Assembly (NCBI GenBank): GCA_947447265.1
Contig: CANFKC010000005.1
Location: 1 to 64,000 of the forward strand
Source of the DNA: Chitinophagaceae bacterium
Lineage (GTDB): Bacteria; Bacteroidota; Bacteroidia; Chitinophagales; Chitinophagaceae
Direction: 5' to 3'
Length of the DNA: 64,000 nucleotides
Positions 1 through 64,000 of the stretch are shown here, one piece after another (position 1 is the stretch's first letter; each line of letters begins with the position of its first letter). A model generated the notes under the pieces. The model was not told the origin of the DNA and searched no databases. It saw only the letters and a program-made list of their open reading frames with translations. Position numbers and translations under genes: made by a program.

Positions 1-84
1 AGCCTTTTCCGAAATAAGGTTTAAAGAACTGATTACCGCAAGTAGTACTATCATTCCGTTGCTAAATTTTTTTGTAGACTCCAT
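1..84 (-). CDS. N-terminus of an unidentified protein, cut by window edge
   Basis: An ATG on the minus strand at 84 opens a reading frame that stays open to the window edge (28 codons). It begins MESTKKFSNG and continues with a hydrophobic stretch (MIVLLAVISSLNLI), which looks like a signal peptide or a first membrane segment. Nothing in these residues identifies a family. The upstream DNA (85-130) is AT-rich. The call rests only on the open frame and the hydrophobic start, so it is tentative. Confidence 0.4.
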   Translation of the reverse strand, partial: MESTKKFSNGMIVLLAVISSLNLISEKA

Positions 85-316
85 ATATTAGTTTTATACC
101 TAAATATATAGAGTTACAAGTTGTTAACCAATTAATTTATAGTTCCGTATATTTATTAAAAAGTTGGATGACTAAATTGAAATTTACAAATACTTAGGGA
201 CTAAGGTCTTAATTATCAATTCTTTGCAATTTACGGATAATCACAAATGCAATCAAAAAAGCTTAATGAATTTCTTATTACGCTGTGGTTCAAATAATAT
301 TACCAAAAAAGCAAAA

Positions 317-335
317 GACCCGCAACACGCGGGCC
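317..335 (-). terminator. Rho-independent terminator of ahcY
   Basis: A 7-bp GC-rich stem (317-323 with 329-335, one G-T wobble) encloses a 5-nt loop. On the minus strand it is followed by a T-rich run (TTTTGCTTTTTT), 35 nt after the ahcY stop. A TTTTT run at 336-340 makes it potentially active in both directions. Confidence 0.85.
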
Positions 336-369
336 TTTTTACTTTTACTTTTTTATCTCTTACTTACTA

Positions 370-1698
370 CTAGTACCTGTACATTTCTGGCTTGTATGGG
401 CCTTCTTTGGCGATACCCAGGTAGTCGCTTTGTGCAGTGGTCAGTTCGTCAAGAACAACACCAACTTTCGCAAGGTGTAAACGTGCTACCTTTTCATCTA
501 ATTTCTTAGGTAATACATACACTTTGTTTTCGTAGTTAGCGTGGTTGTTCCACAATTCTATCTGCGCAAGTGTCTGGTTGCTGAATGAGTTACTCATTAC
601 AAAGCTTGGGTGACCAGTAGCACAACCCAGGTTTACCAGGCGGCCTTCAGCAAGAATGATAACGTCTTTACCTTCTATAGTGTACATATCAACCTGTGGC
701 TTGATTGTATCTTTAGTTGAGCCATAGTTGTTGTTCAACCATGCCATATCTATTTCAATATCGAAGTGACCGATGTTACAAACGATAGCCTTATCCTTCA
801 TTACACGGAAATGCTGTTCAGTGATCAGGTCGCGGCAACCAGAAGCAGTAACAACGATATCAGCTTCTTTCACTGCATCGATCATTTTCTTTACTTCGAA
901 ACCGTCCATTGAAGCCTGTAAAGCACAGATCGGGTCAATTTCAGTTACTATAACGCGGGCACCAGCACCACGCAATGAAAGCGCAGAACCTTTACCTACA
1001 TCGCCATAACCACCTACAACCGCAACTTTACCAGCCATCATAACGTCAGTAGCACGACGGATAGCATCAACCAGACTTTCCTGGCAACCGTATTTGTTAT
1101 CGAATTTAGATTTGGTAACAGAATCGTTTACGTTGATAGCAGGCATTGGTAAAGTACCCTTTTCCATCCTTTCATATAAACGATGAACGCCTGTAGTCGT
1201 TTCTTCACTAAGGCCTTTAATATGCTGTATCAGCTCCGTATAATGGTCAAGAACAACGTTAGTAAGGTCACCACCATCATCCAAAATCATATTCAACGGA
1301 CGATCTTCGCTGCCGAAGAATAAAGTCTGCTCAATGCACCAGTCAGCATCAGGAAGTGATTGTCCTTTCCATGCAAAAACACCAATACCGGCAGCAGCGA
1401 TAGCAGCAGCAGCATGATCTTGTGTAGAGAAGATGTTGCAAGAGCTCCAACGAACTTCAGCACCTAAAGCAACCAGGGTTTCAATAAGTACAGCCGTTTG
1501 GATAGTCATATGTAGACAACCAGCAACGCGGGCGCCTTTAAGAGGTTGAGATGGTCCATACTCAGCACGGATTGCCATTAAACCCGGCATTTCTGCCTCG
1601 GCCAACCTTATCTCCTTGCGGCCCCACTCAGCCAGGCTAATATCAGCTACCTTGTAAGGCAACTTAAAGTCAATCTTAGAACGAGTCATTGTACTCAT
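370..1698 (-). CDS. ahcY: Adenosylhomocysteinase (S-adenosyl-L-homocysteine hydrolase)
   Basis: This enzyme reversibly hydrolyses S-adenosylhomocysteine to adenosine and homocysteine in the cytosol, relieving product inhibition of methyltransferases. The 442-residue protein is full length. Visible family blocks are the substrate-side [11 protein letters not shown] (61-71), [11 protein letters not shown] (191-201, with the catalytic Lys and Asp), the NAD-binding GGYGDVGKG (229-237) and the C-terminal KPEMYRY (436-442), whose Lys and Tyr reach the partner subunit's NAD in the tetramer. Start is the first Met at 1698; a second ATG three codons in (1689) is also possible. It is a single-gene unit with its own terminator and a TAnnTTTG-type promoter box just upstream. 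Confidence 0.97.
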
Positions 1699-1721
1699 AA
1701 ATTTAATTTTATAATTTCGTG

Positions 1722-1729
1722 CAAAAGTA
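1722..1729 (-). promoter_or_regulatory. Putative Bacteroidota-type -7 box for ahcY
   Basis: The minus strand reads TACTTTTG here, an exact match to the Bacteroidota -7 consensus TAnnTTTG, placing the transcription start roughly 15-20 nt before the ahcY start codon. No convincing -33 TTTG element was found at the usual 19-21 bp spacing, so this is a motif-based suggestion. Confidence 0.4.
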
Positions 1730-1867
1730 TAAACAATCTTGCTCTAAACCACGAAAAGAGGGTTAAATATTTATTTAAGTTTTCTATTCTTGGCTGTGTC
1801 GTTATCTATAAAGGCAGAAGACCAGTTAATGTGGTTGTTCAGAAAATATTTTATTACTTGAAATTAC

Positions 1868-2596
1868 CTAATGGCCCGAGGTATAGGTAAACCTGAGGTT
1901 GGGATACTGCATTGAACCAACGCCAATCCTGTAACCAGTGATGTAAACAGAGTCTACCATCCGGCGATAGGTTATGTAGCAGTCTCCGGTATAATGGTTA
2001 TAATATTGGTAGTAAAGTGCCTGAGAATTTGAACCCACGGCATACATGCCCGAAACATAACCAGGACCTGTGCAGTTGCCGTTAGTCACCCGTAGTGCAA
2101 AATCGGTGTCAACCATTGCAAGTGAAGTATCCCCTCCCGGGCCGTAGTAGTTTACTGTTCGTGACCAGTGCCTCATTTTAGTAACACCAGTATCAAATAC
2201 CTGCGGAGAAAGAAGCGTTACCTGCCTTATCTTTTTATGGAGCGTATCGTGGTTCACCGTTAATACTACATTATAGGTGCCCGGGCAGTAGATAGTATGA
2301 TTAACAACCCGACCATTTCCGCTGTCGATATAGAAAGCCCCTGATGCGAAACCGGATGAGTATTCACAGGTATCGCAGGGCCAGCACTGGTAATTACCAA
2401 AAGCGCTATAGTAGTAATTACCGAAGTACCAATGGGAAAAATCTTTGTCGGAGGCGTTGCTGGTAAATCTGATAGGATCACCGGCATACATAGCGCCCTC
2501 AATAGTAAAGTCGTAATTGTTGGCGGCAGGTTCCTTTTTTTTGTTGCAGGATGCTACAAGAAAGAGCGCAACGAAAAGTAAAAAAGCGTTTTTCAT
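1868..2596 (-). CDS. Lipoprotein of a tandem paralogous pair
   Basis: The 242-residue product starts with a lipoprotein signal (MKNAFLLFVALFLVASCNKKK; lipobox VASC, Cys 17), so it should be lipid-anchored in the envelope. The rest is rich in Tyr, aromatic and beta-type residues, with a DPIRFTSNASDKDFSHWYFGN segment like the start of a PKD/Ig-type fold and a central phrase PGTYNVVLTVN typical of PKD domains. It follows the 2602-3348 gene by 5 nt and shares the same layout (HWYFGN/HWFFGN; PGTYNVVLT/PGSYNVVLT; MRHWSR/TRLWKR), so the two are tandem duplicates. Function unknown. Confidence 0.8.
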   Translation of the reverse strand: MKNAFLLFVALFLVASCNKKKEPAANNYDFTIEGAMYAGDPIRFTSNASDKDFSHWYFGNYYYSAFGNYQCWPCDTCEYSSGFASGAFYIDSGNGRVVNHTIYCPGTYNVVLTVNHDTLHKKIRQVTLLSPQVFDTGVTKMRHWSRTVNYYGPGGDTSLAMVDTDFALRVTNGNCTGPGYVSGMYAVGSNSQALYYQYYNHYTGDCYITYRRMVDSVYITGYRIGVGSMQYPNLRFTYTSGH

Positions 2597-2601
2597 GAGT
2601 A

Positions 2602-3348
2602 TTAATGCGTGGAGGTATAAGTAATGCTGTAATCTATATTCCCGATAAGATCATGCGTAAGCTCGATGACATAGACCGAATCTACAAGCCTTTTATAGGC
2701 AACATAACCATAATCACCATAGTAATGACGTGTATCGGTATTATTCTTATAAATAAGATTAGATGAGCTTGAAACCTCGCAACGAAATGGGAATTCCCGA
2801 CCCGGTGTTTTGCAATTATGATTGGCGACGACAAGAGCGAATGTAGTATCCGGCAATGCGTACGAGGTGTCGTATGGATAGACTCCTGATCTCACAAACC
2901 GTTTCCAGAGCCGGGTGCGTAACATTCCTTCGTTCAGTATTTCTGGAGACGCGAATGTTAGCGTTTTGCGGCATGCAGTGCTTTTGTCGCCATTCGCGGT
3001 AAGTACAACATTGTAACTACCAGGTGTATACATAATGTGGTTAAAAACTGGTCCAGTACAACTATCTGCGCCAGAGGACGGGGCATTAGTATAGGCATTT
3101 TCGGAGTCGACGGCATAGTTTGAACTACCCGGATAGGGATAATTACTATAGTAAATATTCCCAAAAAACCAATGCGGGCGATCTGCTGCTGGTACTGCGG
3201 TGCTGAATGTTATAATATCGCCTGTAAACAAAGTACCGGACGGAAAGGAAAAATCAATTGTTCGCTTTGCAATATCGTTTCGGTTGTCCCTCCTGCATCC
3301 GGAAAGTAAAAGCAGGAAAATGGCAGCTAAGTAAAAGATGTGTTTCAT
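2602..3348 (-). CDS. Lipoprotein of a tandem paralogous pair (upstream copy)
   Basis: A 248-residue lipoprotein (signal MKHIFYLAAIFLLLLSGCRRD, lipobox LSGC). It is homologous along its length to the gene 5 nt downstream: both have an aromatic HW(F/Y)FGN motif, a PKD-like PG(S/T)YNVVLT strand, and a C-terminal (K/R)R(L/M)VDSVY(V/I) stretch. Sequence identity looks moderate, so the duplication is old. The pair likely forms one transcript. I recognise no enzymatic motif; a surface or periplasmic PKD/Ig-like binding protein is the best guess. Confidence 0.8.
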   Translation of the reverse strand: MKHIFYLAAIFLLLLSGCRRDNRNDIAKRTIDFSFPSGTLFTGDIITFSTAVPAADRPHWFFGNIYYSNYPYPGSSNYAVDSENAYTNAPSSGADSCTGPVFNHIMYTPGSYNVVLTANGDKSTACRKTLTFASPEILNEGMLRTRLWKRFVRSGVYPYDTSYALPDTTFALVVANHNCKTPGREFPFRCEVSSSSNLIYKNNTDTRHYYGDYGYVAYKRLVDSVYVIELTHDLIGNIDYSITYTSTH

Positions 3349-3457
3349 AAGAAAAGGGTTGAGGTGTATTGATAACTAAAGATAACAATATTTATTGCCT
3401 TCGACAGCAGATTACTTGCCAATCCGTAACTTCGGATACAGAAAAGAAAAGATACCC

Positions 3458-4438
3458 ATGCAGAAAAATACCTTAAAGATCTATGTGCAGACCATCTGCT
3501 GGTTTGGTGAGTATATCATTGACTGGAGCGACCCCGGTATTTTATATCGTCTTTCCGAGAGGCAGGAAGGACTTGACAATATTAGTTATGGTTCGCTATT
3601 CGACGGAGCCATTGCCTCGTCAGATAATGTTTATGCATTGATTTATCAACGGTTGGGAACAAAGGGCCTCTTGCTTAAAAACGGGAGGTTGATGAGAGAA
3701 GTTAACAGGTCTTACTATCAGGCGGATGTCTATGAATATCCTGCCGCTTTTTTTATTTATGACGGCCGGACGTACCTGGCACACTGCCCATTAGCGTATA
3801 ACCGGATTGACTTTGAAGATGTAGAAACCGGAGAGGTTATTACAGGCAAAACACCACGAACTCTGGTTGACTCCTTTTACTCACGGCTGGAAGTGGGCCC
3901 CGGCAACAAGTATCTGCTGAGCAAGGGCTGGGGGTGGCATCCTGTCAATATCACACAGGTATATGATATTGCAGCATGCTTCGAAAAACCTGCCATGCTT
4001 GATGTCTATAATGAGCTCACCTCCCCGTTGAGTGGAGAAATTTGTACCGCAAGTTTTATTTCCGATTCAAAAATTCTTGTTGGCCCACCAGAAGAGTTAA
4101 TTCGTGATGACGGAAGCCCAGATGCAAAAAACACATTACGGTCCTACTGCGTGCTGGATATGACAACCGGCACCTATACTCCATCTGTAGCTGCAGAAGT
4201 GGAAATAGGCAACCTGATTGCCATTGATGAATACTACGCCTGGGATACATACAAATATCCGAAGGTCATAGCCCTTGTAACTGGCAGAGTAGTAGATAAA
4301 GACGAAACGGTTTTTTCAGGTGATTGTAAATCTTCGATAATAAGGGAAGATGAGCCTCACCTGGCCATTAATGCGGCAAGAGATAAGCTTGTAATAAAGA
4401 ATGGAAATGAAATTACCCTTGTAGGCTGGGAAAGGTAG
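3458..4438 (+). CDS. Hypothetical protein, probable cytoplasmic beta-propeller-like
   Basis: The frame is open from 3395, but the Met at 3458 (MQKNTLKIYV) is preferred because the upstream 21 codons look non-coding; that gives 326 residues. There is no signal peptide or membrane segment. The protein alternates short beta-strand-like phrases with charged turns (for example ASSDNVYALIYQRLG, NKYLLSKGWGWHPVN, DKLVIKNGNEITLVGW), suggesting a repeat/propeller fold that reports stored values; I cannot name a family. It stands alone between two convergent minus-strand units. Confidence 0.65.
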   Translation: MQKNTLKIYVQTICWFGEYIIDWSDPGILYRLSERQEGLDNISYGSLFDGAIASSDNVYALIYQRLGTKGLLLKNGRLMREVNRSYYQADVYEYPAAFFIYDGRTYLAHCPLAYNRIDFEDVETGEVITGKTPRTLVDSFYSRLEVGPGNKYLLSKGWGWHPVNITQVYDIAACFEKPAMLDVYNELTSPLSGEICTASFISDSKILVGPPEELIRDDGSPDAKNTLRSYCVLDMTTGTYTPSVAAEVEIGNLIAIDEYYAWDTYKYPKVIALVTGRVVDKDETVFSGDCKSSIIREDEPHLAINAARDKLVIKNGNEITLVGWER

Positions 4439-4462
4439 TGGTACATGTTGCAGACGATTTAG

Positions 4463-5605
4463 CTACTTCACCTTTCTATCCTTCCACTTGTAATTACCTA
4501 CTATACCCAGGAAGCCGGCAAGCACTATATACAGCACATGCAACGGTTGCAGTATCGGAAAGTAGACCTGTGTCCACTGCTTGCGAAAGAATGCAGCAAC
4601 GGGAATCATAAAAATATACTCGGTAATTGTTTTGAGCAGTAACATACTACCGGCTACCAACCAATACCAATGATTCGCAAAACCTGCTATGCCCAGGCCA
4701 ACAATGGCAACATTAAACAGGTAAACCAGCATCAGGATAGCGGTAAGGCGCTTGTCATCGTACTTGCCAGATTTGGAAGCCCAGCGTATACGCTGCTGTA
4801 AAAAACTAGCCCAGTCGGGTTGCGGCAGCGTAGTAACAATGGCGTTGGGCGATTTCAGGTATGCTATGCGGGCTGCGGGCACGCGGGCTATTTTCATCAT
4901 CAGCAGGTAGTCATCTCCCGATGCAAGGTGCTCTACACCTTCGTAGCCGTTCACCTCATTAAAAATAGCCTTGCTGAAAGCAAGATTGGCACCATTGCTC
5001 ATATTACCCAGCTTCATGCTGTGGGTAGCCGCAGTAATGCCCTGCATGCCCATAAAATCAATCAGCTGGAATTTATTGAGTATACCCAGCGAACCGCTGA
5101 AAATAACTGGCGCTACTATCATAGCCGGATTGCGCAATTCATACAATCCTGCCATATTCAAGAGCCAGAGGTTGGGCGCAATACAGTCGGCATCAGTAGT
5201 TACGATAAGGCTGCCGCGACTTTCCTTTATACCAGCGGTAAGGGCAGCCTTCTTAAAGGCATTCACTTTTAAACCAGGTTGAATATAGTCTGCAAGGCGG
5301 ATGCATCTTACCCGTTCATCATGGTATTCCGATACTATCTCAGCGGTATTGTCTTCAGAATGGTCGTCTACAACAATTACTTCCATAAGACCTGCGGGAT
5401 ATTTTTGAGCAAGAATACCATCAATGCAGGCACCGATATTATCTCGCTCATTGCGGGCGGGCACTATAACTGAAATAAAAGTATGGGGTTCGTAACCCGG
5501 CGGCACCCTGAACTCTTGCTGCAGTTTCCAACCCTTCATGTACAACATTACCAGCAGCAGGTAGCTGAGCGTTAAAAAGGCGCATATTATAGTTGTAATT
5601 ACCAT
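4463..5605 (-). CDS. Family 2 glycosyltransferase, membrane-bound
   Basis: A 380-residue GT2 enzyme with an N-terminal membrane helix (ICAFLTLSYLLLVMLYM), a cytosolic catalytic domain and two to three C-terminal helices. Diagnostic motifs are ISVIVPARNE, VIVVDDHSEDNT, the metal-binding TTDADC (DxD) and QQRIRW (the QxxRW motif of processive or polyprenyl-linked GT2s), with GDDYLL as the acceptor-site acidic motif. It should transfer a sugar from a nucleotide donor to a lipid or growing polysaccharide at the inner membrane. A GTG at 5644 overlapping the upstream TAG is an alternative start; I chose ATG 5605 because the hydrophobic helix begins there. Last gene of the glycan cluster. Confidence 0.85.
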   Translation of the reverse strand: MVITTIICAFLTLSYLLLVMLYMKGWKLQQEFRVPPGYEPHTFISVIVPARNERDNIGACIDGILAQKYPAGLMEVIVVDDHSEDNTAEIVSEYHDERVRCIRLADYIQPGLKVNAFKKAALTAGIKESRGSLIVTTDADCIAPNLWLLNMAGLYELRNPAMIVAPVIFSGSLGILNKFQLIDFMGMQGITAATHSMKLGNMSNGANLAFSKAIFNEVNGYEGVEHLASGDDYLLMMKIARVPAARIAYLKSPNAIVTTLPQPDWASFLQQRIRWASKSGKYDDKRLTAILMLVYLFNVAIVGLGIAGFANHWYWLVAGSMLLLKTITEYIFMIPVAAFFRKQWTQVYFPILQPLHVLYIVLAGFLGIVGNYKWKDRKVK

Positions 5606-5643
5606 GGGCGTGCAACAAAGATAACCTTGAACAAGGTAACACA

Positions 5644-6456
5644 CTAATGTAACAGCGTTTCTGCCATCATTTTTACGTTGCCTGCATCGTAAATACGATG
5701 CCCTGTATCTAAAGTCACTACCTGTACAGAATCGAGGCCCTGTTTAAATTTTTCGGCTACTGATGGTGGAATAATCTTATCGTACCGGCCCATAAAAATA
5801 ACCATGGGCACCTTGTATTTCTTTATGGTTTGCTGAAGCGCTGCTATATCGGGCGTTAATTCGGCAAGCGAAGGCCATACTTTGCGCAACTGCTGCCTGG
5901 TGGCCTCGTCGCTTAAATAATGCATTGCAAATTTATACCGCTTTTCGTGCACTATCTTTCCTTTTTTAAGTACCACCAGCAATTTGTGGTATTGCCCGGG
6001 CTCGGTGAGCATATGGTTAAAAATGCGTTTTCCGAAACCACTACGTGTAAAAAAGCGATAATAATTATCGACCCTGAGGCCATCACTGGCCAGCAAAGTA
6101 ACCCTGTCAATACGATCTGGTATCTGGTTAACAATGGAAAGGCAAACCCTGCCACCTATGCTGTAACCTAACAATGATATTTTTTCCACCTTGTTTACCT
6201 GCATCAGATCAGCAACCAATTGCTGCAGGTTTTCGGAAGTAAAGTTGACATATTCCTTCCAGCTACTTTTACCATGATGCGGCAAATCGAAGAAAAGGCA
6301 AGTATATTCAGTGGTAAGGTAAGGCTCAAAAATGCGCAGCGCATGGGCATCATGCCCGTAACCATGAAATATCAGCAACAGCCTGCTACCATTGCCCACC
6401 CTGAGATAGTGCATACATTCTGTACCAACTTGTATATAGCAGGAAGTAGAAGACAT
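5644..6456 (-). CDS. Alpha/beta hydrolase
   Basis: A 270-residue alpha/beta-hydrolase fold protein with a clear catalytic triad: Ser99 in GYSIGG, Asp226 in GRYDK and His253 in TGHR, plus an HGYGHD oxyanion-hole loop (31-36). A lid region lies around residues 130-200. No signal peptide, so cytosolic. Substrate cannot be read from sequence; its place between the GT2 gene (immediately downstream) and the MBOAT/SGNH pair suggests ester chemistry on a glycan or lipid, but it could equally be a general esterase. Confidence 0.85.
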   Translation of the reverse strand: MSSTSCYIQVGTECMHYLRVGNGSRLLLIFHGYGHDAHALRIFEPYLTTEYTCLFFDLPHHGKSSWKEYVNFTSENLQQLVADLMQVNKVEKISLLGYSIGGRVCLSIVNQIPDRIDRVTLLASDGLRVDNYYRFFTRSGFGKRIFNHMLTEPGQYHKLLVVLKKGKIVHEKRYKFAMHYLSDEATRQQLRKVWPSLAELTPDIAALQQTIKKYKVPMVIFMGRYDKIIPPSVAEKFKQGLDSVQVVTLDTGHRIYDAGNVKMMAETLLH

Positions 6457-6522
6457 TGTTGAATCAAATATAAGTAATTTGAATCAGGAAAGAAGATAAA
6501 ATGATAAAATGACCCGGATTGC

Positions 6523-7593
6523 CTATGGCTTTGCAGATTGCCTGCTCAATTGCTCGTTTACCAACATTAACCACAATTGCATACCCTTATTATTCCAGTG
6601 AGTATCGCCTGCCCTGTAAAATTGACGCGGATTTCCTGCATTTTTATAATGGCTGTAAACATCAACCATCTGCATTTTCAAGCCAGGCGAAGTTTGCAAT
6701 TTGGGGATGAGATTATTGTAGTTAGCAGGCTGAATAACACTTGCAGGATTTGGCACAATTGCGAAGTAGACCTCGTCAAAACCTTCCGCTTTATAATGCT
6801 CATAAATTACATTTAGGTTGTTGGCCCATGCAGTAACGTCTTCATTGCTAAAGGGCTGGTAGCTGCTGCACTCATTTTTGGGTTCTACTGTTTCTTTGAG
6901 GAAGAGGTGCCTGCCATCATCGGCAATAACAACATCGCCGGAACCCCTGTTAAATAAATAATAATTCATGTCGGCTTTGAGCAGGCGTGGTTTGTTCATA
7001 GCATTCACATTAAACAACAGATACTCCAGGTTCTGATTAATATTCGGGTTGAAAAAATCAGCAACATGCAAGCCAGCACCCACCGAAGCATATACGGGGC
7101 CCGGTTCAGAAATTGCTAACGTTAGAGCAGGTGGCAAGTCCTTCCTGATATGGTTATAGATATCGCCGTTCTGGTAGTTGCTGCGCACGTACCGTTCGGC
7201 AGTTTCTATAAGTAAAACGTTCCGTTTTGATTTATCCAGCTTATACACCAGATCATGATGACCTTTTCGACCAAAATGACAGGTATTTACATGGGCAAAT
7301 GCCGCGCAGGGCACATCTTCTGTGTAGCTATCGCCAAACAGATAGAGGTCAATATTCTTGGGGCCAGAAGTATCTGCAGGCGGTGTAAAATTATAGTCAT
7401 TTGGCGTCTGGAAAACCTTAATATCATCGAGATAGGCTATATTACTCAGGTCCCCGAAGTTACTCTGGTGTTCGCCCCACCAAAGTTGGTGGTGCTTGCG
7501 CTCCCATATATAGGCTACAACATCACGACTTGTACCGGAAAAAAGGAGTACAAGACCAATGATAATGCAGCTATAGGAAAGCACCTTTTTCAT
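6523..7593 (-). CDS. SGNH/AlgX-AlgJ-like acetyltransferase partner
   Basis: Start at 7593 (MKKVLSYSCII) gives 356 residues with an N-terminal signal anchor. It has SGNH-hydrolase hallmarks: FGDSYT with nucleophile Ser89, and a C-terminal GDTHWNNKGM block with Asp330 and His332. Such proteins (AlgX/AlgJ/DHHW families) take the acetyl group delivered by an MBOAT protein and place it on a periplasmic polysaccharide. The MBOAT gene ends 4 nt upstream of this ATG, the usual arrangement for an AlgI-AlgJ type pair. The longer frame from 7659 would overlap the MBOAT gene and lacks a sensible signal sequence. Confidence 0.8.
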   Translation of the reverse strand: MKKVLSYSCIIIGLVLLFSGTSRDVVAYIWERKHHQLWWGEHQSNFGDLSNIAYLDDIKVFQTPNDYNFTPPADTSGPKNIDLYLFGDSYTEDVPCAAFAHVNTCHFGRKGHHDLVYKLDKSKRNVLLIETAERYVRSNYQNGDIYNHIRKDLPPALTLAISEPGPVYASVGAGLHVADFFNPNINQNLEYLLFNVNAMNKPRLLKADMNYYLFNRGSGDVVIADDGRHLFLKETVEPKNECSSYQPFSNEDVTAWANNLNVIYEHYKAEGFDEVYFAIVPNPASVIQPANYNNLIPKLQTSPGLKMQMVDVYSHYKNAGNPRQFYRAGDTHWNNKGMQLWLMLVNEQLSRQSAKP

Positions 7594-7597
7594 ACCG

Positions 7598-8980
7598 CTA
7601 AAATTGAAAATAAATAAACTGGTTCTCTCCGAAAACACCGAAAAAATAACAACCAACAACCATCACAAAAACATAAAAAGCAAACGACTCATCTTTTTGT
7701 ATCAGGAAGCTTTTCAGCCTGAATTCCCGCCACAATAAGAATGCGATTAGCCCGGCTGAAAACAGCAATTCGTTGCCATTAAGTCCGAAGGTAGTACTAC
7801 CGCTAACAAAATTAAACAACCCACCAATATACCTGAAAGCAAAATGCACATCGGGCGATCTGAAAAACACCCAGCATATTGTAACGAGCAAGAAGTTCAG
7901 AACGATTTTTGCAACCTTACTTACTACTCTATTCTTGCTACTTTTCGCACCCGGCAACAGGGTGACCAGCAGCCCGTGCAGCGCACCCCAAACCAGGAAG
8001 GTAAAGTTTGCGCCATGCCATAAACCGCTCAATAAAAACGTAATAAAAACATTTATCCGACGCCTTGCCTCGCCCCTTCTGTTACCGCCCAAGGGTATGT
8101 ACAAATAGTCGCGAAACCATGATGAAAGCGATACATGCCAGCGGGTCCAGAATTCGGTTATGTTAGCCGATAAATAGGGTTGCTTGAAATTTTCCATCAG
8201 GTCGATACCCATCACCTTTGCCGACCCTAAGGCAATATCAGAATAACCTGAAAAATCGCAGTATATCTGGAACGAATAGAAGATAGCACTCACCCAAAGC
8301 GACCATGCTGAAAGCCCGGTATGGTTATAGGCATGCGTTACTTCAATTGCCAACCTATCGGCAATAACCACCTTCTTAAAAAAGCCCCACAACATGCGGG
8401 CTAGCCCTTCCTTTACTTTATCCCAGTTATAAGGCTGATAGGTGTGTAATTGAGGCAATATATTTTGCGGCCGCTCTATGGGGCCCGCTACCAGTTGCGG
8501 GTAGAACATTACATAGAGCGCATAGACTACAAAGTTCTTTTCCGGTGGCTGCTTGCCCCTGTAAACCTCTATGGTATAGCTCATAGCCTGGAAGGTATGG
8601 AACGACAAGCCTATAGGCAATAAAATACTGAGGTAAGGAATATCGTAGTGCGGAAATAAATCCCTTATTACCGGTGCAACAGTATCGAGCAGGAAATCGA
8701 AATACTTGAAGTAAACCAACACACCAACATTCGCAATAATGCTCATGGTGAGCCATGCTTTGCGCGGCCGGCCCTCGCTTTTAGCAATCAGGAAACCAGC
8801 GAAGTAATCTATAACTATGGTTCCGCCAAGTATTAACAGGTACTTAGGCACGAAACTCATGTAGAAATAACAACTGGCAACCAACAGCAACCATACCCTC
8901 GATCTCTGGTTGGGCAACTGGAAATAAGCCAGCGTAACCACCATGAAAAAGATAAGAAACTGTAACGAGTTGAACAGCAT
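7598..8980 (-). CDS. MBOAT family O-acyltransferase (AlgI-like)
   Basis: A 460-residue polytopic inner-membrane protein of the AlgI/PatA class of MBOAT acyltransferases, which move acetyl groups across the membrane for polysaccharide O-acetylation. Visible motifs are LPIGLSFHTFQ (121-131), PQLVAGPIER (161-170), CDFSGYSDIA (241-250), FWTRWHVSLSSWFRDYLY (277-294) and SGLWHGANFTF with the catalytic His322. First gene of the minus-strand cluster MBOAT, SGNH partner, hydrolase, GT2. The glycan modified is unknown; no complete polymer synthesis operon is visible beside it. Confidence 0.92.
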   Translation of the reverse strand: MLFNSLQFLIFFMVVTLAYFQLPNQRSRVWLLLVASCYFYMSFVPKYLLILGGTIVIDYFAGFLIAKSEGRPRKAWLTMSIIANVGVLVYFKYFDFLLDTVAPVIRDLFPHYDIPYLSILLPIGLSFHTFQAMSYTIEVYRGKQPPEKNFVVYALYVMFYPQLVAGPIERPQNILPQLHTYQPYNWDKVKEGLARMLWGFFKKVVIADRLAIEVTHAYNHTGLSAWSLWVSAIFYSFQIYCDFSGYSDIALGSAKVMGIDLMENFKQPYLSANITEFWTRWHVSLSSWFRDYLYIPLGGNRRGEARRRINVFITFLLSGLWHGANFTFLVWGALHGLLVTLLPGAKSSKNRVVSKVAKIVLNFLLVTICWVFFRSPDVHFAFRYIGGLFNFVSGSTTFGLNGNELLFSAGLIAFLLWREFRLKSFLIQKDESFAFYVFVMVVGCYFFGVFGENQFIYFQF

Positions 8981-9078
8981 TAAGGTGTATGCTTTTGATT
9001 ATTGGCGAAGCTAATGAAAATGTGGGTTACTGGTATTTTGGTAGGTGTCAGAACTATGATTTTCAGGATTACTGGATT

Positions 9079-9102
9079 GTAGGAGCGCATCGTGCGTCCT
9101 AC
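9079..9102. repeat. REP-like palindrome in the 8981-9188 intergenic gap
   Basis: GTAGGAGCGCA and its near-complement TGCGTCCTAC flank a 3-nt centre, forming a palindrome with one bulge. It resembles the two palindromes near 49.15-49.25 kb (GTAGAG-CGC type), suggesting a dispersed intergenic repeat family. The preceding phrase (TGTCAGAACTATGATTTTCAGGATT) has the look of common Bacteroidota intergenic repeats. Confidence 0.5.
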
Positions 9103-9188
9103 CGTGTTTTATAAACAATAGCCGTGTTTCCAACATTAATAGTGGAATTATAAAATCTAGATTAGTTTTTCAACAGCCAAAAGACAGC

Positions 9189-9539
9189 ATGGAATTTTAC
9201 TCTACTAAAACAACCTGTAAAGATTGTCATAAGGTAAGGCGAATTGAAATGAGCGGTGATCCAACCCGTCCATTGGATTGCTATTTTAGGAAAGGATGGA
9301 GAGAAAGAATGGCTATTGTATGGGAAGACTGTTATAAGAATTATAGAATTATAGAAAAAGATGAAAATACCAAACAAAGAAGCCAGTCAATGGACTGGCT
9401 TCTTTGTTTTACTTTGAATCGCTTAGGTGAGCGAATCTTTCATTCACAATATTTGATAGCTGCGGCGCACATAGATACGTGTATTTGTAAGATGTGTTTT
9501 TATAATCATCACATCCCAATCAAAAATATTGGCAAGTAA
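9189..9539 (+). CDS. Doubtful small ORF with CxxC motif, possibly a gene remnant
   Basis: A 116-codon frame beginning MEFYSTKTTCKDCHKVRR with a CxxC pair. The first 60 residues look plausibly protein-coding and polar. However, the frame reads straight through a perfect 17-bp terminator hairpin (9372-9409), and its last 30 codons run antisense to the bPH2-like gene ending at 9444. The real product may be shorter, or this may be the decayed end of a gene. No family recognised. Confidence 0.25.
   Translation: MEFYSTKTTCKDCHKVRRIEMSGDPTRPLDCYFRKGWRERMAIVWEDCYKNYRIIEKDENTKQRSQSMDWLLCFTLNRLGERIFHSQYLIAAAHIDTCICKMCFYNHHIPIKNIGK
9372..9409 (-). terminator. Perfect 17-bp terminator hairpin
   Basis: Arms 9372-9388 and 9393-9409 are perfect complements around the loop AATG. 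It lies 35 nt past the stop of the minus-strand gene ending at 9444. The A/T-rich outer part of the stem supplies T runs on either strand, so it can stop transcription from both sides. Confidence 0.85.
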
Positions 9540-9800
9540 ATTCCTTTTGTATTTCACATCGGCGATTTTTTCTTGCTCAATTTCAAAATTATGGAACACA
9601 CCTTTTACAATTAACATCCCGTCTTTAGTTGTTACGCTTTTATTTCTTGGGCCTCTAAGTATTTTGAAATAAAACCCAATCAAAAAAACAGCTTCAACAA
9701 CCAATATAACAGGCGTAAAACCAATCACACCGATATACAGCGATACTATCAAAACATTGATAAGTATTATTAACCAAGTATTCTTAATTTTTTCAATCAT
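9444..9800 (-). CDS. Small membrane protein with bacterial PH-like (bPH2) domain
   Basis: Start 9800 (MIEKIKNTW) gives 118 residues and a 14-nt gap after the upstream lipoprotein; the longer frame from 9830 would overlap it. Two hydrophobic segments (LIILINVLIVSLYIGVIGF and TPVILVVEAVFLIGFYF, about 10-45) are followed by a soluble beta-rich part (VTTKDGMLIVKGVFHNFEIE), as in the bPH2/YdbT-like membrane PH domain proteins. Function unknown. Probably cotranscribed with the lipoprotein at 9815. AT-rich compared with flanking core genes. Confidence 0.65.
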   Translation of the reverse strand: MIEKIKNTWLIILINVLIVSLYIGVIGFTPVILVVEAVFLIGFYFKILRGPRNKSVTTKDGMLIVKGVFHNFEIEQEKIADVKYKRNLLANIFDWDVMIIKTHLTNTRIYVRRSYQIL

Positions 9801-9814
9801 GTAATCGTCTTTAT

Positions 9815-10618
9815 TTATTGTGCTTGCCAAAATACAAAAGAATTGCGAGTTACCGCCATACTAACTAGTATTTTCATTTTTGAAGTTGGAGATAAATCAA
9901 GTGATGAATTTACAATTGCTTCTGCAGCAATAGAATATGCAACAGGATCGGTACTGGTTACAAATGTGTTAAAATAAACGTCTTCAACGTTATATTCGTC
10001 CGGTGTAACGTAGCCAGCATTCACCATAGCAGTTAAAGTACTTTCAATATTGAGATTGTTATTAGTGCCGTTAGTCATTATTATGTTTACAATATTAGTA
10101 ATGGCTGGATTTGGTGCGGTGCCAGTCAATATGGTTGACCAGTTAGATTGTCCGTATAGTTTTACGTGTGATAATATACTACTAGGGGCTGTAAGTGAAT
10201 TGTCTATTGATAATATATAAGAACAGGTGTTATTGTGCATTGCTCCGTAATTATCGTAAGGGTTATTTGAATTACTTGAAATTGGAGTTGGACTTATTAC
10301 CGGACTATCCCAACCAAACCCAAATGAATAATTGATTGATGTACAAACAGCACCACAAAATGCACCGAAGGGCCCAAGAAAAGCACCACCCAAAGCTCCA
10401 ATACCGTCGCTTACCATTGTGCCATAAGGATTAGGTGGTTTTGCTGCGGTGTTATGACCTGCACTATGAACTATTGCACCACCTTTTTTAGTTATCGCAT
10501 CTAAATCTTTTAATTGTTGTGATGTGGTTTTAGTTGTCGTTGCTGCGTTTTTCTTACAGGCAGTTGGTAAAAAAAGTACACTACAAAGCATAACTACTGC
10601 AATCAATTTTCTTTTCAT
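9815..10618 (-). CDS. Hypothetical lipoprotein
   Basis: A 267-residue lipoprotein (signal MKRKLIAVVMLCSVLFLPTACKK, lipobox PTAC). A glycine-rich hydrophobic stretch (GIGALGGAFLGPFGAFCGAV, about residues 72-91) resembles a membrane-inserting or bacteriocin-like glycine zipper segment. The remainder is Asn/Ser/Thr-rich with a C-terminal helical part (AAEAIVNSSLDLSPTSKMKILVSMA). No family recognised. It opens an AT-rich accessory two-gene unit with the bPH2-like gene; the glycine zipper makes a role in envelope or antagonism conceivable, but that is a guess. Confidence 0.7.
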   Translation of the reverse strand: MKRKLIAVVMLCSVLFLPTACKKNAATTTKTTSQQLKDLDAITKKGGAIVHSAGHNTAAKPPNPYGTMVSDGIGALGGAFLGPFGAFCGAVCTSINYSFGFGWDSPVISPTPISSNSNNPYDNYGAMHNNTCSYILSIDNSLTAPSSILSHVKLYGQSNWSTILTGTAPNPAITNIVNIIMTNGTNNNLNIESTLTAMVNAGYVTPDEYNVEDVYFNTFVTSTDPVAYSIAAEAIVNSSLDLSPTSKMKILVSMAVTRNSFVFWQAQ

Positions 10619-10668
10619 AAATCATTTTTTAAGGTCCTACTTCTTATCTGGTTTCGGATAGCCCAGTA

Positions 10669-10712
10669 TTAATAATATTGTTAACAATATTAATTCTCAA
10701 CAATATTATTAA
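10669..10712. repeat. 14-bp inverted repeat with nested 20-bp palindrome
   Basis: TTAATAATATTGTT at 10669-10682 is perfectly complementary to 10699-10712. Nested within is the palindrome TAATATTGTTAACAATATTA (10673-10692). It sits 51 nt upstream of the lipoprotein gene starting at 10618, so it could be an operator for that gene or an alternative-pairing RNA leader. Confidence 0.5.
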
Positions 10713-11257
10713 CTAAAATAGATGTTACAAAATTTTGTATTATATTTTTAACAAATTAATATATACCTAATTCTAACATGCTCAAATCGAATTAAGTTCA
10801 TTAAGTACTTACAAAAAGGACGACCCGCAGTAAATTTTATACTGGCGGCTAACACATATTTCCGTTTATGAAGAAGTAGTTAATGAATGTATTACAGTTG
10901 ATTTAAGACAGTATCAATTTGATGCCTCGGTAAGTTTATGCTTACCTATCAAACGAGCCATTTTTAAGCGTTGTACGCTTATTAAATACATTATTAACTT
11001 AACACATAGATTATCAATGTCATTTTGTTGAATTTTTCTGCTGCAATGCAACAGAAAAATGAACAACTAACTTATTGGAAGTCAATTACATAAAACTATA
11101 ATGAAATTCAATTGCAAAATTTTGGTTTACAAAATGCTATCAAAGATTATGCTAACGGTGTAATTATTTACTGTATTTACTGCTAACAAAAAACCTTCAG
11201 AAATTATATTAAAGATATTATTATTAGTTGGTGTTCTTTAAGATACTTTCATAAACA

Positions 11258-11365
11258 TTGAACAAAAAAATATTATGGAAAAATATACAAAATGAGGCAG
11301 CTCCTACCCAAATGAAAGAAGAAGGGATTACCTATAAGGTGGTTATTGTACCTTCTTATTGTTAG
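11258..11365 (+). CDS. Possible short peptide ending in Cys
   Basis: A TTG at 11258, or an internal ATG at 11312, opens a frame ending KEEGITYKVVIVPSYC before a TAG. The stop lies 30 nt before the terminator-like hairpin at 11396-11440, an arrangement expected for a small mRNA. There is no homology I recognise and the start is uncertain. A decayed gene end is equally possible. Confidence 0.2.
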   Translation: MNKKILWKNIQNEAAPTQMKEEGITYKVVIVPSYC

Positions 11366-11395
11366 GATTTAAGAATTTCTTCAAATGCTTGTTCT

Positions 11396-11440
11396 AATAT
11401 AAAAAAGCTACACCATTACAACGCACAGCTTTTTTATATT
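11396..11440 (+). terminator. Terminator-like hairpin in gene-free DNA
   Basis: Arms AATATAAAAAAGCT (11396-11409) and AGCTTTTTTATATT (11427-11440) are perfect complements with a 17-nt loop. The poly-A/poly-U arms make it usable on both strands. It marks the end of a transcript that no standard gene explains. Confidence 0.55.
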
Positions 11441-11570
11441 AATATTTATATCTATGTGTTAGAATGCAATAACTTCAACTGCTATTGTTGACAAAAACTA
11501 TTTAAAATTATAGTGTTGATTATCAACGATTTAAAATTAAATTCTAAAGGGAGGGTTGGGGTGAGGTCTA

Positions 11571-11999
11571 CTACGATGAATGATCTGCAATTACTACCCA
11601 CTTCCTTTTCACCTTTTTAAGTAACAGCGTATAGCTGCCGCTTACGTCGCCAACGCTGCGTTGTAGTGCCCATTTGCCAACAACAAAATAGTATTTGCCG
11701 GATAGCTTCTGGATGCGGGTGATGGTTGATATTAGCTTGCCCATGTGGGCGGTATCGGGATAGGCTTCTTTGTAGCGCTTGAGGGTTACATCGTAGCCAT
11801 AACGCGGCCCCTTTGAGCCAATGAACAACAGACTATCATCTTCCCAATAGCCATGCATATAGCCTTCAATATTGCCCTTGTTCCACTCAGTCACCTGGGC
11901 AGCAAGCATTTTGTTAATGGCTTTTACGTCTTTGTTTTGCGCCGAAGCCACAAAAATTGTTGTGCAGAAAACAAGTAACAGAAGCAATAGTTTTTTCAT
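11571..11999 (-). CDS. Secreted SnoaL-like/DUF4440 protein
   Basis: Start 11999 (MKKLLLLLLVFCTTIFVASAQ) gives 142 residues with a clear Sec signal peptide cleaved after ASA. The mature part has the NTF2/SnoaL-like DUF4440 layout: an initial helix (INKMLAAQVTEWNKGNIEGYM), the WEDDSLLFIGSKG strand, and a final KYYFVVGKWAL / GSYTLLLKKVKRKWVVIADHSS sheet. Such proteins form small cone-shaped pockets and are often ligand-binding; the substrate is unknown. It lies 58 nt after the start of the NHL-repeat gene in the same direction and may share its transcript. Confidence 0.8.
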   Translation of the reverse strand: MKKLLLLLLVFCTTIFVASAQNKDVKAINKMLAAQVTEWNKGNIEGYMHGYWEDDSLLFIGSKGPRYGYDVTLKRYKEAYPDTAHMGKLISTITRIQKLSGKYYFVVGKWALQRSVGDVSGSYTLLLKKVKRKWVVIADHSS

Positions 12000-12057
12000 C
12001 TCGCTGAATGAGTTGGATGGACTCAATTACAGCGAAAATAGTCAACAAATATGAAAA

Positions 12058-13389
12058 CTACTGCACGACGATCCTGGTGTTGTAAACTGCGGATTTCCCA
12101 ACAGCTGAGAGGTAATAAATGCCGGACGGTAAATGAGTATCGAGCGTGTTCGGCTTATTTGAAAAAATGATCGTCTGTTTTACTTTCTGGCCGATAGCAT
12201 TGATAATGGAGAGCTGAAGCTCTTCGTCGGTCGGGGATGATATGTTTACTTCAAATGCACCCGACGTTGGATTAGGAGCGATAGCGATGGAGCTTTTTAC
12301 AGCGTTAAAACCTGCAAGAGCAAGGCCAGCGAGCGCAACTTTCCTTACACGGGAATTAGTTGCATCTGCAATATACAAATCGCCGGCATGGTTAATAGAA
12401 ATAGTACCGGGTCCGCACAACAGGGCTGCAGATGCAGGGCCACCGTCGCCACTATATCCGCAAGAGTCATCGCCAACAACTGTATTAATAAAACCTGAGG
12501 GCGAAATAACCCTCACCCTGCTATTATATGTATCGTAAAAATAAACATAACCTAAGGCATCTGCTGTAATACCAAAGGGAGTATTCAGTTTGGCATTCGT
12601 TGCAGGCCCGCCGTCGCCGGAAAAACCGATATTACCGTTACCCGCAATCGTAGTTACTATACCTGCGGGGTCTATTTTACGTACACGGTTATTATCTCCA
12701 TCGGCAAAATAAACATTACCTGCAGCGTCAGCCGCTACTCCCCAGGGCCTCCGTATTTTGGCGTCTGTAGCAGGCCCGCCATCCCCGGTATAACCACTTG
12801 AACCTGTGCCAGCAATTGTCGTAATAATTCCCGCCGGGTTTATTTTGCGAATACGATCACTATAATGTTCCGAAATGTATAAGTTGTTTCCTACATCAAT
12901 ACCAATATTGAACGGGCCACCAAGCGCTGCTGTCGTAGCAGGTACACCATTAGCGCCACTACTTCCCCCACCCGCTATAATACTGATTACACCGGAAGTG
13001 GATATTTTATAAACGAAGCTATACGAATACTGAACAAAATAGATATTGCCCGCTGCATCTACTACAGCATCTATAGGCCTGTTAAGAGTTGCCGCTGTCG
13101 CTTGAATCCCATTTGTCGTAAAACCTGCTGTACCTGTTCCCGCTATTGTAGTTATAAACCCGGCGGTATTTATTTTTCGTATCCTATTACCGTCCATTTC
13201 CATTATGTACACATTGCCGGCGGCATCGGTAGCTACCCCTTCCGGCAGATTCAAATCAGCGGAAGTAGCAGCAATACTATCTCCATTATAACCCGATGTT
13301 CCTGTTCCTGCAATGGTTGTAATGATTTGGGCATTGGCACTATTTAAAACCAGGAAAAAGGTTAGTAATGCTAAAAGTGTATTTTTCAT
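12058..13389 (-). CDS. NHL-repeat beta-propeller with T9SS type A sorting domain
   Basis: A 443-residue secreted protein: signal peptide (MKNTLLALLTFFLVLNSANA), then six or so NHL repeats of about 55 residues, each carrying the phrase TIAGTG-SGY-GDG-PAT and ending in a VYFADGDNNRVRKI-type strand. The last 75 residues (APNPTSGAFEVNISS ... LPSGIYYLSAVG) are a T9SS type A C-terminal domain that sends it to the cell surface or medium. A much longer relative lies at 54215. NHL propellers usually bind partners or glycans. Its ligand is unknown. Confidence 0.9.
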   Translation of the reverse strand: MKNTLLALLTFFLVLNSANAQIITTIAGTGTSGYNGDSIAATSADLNLPEGVATDAAGNVYIMEMDGNRIRKINTAGFITTIAGTGTAGFTTNGIQATAATLNRPIDAVVDAAGNIYFVQYSYSFVYKISTSGVISIIAGGGSSGANGVPATTAALGGPFNIGIDVGNNLYISEHYSDRIRKINPAGIITTIAGTGSSGYTGDGGPATDAKIRRPWGVAADAAGNVYFADGDNNRVRKIDPAGIVTTIAGNGNIGFSGDGGPATNAKLNTPFGITADALGYVYFYDTYNSRVRVISPSGFINTVVGDDSCGYSGDGGPASAALLCGPGTISINHAGDLYIADATNSRVRKVALAGLALAGFNAVKSSIAIAPNPTSGAFEVNISSPTDEELQLSIINAIGQKVKQTIIFSNKPNTLDTHLPSGIYYLSAVGKSAVYNTRIVVQ

Positions 13390-13655
13390 ATAGCTATATT
13401 TTTATGAAGATACTATTTTGGGAACGACAATTTAAAATACTGGGTGGTCCGATAAATATGGACATGATGCTCCCTGTGGATCGTCTCCATTACTATAGAC
13501 GTTAATAATTGACAAAAACTTGGGATTTCACTTTGCTTTTTTACAACAATGGAATTATTAGTTAACGTTAAACGCGATAACTGGTCTTTCTTAACGTCAA
13601 TTATTTGCAATACTCAATAAAATACCTACCTTAATACACAAATTAAAATTTACGT

Positions 13656-16283
13656 ATGAAAATACTTGACATAAAAGCAATGAACGGGCCAAACTACTGG
13701 TCATCATCAAGGCATAAATTAATAGTGATGCTGCTTGATCTTGAAGACATGGAGCAACGCCCGACTGATAAAATACCCGGCTTCCTGGAAAGGATATCTG
13801 CACTCATGCCATCGCTTCATGAGCATCGTTGCTCAGAAGGTGTCCCCGGCGGCTTCTTTACCCGTATTCAGGAAGGTACCTGGATGGGCCACGTTATAGA
13901 GCACATTGCCCTTGAGCTGCAAACACTTGCCGGAATGGATACCGGTTTTGGCCGTACCCGCGAAACGAAAGATTCTGGCATATACCATGTGGTATTCAGC
14001 TATCAGGAAGCGAAGGTGGGCATCCAGACGGCAAAAATGGCCGTTAAAGTAGCGCAGGCATTGATAGATGGCGAGCCGGTTGACCTGGAGAGCGAAATAC
14101 AGTTGCTCCGCGAAATTCGCGAAGATGAACGCCTCGGGCCTAGCACCGGTTCAATTGTTGACGAAGCGATAAAAAGGAAAATACCATACATACGCCTTAA
14201 CCGCCATTCACTGGTGCAACTGGGTTATGGGGTTAACCAGAAAAGGGTTCAGGCAACTATTGCCAGCACCACCAGCAGCATAGCTGTTGAAATAGCCTGC
14301 GACAAAGAAGAAACCAAGAACCTGCTGGAAGCCTCAGAAATACCTGTGCCACGCGGCCGCATCATTTATGATGAAGAAGACTTGCAGAGTTGCATTAATA
14401 AAATTGGCTACCCTATTGTTACCAAGCCGGTAAACGGCAACCATGGCAAGGGCGCTACTACCAACATCCGCACCTGGGAAGATGCAGTAGCAGGCCTTAA
14501 AGCCGCCAAAGTATATGGCCGTGCTGTTATCTGCGAAAAATTCATAACCGGCCGTGACTATCGTGTGCTGGTCGTAAATTATAAATTTGTTGCAGCCGCA
14601 TTACGCACGCCCGCTGCGGTTGTAGGCGATGGCCTCCACACCATTCAAGAGCTTATTGATATTATAAACAGCGACCCGCGCAGGGGCTACGGACATGAAA
14701 AAGTACTTACCGCAATAAAGGTAGATGCCTTTACCATGGACATACTGGACAAACGCGGTTATACACTGGATACTGTATTGGAAGACCGGGAGGAATTATG
14801 GTTAAAACCAACTGCCAATTTAAGCACAGGCGGTACTGCTACCGATGTTACTGATTATGTGCACCCTACCAACATATTTATGGCAGAGCGCATCGCGCGC
14901 ATTATTGGCCTTAATATTTGCGGTATTGATATTATGGCTGACAACCTTTCTGTGCCGCTTTCTGAAAATGGCGGAAGTGTGCTGGAAGTGAATGCTGCAC
15001 CGGGTTTCCGTATGCACCTTGACCCCACTGAAGGCTTACCAAGAAACGTAGCAGAACCGGTTATTGATATGCTGTACCCTCCGGGCACCAGCGCACGCAT
15101 ACCTATTGTTGCGGTATCGGGTACCAACGGTAAAACAACAACTACCAGGCTTATAGCACATATAGTAAAGCAGATGGGTTATAAAGTAGGTTATACTACT
15201 ACCGATGGTGTGTACATACAAAACCAGTTAATGATGCAGGGCGATTGCACAGGGCCGGTATCAGCCGAATTTGTGCTGCGCGACCCTACCGTAGATTATG
15301 CAGTGCTGGAATGCGCAAGAGGCGGCATTCTGCGTGCCGGTCTTGGTTTCCACAACTGCGATGTGGCTGTTGTTACCAATGTGGCTGAAGATCACCTTGG
15401 CCTCGGTGGCATTGATACTATTGAAAAACTGGCTAAGGTAAAAGCTGTTGCAGCCAACACCGTTTTCCCGGAAGGCTATGCAATATTAAATGCTGATGAC
15501 GACCTGGTTTACGCCATGCATCAAGACCTTAAATGCAAAGTAGCTTACTTCTCGCTCACCGAAGAAAATGAGCGCGTGAAAAAGCATTGCGCGAAAGGCG
15601 GACTGGCAGCAATTTATGAACATGGGTATATTACAATACTGAAAGGCAGCTGGAAGATACGCGTTGAAAAAGCGACCAATATCCCGCTTACATTCTCGGG
15701 AATGGCGGAATTCAATATCGCTAACGTACTTGCCGCTACCCTGGCCGCTTATGTGCAGGATTTTAAAACAGAAGACATACGCCAGGCACTGCAAACGTTT
15801 GTGCCTTCTCCGGCGCAAACCCCCGGCCGTATGAATATGTTCCACTTCCGTAACTTCTCGGTGATGCTGGACTATGCGCACAATACACACGGCTTTAAGG
15901 CACTTGGTAAATTCCTGGCTTCGGTTGAGGCTTCAGTGAAAGTGGGTATAATAGCCGGTGTTGGCGACAGGCGCGATGAAGATATCGTATCATTGGGCGA
16001 AGCTGCAGCTAACATCTTTGACGAGATCATTATTCGCCAGGACAAGCACCTGCGCGGGCGCACAGAAGAAGATATTATTGCACTCATGACCAAGGGCATA
16101 CATTCGGTAGATCCTAACAAAAAAATATCGGTAATTAAGAAAGAACCTGAAGCGATAGACTATGCTATGCAGAATGCAAGAAAGGATAGCTTTATTGTAA
16201 TTACCAGCGACGTAATACCAGATGCTCTGGAACAGGTGAAAGCCTACAAAGCAAAAGAAGACGGAGCTAAAGTTGAAGCATAG
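13656..16283 (+). CDS. cphA: Cyanophycin synthetase
   Basis: An 875-residue full-length CphA, which builds the storage polymer multi-L-arginyl-poly-L-aspartate from Asp and Arg using ATP. Domains in order are an N-terminal CphA-specific domain (about 1-160, including GTWMGHVIEHIALELQ), an ATP-grasp domain (about 215-480, with KPVNGNHGKGATTNI and the VLEVNAAPGFRMH metal site) that adds Asp, and a Mur-ligase-like domain (about 485-870, P-loop SGTNGKTTTTR near 487-497, ECARGGILRAGLGF, DYAHNTHG, GDRRDEDI) that adds Arg. No cyanophycinase or isoaspartyl dipeptidase gene lies beside it. It is followed by a strong terminator, so it is probably a single-gene unit. Confidence 0.95.
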   Translation: MKILDIKAMNGPNYWSSSRHKLIVMLLDLEDMEQRPTDKIPGFLERISALMPSLHEHRCSEGVPGGFFTRIQEGTWMGHVIEHIALELQTLAGMDTGFGRTRETKDSGIYHVVFSYQEAKVGIQTAKMAVKVAQALIDGEPVDLESEIQLLREIREDERLGPSTGSIVDEAIKRKIPYIRLNRHSLVQLGYGVNQKRVQATIASTTSSIAVEIACDKEETKNLLEASEIPVPRGRIIYDEEDLQSCINKIGYPIVTKPVNGNHGKGATTNIRTWEDAVAGLKAAKVYGRAVICEKFITGRDYRVLVVNYKFVAAALRTPAAVVGDGLHTIQELIDIINSDPRRGYGHEKVLTAIKVDAFTMDILDKRGYTLDTVLEDREELWLKPTANLSTGGTATDVTDYVHPTNIFMAERIARIIGLNICGIDIMADNLSVPLSENGGSVLEVNAAPGFRMHLDPTEGLPRNVAEPVIDMLYPPGTSARIPIVAVSGTNGKTTTTRLIAHIVKQMGYKVGYTTTDGVYIQNQLMMQGDCTGPVSAEFVLRDPTVDYAVLECARGGILRAGLGFHNCDVAVVTNVAEDHLGLGGIDTIEKLAKVKAVAANTVFPEGYAILNADDDLVYAMHQDLKCKVAYFSLTEENERVKKHCAKGGLAAIYEHGYITILKGSWKIRVEKATNIPLTFSGMAEFNIANVLAATLAAYVQDFKTEDIRQALQTFVPSPAQTPGRMNMFHFRNFSVMLDYAHNTHGFKALGKFLASVEASVKVGIIAGVGDRRDEDIVSLGEAAANIFDEIIIRQDKHLRGRTEEDIIALMTKGIHSVDPNKKISVIKKEPEAIDYAMQNARKDSFIVITSDVIPDALEQVKAYKAKEDGAKVEA

Positions 16284-16305
16284 CCGCTTACTAATTTACT
16301 TTTTC

Positions 16306-16335
16306 AACACCGGCCAGGCAACCCTGGCCGGTGTT
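16306..16335 (+). terminator. Strong terminator after cphA
   Basis: A perfect 13-bp GC-rich stem (16306-16318 with 16323-16335) with a 4-nt loop is followed by TTTTTAT. It begins 23 nt after the cphA stop. Confidence 0.92.
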
Positions 16336-16352
16336 TTTATTTTGAAATTGTT

Positions 16353-17825
16353 TTACTCATTTTGCCCTGCCATTTCTATCACCTTTTTAATGTTGGTATC
16401 CAGGTCATAGACGGCCTTTTGTATAAGGGGCCATACCTCCTCCACAAACTCCTCCTGAGAAATAGCATCCATAACCCCCATTACGCCGGTAATACGGGTA
16501 AGGGGCTCCCGAACCTGATGGGCGTTATACTGTATCAGCTCTACCAGCTTGTGGTTCGTTTCTTCGAGGTCTGTATTCGCCTCGGCTAGCTCCCGGGTAC
16601 GGTCGGCAATAACCTGCTCCTGTTCGTTTACCAGCCTTTGAATAACCACATTATCCCTTCGTTTCTGGCGAAAGGCATAAATAGCTATGCCGGCTATAAT
16701 AACCAATAATATCACTCCACCCAACAATGCCCTTTTTGTGTTCTTTTCGCGCATCAGTCGCTCCGTTGCTACTGCATCATGCCTGAGCTGCTCTGCGTGC
16801 GCCAGCGCTTGCTTTTTGTCGTATTCAAATTGCATTTGCTGTTCCATCAGTTTTCGTTCATTTTCTGAATTGAACATGCTGTCCCTTGCTGCAATGTGCT
16901 CGATGTAATACTTCTTGGAAAGCTTATAGTCACCTATCTTTTCATAAATACCTGAAAGCGTGCCACAGCAGTCGGCAATAAGCTTCGGCGACCCCAGGCT
17001 ATGGCAAATATCGAGGGCTTTAAGGCAGTATTTTTCGGCATCTCTTGGCCGTTCCATTAGGCCGTACAATTCTCCCAACGAAATATACGAGCTTGCTATT
17101 GTAGTTGGGTCGTCTAACTCGAAGCGCATTTTCAGTGCCTCGGCATAGGCGATCTCCGCTTCTTTATACTTACCCGTTCTCATTTTTATATCGCCTATGT
17201 TGCCGATAGCGTTACTTAAATATTGCTTGTCACCACCATCTACCAGTATATCATGTGCGCTCTGATAGTACCGCAGGGCATCGGTATAATTGTCCTGGTT
17301 AAAGTAAGAAAGCCCGATGTTGTTATAACATGCCCCAGTGCCGTTTCTATCTTTTAACTTCATTCGTATTGCAAGCGATTGGAAGTAGTATTTTCTGGCT
17401 TCTTCGTAGTTTTTCTTGTAGTTATATAAGTTGCCTATATTATTGTAAATTTTGGAAAGCCCGGCAGAATCGTGCAATTCTCCATATCCCTTTAAGGCAA
17501 GGTGGTAGGTCTGTATCGCTTCAGCGAAATTTCCCTTTACTTTAAAGCCAAGGCCTAAAGTGTTCAGTGACTGGCAAATAGCTAATTTTTTATTGGCTTT
17601 ATTGGCCAATTGTAAAGATAGCCGTGCATACTTGATACCAGAATCTGCATTAATATTAACGAAGTACCTGGCGATTTCCCCGTATAATTTTTGTTGTGCG
17701 CTATCCGGGCGGGCGTTTAACATAATGGCCCGCATGGAATCAATTTTAACCTGGCTTTTCTTTTGCGCATCGGCATGCATAAAGCAACAAAGGAATAGTA
17801 CAAGGAGCAGATAGCAAATTTTCAT
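16353..17825 (-). CDS. TPR sensor-like protein with HisKA-type H-box but no kinase domain
   Basis: A 490-residue protein: signal peptide (MKICYLLLVLFLCCFMHADA), about six periplasmic tetratricopeptide repeats (residues 40-310, e.g. ICQSLNTLGLGFKVKGNFAEAI), a coiled coil, one membrane helix (ALLGGVILLVIIAGIAIYAF), a second coiled coil, and a cytosolic helical hairpin with HQVREPLTRITG (His436). This fits the HxxRxP H-box of histidine kinases. The protein ends 55 residues after that His, with no N, G1 or G2 box, so it has a dimerisation/phosphoacceptor helix but no ATPase. It could be a phosphorelay intermediate (Spo0B-like) or a signalling scaffold. Two longer relatives are at 26966 and 29757. 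Confidence 0.85.
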   Translation of the reverse strand: MKICYLLLVLFLCCFMHADAQKKSQVKIDSMRAIMLNARPDSAQQKLYGEIARYFVNINADSGIKYARLSLQLANKANKKLAICQSLNTLGLGFKVKGNFAEAIQTYHLALKGYGELHDSAGLSKIYNNIGNLYNYKKNYEEARKYYFQSLAIRMKLKDRNGTGACYNNIGLSYFNQDNYTDALRYYQSAHDILVDGGDKQYLSNAIGNIGDIKMRTGKYKEAEIAYAEALKMRFELDDPTTIASSYISLGELYGLMERPRDAEKYCLKALDICHSLGSPKLIADCCGTLSGIYEKIGDYKLSKKYYIEHIAARDSMFNSENERKLMEQQMQFEYDKKQALAHAEQLRHDAVATERLMREKNTKRALLGGVILLVIIAGIAIYAFRQKRRDNVVIQRLVNEQEQVIADRTRELAEANTDLEETNHKLVELIQYNAHQVREPLTRITGVMGVMDAISQEEFVEEVWPLIQKAVYDLDTNIKKVIEMAGQNE

Positions 17826-17979
17826 AATCGAGTGGTGCTTAATGTTTTATTAATATGATGGTAAGTTACAAATTGTACTGAATATTGCAGGTAAAACCCC
17901 AAATACCTACCAGCGGAGACCTGCAGCATTCGCCTGTTTTCTAAATCAATAAATATTAGGTAATATTGTAACGACAAAC

Positions 17980-18864
17980 ATGCCGGTGACAACAACTCCA
18001 ACTCGCCCCGATTTCTATACTTCAAACGGACTGAAGATACCCTTCACACCTCAGTATTTCGAGGAATTGAAACCTGCCGACCTTTCGAACAAAGAAGATC
18101 TGGTGGCCCGCTACAAAAAAGATGGTTATGTATTCCTGAAATCGTTCCTTAACAGGGAAAGTGTTTTTGACCTGCGGGAACAATACATGCGGCAGTTCGA
18201 TAACAAGATATTCAAAGAGGGCTCTTCGCCTCGGGAAGGCATATTTTCCGGCCAGCTGCAATACAAGCCATCGGAACATGGCCTGCCACATCACCCTGCG
18301 GCGCAGTTTGTAAAAAACAGCAAATTCATTGCCTTTACGCACAACCCCAGGCTGACAGCTATTGCAGAGCTATTAATGGAGGGGGCCGATGTTGTGCAAT
18401 TGAAACGCAAACCGCTAAGGCACTTTTATAAAGGCACGAATGTATCATCGCGCGCGCACTCTGACTATACTTATCTTAATGATGGCACCGACAATGTACT
18501 CACCCTCTGGATACCTTTGGGTGACATTCCGATGGAAACCGGTGGGCTTTTGTATCTGAAGGGTTCCAATAACCTGGATCTTACCATGTTACGGGAAACA
18601 GTGAATGAAAATGGTGAACAGCCTGCTGATAGCCGTCCCATATCCGGCGACCTCAAAGAGATATCAGACGTTACCGGGCTGCCATGGTTGTATACCGACT
18701 TTGAGGCCGGAGATATTATGTTGCACGACCCTTTCATAGTGCATGCCAGCCTCGACTGCAATACCGATGCCATGCGGCTTTCAACGGACGTACGTTTTGC
18801 TGATATCAATGGCCGCATTGACGCCCGATGGCTCGATGACTGGCGGGGTGATGACGGGTATTGA
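17980..18864 (+). CDS. Phytanoyl-CoA dioxygenase (PhyH) family protein
   Basis: A 294-residue Fe(II)/2-oxoglutarate oxygenase of the PhyH family. The metal triad is visible: His160-x-Asp162 (RAHSDYTYL) and His255 (PFIVHASLDC), with Arg266 (AMRLSTDVRF) placed to bind 2-oxoglutarate. The N-terminal RYKKDGYVFLKSFL matches the family's opening helix/strand. It is cytosolic and stands alone. Substrate unknown; PhyH enzymes hydroxylate lipids, amino acids or natural products. Confidence 0.88.
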   Translation: MPVTTTPTRPDFYTSNGLKIPFTPQYFEELKPADLSNKEDLVARYKKDGYVFLKSFLNRESVFDLREQYMRQFDNKIFKEGSSPREGIFSGQLQYKPSEHGLPHHPAAQFVKNSKFIAFTHNPRLTAIAELLMEGADVVQLKRKPLRHFYKGTNVSSRAHSDYTYLNDGTDNVLTLWIPLGDIPMETGGLLYLKGSNNLDLTMLRETVNENGEQPADSRPISGDLKEISDVTGLPWLYTDFEAGDIMLHDPFIVHASLDCNTDAMRLSTDVRFADINGRIDARWLDDWRGDDGY

Positions 18865-18883
18865 CGAAATTGAGACAAATCAG

Positions 18884-19906
18884 AATAACGCATTGTTTTA
18901 TCGTTTATCCGGCACCCCTTTCTTCACTCCCCTCGGAATTGTAATTTCCTGCGAACCTAATGTAAAATTGTAGTATTGGTTCCTGGCCATATCAGCGACC
19001 ACGCCAAAATTATGCGCATTATGAATGTGCCAATCTACATTAATCTTGCCACTACTATATACTCTATTTACCAGTGCTGTACTCCGTGCCAAAACGTTAT
19101 CAACATAAATAATATAGGCTGGGTAAAGTTGACCGCCTATTGAAATATATCTGTTGGTTTTTTCGATGACAGAATCGTGGTAACCCATAGATTTATAAAT
19201 GACCGAAAACATCATCATGTTTTCTATTTCTTCTTTGCTTTTATCTTGTATAATACTCTTGCGCAATTCGCATACAGGGCCTATAATAATTGCCTGTACC
19301 GTATCTTTCGGTAAGCGGCTGGCTATTTCTTTTGCCAGGTAATCATCTAAGGAATCAAAAACCCGGTAAATGATACGGTCATCACCTTTATTGTTTTTTT
19401 CCGGTTGTTGGGCATGGGAAATAAAGGGCAAAAGAATTGCCATGCATATAAATAGTATATTTCTCACTTCGGCTTTTTATTTTTATAATAGTATTTAACT
19501 CCAAAACCGGTTATCATCTTATAAGGCCTTTTCTTGCCTGTTTTCCTGTTATGCTCATATGCTGGTATCCATTTGGGCATTGCTTTAACTATACTTTCAA
19601 TATCGACACACCGATAGATGCCATTATCCCAAATAAGATGAACATCATCTATAGATCCATCCGTATCAATTTTAAAATTAGTATACACACTAAAAAAGGT
19701 ATCGTTAAATAAATTAAGCGAATCTGGTAATAAAATATTGGTATCCCTATGATTACGAATAAATTCGTCCATTGCAACCTTACCGCCAGGAAAAGAAGGC
19801 TCATAAAAAACGCTATTGGGGTATAGGTTTTTAGCAAATTTACGATGCAAGCAACTCTGCAACATTGCAGGAAGAATTAAAAAGACACAGGTATACCCAA
19901 AAATAT
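18884..19906. repeat. Tandem duplication, unit 1 (1023-bp period)
   Basis: The string AATAACGCATTGTTTTATCG occurs at 18884 and again at 19907, so the unit repeats with a 1023-bp period (1020 bp past a 3-bp indel). Each unit holds one exported-protein gene and one TonB_C-like lipoprotein gene. At 18884-18893 the first codons of a lipoprotein gene (ATG CGT TAT T on the minus strand) remain as a truncated scar of a third copy, marking the recombination junction. Confidence 0.85.
18898..19467 (-). CDS. Exported protein A (copy 1), candidate immunity or accessory factor
   Basis: A 189-residue protein with a Sec signal (MRNILFICMAILLPFISHAQ, cleavage after SHA). A GTG start overlaps the preceding lipoprotein stop (GTGA), implying translational coupling. 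Mature residues include DDRIIYRVFDSLDDYLAKEI and DWHIHNAHNFGVVADMARNQ; no known fold. It is nearly identical to the copy at 19921 in residues 1-62 and in the 50-residue C-terminus, but differs strongly at about 63-80 and 118-140. Fifth and last gene of the minus-strand operon headed by the clan CD-like protein. A role as neutraliser of that protein is an inference from context only. Confidence 0.75.
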   Translation of the reverse strand: MRNILFICMAILLPFISHAQQPEKNNKGDDRIIYRVFDSLDDYLAKEIASRLPKDTVQAIIIGPVCELRKSIIQDKSKEEIENMMMFSVIYKSMGYHDSVIEKTNRYISIGGQLYPAYIIYVDNVLARSTALVNRVYSSGKINVDWHIHNAHNFGVVADMARNQYYNFTLGSQEITIPRGVKKGVPDKR

Positions 19907-19916
19907 AATAACGCAT
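19464..19916 (-). CDS. TonB_C-like lipoprotein B (copy 1)
   Basis: Start 19916 (MRYYIFGYTCVFLILPAMLQSC) gives 150 residues with a lipobox (LQSC). The mature part contains a TonB C-terminal-like fold: FKIDTDGSIDDVHLI, a SIVKAMPKWIPAYEHNRKTGK segment (the V--MPKW-PA hallmark) and a final GFGVKYYYK strand. Residues flanking the middle match the copy at 20484 at nucleotide level, while the N-terminus and residues 58-97 do not. It lacks the proline-rich linker and membrane anchor of a true TonB, so it is probably a periplasmic binding module. Confidence 0.75.
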   Translation of the reverse strand: MRYYIFGYTCVFLILPAMLQSCLHRKFAKNLYPNSVFYEPSFPGGKVAMDEFIRNHRDTNILLPDSLNLFNDTFFSVYTNFKIDTDGSIDDVHLIWDNGIYRCVDIESIVKAMPKWIPAYEHNRKTGKKRPYKMITGFGVKYYYKNKKPK

Positions 19917-19920
19917 TGTT

Positions 19921-20487
19921 TTATCGTTTATCAGGCACACCTTTCTTCACTCCCCTTGGGATTTTCATTTCCTGCGAACCTAATGTAAAATTGTAGTATT
20001 GATTCCTGGCCATATCAGCGACCACGCCAAAATTATGCGCATTATGAATGTGCCAATCCATATCAATTTTACCACCACTATATATCCTGTTTGCCAGTTT
20101 CTTCCCAACCCCAAGAATATCATCAACATAAAAAATATATACTGGATAAAGTTGGTCGCCTATTGAAATATATCTGTTGGTTTTTTCAATGACAGAATCG
20201 TGGTAACCCATGGATTTATAAATTATCGAAAACAAGATTATATTTTCAATCCGCTCGTTCGGCTTACCTATAATATCTCGCTCTAATTCGCATACAGGGT
20301 CTATAATAATTGCCTGTACCGTATCTTTCGGTAAGCGGCTGGCTATTTCTTTTGCCAGGTAATCATCTAAGGAATCAAAAACCCGGTAAATAATACGATC
20401 ATCACCTTTATTGTTCTTTTCCGGTTGTTGGGCATGGGAAATAAAGGGCAAAAGAATTGCCATGCATATAAATAGTCTATTTCTCAC
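19921..20487 (-). CDS. Exported protein A (copy 2)
   Basis: A 188-residue paralogue of the protein at 18898, with the same signal peptide and GTGA overlap with its upstream lipoprotein partner. The N-terminal 60 residues differ by one or two substitutions and the C-terminal HNAHNFGVVADMARNQYYNF block is unchanged. Segments PVCELERDIIGKPNERIEN and YVDDILGVGKKLANRIYSGG replace quite different sequence in copy 1. This patchwork suggests gene conversion with selection on variable surfaces. Function unknown. Confidence 0.75.
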   Translation of the reverse strand: MRNRLFICMAILLPFISHAQQPEKNNKGDDRIIYRVFDSLDDYLAKEIASRLPKDTVQAIIIDPVCELERDIIGKPNERIENIILFSIIYKSMGYHDSVIEKTNRYISIGDQLYPVYIFYVDDILGVGKKLANRIYSGGKIDMDWHIHNAHNFGVVADMARNQYYNFTLGSQEMKIPRGVKKGVPDKR

Positions 20488-20945
20488 TTCGGCTTTTTAT
20501 TTTTATAATAGTATTTAACTCCAAAACCGGTTATCATCTTATAAGGCCTTTTCTTGCCTGTTTTCCTGTTATGCTCATATGCTGGTATCCATTTGGGCAT
20601 TGCTTTGACTATATTGTCGATTTCTAAATGAAAGTAAGCATATACTCCACTATCATAAATCCGATGTGAATTAACGATTGACCCATCCGTGTCAATATTG
20701 AATGTAGTGTACATTCGGAAAAAACTATCATCAAAGAAATTTAGAGAATCTGGTAATAAAATATTGGTATCCCTATGATTACGAATAAATTCGTCCATTG
20801 CAACCTTACCGCCAGGAAAAGAAGGCTCATAAAAAACGCTATTGGGGTATAGGTTTTTAGCGCGCTTTCGATGAAAACAACTGTTGAAAGCAAACCCAGC
20901 GACAAGCGCAAATACAAATATTAAATACCATTTACTATAATGCAT
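20484..20945 (-). CDS. TonB_C-like lipoprotein B (copy 2)
   Basis: A 153-residue lipoprotein (MHYSKWYLIFVFALVAGFAFNSC, lipobox FNSC) with the same TonB_C-like domain as copy 1 (FNIDTDGSIVNSHRI, NIVKAMPKWIPAYE). Its ATG lies 6 nt after the stop of the clan CD-like gene and its stop overlaps the following GTG start, so it is the second gene of a compact five-gene operon. The region FPGGKVAMDEFIRNHRDTNIL is identical between copies. Likely acts in the periplasm. Confidence 0.75.
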   Translation of the reverse strand: MHYSKWYLIFVFALVAGFAFNSCFHRKRAKNLYPNSVFYEPSFPGGKVAMDEFIRNHRDTNILLPDSLNFFDDSFFRMYTTFNIDTDGSIVNSHRIYDSGVYAYFHLEIDNIVKAMPKWIPAYEHNRKTGKKRPYKMITGFGVKYYYKNKKPK

Positions 20946-20951
20946 ATTCCA

Positions 20952-22241
20952 CTATTTTCCTACTTCTTTAATAGTTCCATACCATCCATTGATATATAAA
21001 TTTCCATCGTGAATTCCGTCTAAGCCAAGGTTAGATCCTTCTGGATTACTGGTAGAGAACTTCACATATCCAAATGGCTTTTTGTTAACAATAGTTTCCT
21101 TTCTACCGCTAACAAAACTTATCACTATTGGCACATCCCACCTTATTACATTTCGACCGTTATAAAAATCATGATAATACAATCTCCCCTCTTTGCTGAA
21201 TGCGCCATCATCGTAAGCCTGGCTCAAGTATAGATTTATTGCATCATTTTCATAGTACATTGCCTTTCCAAGTTCTCTTCCGTTATCACCAACTGCTGCT
21301 CTACAGGCGAGAAAAACTGCAATACCCTTATCATTGACTTTTTTAAGTATATTTTTTAAACCGGCAACGTCTCTTGCCATTGTGTCAGTACTCGGATTAT
21401 AGAACTGTCTTACATCCATGTATGCCGTTCCGAGATTTGTTAAAAATCGATTTTCCGTTACTGGGTCTACCATATGTATCTGCTTCTTTGTATCTCTTAC
21501 AATAATGCAACCAGCCGATCCGTGCGCATCAAAAACTATTTTATTTACCCCTCTTAAGTTATTATTATTAAACCATTTATTTAATGCAGCACTTGCATCC
21601 TCCATGCTTTTTTGCACAATATAATGTGTATGGCCAATTGTTGATCCGTCCCATGGTTTTTCTATTAACCACCGAGCTTCTCCAGTAGGAATGCATATCA
21701 TAACAATTTCCACATCCTTTGGAGGTACATCTTCTCTGATTTTTTCAACCTTTTGTTGTTCAGTCATACTATTAAATACGTCGCCCGAAAGCACCTTGGA
21801 AGTATCGAGTATTTTATGTTTATCTCCCAATACTTTACTGGTATCCAATATCGGGTTAAAATTCACCCTTCGTGGGTCTCTATTATCAAGATTACCTAAA
21901 AATTCTCCCGTTCCCTGCCTTGGGAAACCATAACCATAATCAGGCACATTGAAACTACCGGGCGTTGTATTATTGCCTGCATTTGGCAAATTGCCTTTAC
22001 CAATTGTTCGGAAATCTGGTACATAATTCCTACCTGCACTATCCCCAAGGTTGAGGTTGGAAAAACCCAATACTTTTGAAGTATCTAAGACCTTGCTTTT
22101 GTCTGTTACAGAGCTATTGGAGCGAGCATCGCTCTCCTTCTCATCTCCGTCATCACTGTAGGCGCTTTTCGCCCAATCAAGGCGTTTTTGTCTTTTATCA
22201 TCAGGCGTTAGGCCGCTGTCGTTATTATCCCAATTTGCCAT
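20952..22241 (-). CDS. Candidate clan CD (caspase-like) cysteine peptidase/effector with DTSKVL repeats
   Basis: A 429-residue protein with no signal peptide or membrane helix. Residues 1-160 are polar, low-complexity and carry a repeated phrase (KVLDTSKVLG at 50-59, ILDTSKVLGD at 131-140, ILDTSKVLSG at 144-153). The C-terminal part has alternating strands and helices with IVFDAHGSAG (His240-Gly241) and IAVFLACRAA (Ala312-Cys313). A hydrophobic strand ending in His-Gly followed by one ending in Ala-Cys is the signature of clan CD peptidases (caspases, gingipains, CHAT, DUF4347). I could not name a specific family, and the dyad spacing of 73 residues is long. First gene of an operon whose four other genes encode duplicated envelope proteins. 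Confidence 0.7.
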   Translation of the reverse strand: MANWDNNDSGLTPDDKRQKRLDWAKSAYSDDGDEKESDARSNSSVTDKSKVLDTSKVLGFSNLNLGDSAGRNYVPDFRTIGKGNLPNAGNNTTPGSFNVPDYGYGFPRQGTGEFLGNLDNRDPRRVNFNPILDTSKVLGDKHKILDTSKVLSGDVFNSMTEQQKVEKIREDVPPKDVEIVMICIPTGEARWLIEKPWDGSTIGHTHYIVQKSMEDASAALNKWFNNNNLRGVNKIVFDAHGSAGCIIVRDTKKQIHMVDPVTENRFLTNLGTAYMDVRQFYNPSTDTMARDVAGLKNILKKVNDKGIAVFLACRAAVGDNGRELGKAMYYENDAINLYLSQAYDDGAFSKEGRLYYHDFYNGRNVIRWDVPIVISFVSGRKETIVNKKPFGYVKFSTSNPEGSNLGLDGIHDGNLYINGWYGTIKEVGK

Positions 22242-22400
22242 GTAGTATATTTTTCAGTTCTTAATTAATTTTTCAATAAATAAAGATAATAAAAAAACTG
22301 AACAAAAAAACGACACTGTATCTACAAAATTACTCCCCCAAATAACGGTAGCGCCAAACCAACAATAACTACTAATTTGCGGCCTGACAACAGATTGATC

Positions 22401-22841
22401 ATGAAGAAAATAATGTTTGTTTTATCGCTGATGCTGGTAACGGCAACCCTTTCGTTTGCACAAGAAGCGAAGGCCGATGATATGCTGGCTACCATAAATA
22501 AAGAAGGTAAAATAGCACTCTACATTAATTTTGAAACGTCGAAATCGGAGATCAACCCGGAATCGCAGGGCATTACAGAGCAGGTAGCCAAAATGATGGA
22601 ATTAGACCAGACACTGAAAATAAACGTGGAAGGCCATACCGATAATGCCGGCAACCCTAAAACCAACCAAAAACTTTCTGAAAGCCGCGCCAGTGCGGTT
22701 ATGCAAGGCATTATTGCGAAAGGCATTAATAAAAACAGGCTATCTGCAAAAGGTTGGGGCGCAGCCAAACCACTTGCCGACAACAATACCGAAGATGCCA
22801 AGGCGCGCAACCGCAGGGTAGAAATAGTAAAAATGAAATAA
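22401..22841 (+). CDS. OmpA-family peptidoglycan-binding protein
   Basis: Start 22401 (MKKIMFVLSLMLVTATLSFAQ) gives 146 residues: a signal peptide and one OmpA C-terminal domain. Visible motifs are LYINFETSKSEINPES (opening strand and helix), INVEGHTDNAG and NQKLSESRASAVMQGI (NxxLSxxRAxxV), and AKNRRVEI-type ending, which bind diaminopimelate in peptidoglycan. There is no beta-barrel, so it is a stand-alone periplasmic anchor protein. Confidence 0.9.
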   Translation: MKKIMFVLSLMLVTATLSFAQEAKADDMLATINKEGKIALYINFETSKSEINPESQGITEQVAKMMELDQTLKINVEGHTDNAGNPKTNQKLSESRASAVMQGIIAKGINKNRLSAKGWGAAKPLADNNTEDAKARNRRVEIVKMK

Positions 22842-23050
22842 GAACCATTGCAATGCATTTGCATTACTTTTAGGAACATTGACAAAATAAAGTCTACTAT
22901 ATGGCGCAGTTATTTTTCTTTTATGCGAAGCGTAAAATCAGCGAATAGCAAGCTATTTAAGGACTTTTGCAATGAAGCAGAAATGAAAAAGAACAAGTCA
23001 GATGGTAGGGTTTATTTTGTCAACGTTCCTTAAGTCGTAAATTACCGCTT

Positions 23051-23629
23051 ATGCTGGCTCAATTCATCGATTATATAACGGGTATTTATACAATAAGCGA
23101 TGAGCTGAAAGAGCGCCTTGCCAATGACATTGAAATTGTAGAATTGCCCAAACGCGCCTGCCTGCTTAAGGAAGGTCAGCGCAGCGATCACGTGGCATTT
23201 GTTTTTCAGGGCTTGCTGCGGGCGTACTACATAAAAAATGAAGAAGAAATATGCTCGCGTTTCATGCACGAGAACCACATCTGCCTTTCGGTTATCAGTT
23301 TCTATACACGCAAGCCCGGCTACGAATTTATTGAAACGCTGGAGCCCACTGTAATTGCGCGCCTGCACCACGATAAACTACAAAAAATATACCGCGACCA
23401 TGTGGAATTTAACTACATAGGCCGCATCTGGACGGAACATTATTGCAGCATGACCGAGCAGCGCCTGTTATTATTGCGTGGCCAGAGTGCCGAAGATAAA
23501 TACCAGTTTTTTGTAGATCAATTTCCGGCATTGGTTAACAGACTACCACTAAAGTACATTGCTTCTTACCTCGGCATGAACATTGAAACCATAAGCAGGA
23601 TCAGGAAGAAGATAAGTATGAGGCATTAG
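23051..23629 (+). CDS. Crp/Fnr-family transcriptional regulator
   Basis: A 192-residue regulator with an N-terminal cyclic-nucleotide-binding-like beta-roll (KRACLLKEGQRSDHVAFVFQGLLRAYY) and a C-terminal winged helix whose recognition helix is YIASYLGMNIETISRIRKKI. The cAMP-contact residues of E. coli Crp are not evident and there is no Cys cluster like Fnr, as is usual in the large Bacteroidota Crp subfamily. Targets unknown. Confidence 0.9.
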   Translation: MLAQFIDYITGIYTISDELKERLANDIEIVELPKRACLLKEGQRSDHVAFVFQGLLRAYYIKNEEEICSRFMHENHICLSVISFYTRKPGYEFIETLEPTVIARLHHDKLQKIYRDHVEFNYIGRIWTEHYCSMTEQRLLLLRGQSAEDKYQFFVDQFPALVNRLPLKYIASYLGMNIETISRIRKKISMRH

Positions 23630-23773
23630 CTTTAAGTCAAAACGCAAAAGTCAAAACCCATAAGTGTATAATGTGCCAGTTCTATTTGGCCATAGGGCAA
23701 TACCTGATTTTAATGCTATAGGTTACTTCTTCATTAATCTTTCTTACATTTATAGTTCGCTTAAAGTAACTAT

Positions 23774-26164
23774 ATGAGACTTATATGCTTTATCATGGTA
23801 ATGGCGCTATGCCTTACTACTGCTACCTATGCACAGAAACAGGAAAGGTATTCCCGCGCCAAGGTGTACCTGGATAATAAACAGCACACTATCCGCAACC
23901 TTTCTGAACTGGGCGTGGCTGTTGACCATGGCGAGCAAAAAAAGGGAGTCTTTATTATTACTGATTATTCAGCGAGTGAAATAAAAGCTATTAAAAAAGC
24001 TGGCTTTAAGGTCGATGTCATCATTAAAGATGTATCAAAGTACTATCGCGACCAAAACAAGAAAGATAAAAAACACAATAAAACCACTACGAGTACTAAT
24101 TGTAACCCAGGGCCGGCACTCGATGCTCCGGCCCATTTTCATTTGGGCACTTATGCCGGCTATTATACGTACACTGAGTTGCTGAATATACTTGATTCGA
24201 TGCACACACTGTATCCCAGCCTCATCAGCACCAAAGCGGCGATAGATACCTTTCATTCTGTAGAAGGACGGCCTATTTACTGGTTACGTATTTCTAACAA
24301 TCCCTCGGTTGACCAACCTTCTAAACCGCAGATGCTGTACACGGCATTGCACCATGCGCGTGAACCCGGAAGTATTACCAGTACCATCTATTACATCTGG
24401 TACCTGCTGGAAAATTATGCTACGGACCAGCACATCAGGAGCATTATCGATAATTCAGAATTGTACTTTATACCGTGCCTTAACCCTGACGGCTACCTGT
24501 ATAATATCAGCACCAACCCGGGCGGTGGTGGCATGTGGCGCAAAAACCGTAAACATAACTCCGACGGCACTTATGGCATTGACCTGAACAGGAATTACGG
24601 TTATCAGTTTGCTTACGATAATATTGGCTCAAGCCCAACAACTTCGAGCGACGTATACCGCGGCCCATCAGCTTTCTCTGAGCCGGAAACACAGGCTATA
24701 AAGTGGTTCACACAGCACCATCATTTCAAAACTACACTCAACTATCATACTTATGGTAACGATGTTATTTACCCATGGGGTTACATCGGCTCCCTACTCA
24801 CACCTGATTCGCTGCAGTTCCAGGGTATTGCAGGGTATATTACCCAATACACCCCTTACCGCTATGGTACAGGCGACCAAACTGTAGGCTATGTAACCAA
24901 TGGCGATTCTGACGACTGGATGTATGGCGACACTTCATCGAACCCTAAAGTATTTGCCATGACGCCGGAGATCGGCCTTGCTTCTGAAGGGTTTTATGCA
25001 CCGGCATCCAGCATCGTACCCAATGCAAAAAGCAATCTGCGCACCAATATAAACGCGGCCAATTTATTACTGCCGTTTGCAACTATTACGCATACCGATG
25101 AAAAAATAATCACCAGGGCTACTGGCTACCTGCACTATGCCATGCAACGCCTCGGCTATCCGGATACCGCTACTTTTACTGTGACCATGACACCCTTAGA
25201 TAGCTGGCTTACCATCAGTTCTGCACCGCAAACATTCACATCATTAGCCATGTTGCAGGAGGTAGTTGATTCTATGCCCTACACCATCGCTTCCGGCACA
25301 CCAAATGGCCAGTTGATTAGGTATGAACTGAAACTTTACAATGGCTACTATTATTCGTCTGATACTGTGGAGTTTTATTACGGTAAAACCTACAGAAATG
25401 TAGTACCTAATACTAATACCCTTACTGACTGGACCAGCACCGGATGGGCGAATTGCAACAGTAAATTCTACTCTGCACCTGCAAGCATTGGCAGCAGCGC
25501 CACAGGCTGCGCTAATTACCCGGATAATGACGCTATTACTTTGCAGTTAAACAGTGCGGTAGATCTTACGCATGCCACACAGTCATTCTTATATTTCTAT
25601 TGTAATTGGGGCGTTGAATCGTCATACGATTATGTAGTAATACAAGCCGCGCCAACCGGCAGCGGGGCATGGCAACCGCTGTGCGGCCGCTACACCAAAC
25701 CCGGCACAACCAATCAGTTATTTAATGAGCCAATTTATGACGGACAGCACCCGGATTGGGTGCAGGAAGAAATGGACCTGCATGATTATATAGGCCAGAA
25801 AATAGACCTGAAGTTTGAACTGGTAAGTGATGGTGCTGTTAATTATTCAGGTTTCTTTATCGATGATATGAATGTAGTTTCGGTAATTGATTCTTCATTT
25901 GTAGCGGTGCCAGGTATAACCACCAATGCTACAACTATTACCGTCTATCCTAACCCGACGCATGACCAGTTGAATGTATCTGTAACAGACTATGCTTTTA
26001 CTCAGCCTTTAAACGCGGTTTTATTTGACTGTACCGGAAAAGAAGTTTACAAAATAATGATTGACAAACAGGTAACAGCCATTGATACGCGTAACCTCTC
26101 TGCCGGAATCTACTACCTGAAAACGGAAGGCTTGCCAGTGCAAAAAGTGGAAGTGCTTCATTAA
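23774..26164 (+). CDS. Secreted M14 zinc carboxypeptidase with T9SS sorting domain
   Basis: A 796-residue secreted metallopeptidase. Order: signal peptide (1-20), a propeptide-like segment (to about 110), the M14 catalytic domain with zinc ligands His194 and Glu197 (HHAREPG) and His325 (NYHTYG), substrate-binding DLNRNYG (270-276), SEPET and catalytic Glu399 (MTPEIG), then a jelly-roll/CUB-like domain (about 540-700) and a type A sorting domain (VYPNPTHDQLNVSV ... LSAGIYYLKTEG). It should remove C-terminal residues from peptides outside the cell. Length and layout match Bacteroidota M14 exoproteins. Confidence 0.93.
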   Translation: MRLICFIMVMALCLTTATYAQKQERYSRAKVYLDNKQHTIRNLSELGVAVDHGEQKKGVFIITDYSASEIKAIKKAGFKVDVIIKDVSKYYRDQNKKDKKHNKTTTSTNCNPGPALDAPAHFHLGTYAGYYTYTELLNILDSMHTLYPSLISTKAAIDTFHSVEGRPIYWLRISNNPSVDQPSKPQMLYTALHHAREPGSITSTIYYIWYLLENYATDQHIRSIIDNSELYFIPCLNPDGYLYNISTNPGGGGMWRKNRKHNSDGTYGIDLNRNYGYQFAYDNIGSSPTTSSDVYRGPSAFSEPETQAIKWFTQHHHFKTTLNYHTYGNDVIYPWGYIGSLLTPDSLQFQGIAGYITQYTPYRYGTGDQTVGYVTNGDSDDWMYGDTSSNPKVFAMTPEIGLASEGFYAPASSIVPNAKSNLRTNINAANLLLPFATITHTDEKIITRATGYLHYAMQRLGYPDTATFTVTMTPLDSWLTISSAPQTFTSLAMLQEVVDSMPYTIASGTPNGQLIRYELKLYNGYYYSSDTVEFYYGKTYRNVVPNTNTLTDWTSTGWANCNSKFYSAPASIGSSATGCANYPDNDAITLQLNSAVDLTHATQSFLYFYCNWGVESSYDYVVIQAAPTGSGAWQPLCGRYTKPGTTNQLFNEPIYDGQHPDWVQEEMDLHDYIGQKIDLKFELVSDGAVNYSGFFIDDMNVVSVIDSSFVAVPGITTNATTITVYPNPTHDQLNVSVTDYAFTQPLNAVLFDCTGKEVYKIMIDKQVTAIDTRNLSAGIYYLKTEGLPVQKVEVLH

Positions 26165-26195
26165 TGGTGAATGGTAAATGGTGAATGGTGAATGC
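26164..26195. repeat. Short tandem repeat (ATGGTGA type)
   Basis: About four degenerate 7-bp units of ATGGTGA/ATGGTAA directly follow the M14 gene's stop codon. A nearby hairpin at 26232-26251 (GGGCTGAA / TTCAGCCC) looks like a dispersed intergenic palindrome. No coding role. Confidence 0.6.
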
Positions 26196-26285
26196 CGCCT
26201 GCGACTGGTTTGTTTTGAGGGTGCATAGCGCGGGCTGAAAATCTTCAGCCCCTACGGTTGGCGCATTTAAAAAGAATACATAAAA

Positions 26286-26311
26286 AAAGTGGGGGCTACT
26301 GCCCCCACTTT
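26286..26311 (-). terminator. Bidirectional terminator between convergent genes
   Basis: A perfect 11-bp stem (26286-26296 with 26301-26311) around TACT, flanked on the low side by a run of seven As that gives a U tract on the minus strand. It lies 24 nt past the stop of the minus-strand gene at 26335 and also serves the M14 gene. Confidence 0.88.
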
Positions 26312-26334
26312 CAATAATATGAATTTCTGAACGC

Positions 26335-26838
26335 TTAAGGCGCATGCTCGTATTTAATGTGCATGGTAATGGTGCCCGCAGTTGCTTCGTTGGTTATAGT
26401 GATGGGCGTTGTTGTCTTGATGGATGGTGTGCCTTGTAACGCCAGTGCGCCATACATCGGGTCATTAAGCATGTATTGTGCATCAAACTTATACACTGGC
26501 GCTGTATTTCCCGGAGGTGGCGTTGCAATAATTCTTGAAATGGTTAATGCCTGTTCTGGTTGCTTTGCCTGTAAATCTGCGAGTTTATAAACGATCAGCA
26601 GTATGTTCTTATCAGCCGGATCCAGCTTAAACGTTACCGGTATGCCGTCCGGAGGAATAGAATTGGAGTTAGGTGCACATGCTGTGCAGATGCCATTACC
26701 AAAGCATGCACCACCACCGGCCGGTTTTGTGCCAAATGTTACAATAGCCGAAACAGGCTTGGGCAATAGGCAACTTTGTAAAAATAAAATTGCAAAAAGA
26801 GTAATAGATATGATGCCGAAATGCAGAATCTTTCTCAT
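26335..26838 (-). CDS. Small lipoprotein with CxGxGIC motif (module copy 1)
   Basis: A 167-residue lipoprotein (MRKILHFGIISITLFAILFLQSC, lipobox LQSC). After the anchor comes AIVTFGTKPAGGGACFGNGIC, then beta-strand-rich sequence with VTFKLDPADKNILLI, a QPEQALTI phrase, and the ending TITMHIKYEHAP. It is clearly homologous to the protein at 28825, and each copy is transcribed away from a TPR/H-box gene (here 26966, 127 nt apart). No family recognised; the paired context suggests an envelope ligand or partner for the TPR sensor. Confidence 0.8.
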   Translation of the reverse strand: MRKILHFGIISITLFAILFLQSCLLPKPVSAIVTFGTKPAGGGACFGNGICTACAPNSNSIPPDGIPVTFKLDPADKNILLIVYKLADLQAKQPEQALTISRIIATPPPGNTAPVYKFDAQYMLNDPMYGALALQGTPSIKTTTPITITNEATAGTITMHIKYEHAP

Positions 26839-26890
26839 AATTAAAATGTGTATTAATGTTTGTTAGTAGCTTATGAAATTCTTTGAAGAT

Positions 26891-26911
26891 GTAGTATCTT
26901 GGCAACAAGGT
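26891..26911 (+). promoter_or_regulatory. Conserved element upstream of TPR/H-box gene, copy 1
   Basis: GTAGTATCTTGGCAACAAGGT, here ending 54 nt before the ATG at 26966, matches about 16 of 20 positions (one gap) with 29679-29698, which ends 58 nt before the paralogous gene's ATG. Within it, TATCTTGG approximates the TAnnTTTG -7 box, and 26892-26915 forms a 10-bp near-perfect inverted repeat. It may be a shared promoter or operator. Confidence 0.4.
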
Positions 26912-26965
26912 ACTAAATATATTTATTTCACCAAATAATGTCATCTTAAGACCCTGCTGAATACC

Positions 26966-28684
26966 ATGAAATTATTATTTAGAAATTTCATCGGGCGCAT
27001 CGCAATCTTTTCTTTGATTCTTGGTGCTTTTCCCGTTTGTGTACAATCTCACGAGACAAATGACTCTCTTAAGAGTGCCTTTAAAAAAAATATTTCAGAT
27101 ACAGATAGGATTAACCTACTGATCCAATTGTCAACAAATACAGATTGTGCAGACTCCTTGATAAAGTTGAAGTTCCTTCTGGACGCAGATGTCATTGTCC
27201 AAAAAATTAGTTGGAGGGAAGGTAAAATGAAGACCAATTCAGGATTGGGTGAATATTATTTTTCCTGTAAGAAGGACTACATTAGGGCAATCGACTATCA
27301 CCAGAAAAGTTTTGAAATTGCTACGCTATTGAATCTGCATTTAGAGACAGCTTTCTCGCTGGTGCAAATAGCCAAATCGCACGACATCCTTGGACAGCAT
27401 GATTTGGCGTTAGAAAAATTGTCGTCAGCTTTAGCCCTAAATGTTAATTCAAGTACGAACATGGGCATCCTTGGCGATATGGGTGTTATTTACAACAGCA
27501 TTGGCGATTACCGCCAGGCTCTTATCTGTTATAACAGGTCATTGGCAAAACTGGATAGCCAAATGCATACAAGCCATAAGGCCCAACAGCTCGATACATT
27601 AACAAGGGGCGGTTTGTTGCTTAACATTGGCGACATCTACCTTTCTATGTCCCAAACGGAAAAAGCACTTGAAAACTACAATAGCGGACTGAAATTAGGG
27701 ATAGCATTAAAAAATGATTTCCTTAAATTCTTCAGTGTCCTCGGTATCGGTAAGGCGCACTATTTTAAAAAGAATTATCCTGAAGCGATTAAAAATTTTG
27801 AAGCAGCGCTGGCCGGTTCACGAAGCCTGAAACAACCTATGTATGAGGCAGGCATATTAGACCAGTTGGCTAATGTTTATATTGCAACCGGCGATATCAG
27901 CAAGGCGGAACACTACGCCGAAGCCTCTCTGAAAATAGCGGAGAGCAACGGCTTTAATGAGCAATTACCAAAAACGTATACTACGCTGGGCAAATTGCTT
28001 TCGCTGCGCGGTAACCATAGTGTTGCAGTAAATTATCTACAGAAAGCATTGGGCTATTGCCATCAGACCAAGGCGCTGGAAGATGAAAAGAATGTTTGGG
28101 ATGCGCTGAGCAACGTTTACAAAAAAATGCAGCAGCCGGCAAAGGCGTTAGATGCTTTCGAACATTTCATTTCGCTACGCGATAGCGTATACAGCATTGA
28201 TAAAGCGAATGAATTGGTACGCATAGATCTGCAGGCGGGTTTTAATAAAAAGCAGGTTGCAGATAGTTTGAGTCAGGCCGCAAAGTATGAGCTAAAAATG
28301 CAGAAGCAGCAGGTACTTACCTATAGTGGTTTTGTGGGCCTGGTGCTGGTATTGCTGTTGTCGTTTTTCATATACCGTAACTACCATACCCAGAAGAAGT
28401 ATAACGAACTGCTCTCAAAAGAAAAAGAACGCCACCTGCAACATATTGAAGCACAAAGCAATGTGCTTACGGATATTGCCTACACACAATCGCACGAAAT
28501 TAGGGGGCCGGTCTCCACGCTATTGGGACTCGTGGAAATATTCAATTATGACGATCCCGCAGACCCTGAGAATAAAGAGGTACTGGAAGGGATAGCCTCA
28601 GTTACCAAACGCCTCGATAAAATTGTTACTGAAGTTGTGAACAAAGAAAATGACGTACACAACAAGGGTAAATTCAAAGAATAG
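26966..28684 (+). CDS. TPR sensor-like protein with HisKA-type H-box but no kinase domain (module copy 1)
   Basis: A 572-residue protein: signal sequence (MKLLFRNFIGRIAIFSLILGAFPVCV), seven or so periplasmic TPRs (about 80-420, e.g. GLLLNIGDIYLSMSQTEKAL and AGILDQLANVYIATGDISKA), one membrane helix (TYSGFVGLVLVLLLSFFIYR, about 440-460), a coiled coil and a C-terminal helix pair with SHEIRGPVSTLLGLV. His510 lies in a perfect HExRxP H-box. The chain ends 62 residues later with no ATP-binding domain. Closely related to 29757-31496, less so to 16353-17825. It may receive phosphate from another kinase or signal by conformation. Confidence 0.87.
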   Translation: MKLLFRNFIGRIAIFSLILGAFPVCVQSHETNDSLKSAFKKNISDTDRINLLIQLSTNTDCADSLIKLKFLLDADVIVQKISWREGKMKTNSGLGEYYFSCKKDYIRAIDYHQKSFEIATLLNLHLETAFSLVQIAKSHDILGQHDLALEKLSSALALNVNSSTNMGILGDMGVIYNSIGDYRQALICYNRSLAKLDSQMHTSHKAQQLDTLTRGGLLLNIGDIYLSMSQTEKALENYNSGLKLGIALKNDFLKFFSVLGIGKAHYFKKNYPEAIKNFEAALAGSRSLKQPMYEAGILDQLANVYIATGDISKAEHYAEASLKIAESNGFNEQLPKTYTTLGKLLSLRGNHSVAVNYLQKALGYCHQTKALEDEKNVWDALSNVYKKMQQPAKALDAFEHFISLRDSVYSIDKANELVRIDLQAGFNKKQVADSLSQAAKYELKMQKQQVLTYSGFVGLVLVLLLSFFIYRNYHTQKKYNELLSKEKERHLQHIEAQSNVLTDIAYTQSHEIRGPVSTLLGLVEIFNYDDPADPENKEVLEGIASVTKRLDKIVTEVVNKENDVHNKGKFKE

Positions 28685-28693
28685 GGCAAAAAA

Positions 28694-28715
28694 ACGGGAG
28701 CCAATTGGCTCCCGT
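28694..28715 (-). terminator. Perfect 22-nt palindromic terminator
   Basis: ACGGGAGCCAA and its complement meet without an obligatory loop at 28694-28715, bordered by a run of As at 28688-28694 that becomes a U tract on the minus strand. It lies 9 nt after the plus-strand TPR gene stop and downstream of the minus-strand gene at 28825, so it can serve both. Confidence 0.8.
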
Positions 28716-28824
28716 ATGAATGATAAAGTGTTATTCAACAATTAGTTTTGGGTCAAGCTAAAATTGTCCATAAAATGCTACATTTTGCACTTTGGGGTTT
28801 TGACTTTTTCCTTTTGACTTGAAA

Positions 28825-29331
28825 CTAGCTGTGCGCATATTTAACGTGCATAGTAACAACATCGCCACTTATAGTAATGGTAATGATGCTGCTAGGCTGA
28901 ATTGAAGAATTTGGGGGAAAGCCTACAGCCGCAAACATTGGCTGACTTAAATTGTAAGGAGCGCCAAACTGATAAGTTGGTGTAATGCCACCTGCAGGCG
29001 GATTAGCACAGTTATTCATTTTTACTGCCTGTTCAGGCTGTATTGCGTTTAAAGCGCTTAACGAAAAAGTGATGAGCAATGTGGTGGCATCTAACGGATC
29101 GAGGCTGAATGTGGTCGGAACACCCTCTACAAGTTTAGTTGTATCTGGCGGCAACGCTACACAAATGCCATCACCAATACATACACCACCACCCGGAGGC
29201 TGAGTGCCAAATGTTACAATCGCGTTCGATCCGCCGCCAACGATAGTCGCCTGGGCTTTAGAGGCACCGAATAAAAACAAAAAACAAAAAAATGCAGAAC
29301 ATGCTACAACTGCGTAACGGACTTTTTTCAT
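28825..29331 (-). CDS. Small exported protein with CxGxGIC motif (module copy 2)
   Basis: Start 29331 (MKKVRYAVVACSAFFCFLFLFGASKAQA) gives 168 residues with a signal peptide; the longer frame from 29478 adds an unrelated hydrophobic leader and is rejected. After AIVTFGTQPPGGGVCIGDGIC come the same blocks as the protein at 26335: TFSLDPLDATTLLI, AIQPEQAVK, and the C-terminal VVTMHVKYAHS. This copy has no lipobox at the cleavage site, so it may be released into the periplasm. It faces away from the TPR/H-box gene at 29757. Confidence 0.78.
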   Translation of the reverse strand: MKKVRYAVVACSAFFCFLFLFGASKAQATIVGGGSNAIVTFGTQPPGGGVCIGDGICVALPPDTTKLVEGVPTTFSLDPLDATTLLITFSLSALNAIQPEQAVKMNNCANPPAGGITPTYQFGAPYNLSQPMFAAVGFPPNSSIQPSSIITITISGDVVTMHVKYAHS

Positions 29332-29756
29332 GAGAATCAATAAAAATTTAGCGCTTGTAAATAAAAATAATAATAAAAAATTAGAAGTGCAAATTACTAA
29401 CATAATTTTCAATAAGCAAAAGGTGTTGGGGTGTTTTAGTAAATTTTTGATAAGAAATTCATCAAATAAATCAATCACATTAATATATTAAAAAATAAGT
29501 TCGTTTTATTAACCCTTAAATTGCAAATTTTCTTGCACTTTCCAGGCGGCAATTAATTAAATAAAAGATGGCGATATTTTTTATATACTCTCCAAAAGCA
29601 TATCAGAACACCATTCCTTATTCGGGAAATATTATTTAACCTGAAAATTAACAAACTGGTTGCAAATTGCAGCAAGAAGTCGTACTTTGCTTCAAGGTTA
29701 GAATGACAGTTGTAATTGACAAAAATCGGTAGTTGTTTATCAATAGACAAAAGCTA
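29332..29756. other. Divergent intergenic region, 425 bp
   Basis: AT-rich spacer between the two divergent genes of module copy 2. Besides the conserved element at 29679-29698 I see no ORF, RNA gene or strong hairpin. It presumably holds both promoters. Confidence 0.5.
29679..29698 (+). promoter_or_regulatory. Conserved element upstream of TPR/H-box gene, copy 2
   Basis: GTCGTACTTTGCTTCAAGGT parallels the element at 26891-26911 in sequence and in distance to the start codon (58 nt here, 54 nt there). TACTTTG resembles a -7 box. Surrounding DNA in the two loci is otherwise unlike, so the match may be under selection. Confidence 0.4.
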
Positions 29757-31496
29757 ATGAGTACTTTTCCCAGATACATTCTTGCGCTAACCTTGTTGTT
29801 CGGCTGTCTGGGTCTATCTGCTAACAGCATTGCCGAGGTTAAGAAAAACATAAGCGACTCTCTCCACGTTGCCTTTTTACAATCGTCTGTCGATTCTGAA
29901 AAAGTAAAAGTATTGCTGCAGCTTTCTTCGGTTACTGCATGCACCGATTCCTCCAGGAAACTTTCCTTTGCCAATGAAGCCTATAAAATAGCGCGAAAAA
30001 ATAAATGGGACAGGGGCCTGCTGCTGTGCAATATTGTGCTAAGCGACTATTATTCAGTATGCGTCAAAAACTATGTAAAAGCAATAGAATGCGACCAGAA
30101 TTCCATTTACCTGGCCCAGACACTGAGCGACATTGAAAATGAAGCAAAAGCGCTCGAGCATGTTGCTAAAGATTATGAAAATCTTGGGCAGCATAATTTA
30201 TCGCTCGATTATCTGAAGCAGGTACTTGCGCTGCAGGTAGACCAGCGTCTGAAAGTAGGGGTATTGGGCGATATGGGGTCAATTTATGCAAGTGTAGGCG
30301 ACTACCGCCAAGCGCTCATTTCTTATAACAATGCATTGAAGCAACTCGATGAGCTTATGGCAGCTCAGAAGGAAGTGAACAGAAAAGACAATATTACCAA
30401 AGGCGGCCTGTTGCTTAATGTGGGTGATATTTATCTTTCTATGTCGCAGTTTGACAGGGCACTCGAAAACTATAACAATGTGTATAAGCTAGGTACGGTT
30501 GTCCGCGACCAGTATTTGCAGTTTTTCAGCGTTATGGCCATGGGCAAGGCCTATTTCGCAAAGAAGAACTACGCCAAAGGCATAAGAAACCTTGAACTTG
30601 CCTTGTTTGATTCCCGTGGGCTTAAGCAGGTAATGTACGAAGCCATTATATTAGACCAACTGGCCAATGCATACCTGGCCATTGGTGCCGCAGATAAAGC
30701 CGATCAAACAGCGAAAGCTTCTTTAAAAATTGCAATGGACAATTCATTCGACCGGCAATTCCCTAAAACATATACAACGCTGAGCAAACTGCTGTACCAG
30801 CAAAAAAACTACAGTGGAGCCGTTACCTACCTGGAAAAAGCCTTAGAGTACTGCCAGAAAACCAATGAGATAGAAGATGAGAAGAACGCCTGGGAAGTGT
30901 TAAGCAATACGTACGAAAAAATGGAGCAACCCACCAAAGCGCTTGCGGCATACCGGCACTTTATTGACCTGCGCGATAGCCTCTATAACATTGAAAAGGC
31001 CAATGAGCTGGTGCGCATTGACCTGCAGGCCGGCTTTAACCAGAAACAAATGACGGACAGCCTTAAACAGGTGAAGCAAGCAAAAGCCTACGAGGGCGAA
31101 GTGCAAAAGCAACAGATAATAACTTATGCAGTATTACTTGGAATGGCGCTTGTGGTGCTGCTCTCCTTCTTTATATACCGCAACTATAATACACAGAAGA
31201 AATATAACGACCTGCTATCTAAAGAAAAAGCCAACCACCTTGCCTACATTGAGGCGCAAAGCAATACGCTAACTGATATTGCACATATACAATCGCACAA
31301 CATAAGGGGGCCTGTCTCTACCCTGCTGGGGCTGGTGAAGGTATTTAACTTTGAAGACCCTACTGACCCTGATAACAAAGAAGTAATTGAGGGCATAGCC
31401 ATTGTTACCGAGCGCCTTGATAAAATAGTGAGAGATGTTGTAACCAAAGAAAACATTATTCACAGCAAGGAAAGCTCTATACAGGGTAAGAAATAA
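29757..31496 (+). CDS. TPR sensor-like protein with HisKA-type H-box but no kinase domain (module copy 2)
   Basis: Start 29757 (MSTFPRYILALTLLFGCLGL) gives 579 residues; a TTG at 29733 is less likely. Layout equals the gene at 26966: signal peptide, TPR array with identical phrases (GGLLLN-GDIYLSMSQ, LDQLAN-Y-A-G), a NELVRIDLQAGFN linker, membrane helix (YAVLLGMALVVLLSFFIYR), coiled coil and H-box SHNIRGPVSTLLGLV with His514. It ends 65 residues after the His and has no catalytic ATPase domain. Clearly a duplicate, with the HE of the H-box changed to HN. Confidence 0.87.
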   Translation: MSTFPRYILALTLLFGCLGLSANSIAEVKKNISDSLHVAFLQSSVDSEKVKVLLQLSSVTACTDSSRKLSFANEAYKIARKNKWDRGLLLCNIVLSDYYSVCVKNYVKAIECDQNSIYLAQTLSDIENEAKALEHVAKDYENLGQHNLSLDYLKQVLALQVDQRLKVGVLGDMGSIYASVGDYRQALISYNNALKQLDELMAAQKEVNRKDNITKGGLLLNVGDIYLSMSQFDRALENYNNVYKLGTVVRDQYLQFFSVMAMGKAYFAKKNYAKGIRNLELALFDSRGLKQVMYEAIILDQLANAYLAIGAADKADQTAKASLKIAMDNSFDRQFPKTYTTLSKLLYQQKNYSGAVTYLEKALEYCQKTNEIEDEKNAWEVLSNTYEKMEQPTKALAAYRHFIDLRDSLYNIEKANELVRIDLQAGFNQKQMTDSLKQVKQAKAYEGEVQKQQIITYAVLLGMALVVLLSFFIYRNYNTQKKYNDLLSKEKANHLAYIEAQSNTLTDIAHIQSHNIRGPVSTLLGLVKVFNFEDPTDPDNKEVIEGIAIVTERLDKIVRDVVTKENIIHSKESSIQGKK

Positions 31497-31566
31497 TGGA
31501 AAAGCAATTTTGAAAAGAAGGTGTAGCTATTTTGCTATATTTACGCCCTGTAAATAATACACTACT

Positions 31567-32403
31567 ATGGCTAATCAATTGCTGAAAGGAAAGAAAGGAA
31601 TTATATTCGGGGCTCTTGACGAGCGCTCAATTGCATGGAAAACTGCACTGGTTTGTGTAGCTGAAGGTGCGGAAATTACACTATCGAATGCACCTATAGC
31701 CCTGCGTATGGGCAAAATAAATGAATTGGCCAGCATGTGTAACGCTAAAGTTATTGCCGCTGATGCCACATCGACCGCTGACCTTGACAGCCTGATGCAA
31801 CAAAGCATGGAAAACCATGGCGGTAAGATCGATTTTATGCTGCACTCCATAGGCATGTCGCCTAATGTGCGCAAGAAATTCGCTTATACCGATACCAACT
31901 ACGAGAATTTCCTTAAAACATTAGATATTTCTGCACTTTCATTGCACCGCGTGCTGCAATCGGCTATGAAGGCTGATGCGCTGAACGAATGGGGTTCAGT
32001 TGTAGGCCTTAGCTATATTGCTGCACAACGTACCTTCCCTGGCTATAATGATATGGCTGATGCTAAGGCTTTGCTGGAAAGCGTGGCGCGCAGCTTCGGT
32101 TACCACTATGGCTTTGCTAAAAAAGTAAGGGTAAATACTGTTTCACAATCGCCAACTGTAACTACAGCAGGTTCTGGCGTTTCGGGTTTTGATGTATTTT
32201 TAGAATACGCTGAAAAAATGTCGCCACTAGGTAACGCAAGCGCGGAAGATTGTGCAAACTATTGCGCAATGCTGTTTAGCGATTATACCCGTATGGTAAC
32301 TATGCAGAACCTTTTCCATGACGGGGGTTTCTCGTTTACCGGTGTGAGCACACCAATAGTTGACCAGATTTTAAAAGCCAACGGCGAAACAGCCGAGGGT
32401 TAA
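31567..32403 (+). CDS. fabI: Enoyl-[acyl-carrier-protein] reductase (NADH)
   Basis: A 278-residue short-chain dehydrogenase of the FabI type, which reduces trans-2-enoyl-ACP in the last step of each fatty-acid elongation cycle. The catalytic Tyr160-x6-Lys167 (GYNDMADAKALL) and the second conserved Tyr150 match FabI spacing. The N-terminal KGIIFGALDERSIAW is the FabI nucleotide-binding loop (G-x5-SIAW), and HSIGMSP is the active-site strand. Cytosolic. porQ follows 56 nt later and may be cotranscribed. Length is slightly above E. coli FabI. Confidence 0.95.
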   Translation: MANQLLKGKKGIIFGALDERSIAWKTALVCVAEGAEITLSNAPIALRMGKINELASMCNAKVIAADATSTADLDSLMQQSMENHGGKIDFMLHSIGMSPNVRKKFAYTDTNYENFLKTLDISALSLHRVLQSAMKADALNEWGSVVGLSYIAAQRTFPGYNDMADAKALLESVARSFGYHYGFAKKVRVNTVSQSPTVTTAGSGVSGFDVFLEYAEKMSPLGNASAEDCANYCAMLFSDYTRMVTMQNLFHDGGFSFTGVSTPIVDQILKANGETAEG

Positions 32404-32459
32404 TTATGACTGGTGCGGCAATAATATTAATGAGGAAACGTTTGAGGTATATGCGAGGT

Positions 32460-33560
32460 ATGAAAATTACATTCACCCTGTTGGTGCTGTTATGCTGCAA
32501 GCTGGCTATGGCGCAGGTAACCGGCGGGCAATACGCTATGGAGTTCCTGCGTATGTCCAATTCACCGCATGTATCTGCCCTTGGTGGTATTAGTGTTGCA
32601 AATCCTGATAATGATATTTCACTGGTATTGCAAAACCCGGCAATAATGCGGCCGGGTTTGCACAACCAGATAGGCCTGAATTACAATAGCTTCTATGGCA
32701 ATATCAATGTATTGAACCTTGCCTACGGCTATAATTCGCAAAAGCTGAACACCTCTTTTTTTATGGGAGTTCAGTACCTCAACTATGGCTCCTTCCTGCT
32801 TACTGACGATGCAGGAACGGTATTAGGCGATTTTCACGGCGTTGACTATGCAGTAACATTGGGTGCATCGCGCAAGTACGGCGAACACTGGCGTTATGGC
32901 GCAGACGTGAAATGGGCACAATCATCTTACGCACCCTATGGGGCATCTGCGCTGCTGGTTGATGTGGGGGTGAATTATTATGATACCGCTAAACTGCTCG
33001 ATTTTGGTATTGTTGCCAAGAACATGGGCTCTATGGTAACGAAGTACACACCCGGCAATAGTATAGAGCCACTGCCGTTCGATCTGCAACTGGGCATTTC
33101 CAAGCGCTTTAAGCACATGCCGTTGCGTTTATTTGCAACCGTACATCATTTATACGAATGGGATATCCGGTACAACAATCCGGTCGATAATGTTACTACC
33201 AATATACTGGGCACTGTCGACAGCAGTAAACTTAACCAGGACCATACTATTGATAAAATATTCCGCCACTTTATTTTTGGTGCGGAACTAGCTATCGGCA
33301 AGCGACTTTTAGCTACTGTTTCTTATAACACCCTGCAACGCAGGGAATTAGCTATATCCAGCAAACCCGGTAAAGCTGGCTTTGCATTTGGCCTTGGTCT
33401 AAACCTCGATAAATTTCAGGTGCACTACGCACGTACATATTACCACATTGCAGGAGCTTACAACGAAATTGGCATCAATATGCAATTCAACAAGCTGTTT
33501 TCCATCGGCAAGCTGGGTGAAAAAATCAACTGGCGCAAGGAGTACGAAGATTGGGAGTAG
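32460..33560 (+). CDS. porQ: Type IX secretion system protein PorQ
   Basis: Start 32460 (MKITFTLLVLLCCKLAMAQ) gives 366 residues with a signal peptide; earlier in-frame Mets overlap the gap after fabI. The mature protein is an outer-membrane beta-barrel of the PorQ family, opening with TGGQYAMEFLRMSNSPHVSALGG, then a repeated FADL-like barrel and a LGLNLDKFQVHYARTYYH strand near the end. PorQ works with PorU and PorZ in processing and attaching T9SS cargo at the cell surface. This fits the many sorting-domain proteins nearby. Confidence 0.88.
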   Translation: MKITFTLLVLLCCKLAMAQVTGGQYAMEFLRMSNSPHVSALGGISVANPDNDISLVLQNPAIMRPGLHNQIGLNYNSFYGNINVLNLAYGYNSQKLNTSFFMGVQYLNYGSFLLTDDAGTVLGDFHGVDYAVTLGASRKYGEHWRYGADVKWAQSSYAPYGASALLVDVGVNYYDTAKLLDFGIVAKNMGSMVTKYTPGNSIEPLPFDLQLGISKRFKHMPLRLFATVHHLYEWDIRYNNPVDNVTTNILGTVDSSKLNQDHTIDKIFRHFIFGAELAIGKRLLATVSYNTLQRRELAISSKPGKAGFAFGLGLNLDKFQVHYARTYYHIAGAYNEIGINMQFNKLFSIGKLGEKINWRKEYEDWE

Positions 33561-33717
33561 AGGCGGATGAATAGCTGTTAAATGCGCACATTTTCTCAGG
33601 TATTTGGTTTATACTCATCGCTATTGAAATCAATTATACCTCTATAAACATCTGCAGTTGATTATCCCGTAATTTTAAGGAATGGTTATTGGCTAGCCAT
33701 TTTATCAACTCCATACA

Positions 33718-34815
33718 ATGCAAGGATTCCATTTTTCAAAGTTCAACCCTAACGAAAACGCTAAGTCGCCATTTGATAAACTCCTGGGTTTATTCACCGA
33801 GGTATTGCAATATACCAACGGCGATGCTGCAGAAGCCTTGAGCTGGCTTACACAGCTGGATAAACAGTATGGTCTTACGAATAAAGACTATGGCATGGGC
33901 GACTTTATTGATGACCTGAAGAATAATGGTTACATAAAGGACAATGAGAATGATGGCACTTTTAAAATAACGCCTAAAACCGAACAGTCTATCCGCCAGC
34001 GCTCGCTGGAAGAAATTTTCGGGAAGCTAAAGAAATCAAAAGCCGGCAGCCACCGCACCTTTAAAACCGGGCAGGGCGATGAACCCAATCCCGAAACAAG
34101 GCCGTACGAATTTGGCGACACACTGGAAAGTATTAACTATACCGGCAGCTTGCAAAACGCATACATTAACAGGGGTATTGACAGCCTTTCGCTGCACCAG
34201 GATGATCTTGAGATACATGAAACTGATTTCAAGGCACAGACATCGACAGTGCTGATGATAGACATTTCGCACAGTATGATACTGTATGGCGAAGACAGGA
34301 TAACACCCGCTAAAAAGGTGGCTATGGCACTTAGCGAACTGATAACGACCCGCTACCCTAAAGACACACTGGATATTGTCGTTTTTGGCAATGATGCCTG
34401 GCAGATAGAAATTAAAGACCTGCCCTACCTTGAAGTGGGCCCCTACCACACCAATACCGTTGCCGGGCTGGAGCTGGCGATGGAATTACTGCGCCGCAGG
34501 AAGAACCCAAATAAGCAGATATTTATGATAACCGATGGCAAGCCTACCTGCCTGAAAGTGGGCAACAAATACTACAAAAACAGCTTTGGCATCGACAGTA
34601 AAATACTCAACCGCACACTCAATTTAGCGGGTCAGTTAAGGCGCTTAAAAATACCTGTTATTACCTTTATGATAGCGCAAGACCCTTACCTGCAGGCATT
34701 TGTGCGCAACTTTACGGAAGTGAACAATGGTAAGGCTTTCTACTCGTCACTCGACGGGCTTGGCACTTTCATTTTTGAAGATTATGAAAGGAATAAAAAG
34801 AAGACCGTGCGGTAG
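33718..34815 (+). CDS. VWA-domain protein, orphan (no adjacent MoxR ATPase)
   Basis: A 365-residue cytosolic protein with a C-terminal von Willebrand A domain. The MIDAS motif is intact: DISHS at 182-186 (DxSxS), a central Thr in YHTNTVAG, and TDGKP. The N-terminal 160 residues are helical and charged. Proteins of this build (CoxE/YehP-like) usually act with an AAA+ MoxR/ChlI-type ATPase as metal-insertion or chaperone pairs. No such ATPase is in the neighbourhood, so its partner must be encoded elsewhere. Confidence 0.85.
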   Translation: MQGFHFSKFNPNENAKSPFDKLLGLFTEVLQYTNGDAAEALSWLTQLDKQYGLTNKDYGMGDFIDDLKNNGYIKDNENDGTFKITPKTEQSIRQRSLEEIFGKLKKSKAGSHRTFKTGQGDEPNPETRPYEFGDTLESINYTGSLQNAYINRGIDSLSLHQDDLEIHETDFKAQTSTVLMIDISHSMILYGEDRITPAKKVAMALSELITTRYPKDTLDIVVFGNDAWQIEIKDLPYLEVGPYHTNTVAGLELAMELLRRRKNPNKQIFMITDGKPTCLKVGNKYYKNSFGIDSKILNRTLNLAGQLRRLKIPVITFMIAQDPYLQAFVRNFTEVNNGKAFYSSLDGLGTFIFEDYERNKKKTVR

Positions 34816-34823
34816 CCTTGTTA

Positions 34824-35207
34824 TTATAAAAGAAATTGCATCTCTGTCAACTCCCTTCCAACCTGGTGAACTCCCTTAAGTATTCGTGTTACCTGATTAG
34901 AAGAAGGTTTCTTTACTCCACTAATGTACTGTGCCAATAAGCTTTGATTCATACCTATGCGTTCAGACAGCGCTTTTGCATTTATGACTTTGTAAAAATC
35001 AAAAAATGAAGCTATATCAGGGATCAATTTAATATCGTTCTCACTAATCGACGGTTGTTTTTTATAATCAAAATATAAATTGAGCGCGTCAACGATATTT
35101 TTCCTGATTTCCTCAATATTATCTCCAGCGGTATAAACAGGGTATTTATCGGCCCCTGCTGAATAACCTGTGCTGGTCTTTTCTATCGTAACCTTTATCT
35201 GTTTCAT
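34824..35207 (-). CDS. hicB: HicB-family antitoxin with C-terminal HTH
   Basis: A 127-residue HicB: an N-terminal partial RNase H-like fold (MKQIKVTIEKTSTGYSAGAD ... TAGDNIEEIRKNIVDALNLY) and a C-terminal Cro-like helix-turn-helix (AKALSERIGMNQSLLAQYISGVKKPS). In type II HicAB systems HicB neutralises the HicA mRNA interferase and represses the operon. Its ATG overlaps the end of the frameshifted hicA remnant (ATGA), the standard hicAB order. It ends 8 nt from the convergent VWA gene. Confidence 0.88.
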   Translation of the reverse strand: MKQIKVTIEKTSTGYSAGADKYPVYTAGDNIEEIRKNIVDALNLYFDYKKQPSISENDIKLIPDIASFFDFYKVINAKALSERIGMNQSLLAQYISGVKKPSSNQVTRILKGVHQVGRELTEMQFLL

Positions 35208-35396
35208 ATACCTGTATTTTTGAAGCCGGCTAACTTCATTATTTTCAATTGCAAACCTTTACCAATTTCTTTACTTCCATGATTAGGCACCGTTAGTTGC
35301 TCATCCTGGATGTTGCATAATGATATGGCTACCCTCCTGCCTGATTTTGTACCAGCCATTTCTTTTAAGCATCCTTATCAATTCGCTATACTTCAC
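35204..35396 (-). pseudogene. hicA: hicA toxin, disrupted by a frameshift
   Basis: The minus strand from a GTG at 35396 encodes VKYSELIRMLKRNGWYKIRQ then EGSHIIMQHP, the HicA double-stranded-RNA-binding-like fold with its catalytic His (GSHIIM). After HP the frame hits TGA at 35301-35303. One base shifted, it continues DEQLTVPNHGSKEIGKGLQL and KIMKLAGFKNTGI, the rest of a normal HicA. The 193-nt length (64 codons plus one base) fits a single-base insertion. The stop overlaps hicB's ATG. Either the toxin is dead or the base is a sequencing error. Confidence 0.82.
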
Positions 35397-35462
35397 CTAC
35401 AGCAAAGGTAATAATTTTATTACTTAATATCATTTGCATTACAAAAATTCCTCGAGGTATTT

Positions 35463-36023
35463 TTATGGTGCATTTCTACTTGTGTTCCAACTTTTAATCA
35501 CGCCTACAACAGCAGTGATTGTACTGTCTGTTTTTGCATCGTTTGTATAAAGCCTGTAGCCTTTGCCCCATGCCGTTGACGAAAAATAAACAATCCCGAT
35601 TTCGGGACACCAATAATAGTTGCACCCAGCATCGTAAGTATAAGCCTCGTCATAGAAATATTTATAGAGCGGCACCCTTTGGGAACCAGCAATTACAACC
35701 GTATCTGCGACAAATGTAAAAATGGTTTTACTTGCTTTGCGTATGAGTTTTTCTCCAACGTACATATCTCTGTTGGTAAGCCGTCCGCTGGTATATGCTT
35801 TTGCTTTGTCCTTTGCACCGAACACAAAAAATAGAGATTGACCTTTCCCGAAATTGCATTCGAGTATTATGCTGTCATTGCGGGTAATGGTGCTTTGTCT
35901 GAAATAACAGGTGTCCTGCGCCAACCCTCTACTGTGTGTACCTACCCAATAGTATCCGCGTTCGCTTTTGCTACTACAACCCATAAGCACGAGTACCAAC
36001 ACAAGAAGGGATAGTCTTGCCAT
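35463..36023 (-). CDS. Hypothetical lipoprotein
   Basis: Start 36023 (MARLSLLVLVLVLMGCSSK) gives 186 residues with a clear lipobox (LMGC); the longer frame from 36092 carries an implausible leader. The mature part is beta-rich with three Cys (DTCYF, LECNF, GCNYYWCPEIG). The ending GIVYFSSTAWGKGYRLYTND suggests a small barrel or lipocalin-like fold. No family recognised. Stands alone. Confidence 0.75.
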   Translation of the reverse strand: MARLSLLVLVLVLMGCSSKSERGYYWVGTHSRGLAQDTCYFRQSTITRNDSIILECNFGKGQSLFFVFGAKDKAKAYTSGRLTNRDMYVGEKLIRKASKTIFTFVADTVVIAGSQRVPLYKYFYDEAYTYDAGCNYYWCPEIGIVYFSSTAWGKGYRLYTNDAKTDSTITAVVGVIKSWNTSRNAP

Positions 36024-36196
36024 TTTTAAAGTTAGCAAAAAAATGCATGGCAGGTAGTGATAACTCATGGTGGGTATTCTGTAGAAGTGCACCGTAATAC
36101 AACAACCTTTGACAACTTTCTAAAAAGTTATCAAAGCTAACGGCATTAGTCTTTTCTGCTGTGCGCGTTTAATTAATGAAAGCAATCTTCTTCTGT

Positions 36197-36835
36197 CTAT
36201 TTCACGTACGGATTGTACTTCTTCTCTTCGTCAATATGCGTTGCAGGACCGTGACCGGAAAGCACCTGTGTGCTGCCCGGAAGCGTATAGAGCTGCGTTT
36301 TGATGCTTTTTGAAAGCGTATTGAAATCACCACCCGGAAGGTCGGTACGGCCTATGCCGCCTGCGAATAAAACGTCGCCAGATATTACCCAATTACCGGG
36401 GGCATAGTAAAACGAAATGCTGCCTGGTGAGTGCCCTGGGGTGAACCGCACTTCCAAGGTATCGTTACCGAGTTTTAACGGTTCTGTTTCTTTAATGTAA
36501 AAGGTAGGCGTTGGTTTTGTAATGGAGTCAATACCAAACATTGCTGCTGATTGCTCCGCCCTGTCCAGCACAGGTGTTTCGGCCAGGTGCATCCCGAACG
36601 GTATATCATATTTATCGACCAATGCCTGCACACCGAAAATATGGTCGAGGTGGGCATGCGTGTTAATAATGCCTTGCGGTTGCAATTGTTTATCCTGTAT
36701 ATAGTTGGTGAATTGCTTTACTTCTTCGGGGTGATACATGCCCGGGTCTACAATCCAGCATTGTTTTTGCTCGTTAGTGAGCAGGTAAGTATTTTCTTCA
36801 AAAGGGTTGAACGTAAAAAAAACTACATTTAACAT
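36197..36835 (-). CDS. Metallo-beta-lactamase-fold hydrolase (glyoxalase II-like, YcbL type)
   Basis: Start 36835 (MLNVVFFTFNPFEENTYLL) gives 212 residues. Metal ligands are visible: THAHLDH (HxHxDH), GHSPGS, SGDVLFAGGIGRTDLPGG (bridging Asp) and SGHGPAT near the C-terminus. This compact build without the long C-terminal glyoxalase II helix domain matches YcbL-type thioester hydrolases. Cytosolic; likely detoxifies S-lactoylglutathione-like thioesters, though thiol substrates in Bacteroidota differ. Confidence 0.9.
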   Translation of the reverse strand: MLNVVFFTFNPFEENTYLLTNEQKQCWIVDPGMYHPEEVKQFTNYIQDKQLQPQGIINTHAHLDHIFGVQALVDKYDIPFGMHLAETPVLDRAEQSAAMFGIDSITKPTPTFYIKETEPLKLGNDTLEVRFTPGHSPGSISFYYAPGNWVISGDVLFAGGIGRTDLPGGDFNTLSKSIKTQLYTLPGSTQVLSGHGPATHIDEEKKYNPYVK

Positions 36836-37001
36836 ATTTATTTCGTGGATTTTTGTTAATTTGTATTGCAAAATTACAGCAACGGAGCCAAAAGACTGTT
36901 ATACCAGTAAATAATACCTTCTGCTGTTAGTTTAATTTCTAAAATACTTATAGCATGAATTAAACATTACCCAACCAACAAGGTCTTACCCCCTATAAAC
37001 A

Positions 37002-40000
37002 ATGACAATTAATATAAGGCAATATCAATCCCTCTTCATCCGCTTTTCTATTGCACTTTTTATGTGCCTGGCTGCTGCCATGCCGCAAACTTCACGCGCA
37101 CAGTCTTATGTAGAAACATTCGGGCAAAACCGGATACAAAACCGGAAGTTTGAGTGGAAGTACTTTGACACCAAGCATTTCAGGGTATATCATTATGACA
37201 AAGCCGGCAGGCAATTGGGCCGTTATGTTGCCGAAGAAGCCGAAAACAACATCAGCGTAATTGAGAAAAAAATGGGTGGACAGTTCCCAACCCGATTCAA
37301 TATTGTACTTTATAATTCTTACGACGATTATCAGCAGACCAATATAGGGCTCATAGATGAGTCGCAGATTTCGGCCATGACGATATCGGGCACCTGGAAC
37401 CTTGTTGGCGATAAATTAGTAGTTTACCATACCGGCAAGCATACCGACCTGCGCAGGCAGATACAAAGCGGCATGGCCAGGGTGGTTATGGAGCGCATGA
37501 TATTTGGCGAGAGCTTTAAGAAGATGGCCAAAACTGCTTTATTGATTAACCTGCCACCTTGGGTTACCGATGGCTTTATTGCCTACCTGGTTGATGGCTG
37601 GAACACGGAAACTAATAGCGAATGGAAGCGCCTGCTTGATGCCCGTCCTAAAGATGGTTTTCATGAGTTGTCAGAGGTATATCCTGAAATTGCGGGCAAA
37701 GCATTCTGGAAATTTGTGGCCGACAATTATGGCGCTGAAAAAATGAAGAACCTGCTGAGTGATATGCAGCAGCGTACCAGCCTTAATAAGAGCATGCTGG
37801 ATAAAGCAAACCTCGGTATTAAAGTTACCAAGGCATACGATTCGTGCATGGTGTACTACCGCAAGTGTTATGGCGTTGATGCATTGAACCAGGAAAAACC
37901 AGATAGCACCAAGGGCCTTATATCGCTTAAGGTGCCTAAAGAACCCAATACCATTATCAGGAACATCATGGTTTCGCCAAGGGGCACTGAAATAGCTTAT
38001 GTGGCGTGGCATGATGGGGAGTATAAGATCTATCTGCAAAAAACTGCCGGAGAGCAAGTGCAGTCTACGTTATTGGAAGGTGGGGTAAAAGACCTGTACC
38101 AGGAGATTGACCCTAATTATCCGCTAATGGCCTGGTCAAATGGCGGCAACAAACTTGCCATTCTTTACAAGAAAGCGGGTAAAACATCCATGCGCATCTA
38201 CAATTCTCAAAAGAACAGGATCGAGAATATTAAAATACCCCCAAACCGTTTTGACCGGGTGCTGGGTATGAGCTTTATGCAGGATGATGACAAGCTGGTA
38301 TTTTCAGCCATTAAAAAGAGCCAGACCGACCTTTACAGCTTCACGATAAAGGGCGCAAAAATGGCCAACATTACCGATGATGCATGGGATGATATTGAGC
38401 CGGTATTTGTAAGCGGAGGTTCCCGCAAGGGCATCCTCTTCCTGTCTAACAGGCCAAAGCCAAATATGGTTGTTCCTGTAGGTGTTAACGAATTGCCTAC
38501 GGGCCCTATGAACGTTTATTTCTACAACACCACTACACAGCGTAGCGAATTGCTGCAATGCTCTAATATTACAAAGGGCCGTATTACCCAGCCAATTCAG
38601 TACGGCACTGATAACTTCGCTTATTTGTATGATGGCAATGGTATCGAAAACAAGTATGTTGTCCTTTTCGCACGCGATAAAAACAATATGGACAGCGCCT
38701 ATTCCCTGCCGGTAACCAACTATAATACCAGCATTATAAGCCACCAATATAATGTGGCAGTCAGCGAAGTAGCTGATGTGATTCAGGTGAAAAAGAAATA
38801 CATGGTGTATTTCCATCCGCTGGTTATTCCTGACGATACTACGCCGGCTAAGAAGCTGTTGCCAACTACCCTATCTATTGAAAAGCCAGATATCTTCGGC
38901 AGGACCGGTGGCGGCGCTGTGGTTAAGTTTGACAAGGACAACAATCCATATACCGAACCTTCAACACTACCGGGAATAAAAGGTGGCACTACCTTTCAGA
39001 GTGAATTTTCTGATACTGTAGTCGTAAAAAGCAGAAAGAGAAAGAAGCACTTTGACGATACTCCGGTTGCTGAAAATAAAGCGGAGAATGATAGTTCTAC
39101 GCTGGCAGTTATCAGCGATAGCGCATATGTAAAAATGAAGCCAACCAACTATCGCGTCAGCTTCAAGCCGGACATGTTTAATGTTCGTATTGACAACAGC
39201 GTTCTGTTCACGCAATACCAGCCGTACGGCAACAATGGCGGTCAATACCAAAACCCAAGCATCAGTGCACTGACTACCATTAACATGAATGAGCTGATGG
39301 AGAACCATAAGATAACTGCCGGTTTCCAGATACCGGTCAACCTTTCCAGCTCGGCATACTTTCTGCAATATGCTAACACCAAAAGGCGGCTCGACTGGAG
39401 CGTGCTCGGTTTGCGTACCCAGCGTAATGAAAACAAGTACATTGTCTACTACGACTCTTTCGGTCATAAGTCCGACCCTACACCACAATTGTTCCGCAAC
39501 GTTACTAACATTATACAAGGCAGCATCAGCTACCCTTTCAGCAAGGTGCGCCGCTTTGGTTTCAGCACTGCTGTAAGGCAGGATAAGTTGGTGCAAAAAT
39601 CTCAGGATATTTACAGCCTGCTTTTAGAAATACCGAACCTTGACCAATACTGGTCGCTCAGCCGCGCAGAATACGTTTTTGATAATACCATCAGTCCTAT
39701 ATTGAACATTCGCCGCGGCACACGCTTTAAAGTGTATAGCGAATATATGTACCAGATAAACGGCGACAAACAAAGTTGCTACAACATTGGGCTCGATTTC
39801 CGTACTTACCAGAAAATATACAAGAACGCCATTTGGGCTACAAGGCTTGCCTATGGCCATTCTGACGGCACGAGTAAAGTGCAGTACCAGCTTGGCGGTG
39901 TAGATAACTGGATAGCTTCAAAAGCAGCGAATGCTTATCCAGTTGGCGATAATTACGGCTTTATTGCATTAGCTACCAGCCTGCGAGGATACAAACAAGG

Positions 40001-40388
40001 CGCAAGAAAAGGCAATAATTTCGCGGTGCTGAGCACCGAAGCAAGGCTGCCTGCTTTAACTACTTTTATTAAGCGCCCGATACAATCTGCCGTGCTGAAA
40101 AATTTACAGGTAATAGCGTTCGTTGATGCGGGCTCCGCATGGAAAGGCTTCCTTCCATCTGCTGAGAACCTCGATGCTACCTATATCTTCCCTACGCTTG
40201 GAAGCAGGCCTGTAAACGGCTATACGCAACTGACCATTACTGTGCCTAATAGCTCTGGTTTGGCATTGGGTTATGGTGGTGGTTTACGTACAACAATGTT
40301 TGGCTATTTCGTACGGTTCGATGCAGCATGGAACATCGAGGGTATAAAGACCCCAATGCTGTATTTTTCTATCGGGACGGATTTTTAA
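37002..40388 (+). CDS. Large exported protein: degenerate MA-like peptidase, TolB-like propeller, outer-membrane barrel
   Basis: A 1128-residue envelope protein with a signal peptide (cleavage after SRA, about 34). Residues 40-290 resemble the gluzincin peptidase MA fold (FDTKHFRVYHYDKAG, FNIVLYNSYDDYQ, PPWVTDGFIAYLVDGW), but the HExxH helix is replaced by SGMARVVMERM and the usual EG of W-xEGxAxY is DG, so it should be inactive. Residues about 310-560 carry TolB/PD40 propeller repeats (MVSPRGTEIAYVAWHDGEY). The last 400 residues look like an Omp85/BamA-type barrel (GLALGYGGGLRTTMFGYFVRFDAAW) ending in Phe. Function unknown; outer-membrane assembly or cargo binding are guesses. Confidence 0.8.
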   Translation: MTINIRQYQSLFIRFSIALFMCLAAAMPQTSRAQSYVETFGQNRIQNRKFEWKYFDTKHFRVYHYDKAGRQLGRYVAEEAENNISVIEKKMGGQFPTRFNIVLYNSYDDYQQTNIGLIDESQISAMTISGTWNLVGDKLVVYHTGKHTDLRRQIQSGMARVVMERMIFGESFKKMAKTALLINLPPWVTDGFIAYLVDGWNTETNSEWKRLLDARPKDGFHELSEVYPEIAGKAFWKFVADNYGAEKMKNLLSDMQQRTSLNKSMLDKANLGIKVTKAYDSCMVYYRKCYGVDALNQEKPDSTKGLISLKVPKEPNTIIRNIMVSPRGTEIAYVAWHDGEYKIYLQKTAGEQVQSTLLEGGVKDLYQEIDPNYPLMAWSNGGNKLAILYKKAGKTSMRIYNSQKNRIENIKIPPNRFDRVLGMSFMQDDDKLVFSAIKKSQTDLYSFTIKGAKMANITDDAWDDIEPVFVSGGSRKGILFLSNRPKPNMVVPVGVNELPTGPMNVYFYNTTTQRSELLQCSNITKGRITQPIQYGTDNFAYLYDGNGIENKYVVLFARDKNNMDSAYSLPVTNYNTSIISHQYNVAVSEVADVIQVKKKYMVYFHPLVIPDDTTPAKKLLPTTLSIEKPDIFGRTGGGAVVKFDKDNNPYTEPSTLPGIKGGTTFQSEFSDTVVVKSRKRKKHFDDTPVAENKAENDSSTLAVISDSAYVKMKPTNYRVSFKPDMFNVRIDNSVLFTQYQPYGNNGGQYQNPSISALTTINMNELMENHKITAGFQIPVNLSSSAYFLQYANTKRRLDWSVLGLRTQRNENKYIVYYDSFGHKSDPTPQLFRNVTNIIQGSISYPFSKVRRFGFSTAVRQDKLVQKSQDIYSLLLEIPNLDQYWSLSRAEYVFDNTISPILNIRRGTRFKVYSEYMYQINGDKQSCYNIGLDFRTYQKIYKNAIWATRLAYGHSDGTSKVQYQLGGVDNWIASKAANAYPVGDNYGFIALATSLRGYKQGARKGNNFAVLSTEARLPALTTFIKRPIQSAVLKNLQVIAFVDAGSAWKGFLPSAENLDATYIFPTLGSRPVNGYTQLTITVPNSSGLALGYGGGLRTTMFGYFVRFDAAWNIEGIKTPMLYFSIGTDF

Positions 40389-40413
40389 TTTAGTAGAGAG
40401 TAGTTAGTAGATA

Positions 40414-40439
40414 GTCTATAGTAGATCGTCTATAGTAGA
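40414..40439. repeat. 14-bp tandem repeat in the 40389-40602 gap
   Basis: GTCTATAGTAGA occurs at 40414 and 40428 (14-bp period), preceded by a partial third copy. The gap between the two convergent genes holds no recognisable gene. Confidence 0.6.
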
Positions 40440-40602
40440 AAGCCGAAAGCTGGTTTGCTAAAACGGATTTACTCTTTGCTAGTTAACCTTTAAAACCGGT
40501 ATAAATCCCTTTGACTTTGCGCCTTCCTTGCGAACCCTCTGCTGTTTTTGCGTTGAAGCCGCCATCCCAAAAATCTCTTTCAGTCTTTCGCTTGTTAGTT
40601 TG

Positions 40603-42378
40603 TCACCGTAAAACAGAAAGTAAAATCGTATAAATGGGTCGGGCTTCTACCTTAACCATGCACACATAGATACCTTGTGGCAAGTAGCCCACTGGTAATA
40701 TGGTTTGATGGCCTGTTAAGGGGTAAGTTGCTATGAGCTTACCGGCAATATCGCGGATGGCAACCGACGCAGCGCCTGTGCCAAGGCTGCCGTTATAATC
40801 AAGCACACAGTCCTGACTGGCTGGGTTCGGGTTAATGGTGATGATGGGGATGTCAGGGTACTTTGAGGGCGGTGTTACAACTGTGTCGCAAGCCAATGCC
40901 GTGCTGTATTTTGCCACAAAAATAGTAGCGATAGCATTGTTGTATATCCGTAAAGAATCGGGGCCTAAAACAAAAGGATTTAACACCCGGTAGTCCCCAC
41001 TCAGGTAGATATTGCCTTTGCTATCTGCAGACAAACCCGTATTTGACAAACCGGTATTATTCCCCGCGCCTGATTTCAGCGCAACATTTGCTACAAGCTG
41101 TCCACTTTCGTTAAATCCGGCAAAGAACATAGGGTCGGAACTACCTGCAGGTGCACTCAGGGTTGTGGAATTATCCAATTTGAGTCCAGCGTTTTTATCA
41201 AGGTTAGCGGACAGCCAGATGTTATTGCATTTATCCGCTGTAAGACCGTAAGCATAACAACATGTGCTTACCGGTTGCGTAAAACTTAATATAGTGCCGC
41301 TATTCACGTTACCGGCGGCATCAAACTTCATCAGGTAGTAGCCACCATTAAAATTGCAGGAAAAGTAGTCGCCAAAATTCACCGTATCCGTAAAGCCACC
41401 AGCAATGTAAATATCGTTGGCAGCGGTAACTGCAACAGCTTCGGCTTTACCCTTTGTTTCCCCGGCTTTTGCCCATAGTGCGCTGCCACTGCTATCAAGT
41501 GCGGCAACAAATGCCTTTTTAAACTGGCTGTAAAGTGTGGTGCTCCCAAAATTGATAAAGCCCGACGAATAGTTACCTGCGAGGTATAGGTTACCGCCCG
41601 GCCCTATTGCGAGGTCCGCTGCGTAGTCGTCTTTCAGCCCGCCGAAAGACTTTAACCAGGTAATGCTTCCATCCGCAGCGTATTTAGCGAGAAACATATC
41701 TGTTGTTCCATTGCTACCGCCTGCATTGCCAACTGATTTTGTGCCAACTGCCAATACAGGTGTGCTGAATGTACCGGTTATGTACACGCAATTATCTGCA
41801 TCAGTAGCTATGCCGCCACTATGTAAGTTTGTTGGGTCCGGGGAAATATTGCTACCGCTGGTTTGCGCCCACAGCACCGCACCTGAAGCATCATATTTAA
41901 TCAGGTAAAAAGCTTTGTTCAGTAACGGATTTACAAAATCAAAACCCGGATTATTTAGTACTGTGCTGCCAAATTGGATGGAACTGGTCGTATACACCCC
42001 ATATAGCAGCAAATTACCAGCGGCATCTGTTGCGATACTTATTGGTTTAGACTGCCCATTGCTGCTGGCAGCCGACCACAATAAATTGCCCGCATTATCG
42101 TACTTAACCAAGAGTGATTGGGTATTGTTAGCCGAATTGACCGGGTTGTAAAAAGTGTTGCTGCCAAAGCATATCTGGCTACCATAATAGTAGCCGGCCA
42201 TAAAAACATTTCCCGCGGCATCGTTCTTCACCAGCCAGCCTTCGCTGCCACCTTGCGACGGCGCACTACATGTAGGGCTTCTTGCCCATAACCATTGTTG
42301 GGCTAACACATCACGACTGTTGCTAAATAACAGCAACAATAGCACAATAATCGCCTTTAAACGGGTGGGGTTAGCCAT
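40603..42378 (-). CDS. Secreted SBBP-type beta-propeller with T9SS sorting domain
   Basis: Start 42378 (MANPTRLKAIIVLLLLLFSNSRDVLAQ) gives 591 residues. After the signal come about eight repeats of the SBBP (seven-bladed beta-propeller) type, recognisable as LVKYDNAGNLLWS, IATDAAGNLLLYG, FLAKYAADGSITWLKSFGG and similar. The last 85 residues (INPNPASQDCVLDYNGS ... LPQGIYVCMVKVE) form a type A sorting domain. It should be exported to the surface or medium; propellers of this kind often bind ligands. The next gene upstream (PorP-like) is separated by a terminator. Confidence 0.88.
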   Translation of the reverse strand: MANPTRLKAIIVLLLLLFSNSRDVLAQQWLWARSPTCSAPSQGGSEGWLVKNDAAGNVFMAGYYYGSQICFGSNTFYNPVNSANNTQSLLVKYDNAGNLLWSAASSNGQSKPISIATDAAGNLLLYGVYTTSSIQFGSTVLNNPGFDFVNPLLNKAFYLIKYDASGAVLWAQTSGSNISPDPTNLHSGGIATDADNCVYITGTFSTPVLAVGTKSVGNAGGSNGTTDMFLAKYAADGSITWLKSFGGLKDDYAADLAIGPGGNLYLAGNYSSGFINFGSTTLYSQFKKAFVAALDSSGSALWAKAGETKGKAEAVAVTAANDIYIAGGFTDTVNFGDYFSCNFNGGYYLMKFDAAGNVNSGTILSFTQPVSTCCYAYGLTADKCNNIWLSANLDKNAGLKLDNSTTLSAPAGSSDPMFFAGFNESGQLVANVALKSGAGNNTGLSNTGLSADSKGNIYLSGDYRVLNPFVLGPDSLRIYNNAIATIFVAKYSTALACDTVVTPPSKYPDIPIITINPNPASQDCVLDYNGSLGTGAASVAIRDIAGKLIATYPLTGHQTILPVGYLPQGIYVCMVKVEARPIYTILLSVLR

Positions 42379-42417
42379 ATACAAATATAAACCGTAATAC
42401 CGGCATAGCAATAGGCC

Positions 42418-42460
42418 ATAAACGAAAAGGATGCCCAAGACGGACATCCTTTTCGTTTAT
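42418..42460 (-). terminator. Terminator of the SprB-SprF-like unit
   Basis: Arms 42418-42433 and 42445-42460 are perfect 16-bp complements with an 11-nt loop and A/T-rich outer ends. It begins 17 nt after the stop of the PorP/SprF-like gene on the minus strand. Confidence 0.85.
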
Positions 42461-42476
42461 AGCGTTCCAATAAAAA

Positions 42477-43544
42477 TTATTCGAACGGAGAATATATTTC
42501 TGATTCAAAACGTGGGCACATAACACCATCGCGTGGATTGTTCTTATGTGTGTATTTTGAACGGATATACAATGAAATTTCTGTAGCGCTGGTTGATGAA
42601 CCACCTGTTGCCAGTGTAGAGCTGGTAACATCGTACGATATACCTAAAGAAACGTTAGAGTAATCAACCTTAACAGTAGGGATGTAAGAATCATTAACAC
42701 GATAGAAGCCACCAAAACTGAATGCGAAAATGCTAGGCAAACCTGGTGTAACACCATGAAAAGTCATTAAACCACCCACAACTGTTTCCTGAGAAGCACC
42801 CTGAGTCGATGAATTTCCGTGAAATGCAAGGCTGAATTTTTCGCTGAGTACAAAATTGATACCTGCGCTGAACTGCCATTTCATTGGCAATTTCACTGTA
42901 GAATAACCACCGTTAAAAATCTCTGTAGGGCGGTTAAGATGGAATGCAGAAGCACCGGCATAGTAGTTAGCCCTGTTATCCTGACCAATTGAACTGTTGA
43001 TGCTCACACCAGCTCCCATATCGAAAGCCTGAAGGCTTTTGAAAGGCGCGTTTTCGCCAGACGCATTATATTGGCTATAACCCGAACCCGGTACATACTG
43101 GCTGCTGAAGGTCATTTTGCTCATATCCACGCTCCTGTTTATAAAGCCGGCAGAAAAGCCAACTGATAAATAGGTATTGTGTGCATCGTTTATTGCTTTG
43201 TTGTAAGCGATAGCCGGCATAACTTCCTGCGTAGATAAACCAACAGAACCCGCTTTATCGTAATAAGCACCCAAGCCAAAGCTAAAGAAATCGCCTACTG
43301 ATTTGTTGACAGCCACCCTTGTTTCTGCAGTTGCTGAAAAGGTACTGAACGGATTAGCAATATTTCCCCACTGGTTGCGGTAGTCAACGCCAACTTTAAA
43401 ATCGCCGCTGAAAATACCGGTAAGGGCAGGGTTACGCATAATAGAATTCTCATAAAATTGTGAGAAGTGTATATCCTGCGCATTGGTATTCAAGCCCATT
43501 CCCATCACCAAGCCAACCGAACATATTTTTAAAAAGTTTTTCAT
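42477..43544 (-). CDS. PorP/SprF family outer-membrane protein
   Basis: A 355-residue protein with a signal peptide (ending NTNAQ) and the family opening QDIHFSQFYENSIMRNPALTGIFSGDFKVG. It continues with membrane beta-barrel strands (GVDYRNQWGNI, FFSFGLGAYYDKAGSVGL, SVGFSAGFINRSVDM). PorP/SprF proteins receive and anchor T9SS type B cargo on the outer membrane. It lies 55 nt downstream of the CHU_C-bearing adhesin, the arrangement seen for sprB-sprF, so that adhesin is its likely client. Confidence 0.9.
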   Translation of the reverse strand: MKNFLKICSVGLVMGMGLNTNAQDIHFSQFYENSIMRNPALTGIFSGDFKVGVDYRNQWGNIANPFSTFSATAETRVAVNKSVGDFFSFGLGAYYDKAGSVGLSTQEVMPAIAYNKAINDAHNTYLSVGFSAGFINRSVDMSKMTFSSQYVPGSGYSQYNASGENAPFKSLQAFDMGAGVSINSSIGQDNRANYYAGASAFHLNRPTEIFNGGYSTVKLPMKWQFSAGINFVLSEKFSLAFHGNSSTQGASQETVVGGLMTFHGVTPGLPSIFAFSFGGFYRVNDSYIPTVKVDYSNVSLGISYDVTSSTLATGGSSTSATEISLYIRSKYTHKNNPRDGVMCPRFESEIYSPFE

Positions 43545-43599
43545 TTTAAGGTCATTTACAATGATTCAAGATATTGTACCGATCAAAGCAATTATTTTA

Positions 43600-46500
43600 T
43601 TAACGGATAAGGGAAATATCACCTCTGAAAGTGAACTTTTCGCCAGTAGTACATTCTACTTCTATCACGTAAACGAATACATCTGGCGTAAGAATTTCAC
43701 CCTTATAGCTACCATCCCAACCCTGACCAGGGTCGTTAGATTTGCCATTGGTTCCTTCGAACACCATTTCGCCCCAACGGTTGTAGATCGCCATTTTAGT
43801 AACATTACCCAATCCTTGTCCGCTTACAAAGAAACGATCATTCACACCATCGCCATTAGGAGTGAAGGTATTTGGTATGAACACCTGGCTTCCTTCGCAC
43901 AGTATTCTGATAGTTACTGTTGCACTTGAAGAACAACCTTCGATAGTTGATGCAACTACAGAATAAGTTGTAGTAGCTGTTGGTGTCGCAATTGGTCTTG
44001 GGCAATCGAAACAACTTAATGTTGAATCAGCAGGCGTCCAGGTAAAGTTAGTCAGGAACGAATGGTTTGCCGTATCGCCATAATTAGCATACAATTGGTA
44101 AGTACTACCCGCTATTATGGTACCACCCGGAGGCACTGCCAGATCAGGAATCTGAACCACCCTTACAAATGTTGTAAGCGTATCGTCAAAGCACTCATTT
44201 TCATGAATATATACGGTATAGATCTGGTTAGCGATTGGCCTTACATGCACGCTGTATGATGTAGGATTGTCAATGAACGGACCTTTCCATAAATATGATT
44301 CACCACCTTTCGCCAGTAAGTGCGCTGCGTCGCCGCGGCAGATACTGGTATCGTGGTAAATAGCTGTTGCCACAGAATCATAAACAACAACAGGTATTAC
44401 AATAGAATCTTTACAACCGAACTGGCTGATACCCGTTACAGAGTAGATGATGTTACTTGCAGGTGTCAACTTAGGATTAGCGCAAGAATCGCAAGACAAA
44501 CCTATCCTTGGATGCCAGATATAGTTAGCTGCACCGGTAAGTGTTACGTCGGTACCACCGCCATCTCTATTACAAACATGAACCGGATCTGGCGAAACAT
44601 GTATGATAGGTGCTGGATTAACTGTAACCCTGAACGTAGTAGAATCAGAACAACCGGCACCATCAGTAGCACTTACAGTAAAGGTCTTAGTAGAAGTGAT
44701 ACAAACAACGTTGGTATCACAAACTGCGCAAGAAGTACCTATGCCCCTCCAGATATAAGATGCACCTGATAAACCTGAAGCTATCAGCGTATCGCAGCTG
44801 CCGATACACATACTGTCGCGACCGCGAATACTAAGGTGTATTGGAGGATTAACGGTAACTGTAATTAAAGCAGTATCAACACAACCAAATATGGTAGAAC
44901 CTGTAGCCATATAGGTAGTGGTTGTAGTAGGGCTCACACTTGGTGCAACCCTTGCTGTATCCGTACCACCAAAAGCAAGACCGGTTGATGGTGTCCATGT
45001 GTAAGAATCTGCACCAGAAGCTACCAGCGTAGTTGATGCGCCATAACAAATAAGGCCACCACCACTGATAGATATTACCGGAGTTTCGTGTATACGGATA
45101 GAATCAGTAAAGTTGGTGATGTTCACTACGCAAGTACCACTCTGAATGGTTAATGTAGGTGGACAATATACGCCAGCTGTAGGGAATACAAATGTAGTAT
45201 CGCCTGTAGTACTGAATGAACCGAATGGACACATATTCCAGATGTAGTTAGAAGAAATACCTACACCAGTATTAGTGAAACGGAAACGAATGCTATCAGG
45301 AGCACAACCACTGGTATCGCTTAAAGAGATAAAGCCAGTAGGGCCGCCAATGAAGTAAGTGTAGTTAACAGAATCAACGCAACCCCTAGGCGAAGTAGCG
45401 ATCATGGTTACTGTATAAGTACCTGTAGATGGTAAATTAGTGTTCAACAACGGACCAGAGAACGTTGATGAACCACCGCCTGGTATATTTATACGCCATG
45501 TGTAAGTATAAGACGGTGTATCGCCATAACGAACCACATGCAATGGAGGACAACTAACAGAATCGGCATCACCGAAATTGCTTGATGTAGCTGTAATTGC
45601 TGCTGTTGTTATATAAGCTGTTCTCACAAAAGTATCCGCGCAACCCGCAGGGTATCCACCGGTACCATCGGAATAAATTGCACATTTTACCGTATAGGAA
45701 CTATAACCTGTGTAAGAGTGACAAGTATCTTGTGCTGTTGCACTAGGAATAGACCAAGCACTTGAACCAGTACCAGCATCACCAAAGTTCCATGAATAAG
45801 TGCAATGCGTATTGGTATCGTGGAAGCAGATTGGCAAGTACGGACAAACTGTGGTTGCAGAATCAGATGACGTAAAGTATGCGTATGGTTTAACTGTATA
45901 AACAGTTATTGTGCGCTGAAGACCGCAATGGTGAGGACTGCTATCTGAATCATTCAAAGTTATTACGTGAGTACCACGTGTACCCCATGAACGTGTCGGG
46001 TTAGCCGAAGAACCACCAAAGGAAGTGGTACCATCCATCCAACGACGTGAAGTAATAGTGTATGGAGCAGTCGCTGTAATGTTGTCATGGAATGTAAACA
46101 GGTCGCCTACACATAATGTGTCATTCGGTGTTACCGAAACAGTACCTGACAGACCAACAACTTTAATATTAATAAACCTTGTTGTGTCGCGGCAGCTAGA
46201 GCTATTCACCAATATAATACGTGCAGGATAAGTGCCCGTGTTATTGTAAGTATGAGCATCTGTGTTGACAGTTGTATGCGTTGATGTACCTGATGGATCG
46301 TTATAGAACCATTCATAATCCTGGTATGGTGTACCATCCGGCTGCAGTGGTCCGGTAAATGCTACTGTTTCACCAGCGCAAATAACCGAATCAGAAGCGG
46401 TAAAGGTTAATACCGGGTTACCTATGAAGAAGCTGTCAATTGTAGTCACTACCGAACAAGTATCCGGAATACCTGCAACTATATGCGGTACGCCATATTC

Positions 46501-48732
46501 CTTGACCCTTACTGTATGCCAGCCCGGGGTAAACCTGCCACTGTACCTGTACTCACCTGTAGCAGCTGTAGTAGCTGTAGCACCAGTAGTTATTGCACGC
46601 AATGCACCATCTATGTACCAGTAATTGATAGAATCATTACCTGCACTTGTAGTCGTATGCGTTCCGGAAAGTGTAAAGGTTACAGAGTCTCTTGTCTGGC
46701 AATTATACACCGGAGTTATACGACCTATACGAGGTCCAAATACCATCACTGTATCTTTTACTGTATCAGTACAGCCATTAAAAGACATAATTAAACTCCA
46801 AGGGTAACGTCCAGGCGGCGTCGTGGTAACATTTTCATATCTAAAAGAAGTAGTATCTCCCGTTGGATATCCTGCAAATACAGATCCTCCACCACCATCA
46901 GTGCCTACAAAATGCCACTCATAAAAGGTACAGTTGGTACAATGTGCCGTAAACTCAATTGTTGTACTAGGACAAACAGAATCGTTAGGAGAAACAGTCA
47001 ATGCGAAGTTAGGGTGAGCAGCACCAATCTTAACCCAGGTAGTATCGGTATAAGCGCAACCACCAAGATATGCAGGTAAGTGGCCATAGAATACCATTGG
47101 GAACCTACCGGCAACCATATAAGTATGAGCAGAATCTGCACAAGCAGCACCGCGACATGGTGCTGTAGTATCACCAAAAGTTACAGAATCTATTGTATAT
47201 ACCGAACCCGCGATAGTTGGGGTAACGTCGATACGGAAACGCACGGTTAAACCGACACAACCAGAATCAGCACTTGTAGTAATGCTCCTTGTTGGGGCAC
47301 CAATGTAGATATAGTTATTTTGCCTGGCAGTGTCAGTACAACCATGTACGTCCGTGATTACTAAACGTGGAGAGTAAGTACCAGCAGCTGTATAGGTATA
47401 AACCGGGTTTGCACCGGCTGCACCTGTACCAGTGAAGGTTGCAGTTGTTGCAGAAGAAAATGCCCAGGCATAAGTGATACCTGAAGAAGGTGAAGCTGTT
47501 GCATGGAAATGTTCAACCAAATTCGGAGCACATTTATATAATGTATCTGCACTCATGGCTGTAATAACTGGCTTGCACCTCACAAAAATGCGCCTAGATG
47601 AGGTAGCGGTGCAACCAAATGCATCAGTTACAGTAGTTACAACTAGAAAGCTACCACATGGATATGCGAAAGATGAGTCAAAAGTAAATGCAGCAGGAGA
47701 ACCGCCAACATCTGCAACAGAAATGGTATCGTGATAATACAAATGATAGTCATAACTAACAGCTGTTCCTCCGGTAACTGAATCACTGAACTGGATTGTA
47801 GTTCCCTGGCAAATGGTATCTCTGCCTGGGGCATCGATGCGAAGTATTACTCCCAAATTACCGATATAAAGGTCAGAATCATGAACAATGCGTGTACGGC
47901 AACCTGCAGCGCTTATAGCATACAATGTATCGCTATAATAACGGCCGGCAGTTGTATAGGTATGAGAAACTATTGGACTGGCACCTGCGGTAATAGTACC
48001 ATCGCCAAAATGCCATTCGTAAGAAGTGGCACCTGTTGAACAAAGAGCTGTATCGGTAACTGTTACAGGTGCGTCACATGCCCTGTGAATATCGCTGGTA
48101 AAGCATGCTGTTGCAGGTGCATCAATACAAACATAGTTTGTCTTGGTGTAGCTACCGGAACAACCGCAAGAAGGTGCAATAAATAATAAAGTAACACTGT
48201 AGCAACCTGGTACGCTATAAGTTTGCGCTGGTGGCGTATAAGCATGGCTTATGCTGCTACCTGTAGGTCCGCTGAAGATCCATGTCCATGTAGCACTTGG
48301 GCAAGTGGTATCGGCTGTAGAGGTATTTATATAGTTAATGGTATGCGGGCCGCATATGAGTCCCGTATCCGCACCCGGAGAAGTTGAGCTAAAGCTAATG
48401 GTCGGACCAGCTGTAATTACCACGTAGCCGCTACGTTCAGCGGAATCAATCGTTCCTCCGCAGTTGGCAAGAACCTTCACAGTCCATGGACCTACCTCGT
48501 TGAAAGTGAAACCTGAAGTGGATTGTTCATACCTGACACCGGAAGGTGAAATGAATACGTAAGTGTATGTTACCCCGCCTGAACACCCCGTTACGGTTGG
48601 TGTAAAATAAGCAAATAAGCTATCACAGCCACGCAGTGATGGGCCTCCGGTAAAAGAGACAGTGAGCGCTTTAGAGAGAAGAGGGGTACATAAGAGGGCA
48701 AATAGAATAAAAAACCGTAAAATTCGCTTCAT
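43600..48732 (-). CDS. Giant PKD-repeat adhesin with CHU_C (T9SS type B) domain, SprB-like
   Basis: A 1710-residue surface protein: signal peptide (MKRILRFFILFALLCTPLLSKA), then over fifteen PKD/Ig-like repeats of about 80-90 residues, each with paired Cys and phrases such as YEWHFGDGTITAGASPIVSHTYTTAG cut into GDG/HTY motifs. The last 95 residues (VFIPNTFTPNGDGVNDRF ... YNRWGEMVFEG ... WDGSYKG) are a gliding motility-associated C-terminal domain (CHU_C), the type B signal. Likely exposed on the outer membrane for adhesion or gliding. Its partner SprF-like gene follows 55 nt later. Confidence 0.92.
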   Translation of the reverse strand: MKRILRFFILFALLCTPLLSKALTVSFTGGPSLRGCDSLFAYFTPTVTGCSGGVTYTYVFISPSGVRYEQSTSGFTFNEVGPWTVKVLANCGGTIDSAERSGYVVITAGPTISFSSTSPGADTGLICGPHTINYINTSTADTTCPSATWTWIFSGPTGSSISHAYTPPAQTYSVPGCYSVTLLFIAPSCGCSGSYTKTNYVCIDAPATACFTSDIHRACDAPVTVTDTALCSTGATSYEWHFGDGTITAGASPIVSHTYTTAGRYYSDTLYAISAAGCRTRIVHDSDLYIGNLGVILRIDAPGRDTICQGTTIQFSDSVTGGTAVSYDYHLYYHDTISVADVGGSPAAFTFDSSFAYPCGSFLVVTTVTDAFGCTATSSRRIFVRCKPVITAMSADTLYKCAPNLVEHFHATASPSSGITYAWAFSSATTATFTGTGAAGANPVYTYTAAGTYSPRLVITDVHGCTDTARQNNYIYIGAPTRSITTSADSGCVGLTVRFRIDVTPTIAGSVYTIDSVTFGDTTAPCRGAACADSAHTYMVAGRFPMVFYGHLPAYLGGCAYTDTTWVKIGAAHPNFALTVSPNDSVCPSTTIEFTAHCTNCTFYEWHFVGTDGGGGSVFAGYPTGDTTSFRYENVTTTPPGRYPWSLIMSFNGCTDTVKDTVMVFGPRIGRITPVYNCQTRDSVTFTLSGTHTTTSAGNDSINYWYIDGALRAITTGATATTAATGEYRYSGRFTPGWHTVRVKEYGVPHIVAGIPDTCSVVTTIDSFFIGNPVLTFTASDSVICAGETVAFTGPLQPDGTPYQDYEWFYNDPSGTSTHTTVNTDAHTYNNTGTYPARIILVNSSSCRDTTRFINIKVVGLSGTVSVTPNDTLCVGDLFTFHDNITATAPYTITSRRWMDGTTSFGGSSANPTRSWGTRGTHVITLNDSDSSPHHCGLQRTITVYTVKPYAYFTSSDSATTVCPYLPICFHDTNTHCTYSWNFGDAGTGSSAWSIPSATAQDTCHSYTGYSSYTVKCAIYSDGTGGYPAGCADTFVRTAYITTAAITATSSNFGDADSVSCPPLHVVRYGDTPSYTYTWRINIPGGGSSTFSGPLLNTNLPSTGTYTVTMIATSPRGCVDSVNYTYFIGGPTGFISLSDTSGCAPDSIRFRFTNTGVGISSNYIWNMCPFGSFSTTGDTTFVFPTAGVYCPPTLTIQSGTCVVNITNFTDSIRIHETPVISISGGGLICYGASTTLVASGADSYTWTPSTGLAFGGTDTARVAPSVSPTTTTTYMATGSTIFGCVDTALITVTVNPPIHLSIRGRDSMCIGSCDTLIASGLSGASYIWRGIGTSCAVCDTNVVCITSTKTFTVSATDGAGCSDSTTFRVTVNPAPIIHVSPDPVHVCNRDGGGTDVTLTGAANYIWHPRIGLSCDSCANPKLTPASNIIYSVTGISQFGCKDSIVIPVVVYDSVATAIYHDTSICRGDAAHLLAKGGESYLWKGPFIDNPTSYSVHVRPIANQIYTVYIHENECFDDTLTTFVRVVQIPDLAVPPGGTIIAGSTYQLYANYGDTANHSFLTNFTWTPADSTLSCFDCPRPIATPTATTTYSVVASTIEGCSSSATVTIRILCEGSQVFIPNTFTPNGDGVNDRFFVSGQGLGNVTKMAIYNRWGEMVFEGTNGKSNDPGQGWDGSYKGEILTPDVFVYVIEVECTTGEKFTFRGDISLIR

Positions 48733-49136
48733 AATCGGGTGGTTTTAACAAAATCGTTTAATTCCTGACAAAGAAAATTATCCCAAATATAGTATTAGGG
48801 ACGTAAACATAATTAAAGTTAGGCTATTTGGGTAATAAAAGGCTAAAAAAAATGAGATTATTTTTCCGATTCGGCAGCATATAAATGACAATTTGAATTT
48901 GTTGTGACAAAAAGCCCTAACAAATAGAAATATAGCAATATACATCGCCCTTGTTTACAAATTATTTACTCACAGGTTTTCCACATAGCGGTTTAAAATG
49001 GCACAAAATTTGGAGCTAGTTCCCGTGGCATGCCACAACGCAGCATTTTGCGTTGCGCTAGTGAGGTTTTGTTTTAAATCGCGGTGGGTGGTGGGGCAAA
49101 ATATGGTGGATTGTTTTTGGTTTGTGGGGGTGCTGT

Positions 49137-49175
49137 CCTAAAAACGTGGTGACGCAAAATATTGCGTCTCTACAA
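49137..49175. repeat. REP-like palindromic repeat, copy 1
   Basis: A 39-nt sequence starting CCTAAAAACGT with an inner imperfect palindrome GTGGTGACGCAA-AATA-TTGCGTCTCTAC (49146-49173). It matches copy 2 at 49209 except for about four substitutions. Confidence 0.7.
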
Positions 49176-49208
49176 TTGGCTTATTGCTGTTTTAGACACT
49201 CAGTAGTG

Positions 49209-49247
49209 CCTAAAAACGTAGAGGCGCAAAATATTGCGCCTCTACAA
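49209..49247. repeat. REP-like palindromic repeat, copy 2
   Basis: Same 39-nt element as at 49137; here the palindrome is perfect (12-bp arms GTAGAGGCGCAA and TTGCGCCTCTAC, 4-nt centre, 49218-49245). It lies 30 nt downstream of the transketolase subunit stop and could double as its terminator. Confidence 0.75.
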
Positions 49248-49274
49248 ATAGAATTATAATATTGATCGGGGTAA

Positions 49275-50231
49275 TTACTTTCTGCTGATGGCTTTCTCTG
49301 CCGCTGCTGCAATGTTTTCTTTGGTAAGGCCGTACTTAGTAAGTAACTGCATTGGGGTACCGCTTTCGCCAAAAGTATCCATTACTGCCACATACTCATG
49401 AGGTACCGGGCAATGACGTGCAGCTACATTGGCTACGCTATCGCCCAGGCCACCATTTACCTGGTGCTCTTCGGCAGTAACAACACAGCCTGTTTTGCTA
49501 AGCGACTTAATTATAGCCGCTTCATCAAGAGGCTTTATAGTGTGCATATTGATCACCTCTGCAGAAATGCCTTTTTCAGCCAGCATTCTTGCCGCTTCAA
49601 CAGCCAGCCAAACCAGGTGACCACAGGCTATGATACTTACATCAGTGCCTTCAGCCAGCATTTGTGCTTTACCCAGTTCGAACTTCTGGTCTTCAGCCGT
49701 GAAATTTGGCCATTTTGGCCTGCCAAACCTCAAATATACCGGGCCTTCGTATTCTGCGATAGCAATTGTAGCAGCCTTGGTCTGGTTAAAGTCGCAAGGC
49801 ACAACTACAGCCATGCCCGGCAACATTTTCATCATGCCAATATCTTCCAGCACCTGGTGGGTGGCGCCATCTTCACCCAGAGTAAGGCCTGCATGACTGG
49901 CGCATATTTTTACATTTTTGCCACTATACGCCACTGATTGACGGATCTGGTCATAAACCCTTGACGTAGAGAAGTTTGCGAAGGTAGTAGTATAGGGTAT
50001 TTTGCCGCCAATAGTAAGGCCTGCTGCTACACCTATCATGTTCGCTTCGGCTATGCCGCACTGTACAAAACGTTCAGGAAATTCCTTCATAAAAGCGTTC
50101 AGCTTCAGCGAACCCGCAAGGTCGGCCGTTAGTGCAACAACATTAGGGTTGCGGCGACCCGCTTCCAGAATGCCTTCGCCGAAACCACCGCGGGTTTCCT
50201 TCTCATTGAGTATCTTAATATCCTGCAACAT
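49275..50231 (-). CDS. Transketolase, C-terminal subunit
   Basis: Start 50231 (MLQDIKILNEKETRGGFGEG) gives 318 residues, the normal size for the separate C-terminal half of a split transketolase. It contains the pyrimidine-binding domain (ALTADLAGSLKL, RFVQCGIAEANMIGVAAGL with the catalytic Glu, TFANFSTSRVYDQIRQ, GLTLGEDGATHQ) and the C-terminal domain (VYLRFGRP, EEHQVNGGLGDSV). With the N-terminal ThDP-diphosphate-binding subunit it moves two-carbon ketol units in the pentose phosphate pathway. That partner is not adjacent here, which is unusual. The longer frame from 50456 includes the repeat region and is rejected. Confidence 0.93.
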   Translation of the reverse strand: MLQDIKILNEKETRGGFGEGILEAGRRNPNVVALTADLAGSLKLNAFMKEFPERFVQCGIAEANMIGVAAGLTIGGKIPYTTTFANFSTSRVYDQIRQSVAYSGKNVKICASHAGLTLGEDGATHQVLEDIGMMKMLPGMAVVVPCDFNQTKAATIAIAEYEGPVYLRFGRPKWPNFTAEDQKFELGKAQMLAEGTDVSIIACGHLVWLAVEAARMLAEKGISAEVINMHTIKPLDEAAIIKSLSKTGCVVTAEEHQVNGGLGDSVANVAARHCPVPHEYVAVMDTFGESGTPMQLLTKYGLTKENIAAAAEKAISRK

Positions 50232-50372
50232 GCTATAAAAAGTAAAAAGTAAATGTAAAAAGTAAAAATGACCGTTTAACGGATATTTCCTGCAAAAGTA
50301 ATTAAAGTGCCGGAAGTTGGAAGGGTAAATTATGGAAAGGTGGCGGCCAGTAAATAAGGCCTCCTTGCTATT

Positions 50373-50403
50373 CTCGCATAGAGTATGGAGATCAATGTCT
50401 GCG
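50373..50403. repeat. 31-nt imperfect direct repeat, copy 1
   Basis: CTC-CATAGAG-A-GGAGATCA-ATGTCTGCG type unit repeated at 50434-50464 with three or four differences; the last 17 nt are identical. It resembles the dispersed intergenic repeats of Bacteroidota genomes. Confidence 0.65.
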
Positions 50404-50433
50404 TCGAATCTGGTTGGCCTCATCCCCACCCTT

Positions 50434-50464
50434 CTCCCATAGAGAAGGGAGATCAATGTCTGCG
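50434..50464. repeat. 31-nt imperfect direct repeat, copy 2
   Basis: Second copy of the unit at 50373. It includes the right arm of a CCCTTCTC/GAGAAGGG hairpin (50429-50450). Confidence 0.65.
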
Positions 50465-50536
50465 CTGTGGCGCAGGGTTTTTAAAAATTACTATGTTCAT
50501 GCCATTGTCTGATAAACTCTTCCATGCATGCCTCCC

Positions 50537-50875
50537 CTACTTCGTAAGCGCGTATCCCCATTCTTTTAGCCAGGTGATTACCTTGATTTTGTAATCGCCC
50601 TGAATAATTATGTAGCCGTCTTTTATGCTGCCACCGGCGCCGCATTTTGTTTTGAGTTGCTTGCCGAGCGCTTCCATATCATCTGCTGTTCCGGTAAACC
50701 CATCTACAAGTGTTACCACTTTGCCGGCGCGCTGCTTCGTATCGAGCGTCACTTTTAGCTTTTGTTTATCCTTGGGCAACGTCTCCTGCGGCTCTTCTTC
50801 AGGAAAGCTGTTGAAAAATTCTTTATTCGTAGAATATGCCAAACCGTCGGGGCGCGCCATGTTCTTTTTAGACAT
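50537..50875 (-). CDS. SUI1/eIF1-family translation factor (YciH-like)
   Basis: A 112-residue protein with a disordered N-terminus and a C-terminal SUI1 domain: KQRAGKVVTLVDGF, LGKQLKTKCGAGGSIKDG and IIIQGDYKIKVITWLKEWG. Bacterial SUI1 proteins (YciH) bind the 30S subunit and can restrict initiation from non-canonical sites. Full-length for the family. The M1 aminopeptidase gene ends 36 nt upstream on the same strand. Confidence 0.93.
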   Translation of the reverse strand: MSKKNMARPDGLAYSTNKEFFNSFPEEEPQETLPKDKQKLKVTLDTKQRAGKVVTLVDGFTGTADDMEALGKQLKTKCGAGGSIKDGYIIIQGDYKIKVITWLKEWGYALTK

Positions 50876-50910
50876 GATTATAGATTTCAGTATTCGAAAA
50901 TAAGGGAACC

Positions 50911-52884
50911 TTAGTTCCCTTTAACCAGTTTATACGTTGCAACATCGCTGCCGCTTACTACTTTTAAAACATAAACTCCTGGCACCAGCTTATCGGCAGT
51001 AACCCTGAGTGTTGCTGTTGTTGTTTTTTGTTCATAAACTACCCTACCACTTATGTCCGCCAGTGTAACTAAAGCATCTTCAGGTAAACCATCAACTGTC
51101 CAATAACTGCTGGTAGGGTTAGGGCTGATGCTTAGCTTGAGTTTTGATACCTGGCCTACATTCAGCGCAGTATCTTTCACCATGGAGTGTAATTCGTACA
51201 GCAGCCAATAATTGGGGTCTATCACCATTGAAAGCATCGGCCTGGCCCATGTTATGCGGTAAAGCTGACTATTCTGATTATTGTATATGTTGATAACGGT
51301 ATCGCCGGAAGCCGAATGTAATTTTATTTCCATCGGTGTTTTAAACAGCGATATCGATGACGGCATAGAAGTACTCTGGTCAAGCTGAATATAAACATCA
51401 CTGCCGAACTGGTTCCATTTTACATCATAAATCGGGTAACCTTCCTTGTAAGCCCATTGGTTAAAAAACGTATCGATATTCATGCTGCCGGCAGTTGCGC
51501 CTACCAGCGATTGTGTAACCGCCTTAAAATCAGCGATAGTACCCGTGCTATCGTGCAACTGCGATTGATAATCTCTGAACGTATGGAAAAAAGTGCTGTC
51601 GTTACCAATCACAAACCGCAGCATGTGCAGCAGGCAAGCGCCTTTATCGTAAGAAAGGCGGGAATCGAATATGCGGTTTTCCATGGTAGTATCATCAACA
51701 TATACTGCACCGCCAGGTAAACTTTTTACATTGTCCTGCCTGTCGCGCATATCGCGCAGCGCAGCGGTATGGTTGTTAAAGCGGTCAATAAACAGGTATT
51801 CGGAATAGCTGGCAAAGCCCTCATTATTGAAAATATCCTGCCAGGTAGCGCAGGTAACATGGTCACCAAACCATTGGTGGCCTAGCTCATGTGCCACTAT
51901 CGGACTGCTGAAAAAGCCCATGGTAGTCATGGTCTGGTGTTCCATGCCACCGCCAAGGGGAGCCATGGCATGGCCATATTTCTCTTTCCAGAAAGGATAC
52001 CGGCCAAATAAATTGCTGAAAAAATCAACCATCATTCCGGTAGAATCGATCACATTCCTGAAATAAGGTAATGTAGCGCTGTTGTTATAAATATAGTTTT
52101 GTAACAGCATAGAATCAGTGCCACCGCTAAAATGCATATACGTGGAATAGTCAATGTAATTACCTACGGCAAGCGAAATAAGGTAGTAATCTATTGGTTT
52201 CCTTTCCTTCCATTCGTAACGTAAATGGTTGCTGTCTATAGTAGTTATGGCCATCAATTTGCCATTACTGCCTGCCTTTAAGGTATCAGGAACGGTAAGC
52301 CAGATATCAGCAGAGTCAATTTTATCTTTAAGCGCCTGTTTGCATGGCCACCACTCATACGCCTTGTACGATTCGCTTAGTGTAAAAGTTACCCTGTTAC
52401 CCCAACTTGGCGAGGCTATACAGTTCAGGCCGGTTGGGTCAGAGCTGATGGTGCCCGAAACCGGCGAGCCGTTATAGAATACCTGCACCGTAAACATAGT
52501 GTCGTGAGGTAGCGCTGTGGGCAGCGATACTGTACGTATGGCAGCGGAAGAAGTTACAGAACGATTGACGCCATTTACCAAAACGGAATCAATGGTAAGC
52601 ACAGGGTTCAGTTCAAAAACATAGGCGCTTAATGATGTTGCAGTTACCTTGGCATTAGTGGTTACGTCGCCGCTGATGTGGGTTGATGTATTAGATACCG
52701 CAAGATTCAGCTTTACGTACTTAACATCATAATCTTCTTCAGCCGGGCTGGCAGTGGTGGTGCGCGCTGCCGTATGCCGTTTGGCTGCGCCGCATTTCAC
52801 TTTAGGTAAAAATTCCTGCGCCTGCGCAGTAAAACCGGCCATTAGGGTTATAGCTGCTAAAAAGCATGTAGATAATCTGCTCAT
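50911..52884 (-). CDS. Secreted M1-family aminopeptidase with T9SS sorting domain
   Basis: A 657-residue secreted zinc aminopeptidase. It has a signal peptide (cleaved after AQA, 22), the M1 N-terminal beta-saddle, a GGMEH exopeptidase motif (312-316, in place of GAMEN), and HELGH (332-336) with Glu355 18 residues on, giving zinc ligands His332, His336 and Glu355. The ERAP1-like C-terminal helical domain is absent. The last 80 residues (SISPNPTSSYWTVDGL ... LVPGVYVLKVVSG) are a type A sorting domain. It should trim N-terminal residues from peptides outside the cell, complementing the M14 carboxypeptidase at 23774. Confidence 0.93.
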   Translation of the reverse strand: MSRLSTCFLAAITLMAGFTAQAQEFLPKVKCGAAKRHTAARTTTASPAEEDYDVKYVKLNLAVSNTSTHISGDVTTNAKVTATSLSAYVFELNPVLTIDSVLVNGVNRSVTSSAAIRTVSLPTALPHDTMFTVQVFYNGSPVSGTISSDPTGLNCIASPSWGNRVTFTLSESYKAYEWWPCKQALKDKIDSADIWLTVPDTLKAGSNGKLMAITTIDSNHLRYEWKERKPIDYYLISLAVGNYIDYSTYMHFSGGTDSMLLQNYIYNNSATLPYFRNVIDSTGMMVDFFSNLFGRYPFWKEKYGHAMAPLGGGMEHQTMTTMGFFSSPIVAHELGHQWFGDHVTCATWQDIFNNEGFASYSEYLFIDRFNNHTAALRDMRDRQDNVKSLPGGAVYVDDTTMENRIFDSRLSYDKGACLLHMLRFVIGNDSTFFHTFRDYQSQLHDSTGTIADFKAVTQSLVGATAGSMNIDTFFNQWAYKEGYPIYDVKWNQFGSDVYIQLDQSTSMPSSISLFKTPMEIKLHSASGDTVINIYNNQNSQLYRITWARPMLSMVIDPNYWLLYELHSMVKDTALNVGQVSKLKLSISPNPTSSYWTVDGLPEDALVTLADISGRVVYEQKTTTATLRVTADKLVPGVYVLKVVSGSDVATYKLVKGN

Positions 52885-53041
52885 TAAACGAATTTAGGCT
52901 TTAAAGCTAAGGAACATTGTTTTAACGATTTCCTAATTTGTTGTGAAACGACTAATACATGCCCTGCCGGGTATGCGGGGAAAACAATTAATTTTTTTGT
53001 TCAACCCGGCATTTTACTTATTTTTATCATGCAAATAATTC

Positions 53042-53281
53042 ATGAAAGGAAAAGTAAGGAGATACGTAGCTTTCTGGGGTAAATCACTGCTGTGGTCGGC
53101 CCTGCTTTATATTGCACTTATGTTATTGCTGAATTGGGAAGATATTACCTCGGCTCCCCGGCAAAGCCCTGCTATAACCATTAGTGCCGATTCTACCACA
53201 ACGAATAACATCAGCAATAACGCCCCATCCTTTTTGTCGCTATTGGCGGCTATTTACTGCAATATTGGCAGTAAAATATGA
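53042..53281 (+). CDS. Small single-pass membrane protein, hypothetical
   Basis: A 79-residue frame with a basic start (MKGKVRRYVAFWGKS), one strong membrane helix (LLWSALLYIALMLLLNW) and a Ser/Asn/Thr-rich tail. The codon pattern at the N-terminus looks coding; the tail may not be. It precedes the pirin gene by 51 nt. No family recognised. Confidence 0.45.
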   Translation: MKGKVRRYVAFWGKSLLWSALLYIALMLLLNWEDITSAPRQSPAITISADSTTTNNISNNAPSFLSLLAAIYCNIGSKI

Positions 53282-53332
53282 TGGCACACGAATTGAATGC
53301 ATGTATGTACATTCATTTTTCAACAAAAGTAT

Positions 53333-54052
53333 ATGGCAAAAACAATTTTTCATGCAGCAGACCAAAGAGGCCATGCTGACCACGGTTGGCTGAACGCCCA
53401 CCATTCCTTCAGTTTCGCAAGCTACCATAACCCTGAAAAAGTTCATTTTGGAGCACTAAGGGTACTCAATGACGATATAGTTTCCCCCGGCGAAGGCTTC
53501 GGGAAGCACCCTCACGATAATATGGAGATCGTAACCATAGTATTAGATGGCGAACTTGCACATAAAGACAGTATGGGCCACACCCAAACGATTGTACCGA
53601 ACGAAGTACAGGTAATGAGCGCGGGAACCGGTGTAACACACAGCGAATATAACCACAGCCATGAAAACGAAGTGAACCTTTTACAAACATGGATCTTCCC
53701 GGCAAAAAGAAATGTAAAACCAAGCTACGACCAAAAAACGTTTGCACCTGAGGACCGGCTGAATACCTTACAAACTCTGGTTTCGCCTGTTGAAAAGAAC
53801 GACGATGGACTTAAAATAAATCAGGATGCCTGGATATACCGTACCACGCTCGAAGCCGGCAAAACGGTAAACTTAACTCCGCACAGCGCAAACCATGGCC
53901 TTTACATTTTTGTAATTGACGGGCAGGTTGCTGCTGCAGGACAGCAACTGAATAAAAAAGATGCACTAGGCATAAGTGAAACCGAATCGGTAGAAATTAC
54001 AGCCGCTGCAACAAGCGATGTATTGGTATTTGAAGTACCAATGGAGTTTTAA
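53333..54052 (+). CDS. Pirin family protein (YhhW-like)
   Basis: Start 53333 (MAKTIFHAADQRGHADHGWL) gives 239 residues. Pirins are bicupins; the N-terminal cupin shows the metal ligands HPHDNMEIV (two His) and GTGVTHSEYNH (His and Glu), and the second cupin has degenerate sites. YhhW-type enzymes have quercetinase activity, others act in redox sensing. Family hallmarks FGALRVLNDD and ISPGEGF-like VSPGEGFGKH are present. It ends with a strong terminator. Confidence 0.92.
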   Translation: MAKTIFHAADQRGHADHGWLNAHHSFSFASYHNPEKVHFGALRVLNDDIVSPGEGFGKHPHDNMEIVTIVLDGELAHKDSMGHTQTIVPNEVQVMSAGTGVTHSEYNHSHENEVNLLQTWIFPAKRNVKPSYDQKTFAPEDRLNTLQTLVSPVEKNDDGLKINQDAWIYRTTLEAGKTVNLTPHSANHGLYIFVIDGQVAAAGQQLNKKDALGISETESVEITAAATSDVLVFEVPMEF

Positions 54053-54069
54053 TAATATTAAATACATAA

Positions 54070-54108
54070 AAACAACAAAACCGCACTTTTAGTGCGGTTT
54101 TGTTGTTT
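54070..54108 (+). terminator. Strong terminator after pirin gene
   Basis: Perfect 18-bp arms (54070-54087 and 54091-54108) with a 3-nt loop; the outer part is A-rich then T-rich, giving a U tract. It begins 18 nt after the pirin stop. Confidence 0.93.
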
Positions 54109-54214
54109 ACGGAATTCGCGTCACACCATTAAATGCATTTTTTATTTATTCAATTTAATTAGCTAATTTCATGCTGAATTATTGTCCCTGAATTAATACT
54201 AAAACGTTTTACCA

Positions 54215-57200
54215 GTGATTAGACATAAACTATTGCTTGTTGTATTGTTGCAAATATTGGTTTGCAATATTGTTTCGGCACAGGTGATAACTACTATAGC
54301 TGGTGGGTATGGCGATCGTGGCCAAGCTACCGCAGCAGCATTACGCCCGGCAGGTATCGCAGTCGATAAATTCGGCAATACTTACTTTATAGATAAGGGC
54401 AATAATGTGGTACGCAAAATAACGCCCGCGGGCATTATCAGCACATTTGCCGGAACCGGAACCAATGGCTACTCTGGTGCAGAAGATCGTCACCCGGCAA
54501 TAAATGCGAAGTTGACTAACCCTGCCGATATTGCGTGTGACAGTATTGGCAACGTTTACATTGCCGACAGGGACAATGCTATAATTAGAAAGGTTGATAC
54601 CTTTGGCATTATTACCACGTTTGCAGGTGGCGGTAGTTCGTACTATGGTAACGGAATCCAAGCAACTGCGGCATCATTAGGCGCCCCAGCTGCTGTTACT
54701 GTTGACAAATGGGGCAATTTATTTTATACAGACGGAAATCGCGATTGGGTAAGAAAAGTAACACCTGCGGGCCTCATTTATACGGTTGCCGGAAATAATA
54801 GTTCAGGATACAGTGGCGACGGTGGGGCGGCCACAAGCGCACAACTCAATAGTCCCGGCAGCATCACTGTTGACAAGTATCACAATCTATATATCGTAGA
54901 CCAGACCAATAGAATACGTGTTGTAGATTCCACGGGTATTATCAGGGCGTTTGCGGGCAACGGTTCCAGCGGACATGCAGGTGATGGCGGACAAGCTACA
55001 GCTGCGGTATTCAATGGTATTGGCAGCCTTACAACCGATACTGCTGGCAATTTGTTTATATGCGATTATGGCAACAATATTATTAGAAAAGTAGGTGCCG
55101 GCAATATAGTCACTCGCGTTGCCGGTATAGTGGGTACAGGCAGCTTTGCCGGTGATGGAGGTATGGACACCAGCGCCCGGTTTAATGGCCCTGCCGGAAT
55201 TGCGATGGACAGAGCAGGCAACTATTATGTTGGTGACTATAACAACAACCGTATCCGGAAAATAAACCCTACTGGCATAGTCAACACATTTGCGGGGTCT
55301 GGAATAATGTCATCAATGGGCTTTATGGGCGATGGCGGGCCTGCTATGAATGCCAAATTAAATAACCCATCAGCAGTAGCACTGGACACCAATCAGAATA
55401 TTTACGTAGCAGATATGGGCAATTTCGTAGTGAGAAAGATAGCCACTACGGGCGTGATCACTACCATTGCAGGCAATGGCACTGTCGGCAACAGTGGCAA
55501 TGGCGGAATGGCGACAACTGCCCAATTAACTTCACCTGTTTCAGTTGCCACAGACCGTAAGGGAAATATTTATATCTGCGATATAGGTGGCGACCGAATA
55601 AGAAGGGTCGACAACTCAGGCATCATTACCACCTATGCCGGTACGAATGTCAGCGGGTTCAGTGGCGATGGAGGAAACGCGACAGCGGCACGATTGAGCA
55701 ATCCGAATATTATTGCAACTGATAAAACCGGAAACCTTTATATAAGCGACCGTAGTAATTACAGGATAAGGAAAGTAGATACCAACGGGGTTATCAGCAC
55801 GATTGCAGGTACAGGAACTTCGGGCTACTTTGGTGATGGCAGCCCCGCAACAAACGCGTGGATATCGGGCGCCAACGGCATGGCGGTAGATGATTCGGGC
55901 AACATATATTTTACCGACCTGCAACGCGTAAGAAAAATAAGCACATCGGGCATCATCTCCACTTTTGCAGGGCTTGGCACTTATGGCAATTCTGGTGATG
56001 GCGGGCCGGCAACGGCAGCCCAATTTATTAACCCGGCCGGCGTAGCCATAGATAAATTTGGAAACGTGTATGTGCATGACAATGGCAATGGCTACATCAG
56101 GAAGATCAATCCATCCGGTATCATTTCAAAATTCGCAGGAAACGGCTCAACCGGCAACCCAAGCGATGGCTTTCCTGTTTTAACTACAGCAGTCAACAGT
56201 TCTATAGGGTATACCACAGACAGTTCTGGCGACCTGATTATTCCCAATGGGGCGAACAACCGCATCTACAAAATTTTTAACTCCATCTCTCTTGGCATTA
56301 CCGCCAACCATGATACTATTTGCTTCGGTAGCCCGGTTACATTCTCAGCAACCTATGCAAGTCATTCAGCCATAACTCCATCTTATGAATGGATTAAAAA
56401 TGGCGTTATCGTGGGTACCGATTCTGCGTCTTATACCACAACATCCCTCACACAGGGTGACGTTGTTGAGTGCCGGTTGCATAACGGCAGCGGAGGCGGA
56501 ATCATAGCCGTTTCAGACTCTGTTACAGTTTATGTACAAACCAACTATCCGTCCGTTAGCATTTCATTTAGCCCGAACGATACCGTATGTGCCGGCACCA
56601 CGGTTACATTTACTGCAATACATACCAACGGCGGCACAGCACCAACCTACGATTGGTATAAGAACGGTAGCATTGTACCCGGCATTACCGGTAACTCATA
56701 TAACTTCGTTCCAGTAACTGCGGACGTGATAAAATGCAGGTTACACAGTAATATGACGTGCAGAATGGCTGATACTGTAACGAGCGCCAGTGTATCATTT
56801 ACTGTATTAGATACGGTCACCGCGTCTGTAACTATAACTACCAACCCGGGCGATACCCTTTGCGGTTCTACTAATGTTACCTGCACTACCAATCCGGTAA
56901 ACAGCAGCGCATCTTCACGGTTTACATGGTATGTAAACGGTACAAAAGTGAGTGGCGTTACGAGTGGCACTTATACCTACCACCCGACGAACAACCAGGT
57001 GCTTTATTGCATCATGACCAAAAACGGCACATGCGCAACGGATACTGCTGTCGCCCCAAGCCATACATTTGTTGTAAATCCCAAATTGGTACCAACCATA
57101 AGCATCACCTCTGATTCAGGGCTAAATATCAAAGCAGGTAAAGTGGTAACCTGCTCCGCAAATATTACAACAGGTGGTACAGCACCCATCTATAAATGGT

Positions 57201-57637
57201 ACAAAAACGGCACACTCGTCTATACGGGCTACCCCTACACATTTACACCGGCAATAAATGATGCTGTTTATTGTAGAATAACCAGTAATTGGGATTGTCT
57301 GGCTAACCCTGATGCGCTTAGTAACGAATTACAATTTGTAGTCGATACCTCAACCCCGCCTCCACCAGCCATTCCCGCGGATGCCGGCATCTACCCCAAC
57401 CCGAACGACGGCAATTTTTACCTTACCCAGCCTTTTGACGGTCCCGATGGCATGGATGTGTATCTGACCATCTCAACAATTTTAGGCAAGGTGCTACATA
57501 AAGAAACGTTGATTGTAAACAATAAACGCATCACTGCTTCATTTGTCGGCAACCGCCAACTACCGGAAGGCATTTATATGCTTTCGCTTGCTACGTTTAC
57601 AGAAAAAAAAGTGCTTCGTTTTGTGGTAAAATACTAG
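54215..57637 (+). CDS. Giant NHL-propeller/Ig-like T9SS protein
   Basis: A 1140-residue secreted protein from a GTG start (MIRHKLLLVVLLQILVCNIVSA signal). Residues 25-690 carry about twelve NHL repeats of about 55 residues (TIAGNGTVGNSGNGG, YIADRDNAIIRKVD), close relatives of those at 12058. Residues 690-1040 hold four Ig-like repeats with a conserved Y-W-KNG core (SYEWIKNGVIVG, YDWYKNGSIVPG, FTWYVNGTKVSG, YKWYKNGTLVYT). The C-terminus (YPNPNDGNFYLTQPF ... LPEGIYMLSLATF) is a type A sorting domain. Likely a surface binding protein. Ligand unknown. Confidence 0.92.
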   Translation: MIRHKLLLVVLLQILVCNIVSAQVITTIAGGYGDRGQATAAALRPAGIAVDKFGNTYFIDKGNNVVRKITPAGIISTFAGTGTNGYSGAEDRHPAINAKLTNPADIACDSIGNVYIADRDNAIIRKVDTFGIITTFAGGGSSYYGNGIQATAASLGAPAAVTVDKWGNLFYTDGNRDWVRKVTPAGLIYTVAGNNSSGYSGDGGAATSAQLNSPGSITVDKYHNLYIVDQTNRIRVVDSTGIIRAFAGNGSSGHAGDGGQATAAVFNGIGSLTTDTAGNLFICDYGNNIIRKVGAGNIVTRVAGIVGTGSFAGDGGMDTSARFNGPAGIAMDRAGNYYVGDYNNNRIRKINPTGIVNTFAGSGIMSSMGFMGDGGPAMNAKLNNPSAVALDTNQNIYVADMGNFVVRKIATTGVITTIAGNGTVGNSGNGGMATTAQLTSPVSVATDRKGNIYICDIGGDRIRRVDNSGIITTYAGTNVSGFSGDGGNATAARLSNPNIIATDKTGNLYISDRSNYRIRKVDTNGVISTIAGTGTSGYFGDGSPATNAWISGANGMAVDDSGNIYFTDLQRVRKISTSGIISTFAGLGTYGNSGDGGPATAAQFINPAGVAIDKFGNVYVHDNGNGYIRKINPSGIISKFAGNGSTGNPSDGFPVLTTAVNSSIGYTTDSSGDLIIPNGANNRIYKIFNSISLGITANHDTICFGSPVTFSATYASHSAITPSYEWIKNGVIVGTDSASYTTTSLTQGDVVECRLHNGSGGGIIAVSDSVTVYVQTNYPSVSISFSPNDTVCAGTTVTFTAIHTNGGTAPTYDWYKNGSIVPGITGNSYNFVPVTADVIKCRLHSNMTCRMADTVTSASVSFTVLDTVTASVTITTNPGDTLCGSTNVTCTTNPVNSSASSRFTWYVNGTKVSGVTSGTYTYHPTNNQVLYCIMTKNGTCATDTAVAPSHTFVVNPKLVPTISITSDSGLNIKAGKVVTCSANITTGGTAPIYKWYKNGTLVYTGYPYTFTPAINDAVYCRITSNWDCLANPDALSNELQFVVDTSTPPPPAIPADAGIYPNPNDGNFYLTQPFDGPDGMDVYLTISTILGKVLHKETLIVNNKRITASFVGNRQLPEGIYMLSLATFTEKKVLRFVVKY

Positions 57638-57739
57638 TTCACATAAACGAAACGTCCAGTTAATATGGCCATCATACAAACATAATATGCCTTATGCCCT
57701 GAGTTAACATTGCAGTGATATGTTTGCAAAAACACACAC

Positions 57740-58738
57740 ATGCAAATTCGTTCTTTATTGGGTACTGCGCTGGTTGCGTCGGTAGCCTTAACATCTTGCC
57801 ACAAGCAAAGCGCATCTACCAGTATTTCATCTACAACCGGCAGCACAAAGGTGTTACCGGTTAACAACCGAATTTCAGGAGCAACAACCCTGGGTGCGCC
57901 GGTAGCTGAAGCCAAAGTTTACAAATTGTTGCAGGGCTACAGCAGTTCCGACAACTTTGAAGCGAGTGGCGTATACTACCTCGGCGGCTACTTTTATGTT
58001 GCCTGCGACAATATGCAGAAGATCGCAAAAATAAAAAGCACCTTGCCTATTAACAGTTCACAGAACTCCTTGTTAAGCACAGGCGCTCCGGGTTCAGGCA
58101 GTTCTAACTACGAAGGCATAGCTTACGACAGTAACGGCACACCTAACTTTTTTGTAGTAGAAGAATCTGTAAGCAATGGCAGCTACTACCAGCCTCGCAT
58201 CAGTGAATTTAATTCCAGCATGGCTTATCAGAACCGTATGTGGGTCGATTACTACTTCACTTCTGCCAACAGCAATAAAGCATTTGAAGGTATTGCCTGG
58301 GTGTACCGTGGCGGAGAAGACTATATACTCGGTCTGGTTGAGGGTACCGGTAAGGTTCCTGTATTCAAGAAAACAAGCGGCGGCTGGACCTATATTACCG
58401 AGATAACTTTACCATCATCAGTAACCTTTACTGATTATTCTGATATTGCTATTTACGGCAATAAAGTAGCCATTACTTCGCAGGAAGATGGCCAGCTTTG
58501 GGTGGGCACATTAAGCAGCACAACATGGTCAATAACAGGTGGTACAGCCTATAGCTTTCCACTGGGCAGCAGCACAGGTGTTGTGGGCGCAGGCAGCAAC
58601 CAGCTGTATGGCAATGTAGAAGGTATCTCTTTCATTAGCAGCACACAAATAGTGGTTGTTTCTGATAAGGCTGATAACAGCCAGCCTTCTTACCAGACTT
58701 ATAAAGATCAGTCAGTTTCAATATTCAATCTTCCCTAG
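57740..58738 (+). CDS. Lipoprotein with beta-propeller-like fold
   Basis: A 332-residue lipoprotein (MQIRSLLGTALVASVALTSC, lipobox LTSC) followed by a Ser/Thr-rich linker. The rest reads like an SdiA-regulated/phytase-type propeller: SNYEGIAYDSNG, FEGIAWVYRGGEDYILGLVEGTG, YSDIAIYGNKVAITSQEDGQLW and NVEGISFISSTQIVVVSDKA. EG(I)-type repeated strands support this. Function unknown; probably at the outer membrane. Own terminator downstream. Confidence 0.78.
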   Translation: MQIRSLLGTALVASVALTSCHKQSASTSISSTTGSTKVLPVNNRISGATTLGAPVAEAKVYKLLQGYSSSDNFEASGVYYLGGYFYVACDNMQKIAKIKSTLPINSSQNSLLSTGAPGSGSSNYEGIAYDSNGTPNFFVVEESVSNGSYYQPRISEFNSSMAYQNRMWVDYYFTSANSNKAFEGIAWVYRGGEDYILGLVEGTGKVPVFKKTSGGWTYITEITLPSSVTFTDYSDIAIYGNKVAITSQEDGQLWVGTLSSTTWSITGGTAYSFPLGSSTGVVGAGSNQLYGNVEGISFISSTQIVVVSDKADNSQPSYQTYKDQSVSIFNLP

Positions 58739-58761
58739 TTGATCCCCTTGTAATAAAATAG

Positions 58762-58793
58762 AAAGCCTTCCTGTTGTGCGACAGGAAGGCTTT
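58762..58793 (+). terminator. Bidirectional terminator
   Basis: Perfect 13-bp arms (58762-58774, 58781-58793) around TGTGCG, followed by TTTTTGATTT. It starts 24 nt after the lipoprotein stop and faces the convergent outer-membrane protein gene ending at 58816. Confidence 0.93.
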
Positions 58794-58815
58794 TTGATTT
58801 GTATATTTCGAGCGC

Positions 58816-59688
58816 CTAAATGCCGCTGAACCTTATGCCTATGCAAACCGGATGCTGCTCTATACCATTGTTGTAAAGCGATGTTACCTGGTAAGAGCCA
58901 TAGAGTTTAAAAAGATTGTCCAGGCCTATTTCGGCAGTAATGCAACTGTTAAAACCGGCTATACCAAAATCGTTGGTCTTTGAAAAATTCCAGTTGTCAT
59001 GCACCTTCACCTTGCCCCTTTCGTCAGACTTTTGCTTTGCCCAGGTCGACCAGTTCCAACCCGCGGTAATGCCTGCGCCATACACTAACCATCTGTCTTT
59101 TTTGTGGTTGGTAGGGTGATTGCTGATGCGTGTTTTAAAAGTAAACATCAACGGCACGTTCAGGTAATCAATACCCAGCTTGTCCTTCTTAAAAGAAATC
59201 GTGTCTTCTGTTACCGTTGCAGGATTGCGGGTGTAGGTAATGTTATTTTCATACCTGAGGTTATATATCTGCATACCTAAACCTGAAGTAATATATATTC
59301 TCTGACCGGCAGTTTTTAATGCCCTGTAACTGCGCATAAATGGGTAGATATTCACGTTCATCGATTTACCCGTCAATTGCAGCAAGTTTACATTTTGCTT
59401 ATTTGCCGGCACATTCAGATAACTTTTCACCGAAGGGTCGTTATAGTTCGTATTGTCCTGCATCAATATCACACCCAGGTCAAAATTAACATGAGACGTC
59501 CATTTTTTATCAGCCTGCGTCGCCTTGCCAGCACTGTCTGCAGACTCGATTGAAATACCATTGGTAGATATTACCAACGATGTTTTCTTCTTCTTTTCGG
59601 CGCCATCTTTCGCTGCGTCCTGGGCATTTGTATTGGTCGCTGTTAACAGCCCTGCTATTGCTAAAATAGCGCATATTGTATGTTTCAT
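58816..59688 (-). CDS. Outer-membrane beta-barrel protein of a sigma-factor operon
   Basis: A 290-residue protein with a signal peptide (ending TNTNAQ), a charged linker and a barrel-like pattern (SHVNFDLGVILMQD, YITSGLGMQIYNLRYE, VPLMFTFKTRIS, WLVYGAGITAGWNWS, ITAEIGLDNLFKLYGSYQV, GIRFSGI). It follows the anti-sigma gene by 19 nt and is the last gene of the ECF unit, making it a probable target or input of that regulon. No enzymatic motif. Confidence 0.8.
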   Translation of the reverse strand: MKHTICAILAIAGLLTATNTNAQDAAKDGAEKKKKTSLVISTNGISIESADSAGKATQADKKWTSHVNFDLGVILMQDNTNYNDPSVKSYLNVPANKQNVNLLQLTGKSMNVNIYPFMRSYRALKTAGQRIYITSGLGMQIYNLRYENNITYTRNPATVTEDTISFKKDKLGIDYLNVPLMFTFKTRISNHPTNHKKDRWLVYGAGITAGWNWSTWAKQKSDERGKVKVHDNWNFSKTNDFGIAGFNSCITAEIGLDNLFKLYGSYQVTSLYNNGIEQHPVCIGIRFSGI

Positions 59689-59707
59689 AACTGGTTTGTT
59701 TTTTAGT

Positions 59708-60634
59708 TTAGAAAGATAAAATGAGCCTGCGTTTTTCTACTTTCACTGTAAGTTTTTTATCGCCGACATTATTTTTAAAATCAGTCGCTTTATCAATTCC
59801 ATAGGCGACAGCATTGGCTATTGTATTCAGTTGTTCCTTCTTTTCATCATTCAATGGCAATTTGTCTATCCATGACTTAACGGCTTCCGGAGCGGCGGCG
59901 GTCATGCTATAACTTTCTACCGGCACATTACCCGCTGTATTCGCCGGTGCGGCTGTAACAGGTAGCTTTTTAAAATCAGCGGCTGCAACTGCGGTCATAT
60001 ATACCGGCCGGGTTGCACCGGGTGCGGCTTCATTAACCGGAGTCTTTTTGTCATTTTTCACCAACACATCTTTAGTGGCACTACCGGTATTATTTTGTTG
60101 CACGCCTGGCAGGCTCTTATTCGGGTGATTAACTGGTATAGGTGCGTTTTTACTGTTATCGCTATTATCTGCCGCATTATTTGCAGGCTGCACAGCCACA
60201 TCATTACGGTTGTTGGTTGTATCTGCAATATCTGGCTGTGGATCTGTTGGCGTTGAGGCAGTTCCGGTCTTACTATTTCCCGGTACTACTGTGTTATTGT
60301 TATTTACTACCGCAGGCTTTTCTGTGTTATTTCCATCGCGTAATATGGCAAAGGTTATCAGTATAATTGCAGCTATACCTGCTGCTATGCTGAGTGCGCG
60401 CCAACCCGGCATAAAAATAATTCCTCTCTTTGGCTCCGGTTTTACCAGACTTTCCTTTTGTGTATAAATAATGGTTTCATCAGGTATTAAGCGTGCCTGC
60501 CGATAAGCTGACAAATCCTCTTCCAGATGCGGATGATCATTAAGAAACACCCGTAATGCCTCCTCTTCGTGGGGTTGAAGCTCGCCATCAGCGTGCATCA
60601 CCAGGTATTCTTCATAATTATCTATCGTTATCAT
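59708..60634 (-). CDS. Anti-sigma factor-like transmembrane protein
   Basis: A 308-residue protein. Residues 1-55 (IDNYEEYLVMHADGELQPHE, then EEALRVFLNDHPHLEEDL) match the N-terminal cytosolic anti-sigma domain that grips ECF sigma factors, without the zinc-binding His-Cys cluster. A membrane helix (WRALSIAAGIAAIILITFAIL, about 78-98) is followed by a long Asn/Pro/Thr-rich periplasmic region and a small C-terminal domain (EKKEQLNTIANAVAYGIDK). It lies 45 nt downstream of the ECF sigma gene, the standard order. Confidence 0.85.
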   Translation of the reverse strand: MITIDNYEEYLVMHADGELQPHEEEALRVFLNDHPHLEEDLSAYRQARLIPDETIIYTQKESLVKPEPKRGIIFMPGWRALSIAAGIAAIILITFAILRDGNNTEKPAVVNNNNTVVPGNSKTGTASTPTDPQPDIADTTNNRNDVAVQPANNAADNSDNSKNAPIPVNHPNKSLPGVQQNNTGSATKDVLVKNDKKTPVNEAAPGATRPVYMTAVAAADFKKLPVTAAPANTAGNVPVESYSMTAAAPEAVKSWIDKLPLNDEKKEQLNTIANAVAYGIDKATDFKNNVGDKKLTVKVEKRRLILSF

Positions 60635-60679
60635 ACTATTTCAATTTAAAAACATACACTTCCTTAATACCGGTATAAA

Positions 60680-61156
60680 TTAAAGTACGTGTTCCATGCT
60701 CACCAAATAGTCTTTTAAAACCTTCCGGGCCCTGTGCAGGTATACTTTTACCTGCGAATCGTTAAGGCCTGTTATTTGCGCTATTTCTTCATAGCGGTAA
60801 CCTTCATAATCTTTAAGCAGTACCAATGCCCGGGCCTGATCATCGAGCTGAGCAAGCGCCCTGTCTAAAACCCTTTTCAGGTCGGGATTAGCCGGGTTAA
60901 TGCCCTGGTCAGGTGCCTCATTATAAGAAAACCGCGACATCTTCCTGTAATTATCTACCGCCTGGCGATAAGCCACCTGGAAAAGAAATGCTTTTGCTTT
61001 CGCCTGCATTACATCTCCTCTCTTTTGCCAAAGAACCTCGAAGCTGTTTTGCACCACATCATGCGCATCATCTGCATTGCCGGTGCACTTACAGGCAAAC
61101 CTGAAAAGCGCATCTGACAACTCACTAACGCATGTATTGTACTCTTTAACTTCCAT
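60680..61156 (-). CDS. ECF-subfamily RNA polymerase sigma factor
   Basis: Start 61156 (MEVKEYNTCVSELSDALFRF) gives 158 residues; the frame upstream to 61333 looks non-coding. Region 2 (LFRFACKCTGNADDAHDVVQNSFEVLWQ cut here as DAHDVVQ) and region 4 (ALVLLKDYEGYRYEEIAQIT, SQVKVYLHRARKVLKDYL) are clear, with no region 3. It should direct a small envelope-linked regulon and is followed by its likely anti-sigma factor and an outer-membrane protein. Confidence 0.93.
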   Translation of the reverse strand: MEVKEYNTCVSELSDALFRFACKCTGNADDAHDVVQNSFEVLWQKRGDVMQAKAKAFLFQVAYRQAVDNYRKMSRFSYNEAPDQGINPANPDLKRVLDRALAQLDDQARALVLLKDYEGYRYEEIAQITGLNDSQVKVYLHRARKVLKDYLVSMEHVL

Positions 61157-61347
61157 TCTGTATATATATCGGCTGTGCGGAAAAAAAGTTACAGAATTAG
61201 TGAAAATTTTTCGGAATTTATTTTTGAGGTGGATGTGGGCTGTGTAGTCTGCACAGTTAAATAAGGTATCCAGTGTAGCGGAATACCCTATCATAGCCCT
61301 TCCATAGAAGACAAAGGCAACAGCTTGTGGCATTTAGGTACAAAAAA

Positions 61348-61371
61348 ATGGCGCACCAAATGGTACGCCAT
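61348..61371 (-). terminator. Terminator of the first DUF2911 gene
   Basis: Arms ATGGCGCACCA and TGGTACGCCAT pair with one mismatch; a run of seven As at 61342-61348 gives a U tract on the minus strand. It lies 25 nt after the DUF2911 gene's stop. Confidence 0.8.
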
Positions 61372-61395
61372 CAATATTAAAAGTGTTTTTATGAA

Positions 61396-61890
61396 TTATA
61401 ACCTTGCTTCAACAAAAACGCTGGTTTTGTCCCATGACATAATGATGCCATTGTCTTTCACGTCTATTGTGAATGTTTCAACAGGGGTGCTAAGTGTAGT
61501 AGAAGGTACTTTTGCAACCAATACATTTTTGTTTTTGTTAGCTTCGTAGCTATATGCACCCCACTGCTTCAGTTCTGTATTCAGCATGATGGTCCACTCG
61601 CCCTTTTCAGGAATAGTGAATAAAGTGTATGTTCCAGGGCTTACCTGTTTGCCACCGAACATGCAACCTTTGGTAATTGTAATTTCAGTAGCCTCGTCAG
61701 CACCTGTGCGCCATACCTGGCCGTAAGGTACAAGACCACCAAAAATAGCTCTGCCCTTCATTTTAGGCTGGCCATAGGTTACAGAGATAAAATCTCCCTT
61801 AACAGTAGTGTGCGCGCTGGCACGGTCTTTTGCAAAGGCGCTGCTTATAGCCAACACCATTACTAATACAAGAGCAGAAAATTGTTTCAT
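61396..61890 (-). CDS. DUF2911 exported protein (copy 1)
   Basis: A 164-residue protein with a signal peptide (MKQFSALVLVMVLAISSAFA) and the whole DUF2911 domain: VTYGQPKMKGRAIFGGLVPY, QVWRTGADEATEI, QVSPGTYTLFTIP, WTIMLN. This uncharacterised family is common in Bacteroidota and likely periplasmic. A divergent paralogue lies 186 nt upstream at 62077 in the same direction. Confidence 0.9.
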   Translation of the reverse strand: MKQFSALVLVMVLAISSAFAKDRASAHTTVKGDFISVTYGQPKMKGRAIFGGLVPYGQVWRTGADEATEITITKGCMFGGKQVSPGTYTLFTIPEKGEWTIMLNTELKQWGAYSYEANKNKNVLVAKVPSTTLSTPVETFTIDVKDNGIIMSWDKTSVFVEARL

Positions 61891-62076
61891 GTTTCAAATT
61901 TAAGAGATAAAGTAAAGCAATTGGATCGAGGTGAGCAAAATTAACAATGTTAATCACCCACAGAGGGTTACCGGCAAGGCAACAAATGCCTGCGGGCATT
62001 ACTCACTACATTATATGACTAAAGGCGCACAACAGCACGCCTCTAGTAGTAAGTATTTTTAAATCAGTTGTTTAGC

Positions 62077-62565
62077 TTACCAAGGCTGAACCGGTATCAT
62101 GATGTTGCTGTGATCCCAAGAAATCAACAAACCATCTTTTACTGCTTCAATAGTAAATTGGTCAACACCTTTATCAGAGTGACCTACCATTTCATTGCTA
62201 TAAAGCATATTCTCACCCCTTAATTTACCCAGGTCAAGATCAGCTTCAGTTGGGTTCATTTTGTTAGTCAGATAAATTATCCACTCACCTTTATAAGGTA
62301 CAGTAATAAGGCTGTAAGTACCTGGGTTTATCTGCCTGCCCGCAAACATACATCCCTTAGGTAAAGTAACGATAGCTGGCTCATCAACGCTGGTTAACCA
62401 AGGCTTGGCATCAACAATAGTAAGTGCTTGCTTCTTTGAAGGTTGGCCGTAAGTAACGGTTACGTTGTCACCTTTCACGGTAACATGTTTACTCATTCGG
62501 TCTTTTGCAAAAGAGCTACCGAAGGCGAAAAGCATAACTAAAGCTAAGGATGTAATTTGTTTCAT
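62077..62565 (-). CDS. DUF2911 exported protein (copy 2, divergent)
   Basis: Start 62565 (MKQITSLALVMLFAFGSSFA) gives 162 residues. It shares the signal and core phrases with copy 1 (KDR-S-H-TVKGD, VTYGQPSKKQ, KGCMFAGRQINPGTYSLITV, GLLISWDHS), but the central GRAIFGGLVPYGQVWRTGA block is replaced by ALTIVDAKPWLTSVDEPA. That block is the most conserved part of the family, so this copy has probably changed or lost its original function. Confidence 0.85.
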   Translation of the reverse strand: MKQITSLALVMLFAFGSSFAKDRMSKHVTVKGDNVTVTYGQPSKKQALTIVDAKPWLTSVDEPAIVTLPKGCMFAGRQINPGTYSLITVPYKGEWIIYLTNKMNPTEADLDLGKLRGENMLYSNEMVGHSDKGVDQFTIEAVKDGLLISWDHSNIMIPVQPW

Positions 62566-62900
62566 AATTAAACTATTTAAGTGCAAGATAATATTTTTTC
62601 TAACTTTAAAGACAGTCCCAACTTTATATTGGTTGGGTTTTTTAAAAGAATTTGTCACAAAGTAAAGAAAGATTCTACAAATACAAAATACAATTTATGT
62701 ATGTAGCGCAATTTATAATAGCCCAACACCATCAACGTAATAAATATTGCAGAAAATGCGCAAAATGCGATAATAGGACTTCCTGAAAAAAATATTAGAA
62801 ATAATTGCCTGCTAAACAAGTAATACCTTAACTTTAGTTCGCGGATGGTATGCTGAATGCCATTCCACGCAATCCCTCTATAATATATAGTCTTTTGTCC

Positions 62901-63701
62901 ATGAGTATCATTACAATTCTATCCGATCTGCAAACGGCCGACATCGGTGTGTGCACGCTTAAAGCTGCCCTGATTCAGCTACCGGCAAAAAATAACATTA
63001 TAGATATTACACATGCAATAAGCAAAACAGATATACAGCAGGCCGCGTATTTATCAGCCTCTTCTTATATCCATTTTCCCGAAGGGACTATTCATTTGCT
63101 TTTAGTAGATATTTTTCAGCGCAACAGGCAAAAGCTAATACTGGCAGTACATAATGGTCATTACTTCCTGGCGCCTGACAATGGTATTCTTTCCCTGATA
63201 ACAGGGGATGACGAAACGACATCAATTTATCTTTGCCGGGAATTTCAGGGTTTCCCCGCACTTGCCAGCTGGATAGATGCTGTTACTGATACTATAAATA
63301 TGCTACAGAGCGGTGGCAAACCGGAAGTAGTACTTTCGCTATATACACCGGAGCGCAACTATAAATTGCCCCAGCCAACAATATTTAATAGCCGGGTCGA
63401 TTGCAGTATTCTGCATATTGACCGCTATGGAAATATGATTTTAAACCTGAACCGCAACCAGTTCGAAGAAATTATCGGCGATAAGAAATTCGGGATAAAA
63501 ATATTAGGCGTACGGGAAGAAATAAACCAGGTAAGCCAGCATTACAATGATGTGGAAGAAGGCAAGTTTTTATGCCGGTTCAACAGCTCCGGCTATCTTG
63601 AAATAGCCATTAACCGCTCACCTGCAGATAGTTTTGAACCTAAACCACTACCCTCCCGTACCATTAGTTACGATAAAATAAGCATTAACATACATTCGTA
63701 A
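62901..63701 (+). CDS. Divergent SAM hydroxide adenosyltransferase/chlorinase-fold (DUF62) protein
   Basis: Start 62901 (MSIITILSDLQTADIGVCTL) gives 266 residues. Family features kept are NIIDITHAISKTDIQQAAYL, FPEGTIHLLLVD, FLAPDNGILSLI and HIDRYGNMILNL. The canonical TDFG is SDLQ, and VDPGVGT-R is VDIFQRNRQ, altering the SAM-site loops. Normal members hydrolyse SAM to adenosine and methionine with an activated water. This one may have a different or reduced activity. Cytosolic; isolated gene. Confidence 0.85.
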   Translation: MSIITILSDLQTADIGVCTLKAALIQLPAKNNIIDITHAISKTDIQQAAYLSASSYIHFPEGTIHLLLVDIFQRNRQKLILAVHNGHYFLAPDNGILSLITGDDETTSIYLCREFQGFPALASWIDAVTDTINMLQSGGKPEVVLSLYTPERNYKLPQPTIFNSRVDCSILHIDRYGNMILNLNRNQFEEIIGDKKFGIKILGVREEINQVSQHYNDVEEGKFLCRFNSSGYLEIAINRSPADSFEPKPLPSRTISYDKISINIHS

Positions 63702-63738
63702 AAAACAGATTTCGACGAGCTTACAAGAGTACTAGCTA

Positions 63739-64000
63739 TCAGTGCTTTATACCTCCGCCTACCATTAGCGCAATAGCTTTGGCATCGGTTATAATGCTGG
63801 CACGGTATTGTGGCAAAAGCAACCATTTATTTTCCGGTGCGTTCCATTGTTCTGGTATAGCGCTCCACAGCACCTGCTTATTGCGGTTTACAATAGAAAT
63901 ATTCGCATACGGGCTGCATAAGGAAATGAACATTTCGCCACCCGGCAACTCATAGGCACTACCTCCGGTGGTTACATTATCCCTCATCTGGTGGTTACGA
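63739..64000 (-). CDS. C-terminal part of an unidentified protein, cut by window edge
   Basis: The minus-strand frame is open from the window edge to a stop at 63739; the Met at 63987 is probably internal because the codons before it are also open. The visible 87 residues include RDNVTTGGSAYELPGGEMFI, SIVNRNKQVLWSAIPEQW and a Gly-rich end (MVGGGIKH). The ELPGGEMFISL/NRNKQVLWSA phrases look like the final blades of a propeller such as an arylsulfotransferase-like protein. This is weak. Confidence 0.55.
   Translation of the reverse strand, partial: RNHQMRDNVTTGGSAYELPGGEMFISLCSPYANISIVNRNKQVLWSAIPEQWNAPENKWLLLPQYRASIITDAKAIALMVGGGIKH

Follow-up and report, generated by a model that had tools for sequence, protein, structure and literature searches.

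The window, a 64,000-nucleotide stretch of a Chitinophagaceae genome, contains the same divergent gene pair twice, as the first-pass annotation had proposed. Each pair encodes a CxGxGIC protein of 167 or 168 residues with a hydrophobic N-terminus, opposite a protein composed of a signal, TPRs, a TM segment and a DHp domain. Small protein 1 (167 aa; 26335–26838, minus strand) has a lipoprotein-like signal (LQSC) and the motif CFGNGIC, and is separated by a 127-bp intergenic region (26839–26965) from TPR receptor 1 (572 aa; 26966–28684, plus strand). In this receptor, an N-terminal hydrophobic signal is followed by TPR helices (residues ~45–408), a TM segment (~448–471) and a DHp domain extending to residue ~567, with a HisKA match above the cut-off at residues 509–557 (28490–28636, plus strand; E 3e-7). 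Small protein 2 (168 aa; 28825–29331, minus strand) has an N-terminus resembling a signal peptide I and the motif CIGDGIC, and faces TPR receptor 2 (579 aa; 29757–31496, plus strand) across a 425-bp intergenic region (29332–29756). Receptor 2 likewise comprises a signal, TPRs, a TM segment (~451–476) and a DHp domain, whose HisKA match fell below the Pfam cut-off. HATPase_c was absent from both receptors. Both members of the pair are paralogous between the copies, at 40% identity for the small proteins (E 6e-41) and 55% for the receptors (614 bits). The listed reading frame of the second small gene opens at GTG 29478, but homology starts only at ATG 29331; the second TPR reading frame has an alternative start at TTG 29733. 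A search for the small gene in the genome of the window returned these two copies, at E 1e-110 and 4e-34, plus a third match (G000:C4, E 0.385), which contains internal stops and was set aside.

The double module (26165–31566) lies between an M14 peptidase gene, which ends at 26164, and fabI (enoyl-ACP reductase), which starts at 31567. In three of the five same-genus genomes examined, these flanking genes are immediate neighbors, and by sequence comparison the double module is a discrete insertion before fabI. The unit is patchily present, in 4/11 genomes of the genus and in 21/35 genomes of genus g97. The view that the pair was duplicated as a unit and stayed together held: the duplication is in tandem, and the related genome G002 carries both pairs between the same flanking genes. 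In the receptor tree, the first-pair receptors of the two genomes group together, as do the second-pair receptors. Both observations place the duplication before the split from G002.

The motifs first noticed in the small protein, GGGxCxGxGIC and a TMHxKYxH ending, are present in both copies, but the ending is not general across relatives, in which the CxGxGxC stretch is conserved instead. Across 39 aligned rows, G49 is invariant and C45, G47 and C51 are each conserved in at least 90%. None of the 39 family members reached the gathering score in a Pfam scan (best E 0.0076, one member each), and seven further family or superfamily members all stayed under the cut-off (best E 0.026). Searches of NCBIfam and of PDB sequences with the small protein gave no significant match. 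The AF2 model of small protein 1 is compact (mean pLDDT 90). With this model, Foldseek returned 0 matches at E ≤ 0.001 (best 0.071), and the best VIA-align match was weak (Z 4.6, 75 residues, rmsd 3.4). The weak VIA-align matches to DUF1480 and kinase N-lobes (Z ≤ 4.6) look like common strand arrangements and were not relied on. The N-termini of 38 small proteins were lipoprotein-like in 15, of the signal-peptide-or-anchor type in 19 and without a hydrophobic segment in 4. G423:C13 and the second G687 gene also appear, by eye, to be without one, and no export signal is evident in at least five of the small proteins. The receptors beside these signal-less proteins retain their hydrophobic N-terminus where it is readable. 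Complete small proteins at paired sites are 143–442 aa long, and tandem copies of the domain occur in G008 and G003.

Next, gene neighborhoods were compared across the taxonomic family. The small family was found at 45 sites, 44 of them informative (at G673:C104, which was left out, the contig stops beside the gene). A TPR gene was the neighbor at 40/44 sites, always in divergent orientation; the four sites without it are G003:C99, G423:C28, G174:C119 and G510:C1. Five sites were seen with the larger profile only, three of them among these four and two paired. The small genes at Chitinophagaceae sites were thus not mainly without a TPR neighbor, and the functional linkage put forward in the first-pass annotation is strongly supported. 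Superfamily members outside the taxonomic family (nine genomes, including the doubtful G564 with internal stops) had no TPR partner. In the reverse direction, a small gene was found beside 17/17 receptor genes (16 uncut loci, at least 37% identity), a check rather than a new sample, as the genomes are largely those of the forward count. The receptor-based scan of genome contigs yielded 38 loci, with close relatives at L120–L137 and distant TPR-DHp proteins at L139–L144; L138 (cut, TM-DHp end only) and L145–L157 (TM-DHp end or part matched) were not counted. The Bacteroidota promoter motif is TTG-spacer-TAnnTTTG. Across 34 divergent intergenic regions it was found once in the forward and 0 times in the reverse direction, which is not above chance (shuffle mean 0.9).

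Pairing goes with the sensor clade. A single branch of the receptor tree (100/100) separated 34 paired from 20 unpaired receptors; the rows had been trimmed to the first 520 (paired) or 560 (unpaired) residues, so that some output sequence was included. When the TPR genes of three genomes were ranked by score, the top eight (E ≤ 1e-37, rounded) were all paired, and 0/20 of the next-ranked TPR genes with a locus were. Among the latter, L214 and L217/L220 lie at contig ends, and the absence of a partner is not certain for L214, which has only ~260 bp upstream. Pfam TPR families were present in 10/10 receptors scanned, and no DNA-binding domain was found in these ten. The 32 intact receptors are 490–1010 aa long, with an N-terminal hydropathy of at least 1.7 in 31 (G101a, 1.61) and a TM segment by hydropathy in 29. 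The outputs of paired receptors vary, from DHp without ATPase to cyclase, HisKA_3 kinase and hybrid kinase, and HATPase_c is present in three relatives with kinase outputs. His510 of receptor 1 (28493–28495) is conserved in 20/20 paired DHp receptors aligned. Of ten unpaired receptors scanned, eight had a cyclase domain and two were of the DHp type by alignment. Related genomes encode further TPR-cyclase and TPR-DHp proteins (L139–L144 and the unpaired loci in L211–L232) that are similar in layout and, where scanned, have the same outputs, but they belong to another sensor clade, and no small gene was found alongside. Since outputs vary and same-output receptors of the other clade are unpaired, the constant partner is the TPR sensor and not the H-box, which corrects the first-pass annotation on this point. 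The back-to-back arrangement in some Chitinophagaceae, with the small gene beside a receptor from a single membrane-spanning TPR clade, suggests a ligand–receptor signaling module.

The divergence of the two partners was compared as well. Distances of the small protein correlated with those of the sensor (r 0.888) and of the TM/DHp part (r 0.708), as is partly expected for linked genes; G003, whose small gene runs off the contig, was excluded. The partial small–sensor correlation was 0.78 (0/5000 permutations as high), and the partial small–TM/DHp correlation given the sensor was 0.28 (37/5000 permutations). Between the window genome (G000) and G002, pair 1 has a diverged core (26694–27760) that runs from the N-terminal portion of small protein 1 across the intergenic region into receptor 1, of which it takes in the N-terminal half. 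Amino acid identity is 32% over receptor residues 1–160 and 58% over small-protein residues 1–53, and 94–97% in the arms. Fourfold-site identity to G002 is 0.70–0.81 in the arms and 0.41–0.47 in fabI and the M14 gene. Within the core, nucleotide identity is 46–64% up to 27460 and 59–80% in 27461–27760. Pair 2 is diverged throughout in the same two genomes (small protein 48% aa) and has no mosaic. The sharp mosaic was thus seen in one comparison only, and between species. Among nine other species pairs, G391/G692 resembles the pair 1 mosaic; G685/G691, G494/G693 and G391/G687 have an identity dip at or near the center; G684/G681 and G697/G686 are not clear; and in G685/G690, G695/G697 and G679/G473 divergence extends over the whole of the small gene and the sensor.

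Each divergent pair probably encodes a receptor together with its cognate ligand, or a partner that it requires, with the small protein docking on the TPR sensor. Behind this proposal stand the pairing, its orientation, the sensor-clade specificity, the correlated distances, the diverged core (in one comparison) and the insertion, all read from the sequences. From these we infer direct physical recognition of the small protein by the TPR domain, as had been suggested. The small protein would be a compact, strand-rich domain with a CxGxGxC loop. Whether as a lipoprotein, in secreted form or held by an N-terminal anchor, it would usually be delivered to the periplasm or the outer membrane. The receptor would span the inner membrane, its TPR solenoid reaching into the periplasm. 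Docking would change the receptor dimer, and the signal would travel through the long TM helix into the cytoplasm. The output there has been exchanged in evolution and can be DHp without ATPase, a nucleotide cyclase of class III or a full histidine kinase. The DHp without ATPase probably accepts phosphate from a separate kinase. The unit in the window was tandemly duplicated and the copies diverged, presumably with one partner per receptor. The topology, binding and direction of effect in this scheme are putative, as is the kinase acting on the DHp. Weighing against the scheme are the small proteins without an evident export signal, the sites without a TPR partner (four within the taxonomic family, and those of the nine genomes outside it) and the sharpness of the mosaic in a single comparison.

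Alternatively, the small protein could act within its own cell as a periplasmic inhibitor or co-sensor, as CpxP and LuxP are for their kinases; it would bind a different stimulus and accordingly hold or release the TPR sensor. All of the pairing evidence fits this equally, the lipoprotein-like or possibly uncleaved-anchor N-termini (15 and 19 of 38) could retain the protein in the cell, and the domain is confidently predicted to be folded. Neither a diverged core that includes the N-terminal part of the small protein nor the tandem domain copies in G008 and G003 are specifically predicted by a co-sensor, which we regard as possible but on the whole unlikely. Assembly could also have produced the pair 1 mosaic, if strains with common conserved arms were merged in G002, a metagenome-assembled genome of 570 contigs and 70% completeness. 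This seems quite improbable, as the identity level shifts several times within one 7.7-kb contig and the reading frames of both pairs are intact; it would affect the mosaic argument only, not the pairing. That the genes merely co-travel as an accessory unit, with the small gene a regulated target or passenger sharing a control region without contact, would suit the patchy presence and the discrete insertion, but is very unlikely given that the pairing tracks the sensor clade and persists, with its divergent layout unchanged, through different outputs and at several genomic locations, that the ten scanned receptors are without a DNA-binding domain and that no shared promoter motif exceeded chance.

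Among the records listed in a literature search, with most subscription papers and all bioRxiv preprints outside its coverage, none described the pair in its title or abstract start. Receptor 1 has the DHp domain with conserved His in common with two-component histidine kinases, but the HATPase_c catalytic domain is missing. FimS of Porphyromonas gingivalis is similar in that it, too, is a putative sensor of the inner membrane with multiple TPRs in its periplasmic domain; its signal is stated to be unknown (PMC11053733). In contrast, FimS is a complete kinase that works with FimR, and no adjacently encoded protein partner is mentioned in the parts of that source drawn on here (PMC11053733). 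The NCBIfam FimS model (NF053520) matched receptor 1 at E 2e-7; the window receptors, at 29.5 and 21.9 bits, did not reach its cut-off of 600 bits. Here a whole clade of periplasmic TPR sensors comes with a probable protein partner attached, which opens the question of what such sensors detect in Bacteroidota to direct testing; the cyclase-type members would provide a simple reporter. If the proposed docking is true, it would define a new exported domain family and a modular exchange of outputs behind one sensor–partner pair.

A more tentative, doubtful extension of the ligand–receptor proposal would make the module a Bacteroidota system for self-recognition or quorum sensing. A folded protein signal would be displayed or released and each receptor would read its own version; the N-terminal part of the ligand, the intergenic region and the sensor half would be swapped between lineages as one specificity cassette, and the output would be exchangeable between phosphorelay and cyclic nucleotide. 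If true, this would be a Gram-negative periplasmic counterpart to the RRNPP and agr principle, with a domain of unknown family. In RRNPP systems (Rap-Phr, PlcR-PapR and others; PMC10075063), receptors are intracellular and, in the detector's definition, 250–500 aa long, and propeptides of 10–100 aa give rise to peptide ligands, in Firmicutes and their mobile elements. As there, a TPR receptor gene adjoins the gene of a secreted cognate partner, with several pairs per genome. However, the intact receptors here are 490–1010 aa long, have a TM segment and probably place their TPR part in the periplasm; in place of a 10–100-aa propeptide, their partner has a folded domain of ~130 aa (complete proteins 143–442 aa). 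In staphylococcal agr, a hypervariable region in agrB, agrD and agrC covers the signal gene and parts of its neighbors, including the receptor gene (PMC10482373). The diverged core of pair 1 may be compared with this signal/receptor region. The agr signal is a peptide; in the present module an entire domain takes that place, and the two genes are transcribed divergently. An agr-type system would have an AgrB-like processing protein beside the signal gene; in the family search, which covered the flanks of the window module, the neighbors were the M14 peptidase and the enoyl-ACP reductase.

The window contains two divergent gene pairs in tandem, and the duplication claimed in the first-pass annotation is present. 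In pair 1, a gene for a small protein of the CxGxGIC family (26335-26838, minus strand) faces the gene of the 572-residue receptor 1 (26966-28684, plus strand); in pair 2, a second small gene (28825-29331, minus strand) faces the gene of the 579-residue receptor 2 (29757-31496, plus strand). The paralogues are 40% (small proteins) and 55% (receptors) identical, and no third copy of the small gene was found in a search of the window's genome. In both receptors a hydrophobic N-terminus is followed by TPR repeats, a transmembrane (TM) segment around residue 450 and, at the C-terminal end, a HisKA-type domain with an H-box (DHp), whose HisKA score is above the Pfam cut-off in receptor 1 and below it in receptor 2. 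Pfam detected no HATPase domain in either receptor, and both proteins stop after DHp. His510, inside QxHxxRGP, is kept in all 20 aligned DHp receptors that are paired, i.e., have a small gene beside them. Receptors of this DHp-only kind do not qualify as histidine kinases. DHp-like H-box ends without HATPase were observed in three more proteins of this genome (L006 1462-2499, minus; L010 1465-2193, minus; L016 739-1740, plus), preceded by PAS, GAF or receiver-PAS domains; HisKA was above the cut-off only in L010, and none was reported in L006. Ends of this type may be common in the genome.

The surroundings of all 45 sites of the small-protein family found in the window's taxonomic family were inspected, including a second site beside the match in genome G101, and one site with the gene at a contig edge (G673:C104) was left out. 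A TPR gene immediately adjoined the small gene at 40 of the 44 informative sites, always in divergent orientation (40/40). Gaps of 48-509 bp were obtained by a script check of 34 paired sites; the other six were read from the loci, as their receptors were cut or frame-broken (G450, G681, G687 and G693:C421) or they were later finds (G106:C16 and G423:C13). Four sites had no TPR neighbour (G003:C99, G423:C28, G174:C119 and G510:C1), and three of these belong to the five sites found solely by a larger profile, the other two being paired. Profile comparison placed the family in a distant superfamily (probability 99.2), whose members in nine genomes outside that taxonomic family (G564, which is doubtful, G565, G889, G726, G746, G801, G814, G830 and G833) lacked a divergent TPR partner. 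The linkage proposed earlier from the duplicated pair holds for most sites in the taxonomic family, but not for the four sites or these superfamily members.

The product of G003:C99 consists of three small domains in tandem. This 398-residue protein (L032 5605-6801) is encoded a few kb from phage-like genes (1-4152) with Pfam matches to Phage_capsid_2 and DUF2586. The TPR-less small gene of G510 lies near two LytTR response regulator-like genes (L184 4368-7534), one of which (4368-5093) was confirmed by Pfam. The receptors of three modules (L070, L077 and L110, from G391:C67, G165 and G687) are frame-broken in the assemblies, which may be real or an assembly error. Distant CxGxGxC-superfamily genes (L183, L188, L197, L201 and L202) occur in other genomes, singly or as two adjacent copies, in the vicinity of a gene for a small lipoprotein-like protein of a recurring type; two of the recurring proteins had no Pfam match.

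The partner had been described as a TPR/H-box protein; its H-box did not prove constant when outputs were compared. By C-terminal sequence, the 40 paired receptors comprised 21 DHp-only (one frame-broken), 12 cyclase-type (two frame-broken), two HisKA_3 kinases, one hybrid kinase with a receiver, one protein stopping after the TM and three that were cut. Pfam agreed with this assignment in the ten receptors scanned, except for HisKA of window receptor 2. Because the outputs vary, the small partner is not tied to the H-box.

Pairing was compared among receptors. A receptor scan of named genomes, many of them already in the site sample so that it serves as a check and not a new sample, gave 18 close loci (two cut); a small gene lay beside 17/17 receptor genes in the 16 uncut loci and beside 0/6 more distant TPR-DHp genes. 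When three genomes were searched with a TPR sensor, the eight best genes were all paired (weakest piece E 1.3e-37; next gene 3e-33), and none of 20 further genes with a fetched locus was (two at contig ends). In a maximum-likelihood tree, a single branch (support 100/100) divided 34 paired from 20 unpaired receptors, the latter being six from the named-genome scan, one from the window's genome and thirteen from the three-genome search. Of ten unpaired receptors scanned, eight had a cyclase domain and two aligned as DHp-type; receptors with a sensor of another clade thus carry these outputs too, with no small gene beside them. As judged from the sequences, it is the sensor clade, not the output, that decides pairing. 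In G423 (contigs C5, C13, C15 and C40), several unpaired-clade TPR genes are clustered, with a cyclase domain in those scanned.

Distance matrices were computed from 19 complete DHp-type pairs, using the mature small protein. Small-protein distances correlated with those of the TPR sensor (r 0.888) and of the TM-DHp part (0.708), with partial correlations of 0.78 for the sensor given TM-DHp (matched by 0/5000 label permutations) and 0.28 for TM-DHp given the sensor (37/5000), but this is supporting evidence only, since correlation is expected for linked genes and the TM-DHp distances come from a shorter, noisier stretch.

By simple hydropathy rules, the N-termini of 38 small proteins were lipoprotein-like (15), signal-peptide or anchor-like (19) or neither (4). 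A signal also seems to be absent from G423:C13 and from the second gene of G687, and no alternative start with a signal was seen upstream of five signal-less genes. An AlphaFold model built from 39 sequences had a mean pLDDT of 90 and no significant structural match to a solved fold; none of 39 members matched a Pfam family. The small-protein family was found in at least 4 of 11 genomes of the window's genus, at least 21 of 35 of g97, a second genus, and at least 16 of 394 in the sample of the taxonomic family. Besides the window's genome, only weak matches were obtained in the order sample (at least two; 396 genomes) and the class sample (at least one; 295 genomes). Close receptor relatives in the scan came from records of Flavipsychrobacter, which NCBI's taxonomy places in Chitinophagaceae, Chitinophagaceae bacterium and uncultured Bacteroidetes.

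The simplest account, which we consider somewhat favored, is that the small protein is a cognate ligand or partner that a single clade of periplasmic TPR sensors recognizes, the outputs behind these sensors being exchangeable. This partner may be a free signal, a co-sensor or an inhibitor, roles that sequence alone does not separate. A purely co-sensory role, which overlaps with the ligand/partner reading, is rather unlikely. The boldest reading is that the pair may mediate intercellular recognition. As in RRNPP and agr, the putative signal gene adjoins its receptor gene; the module nevertheless lacks features that define RRNPP systems. Among the studied receptors compared, FimS has the nearest layout, and its signal is stated to be unknown (PMC11053733).

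In the relative G002, both pairs sit between the same flanking genes as in the window, an M14 gene and fabI (Pfam: Peptidase_M14 and enoyl-ACP reductase family). Nucleotide identity to G002 was mostly about 67-82% in the M14 gene (up to 92% at the gene end), 78-88% in fabI, 87-96% in the outer arms of pair 1 (the C-terminal part of the small protein on one side, DHp plus the C-terminal half of the TPR region on the other) and 46-64% in its center beside the intergenic region. Correspondingly, amino acid identity in receptor 1 was 32% (residues 1-160), 73% (161-265) and 94-97% (266-572), and in small protein 1 it was 58% (residues 1-53) and 97% (the rest). Fourfold-degenerate sites agreed at 0.70-0.81 in the arms and at 0.41-0.47 in fabI and the M14 gene. 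We read the arms as probably recently shared around another allele of the center. Pair 2 has no conserved arms (small protein 48%, receptor 45-61% until the TM-DHp part at 82%), and among nine other species pairs one was mosaic-like, three dipped at or near the center and five did not show the pattern; an assembly error in a metagenome-derived genome is an improbable source of the pair 1 mosaic.

The 5.4 kb double module (26165-31566) behaves as a present/absent insertion: of the five genomes of the genus that were inspected, three (G006, G004 and G007; L238, L240 and L241) have fabI directly after the M14 gene. In G005, a different ORF lies between these genes, and in G008, fabI is in another setting and the module is elsewhere.
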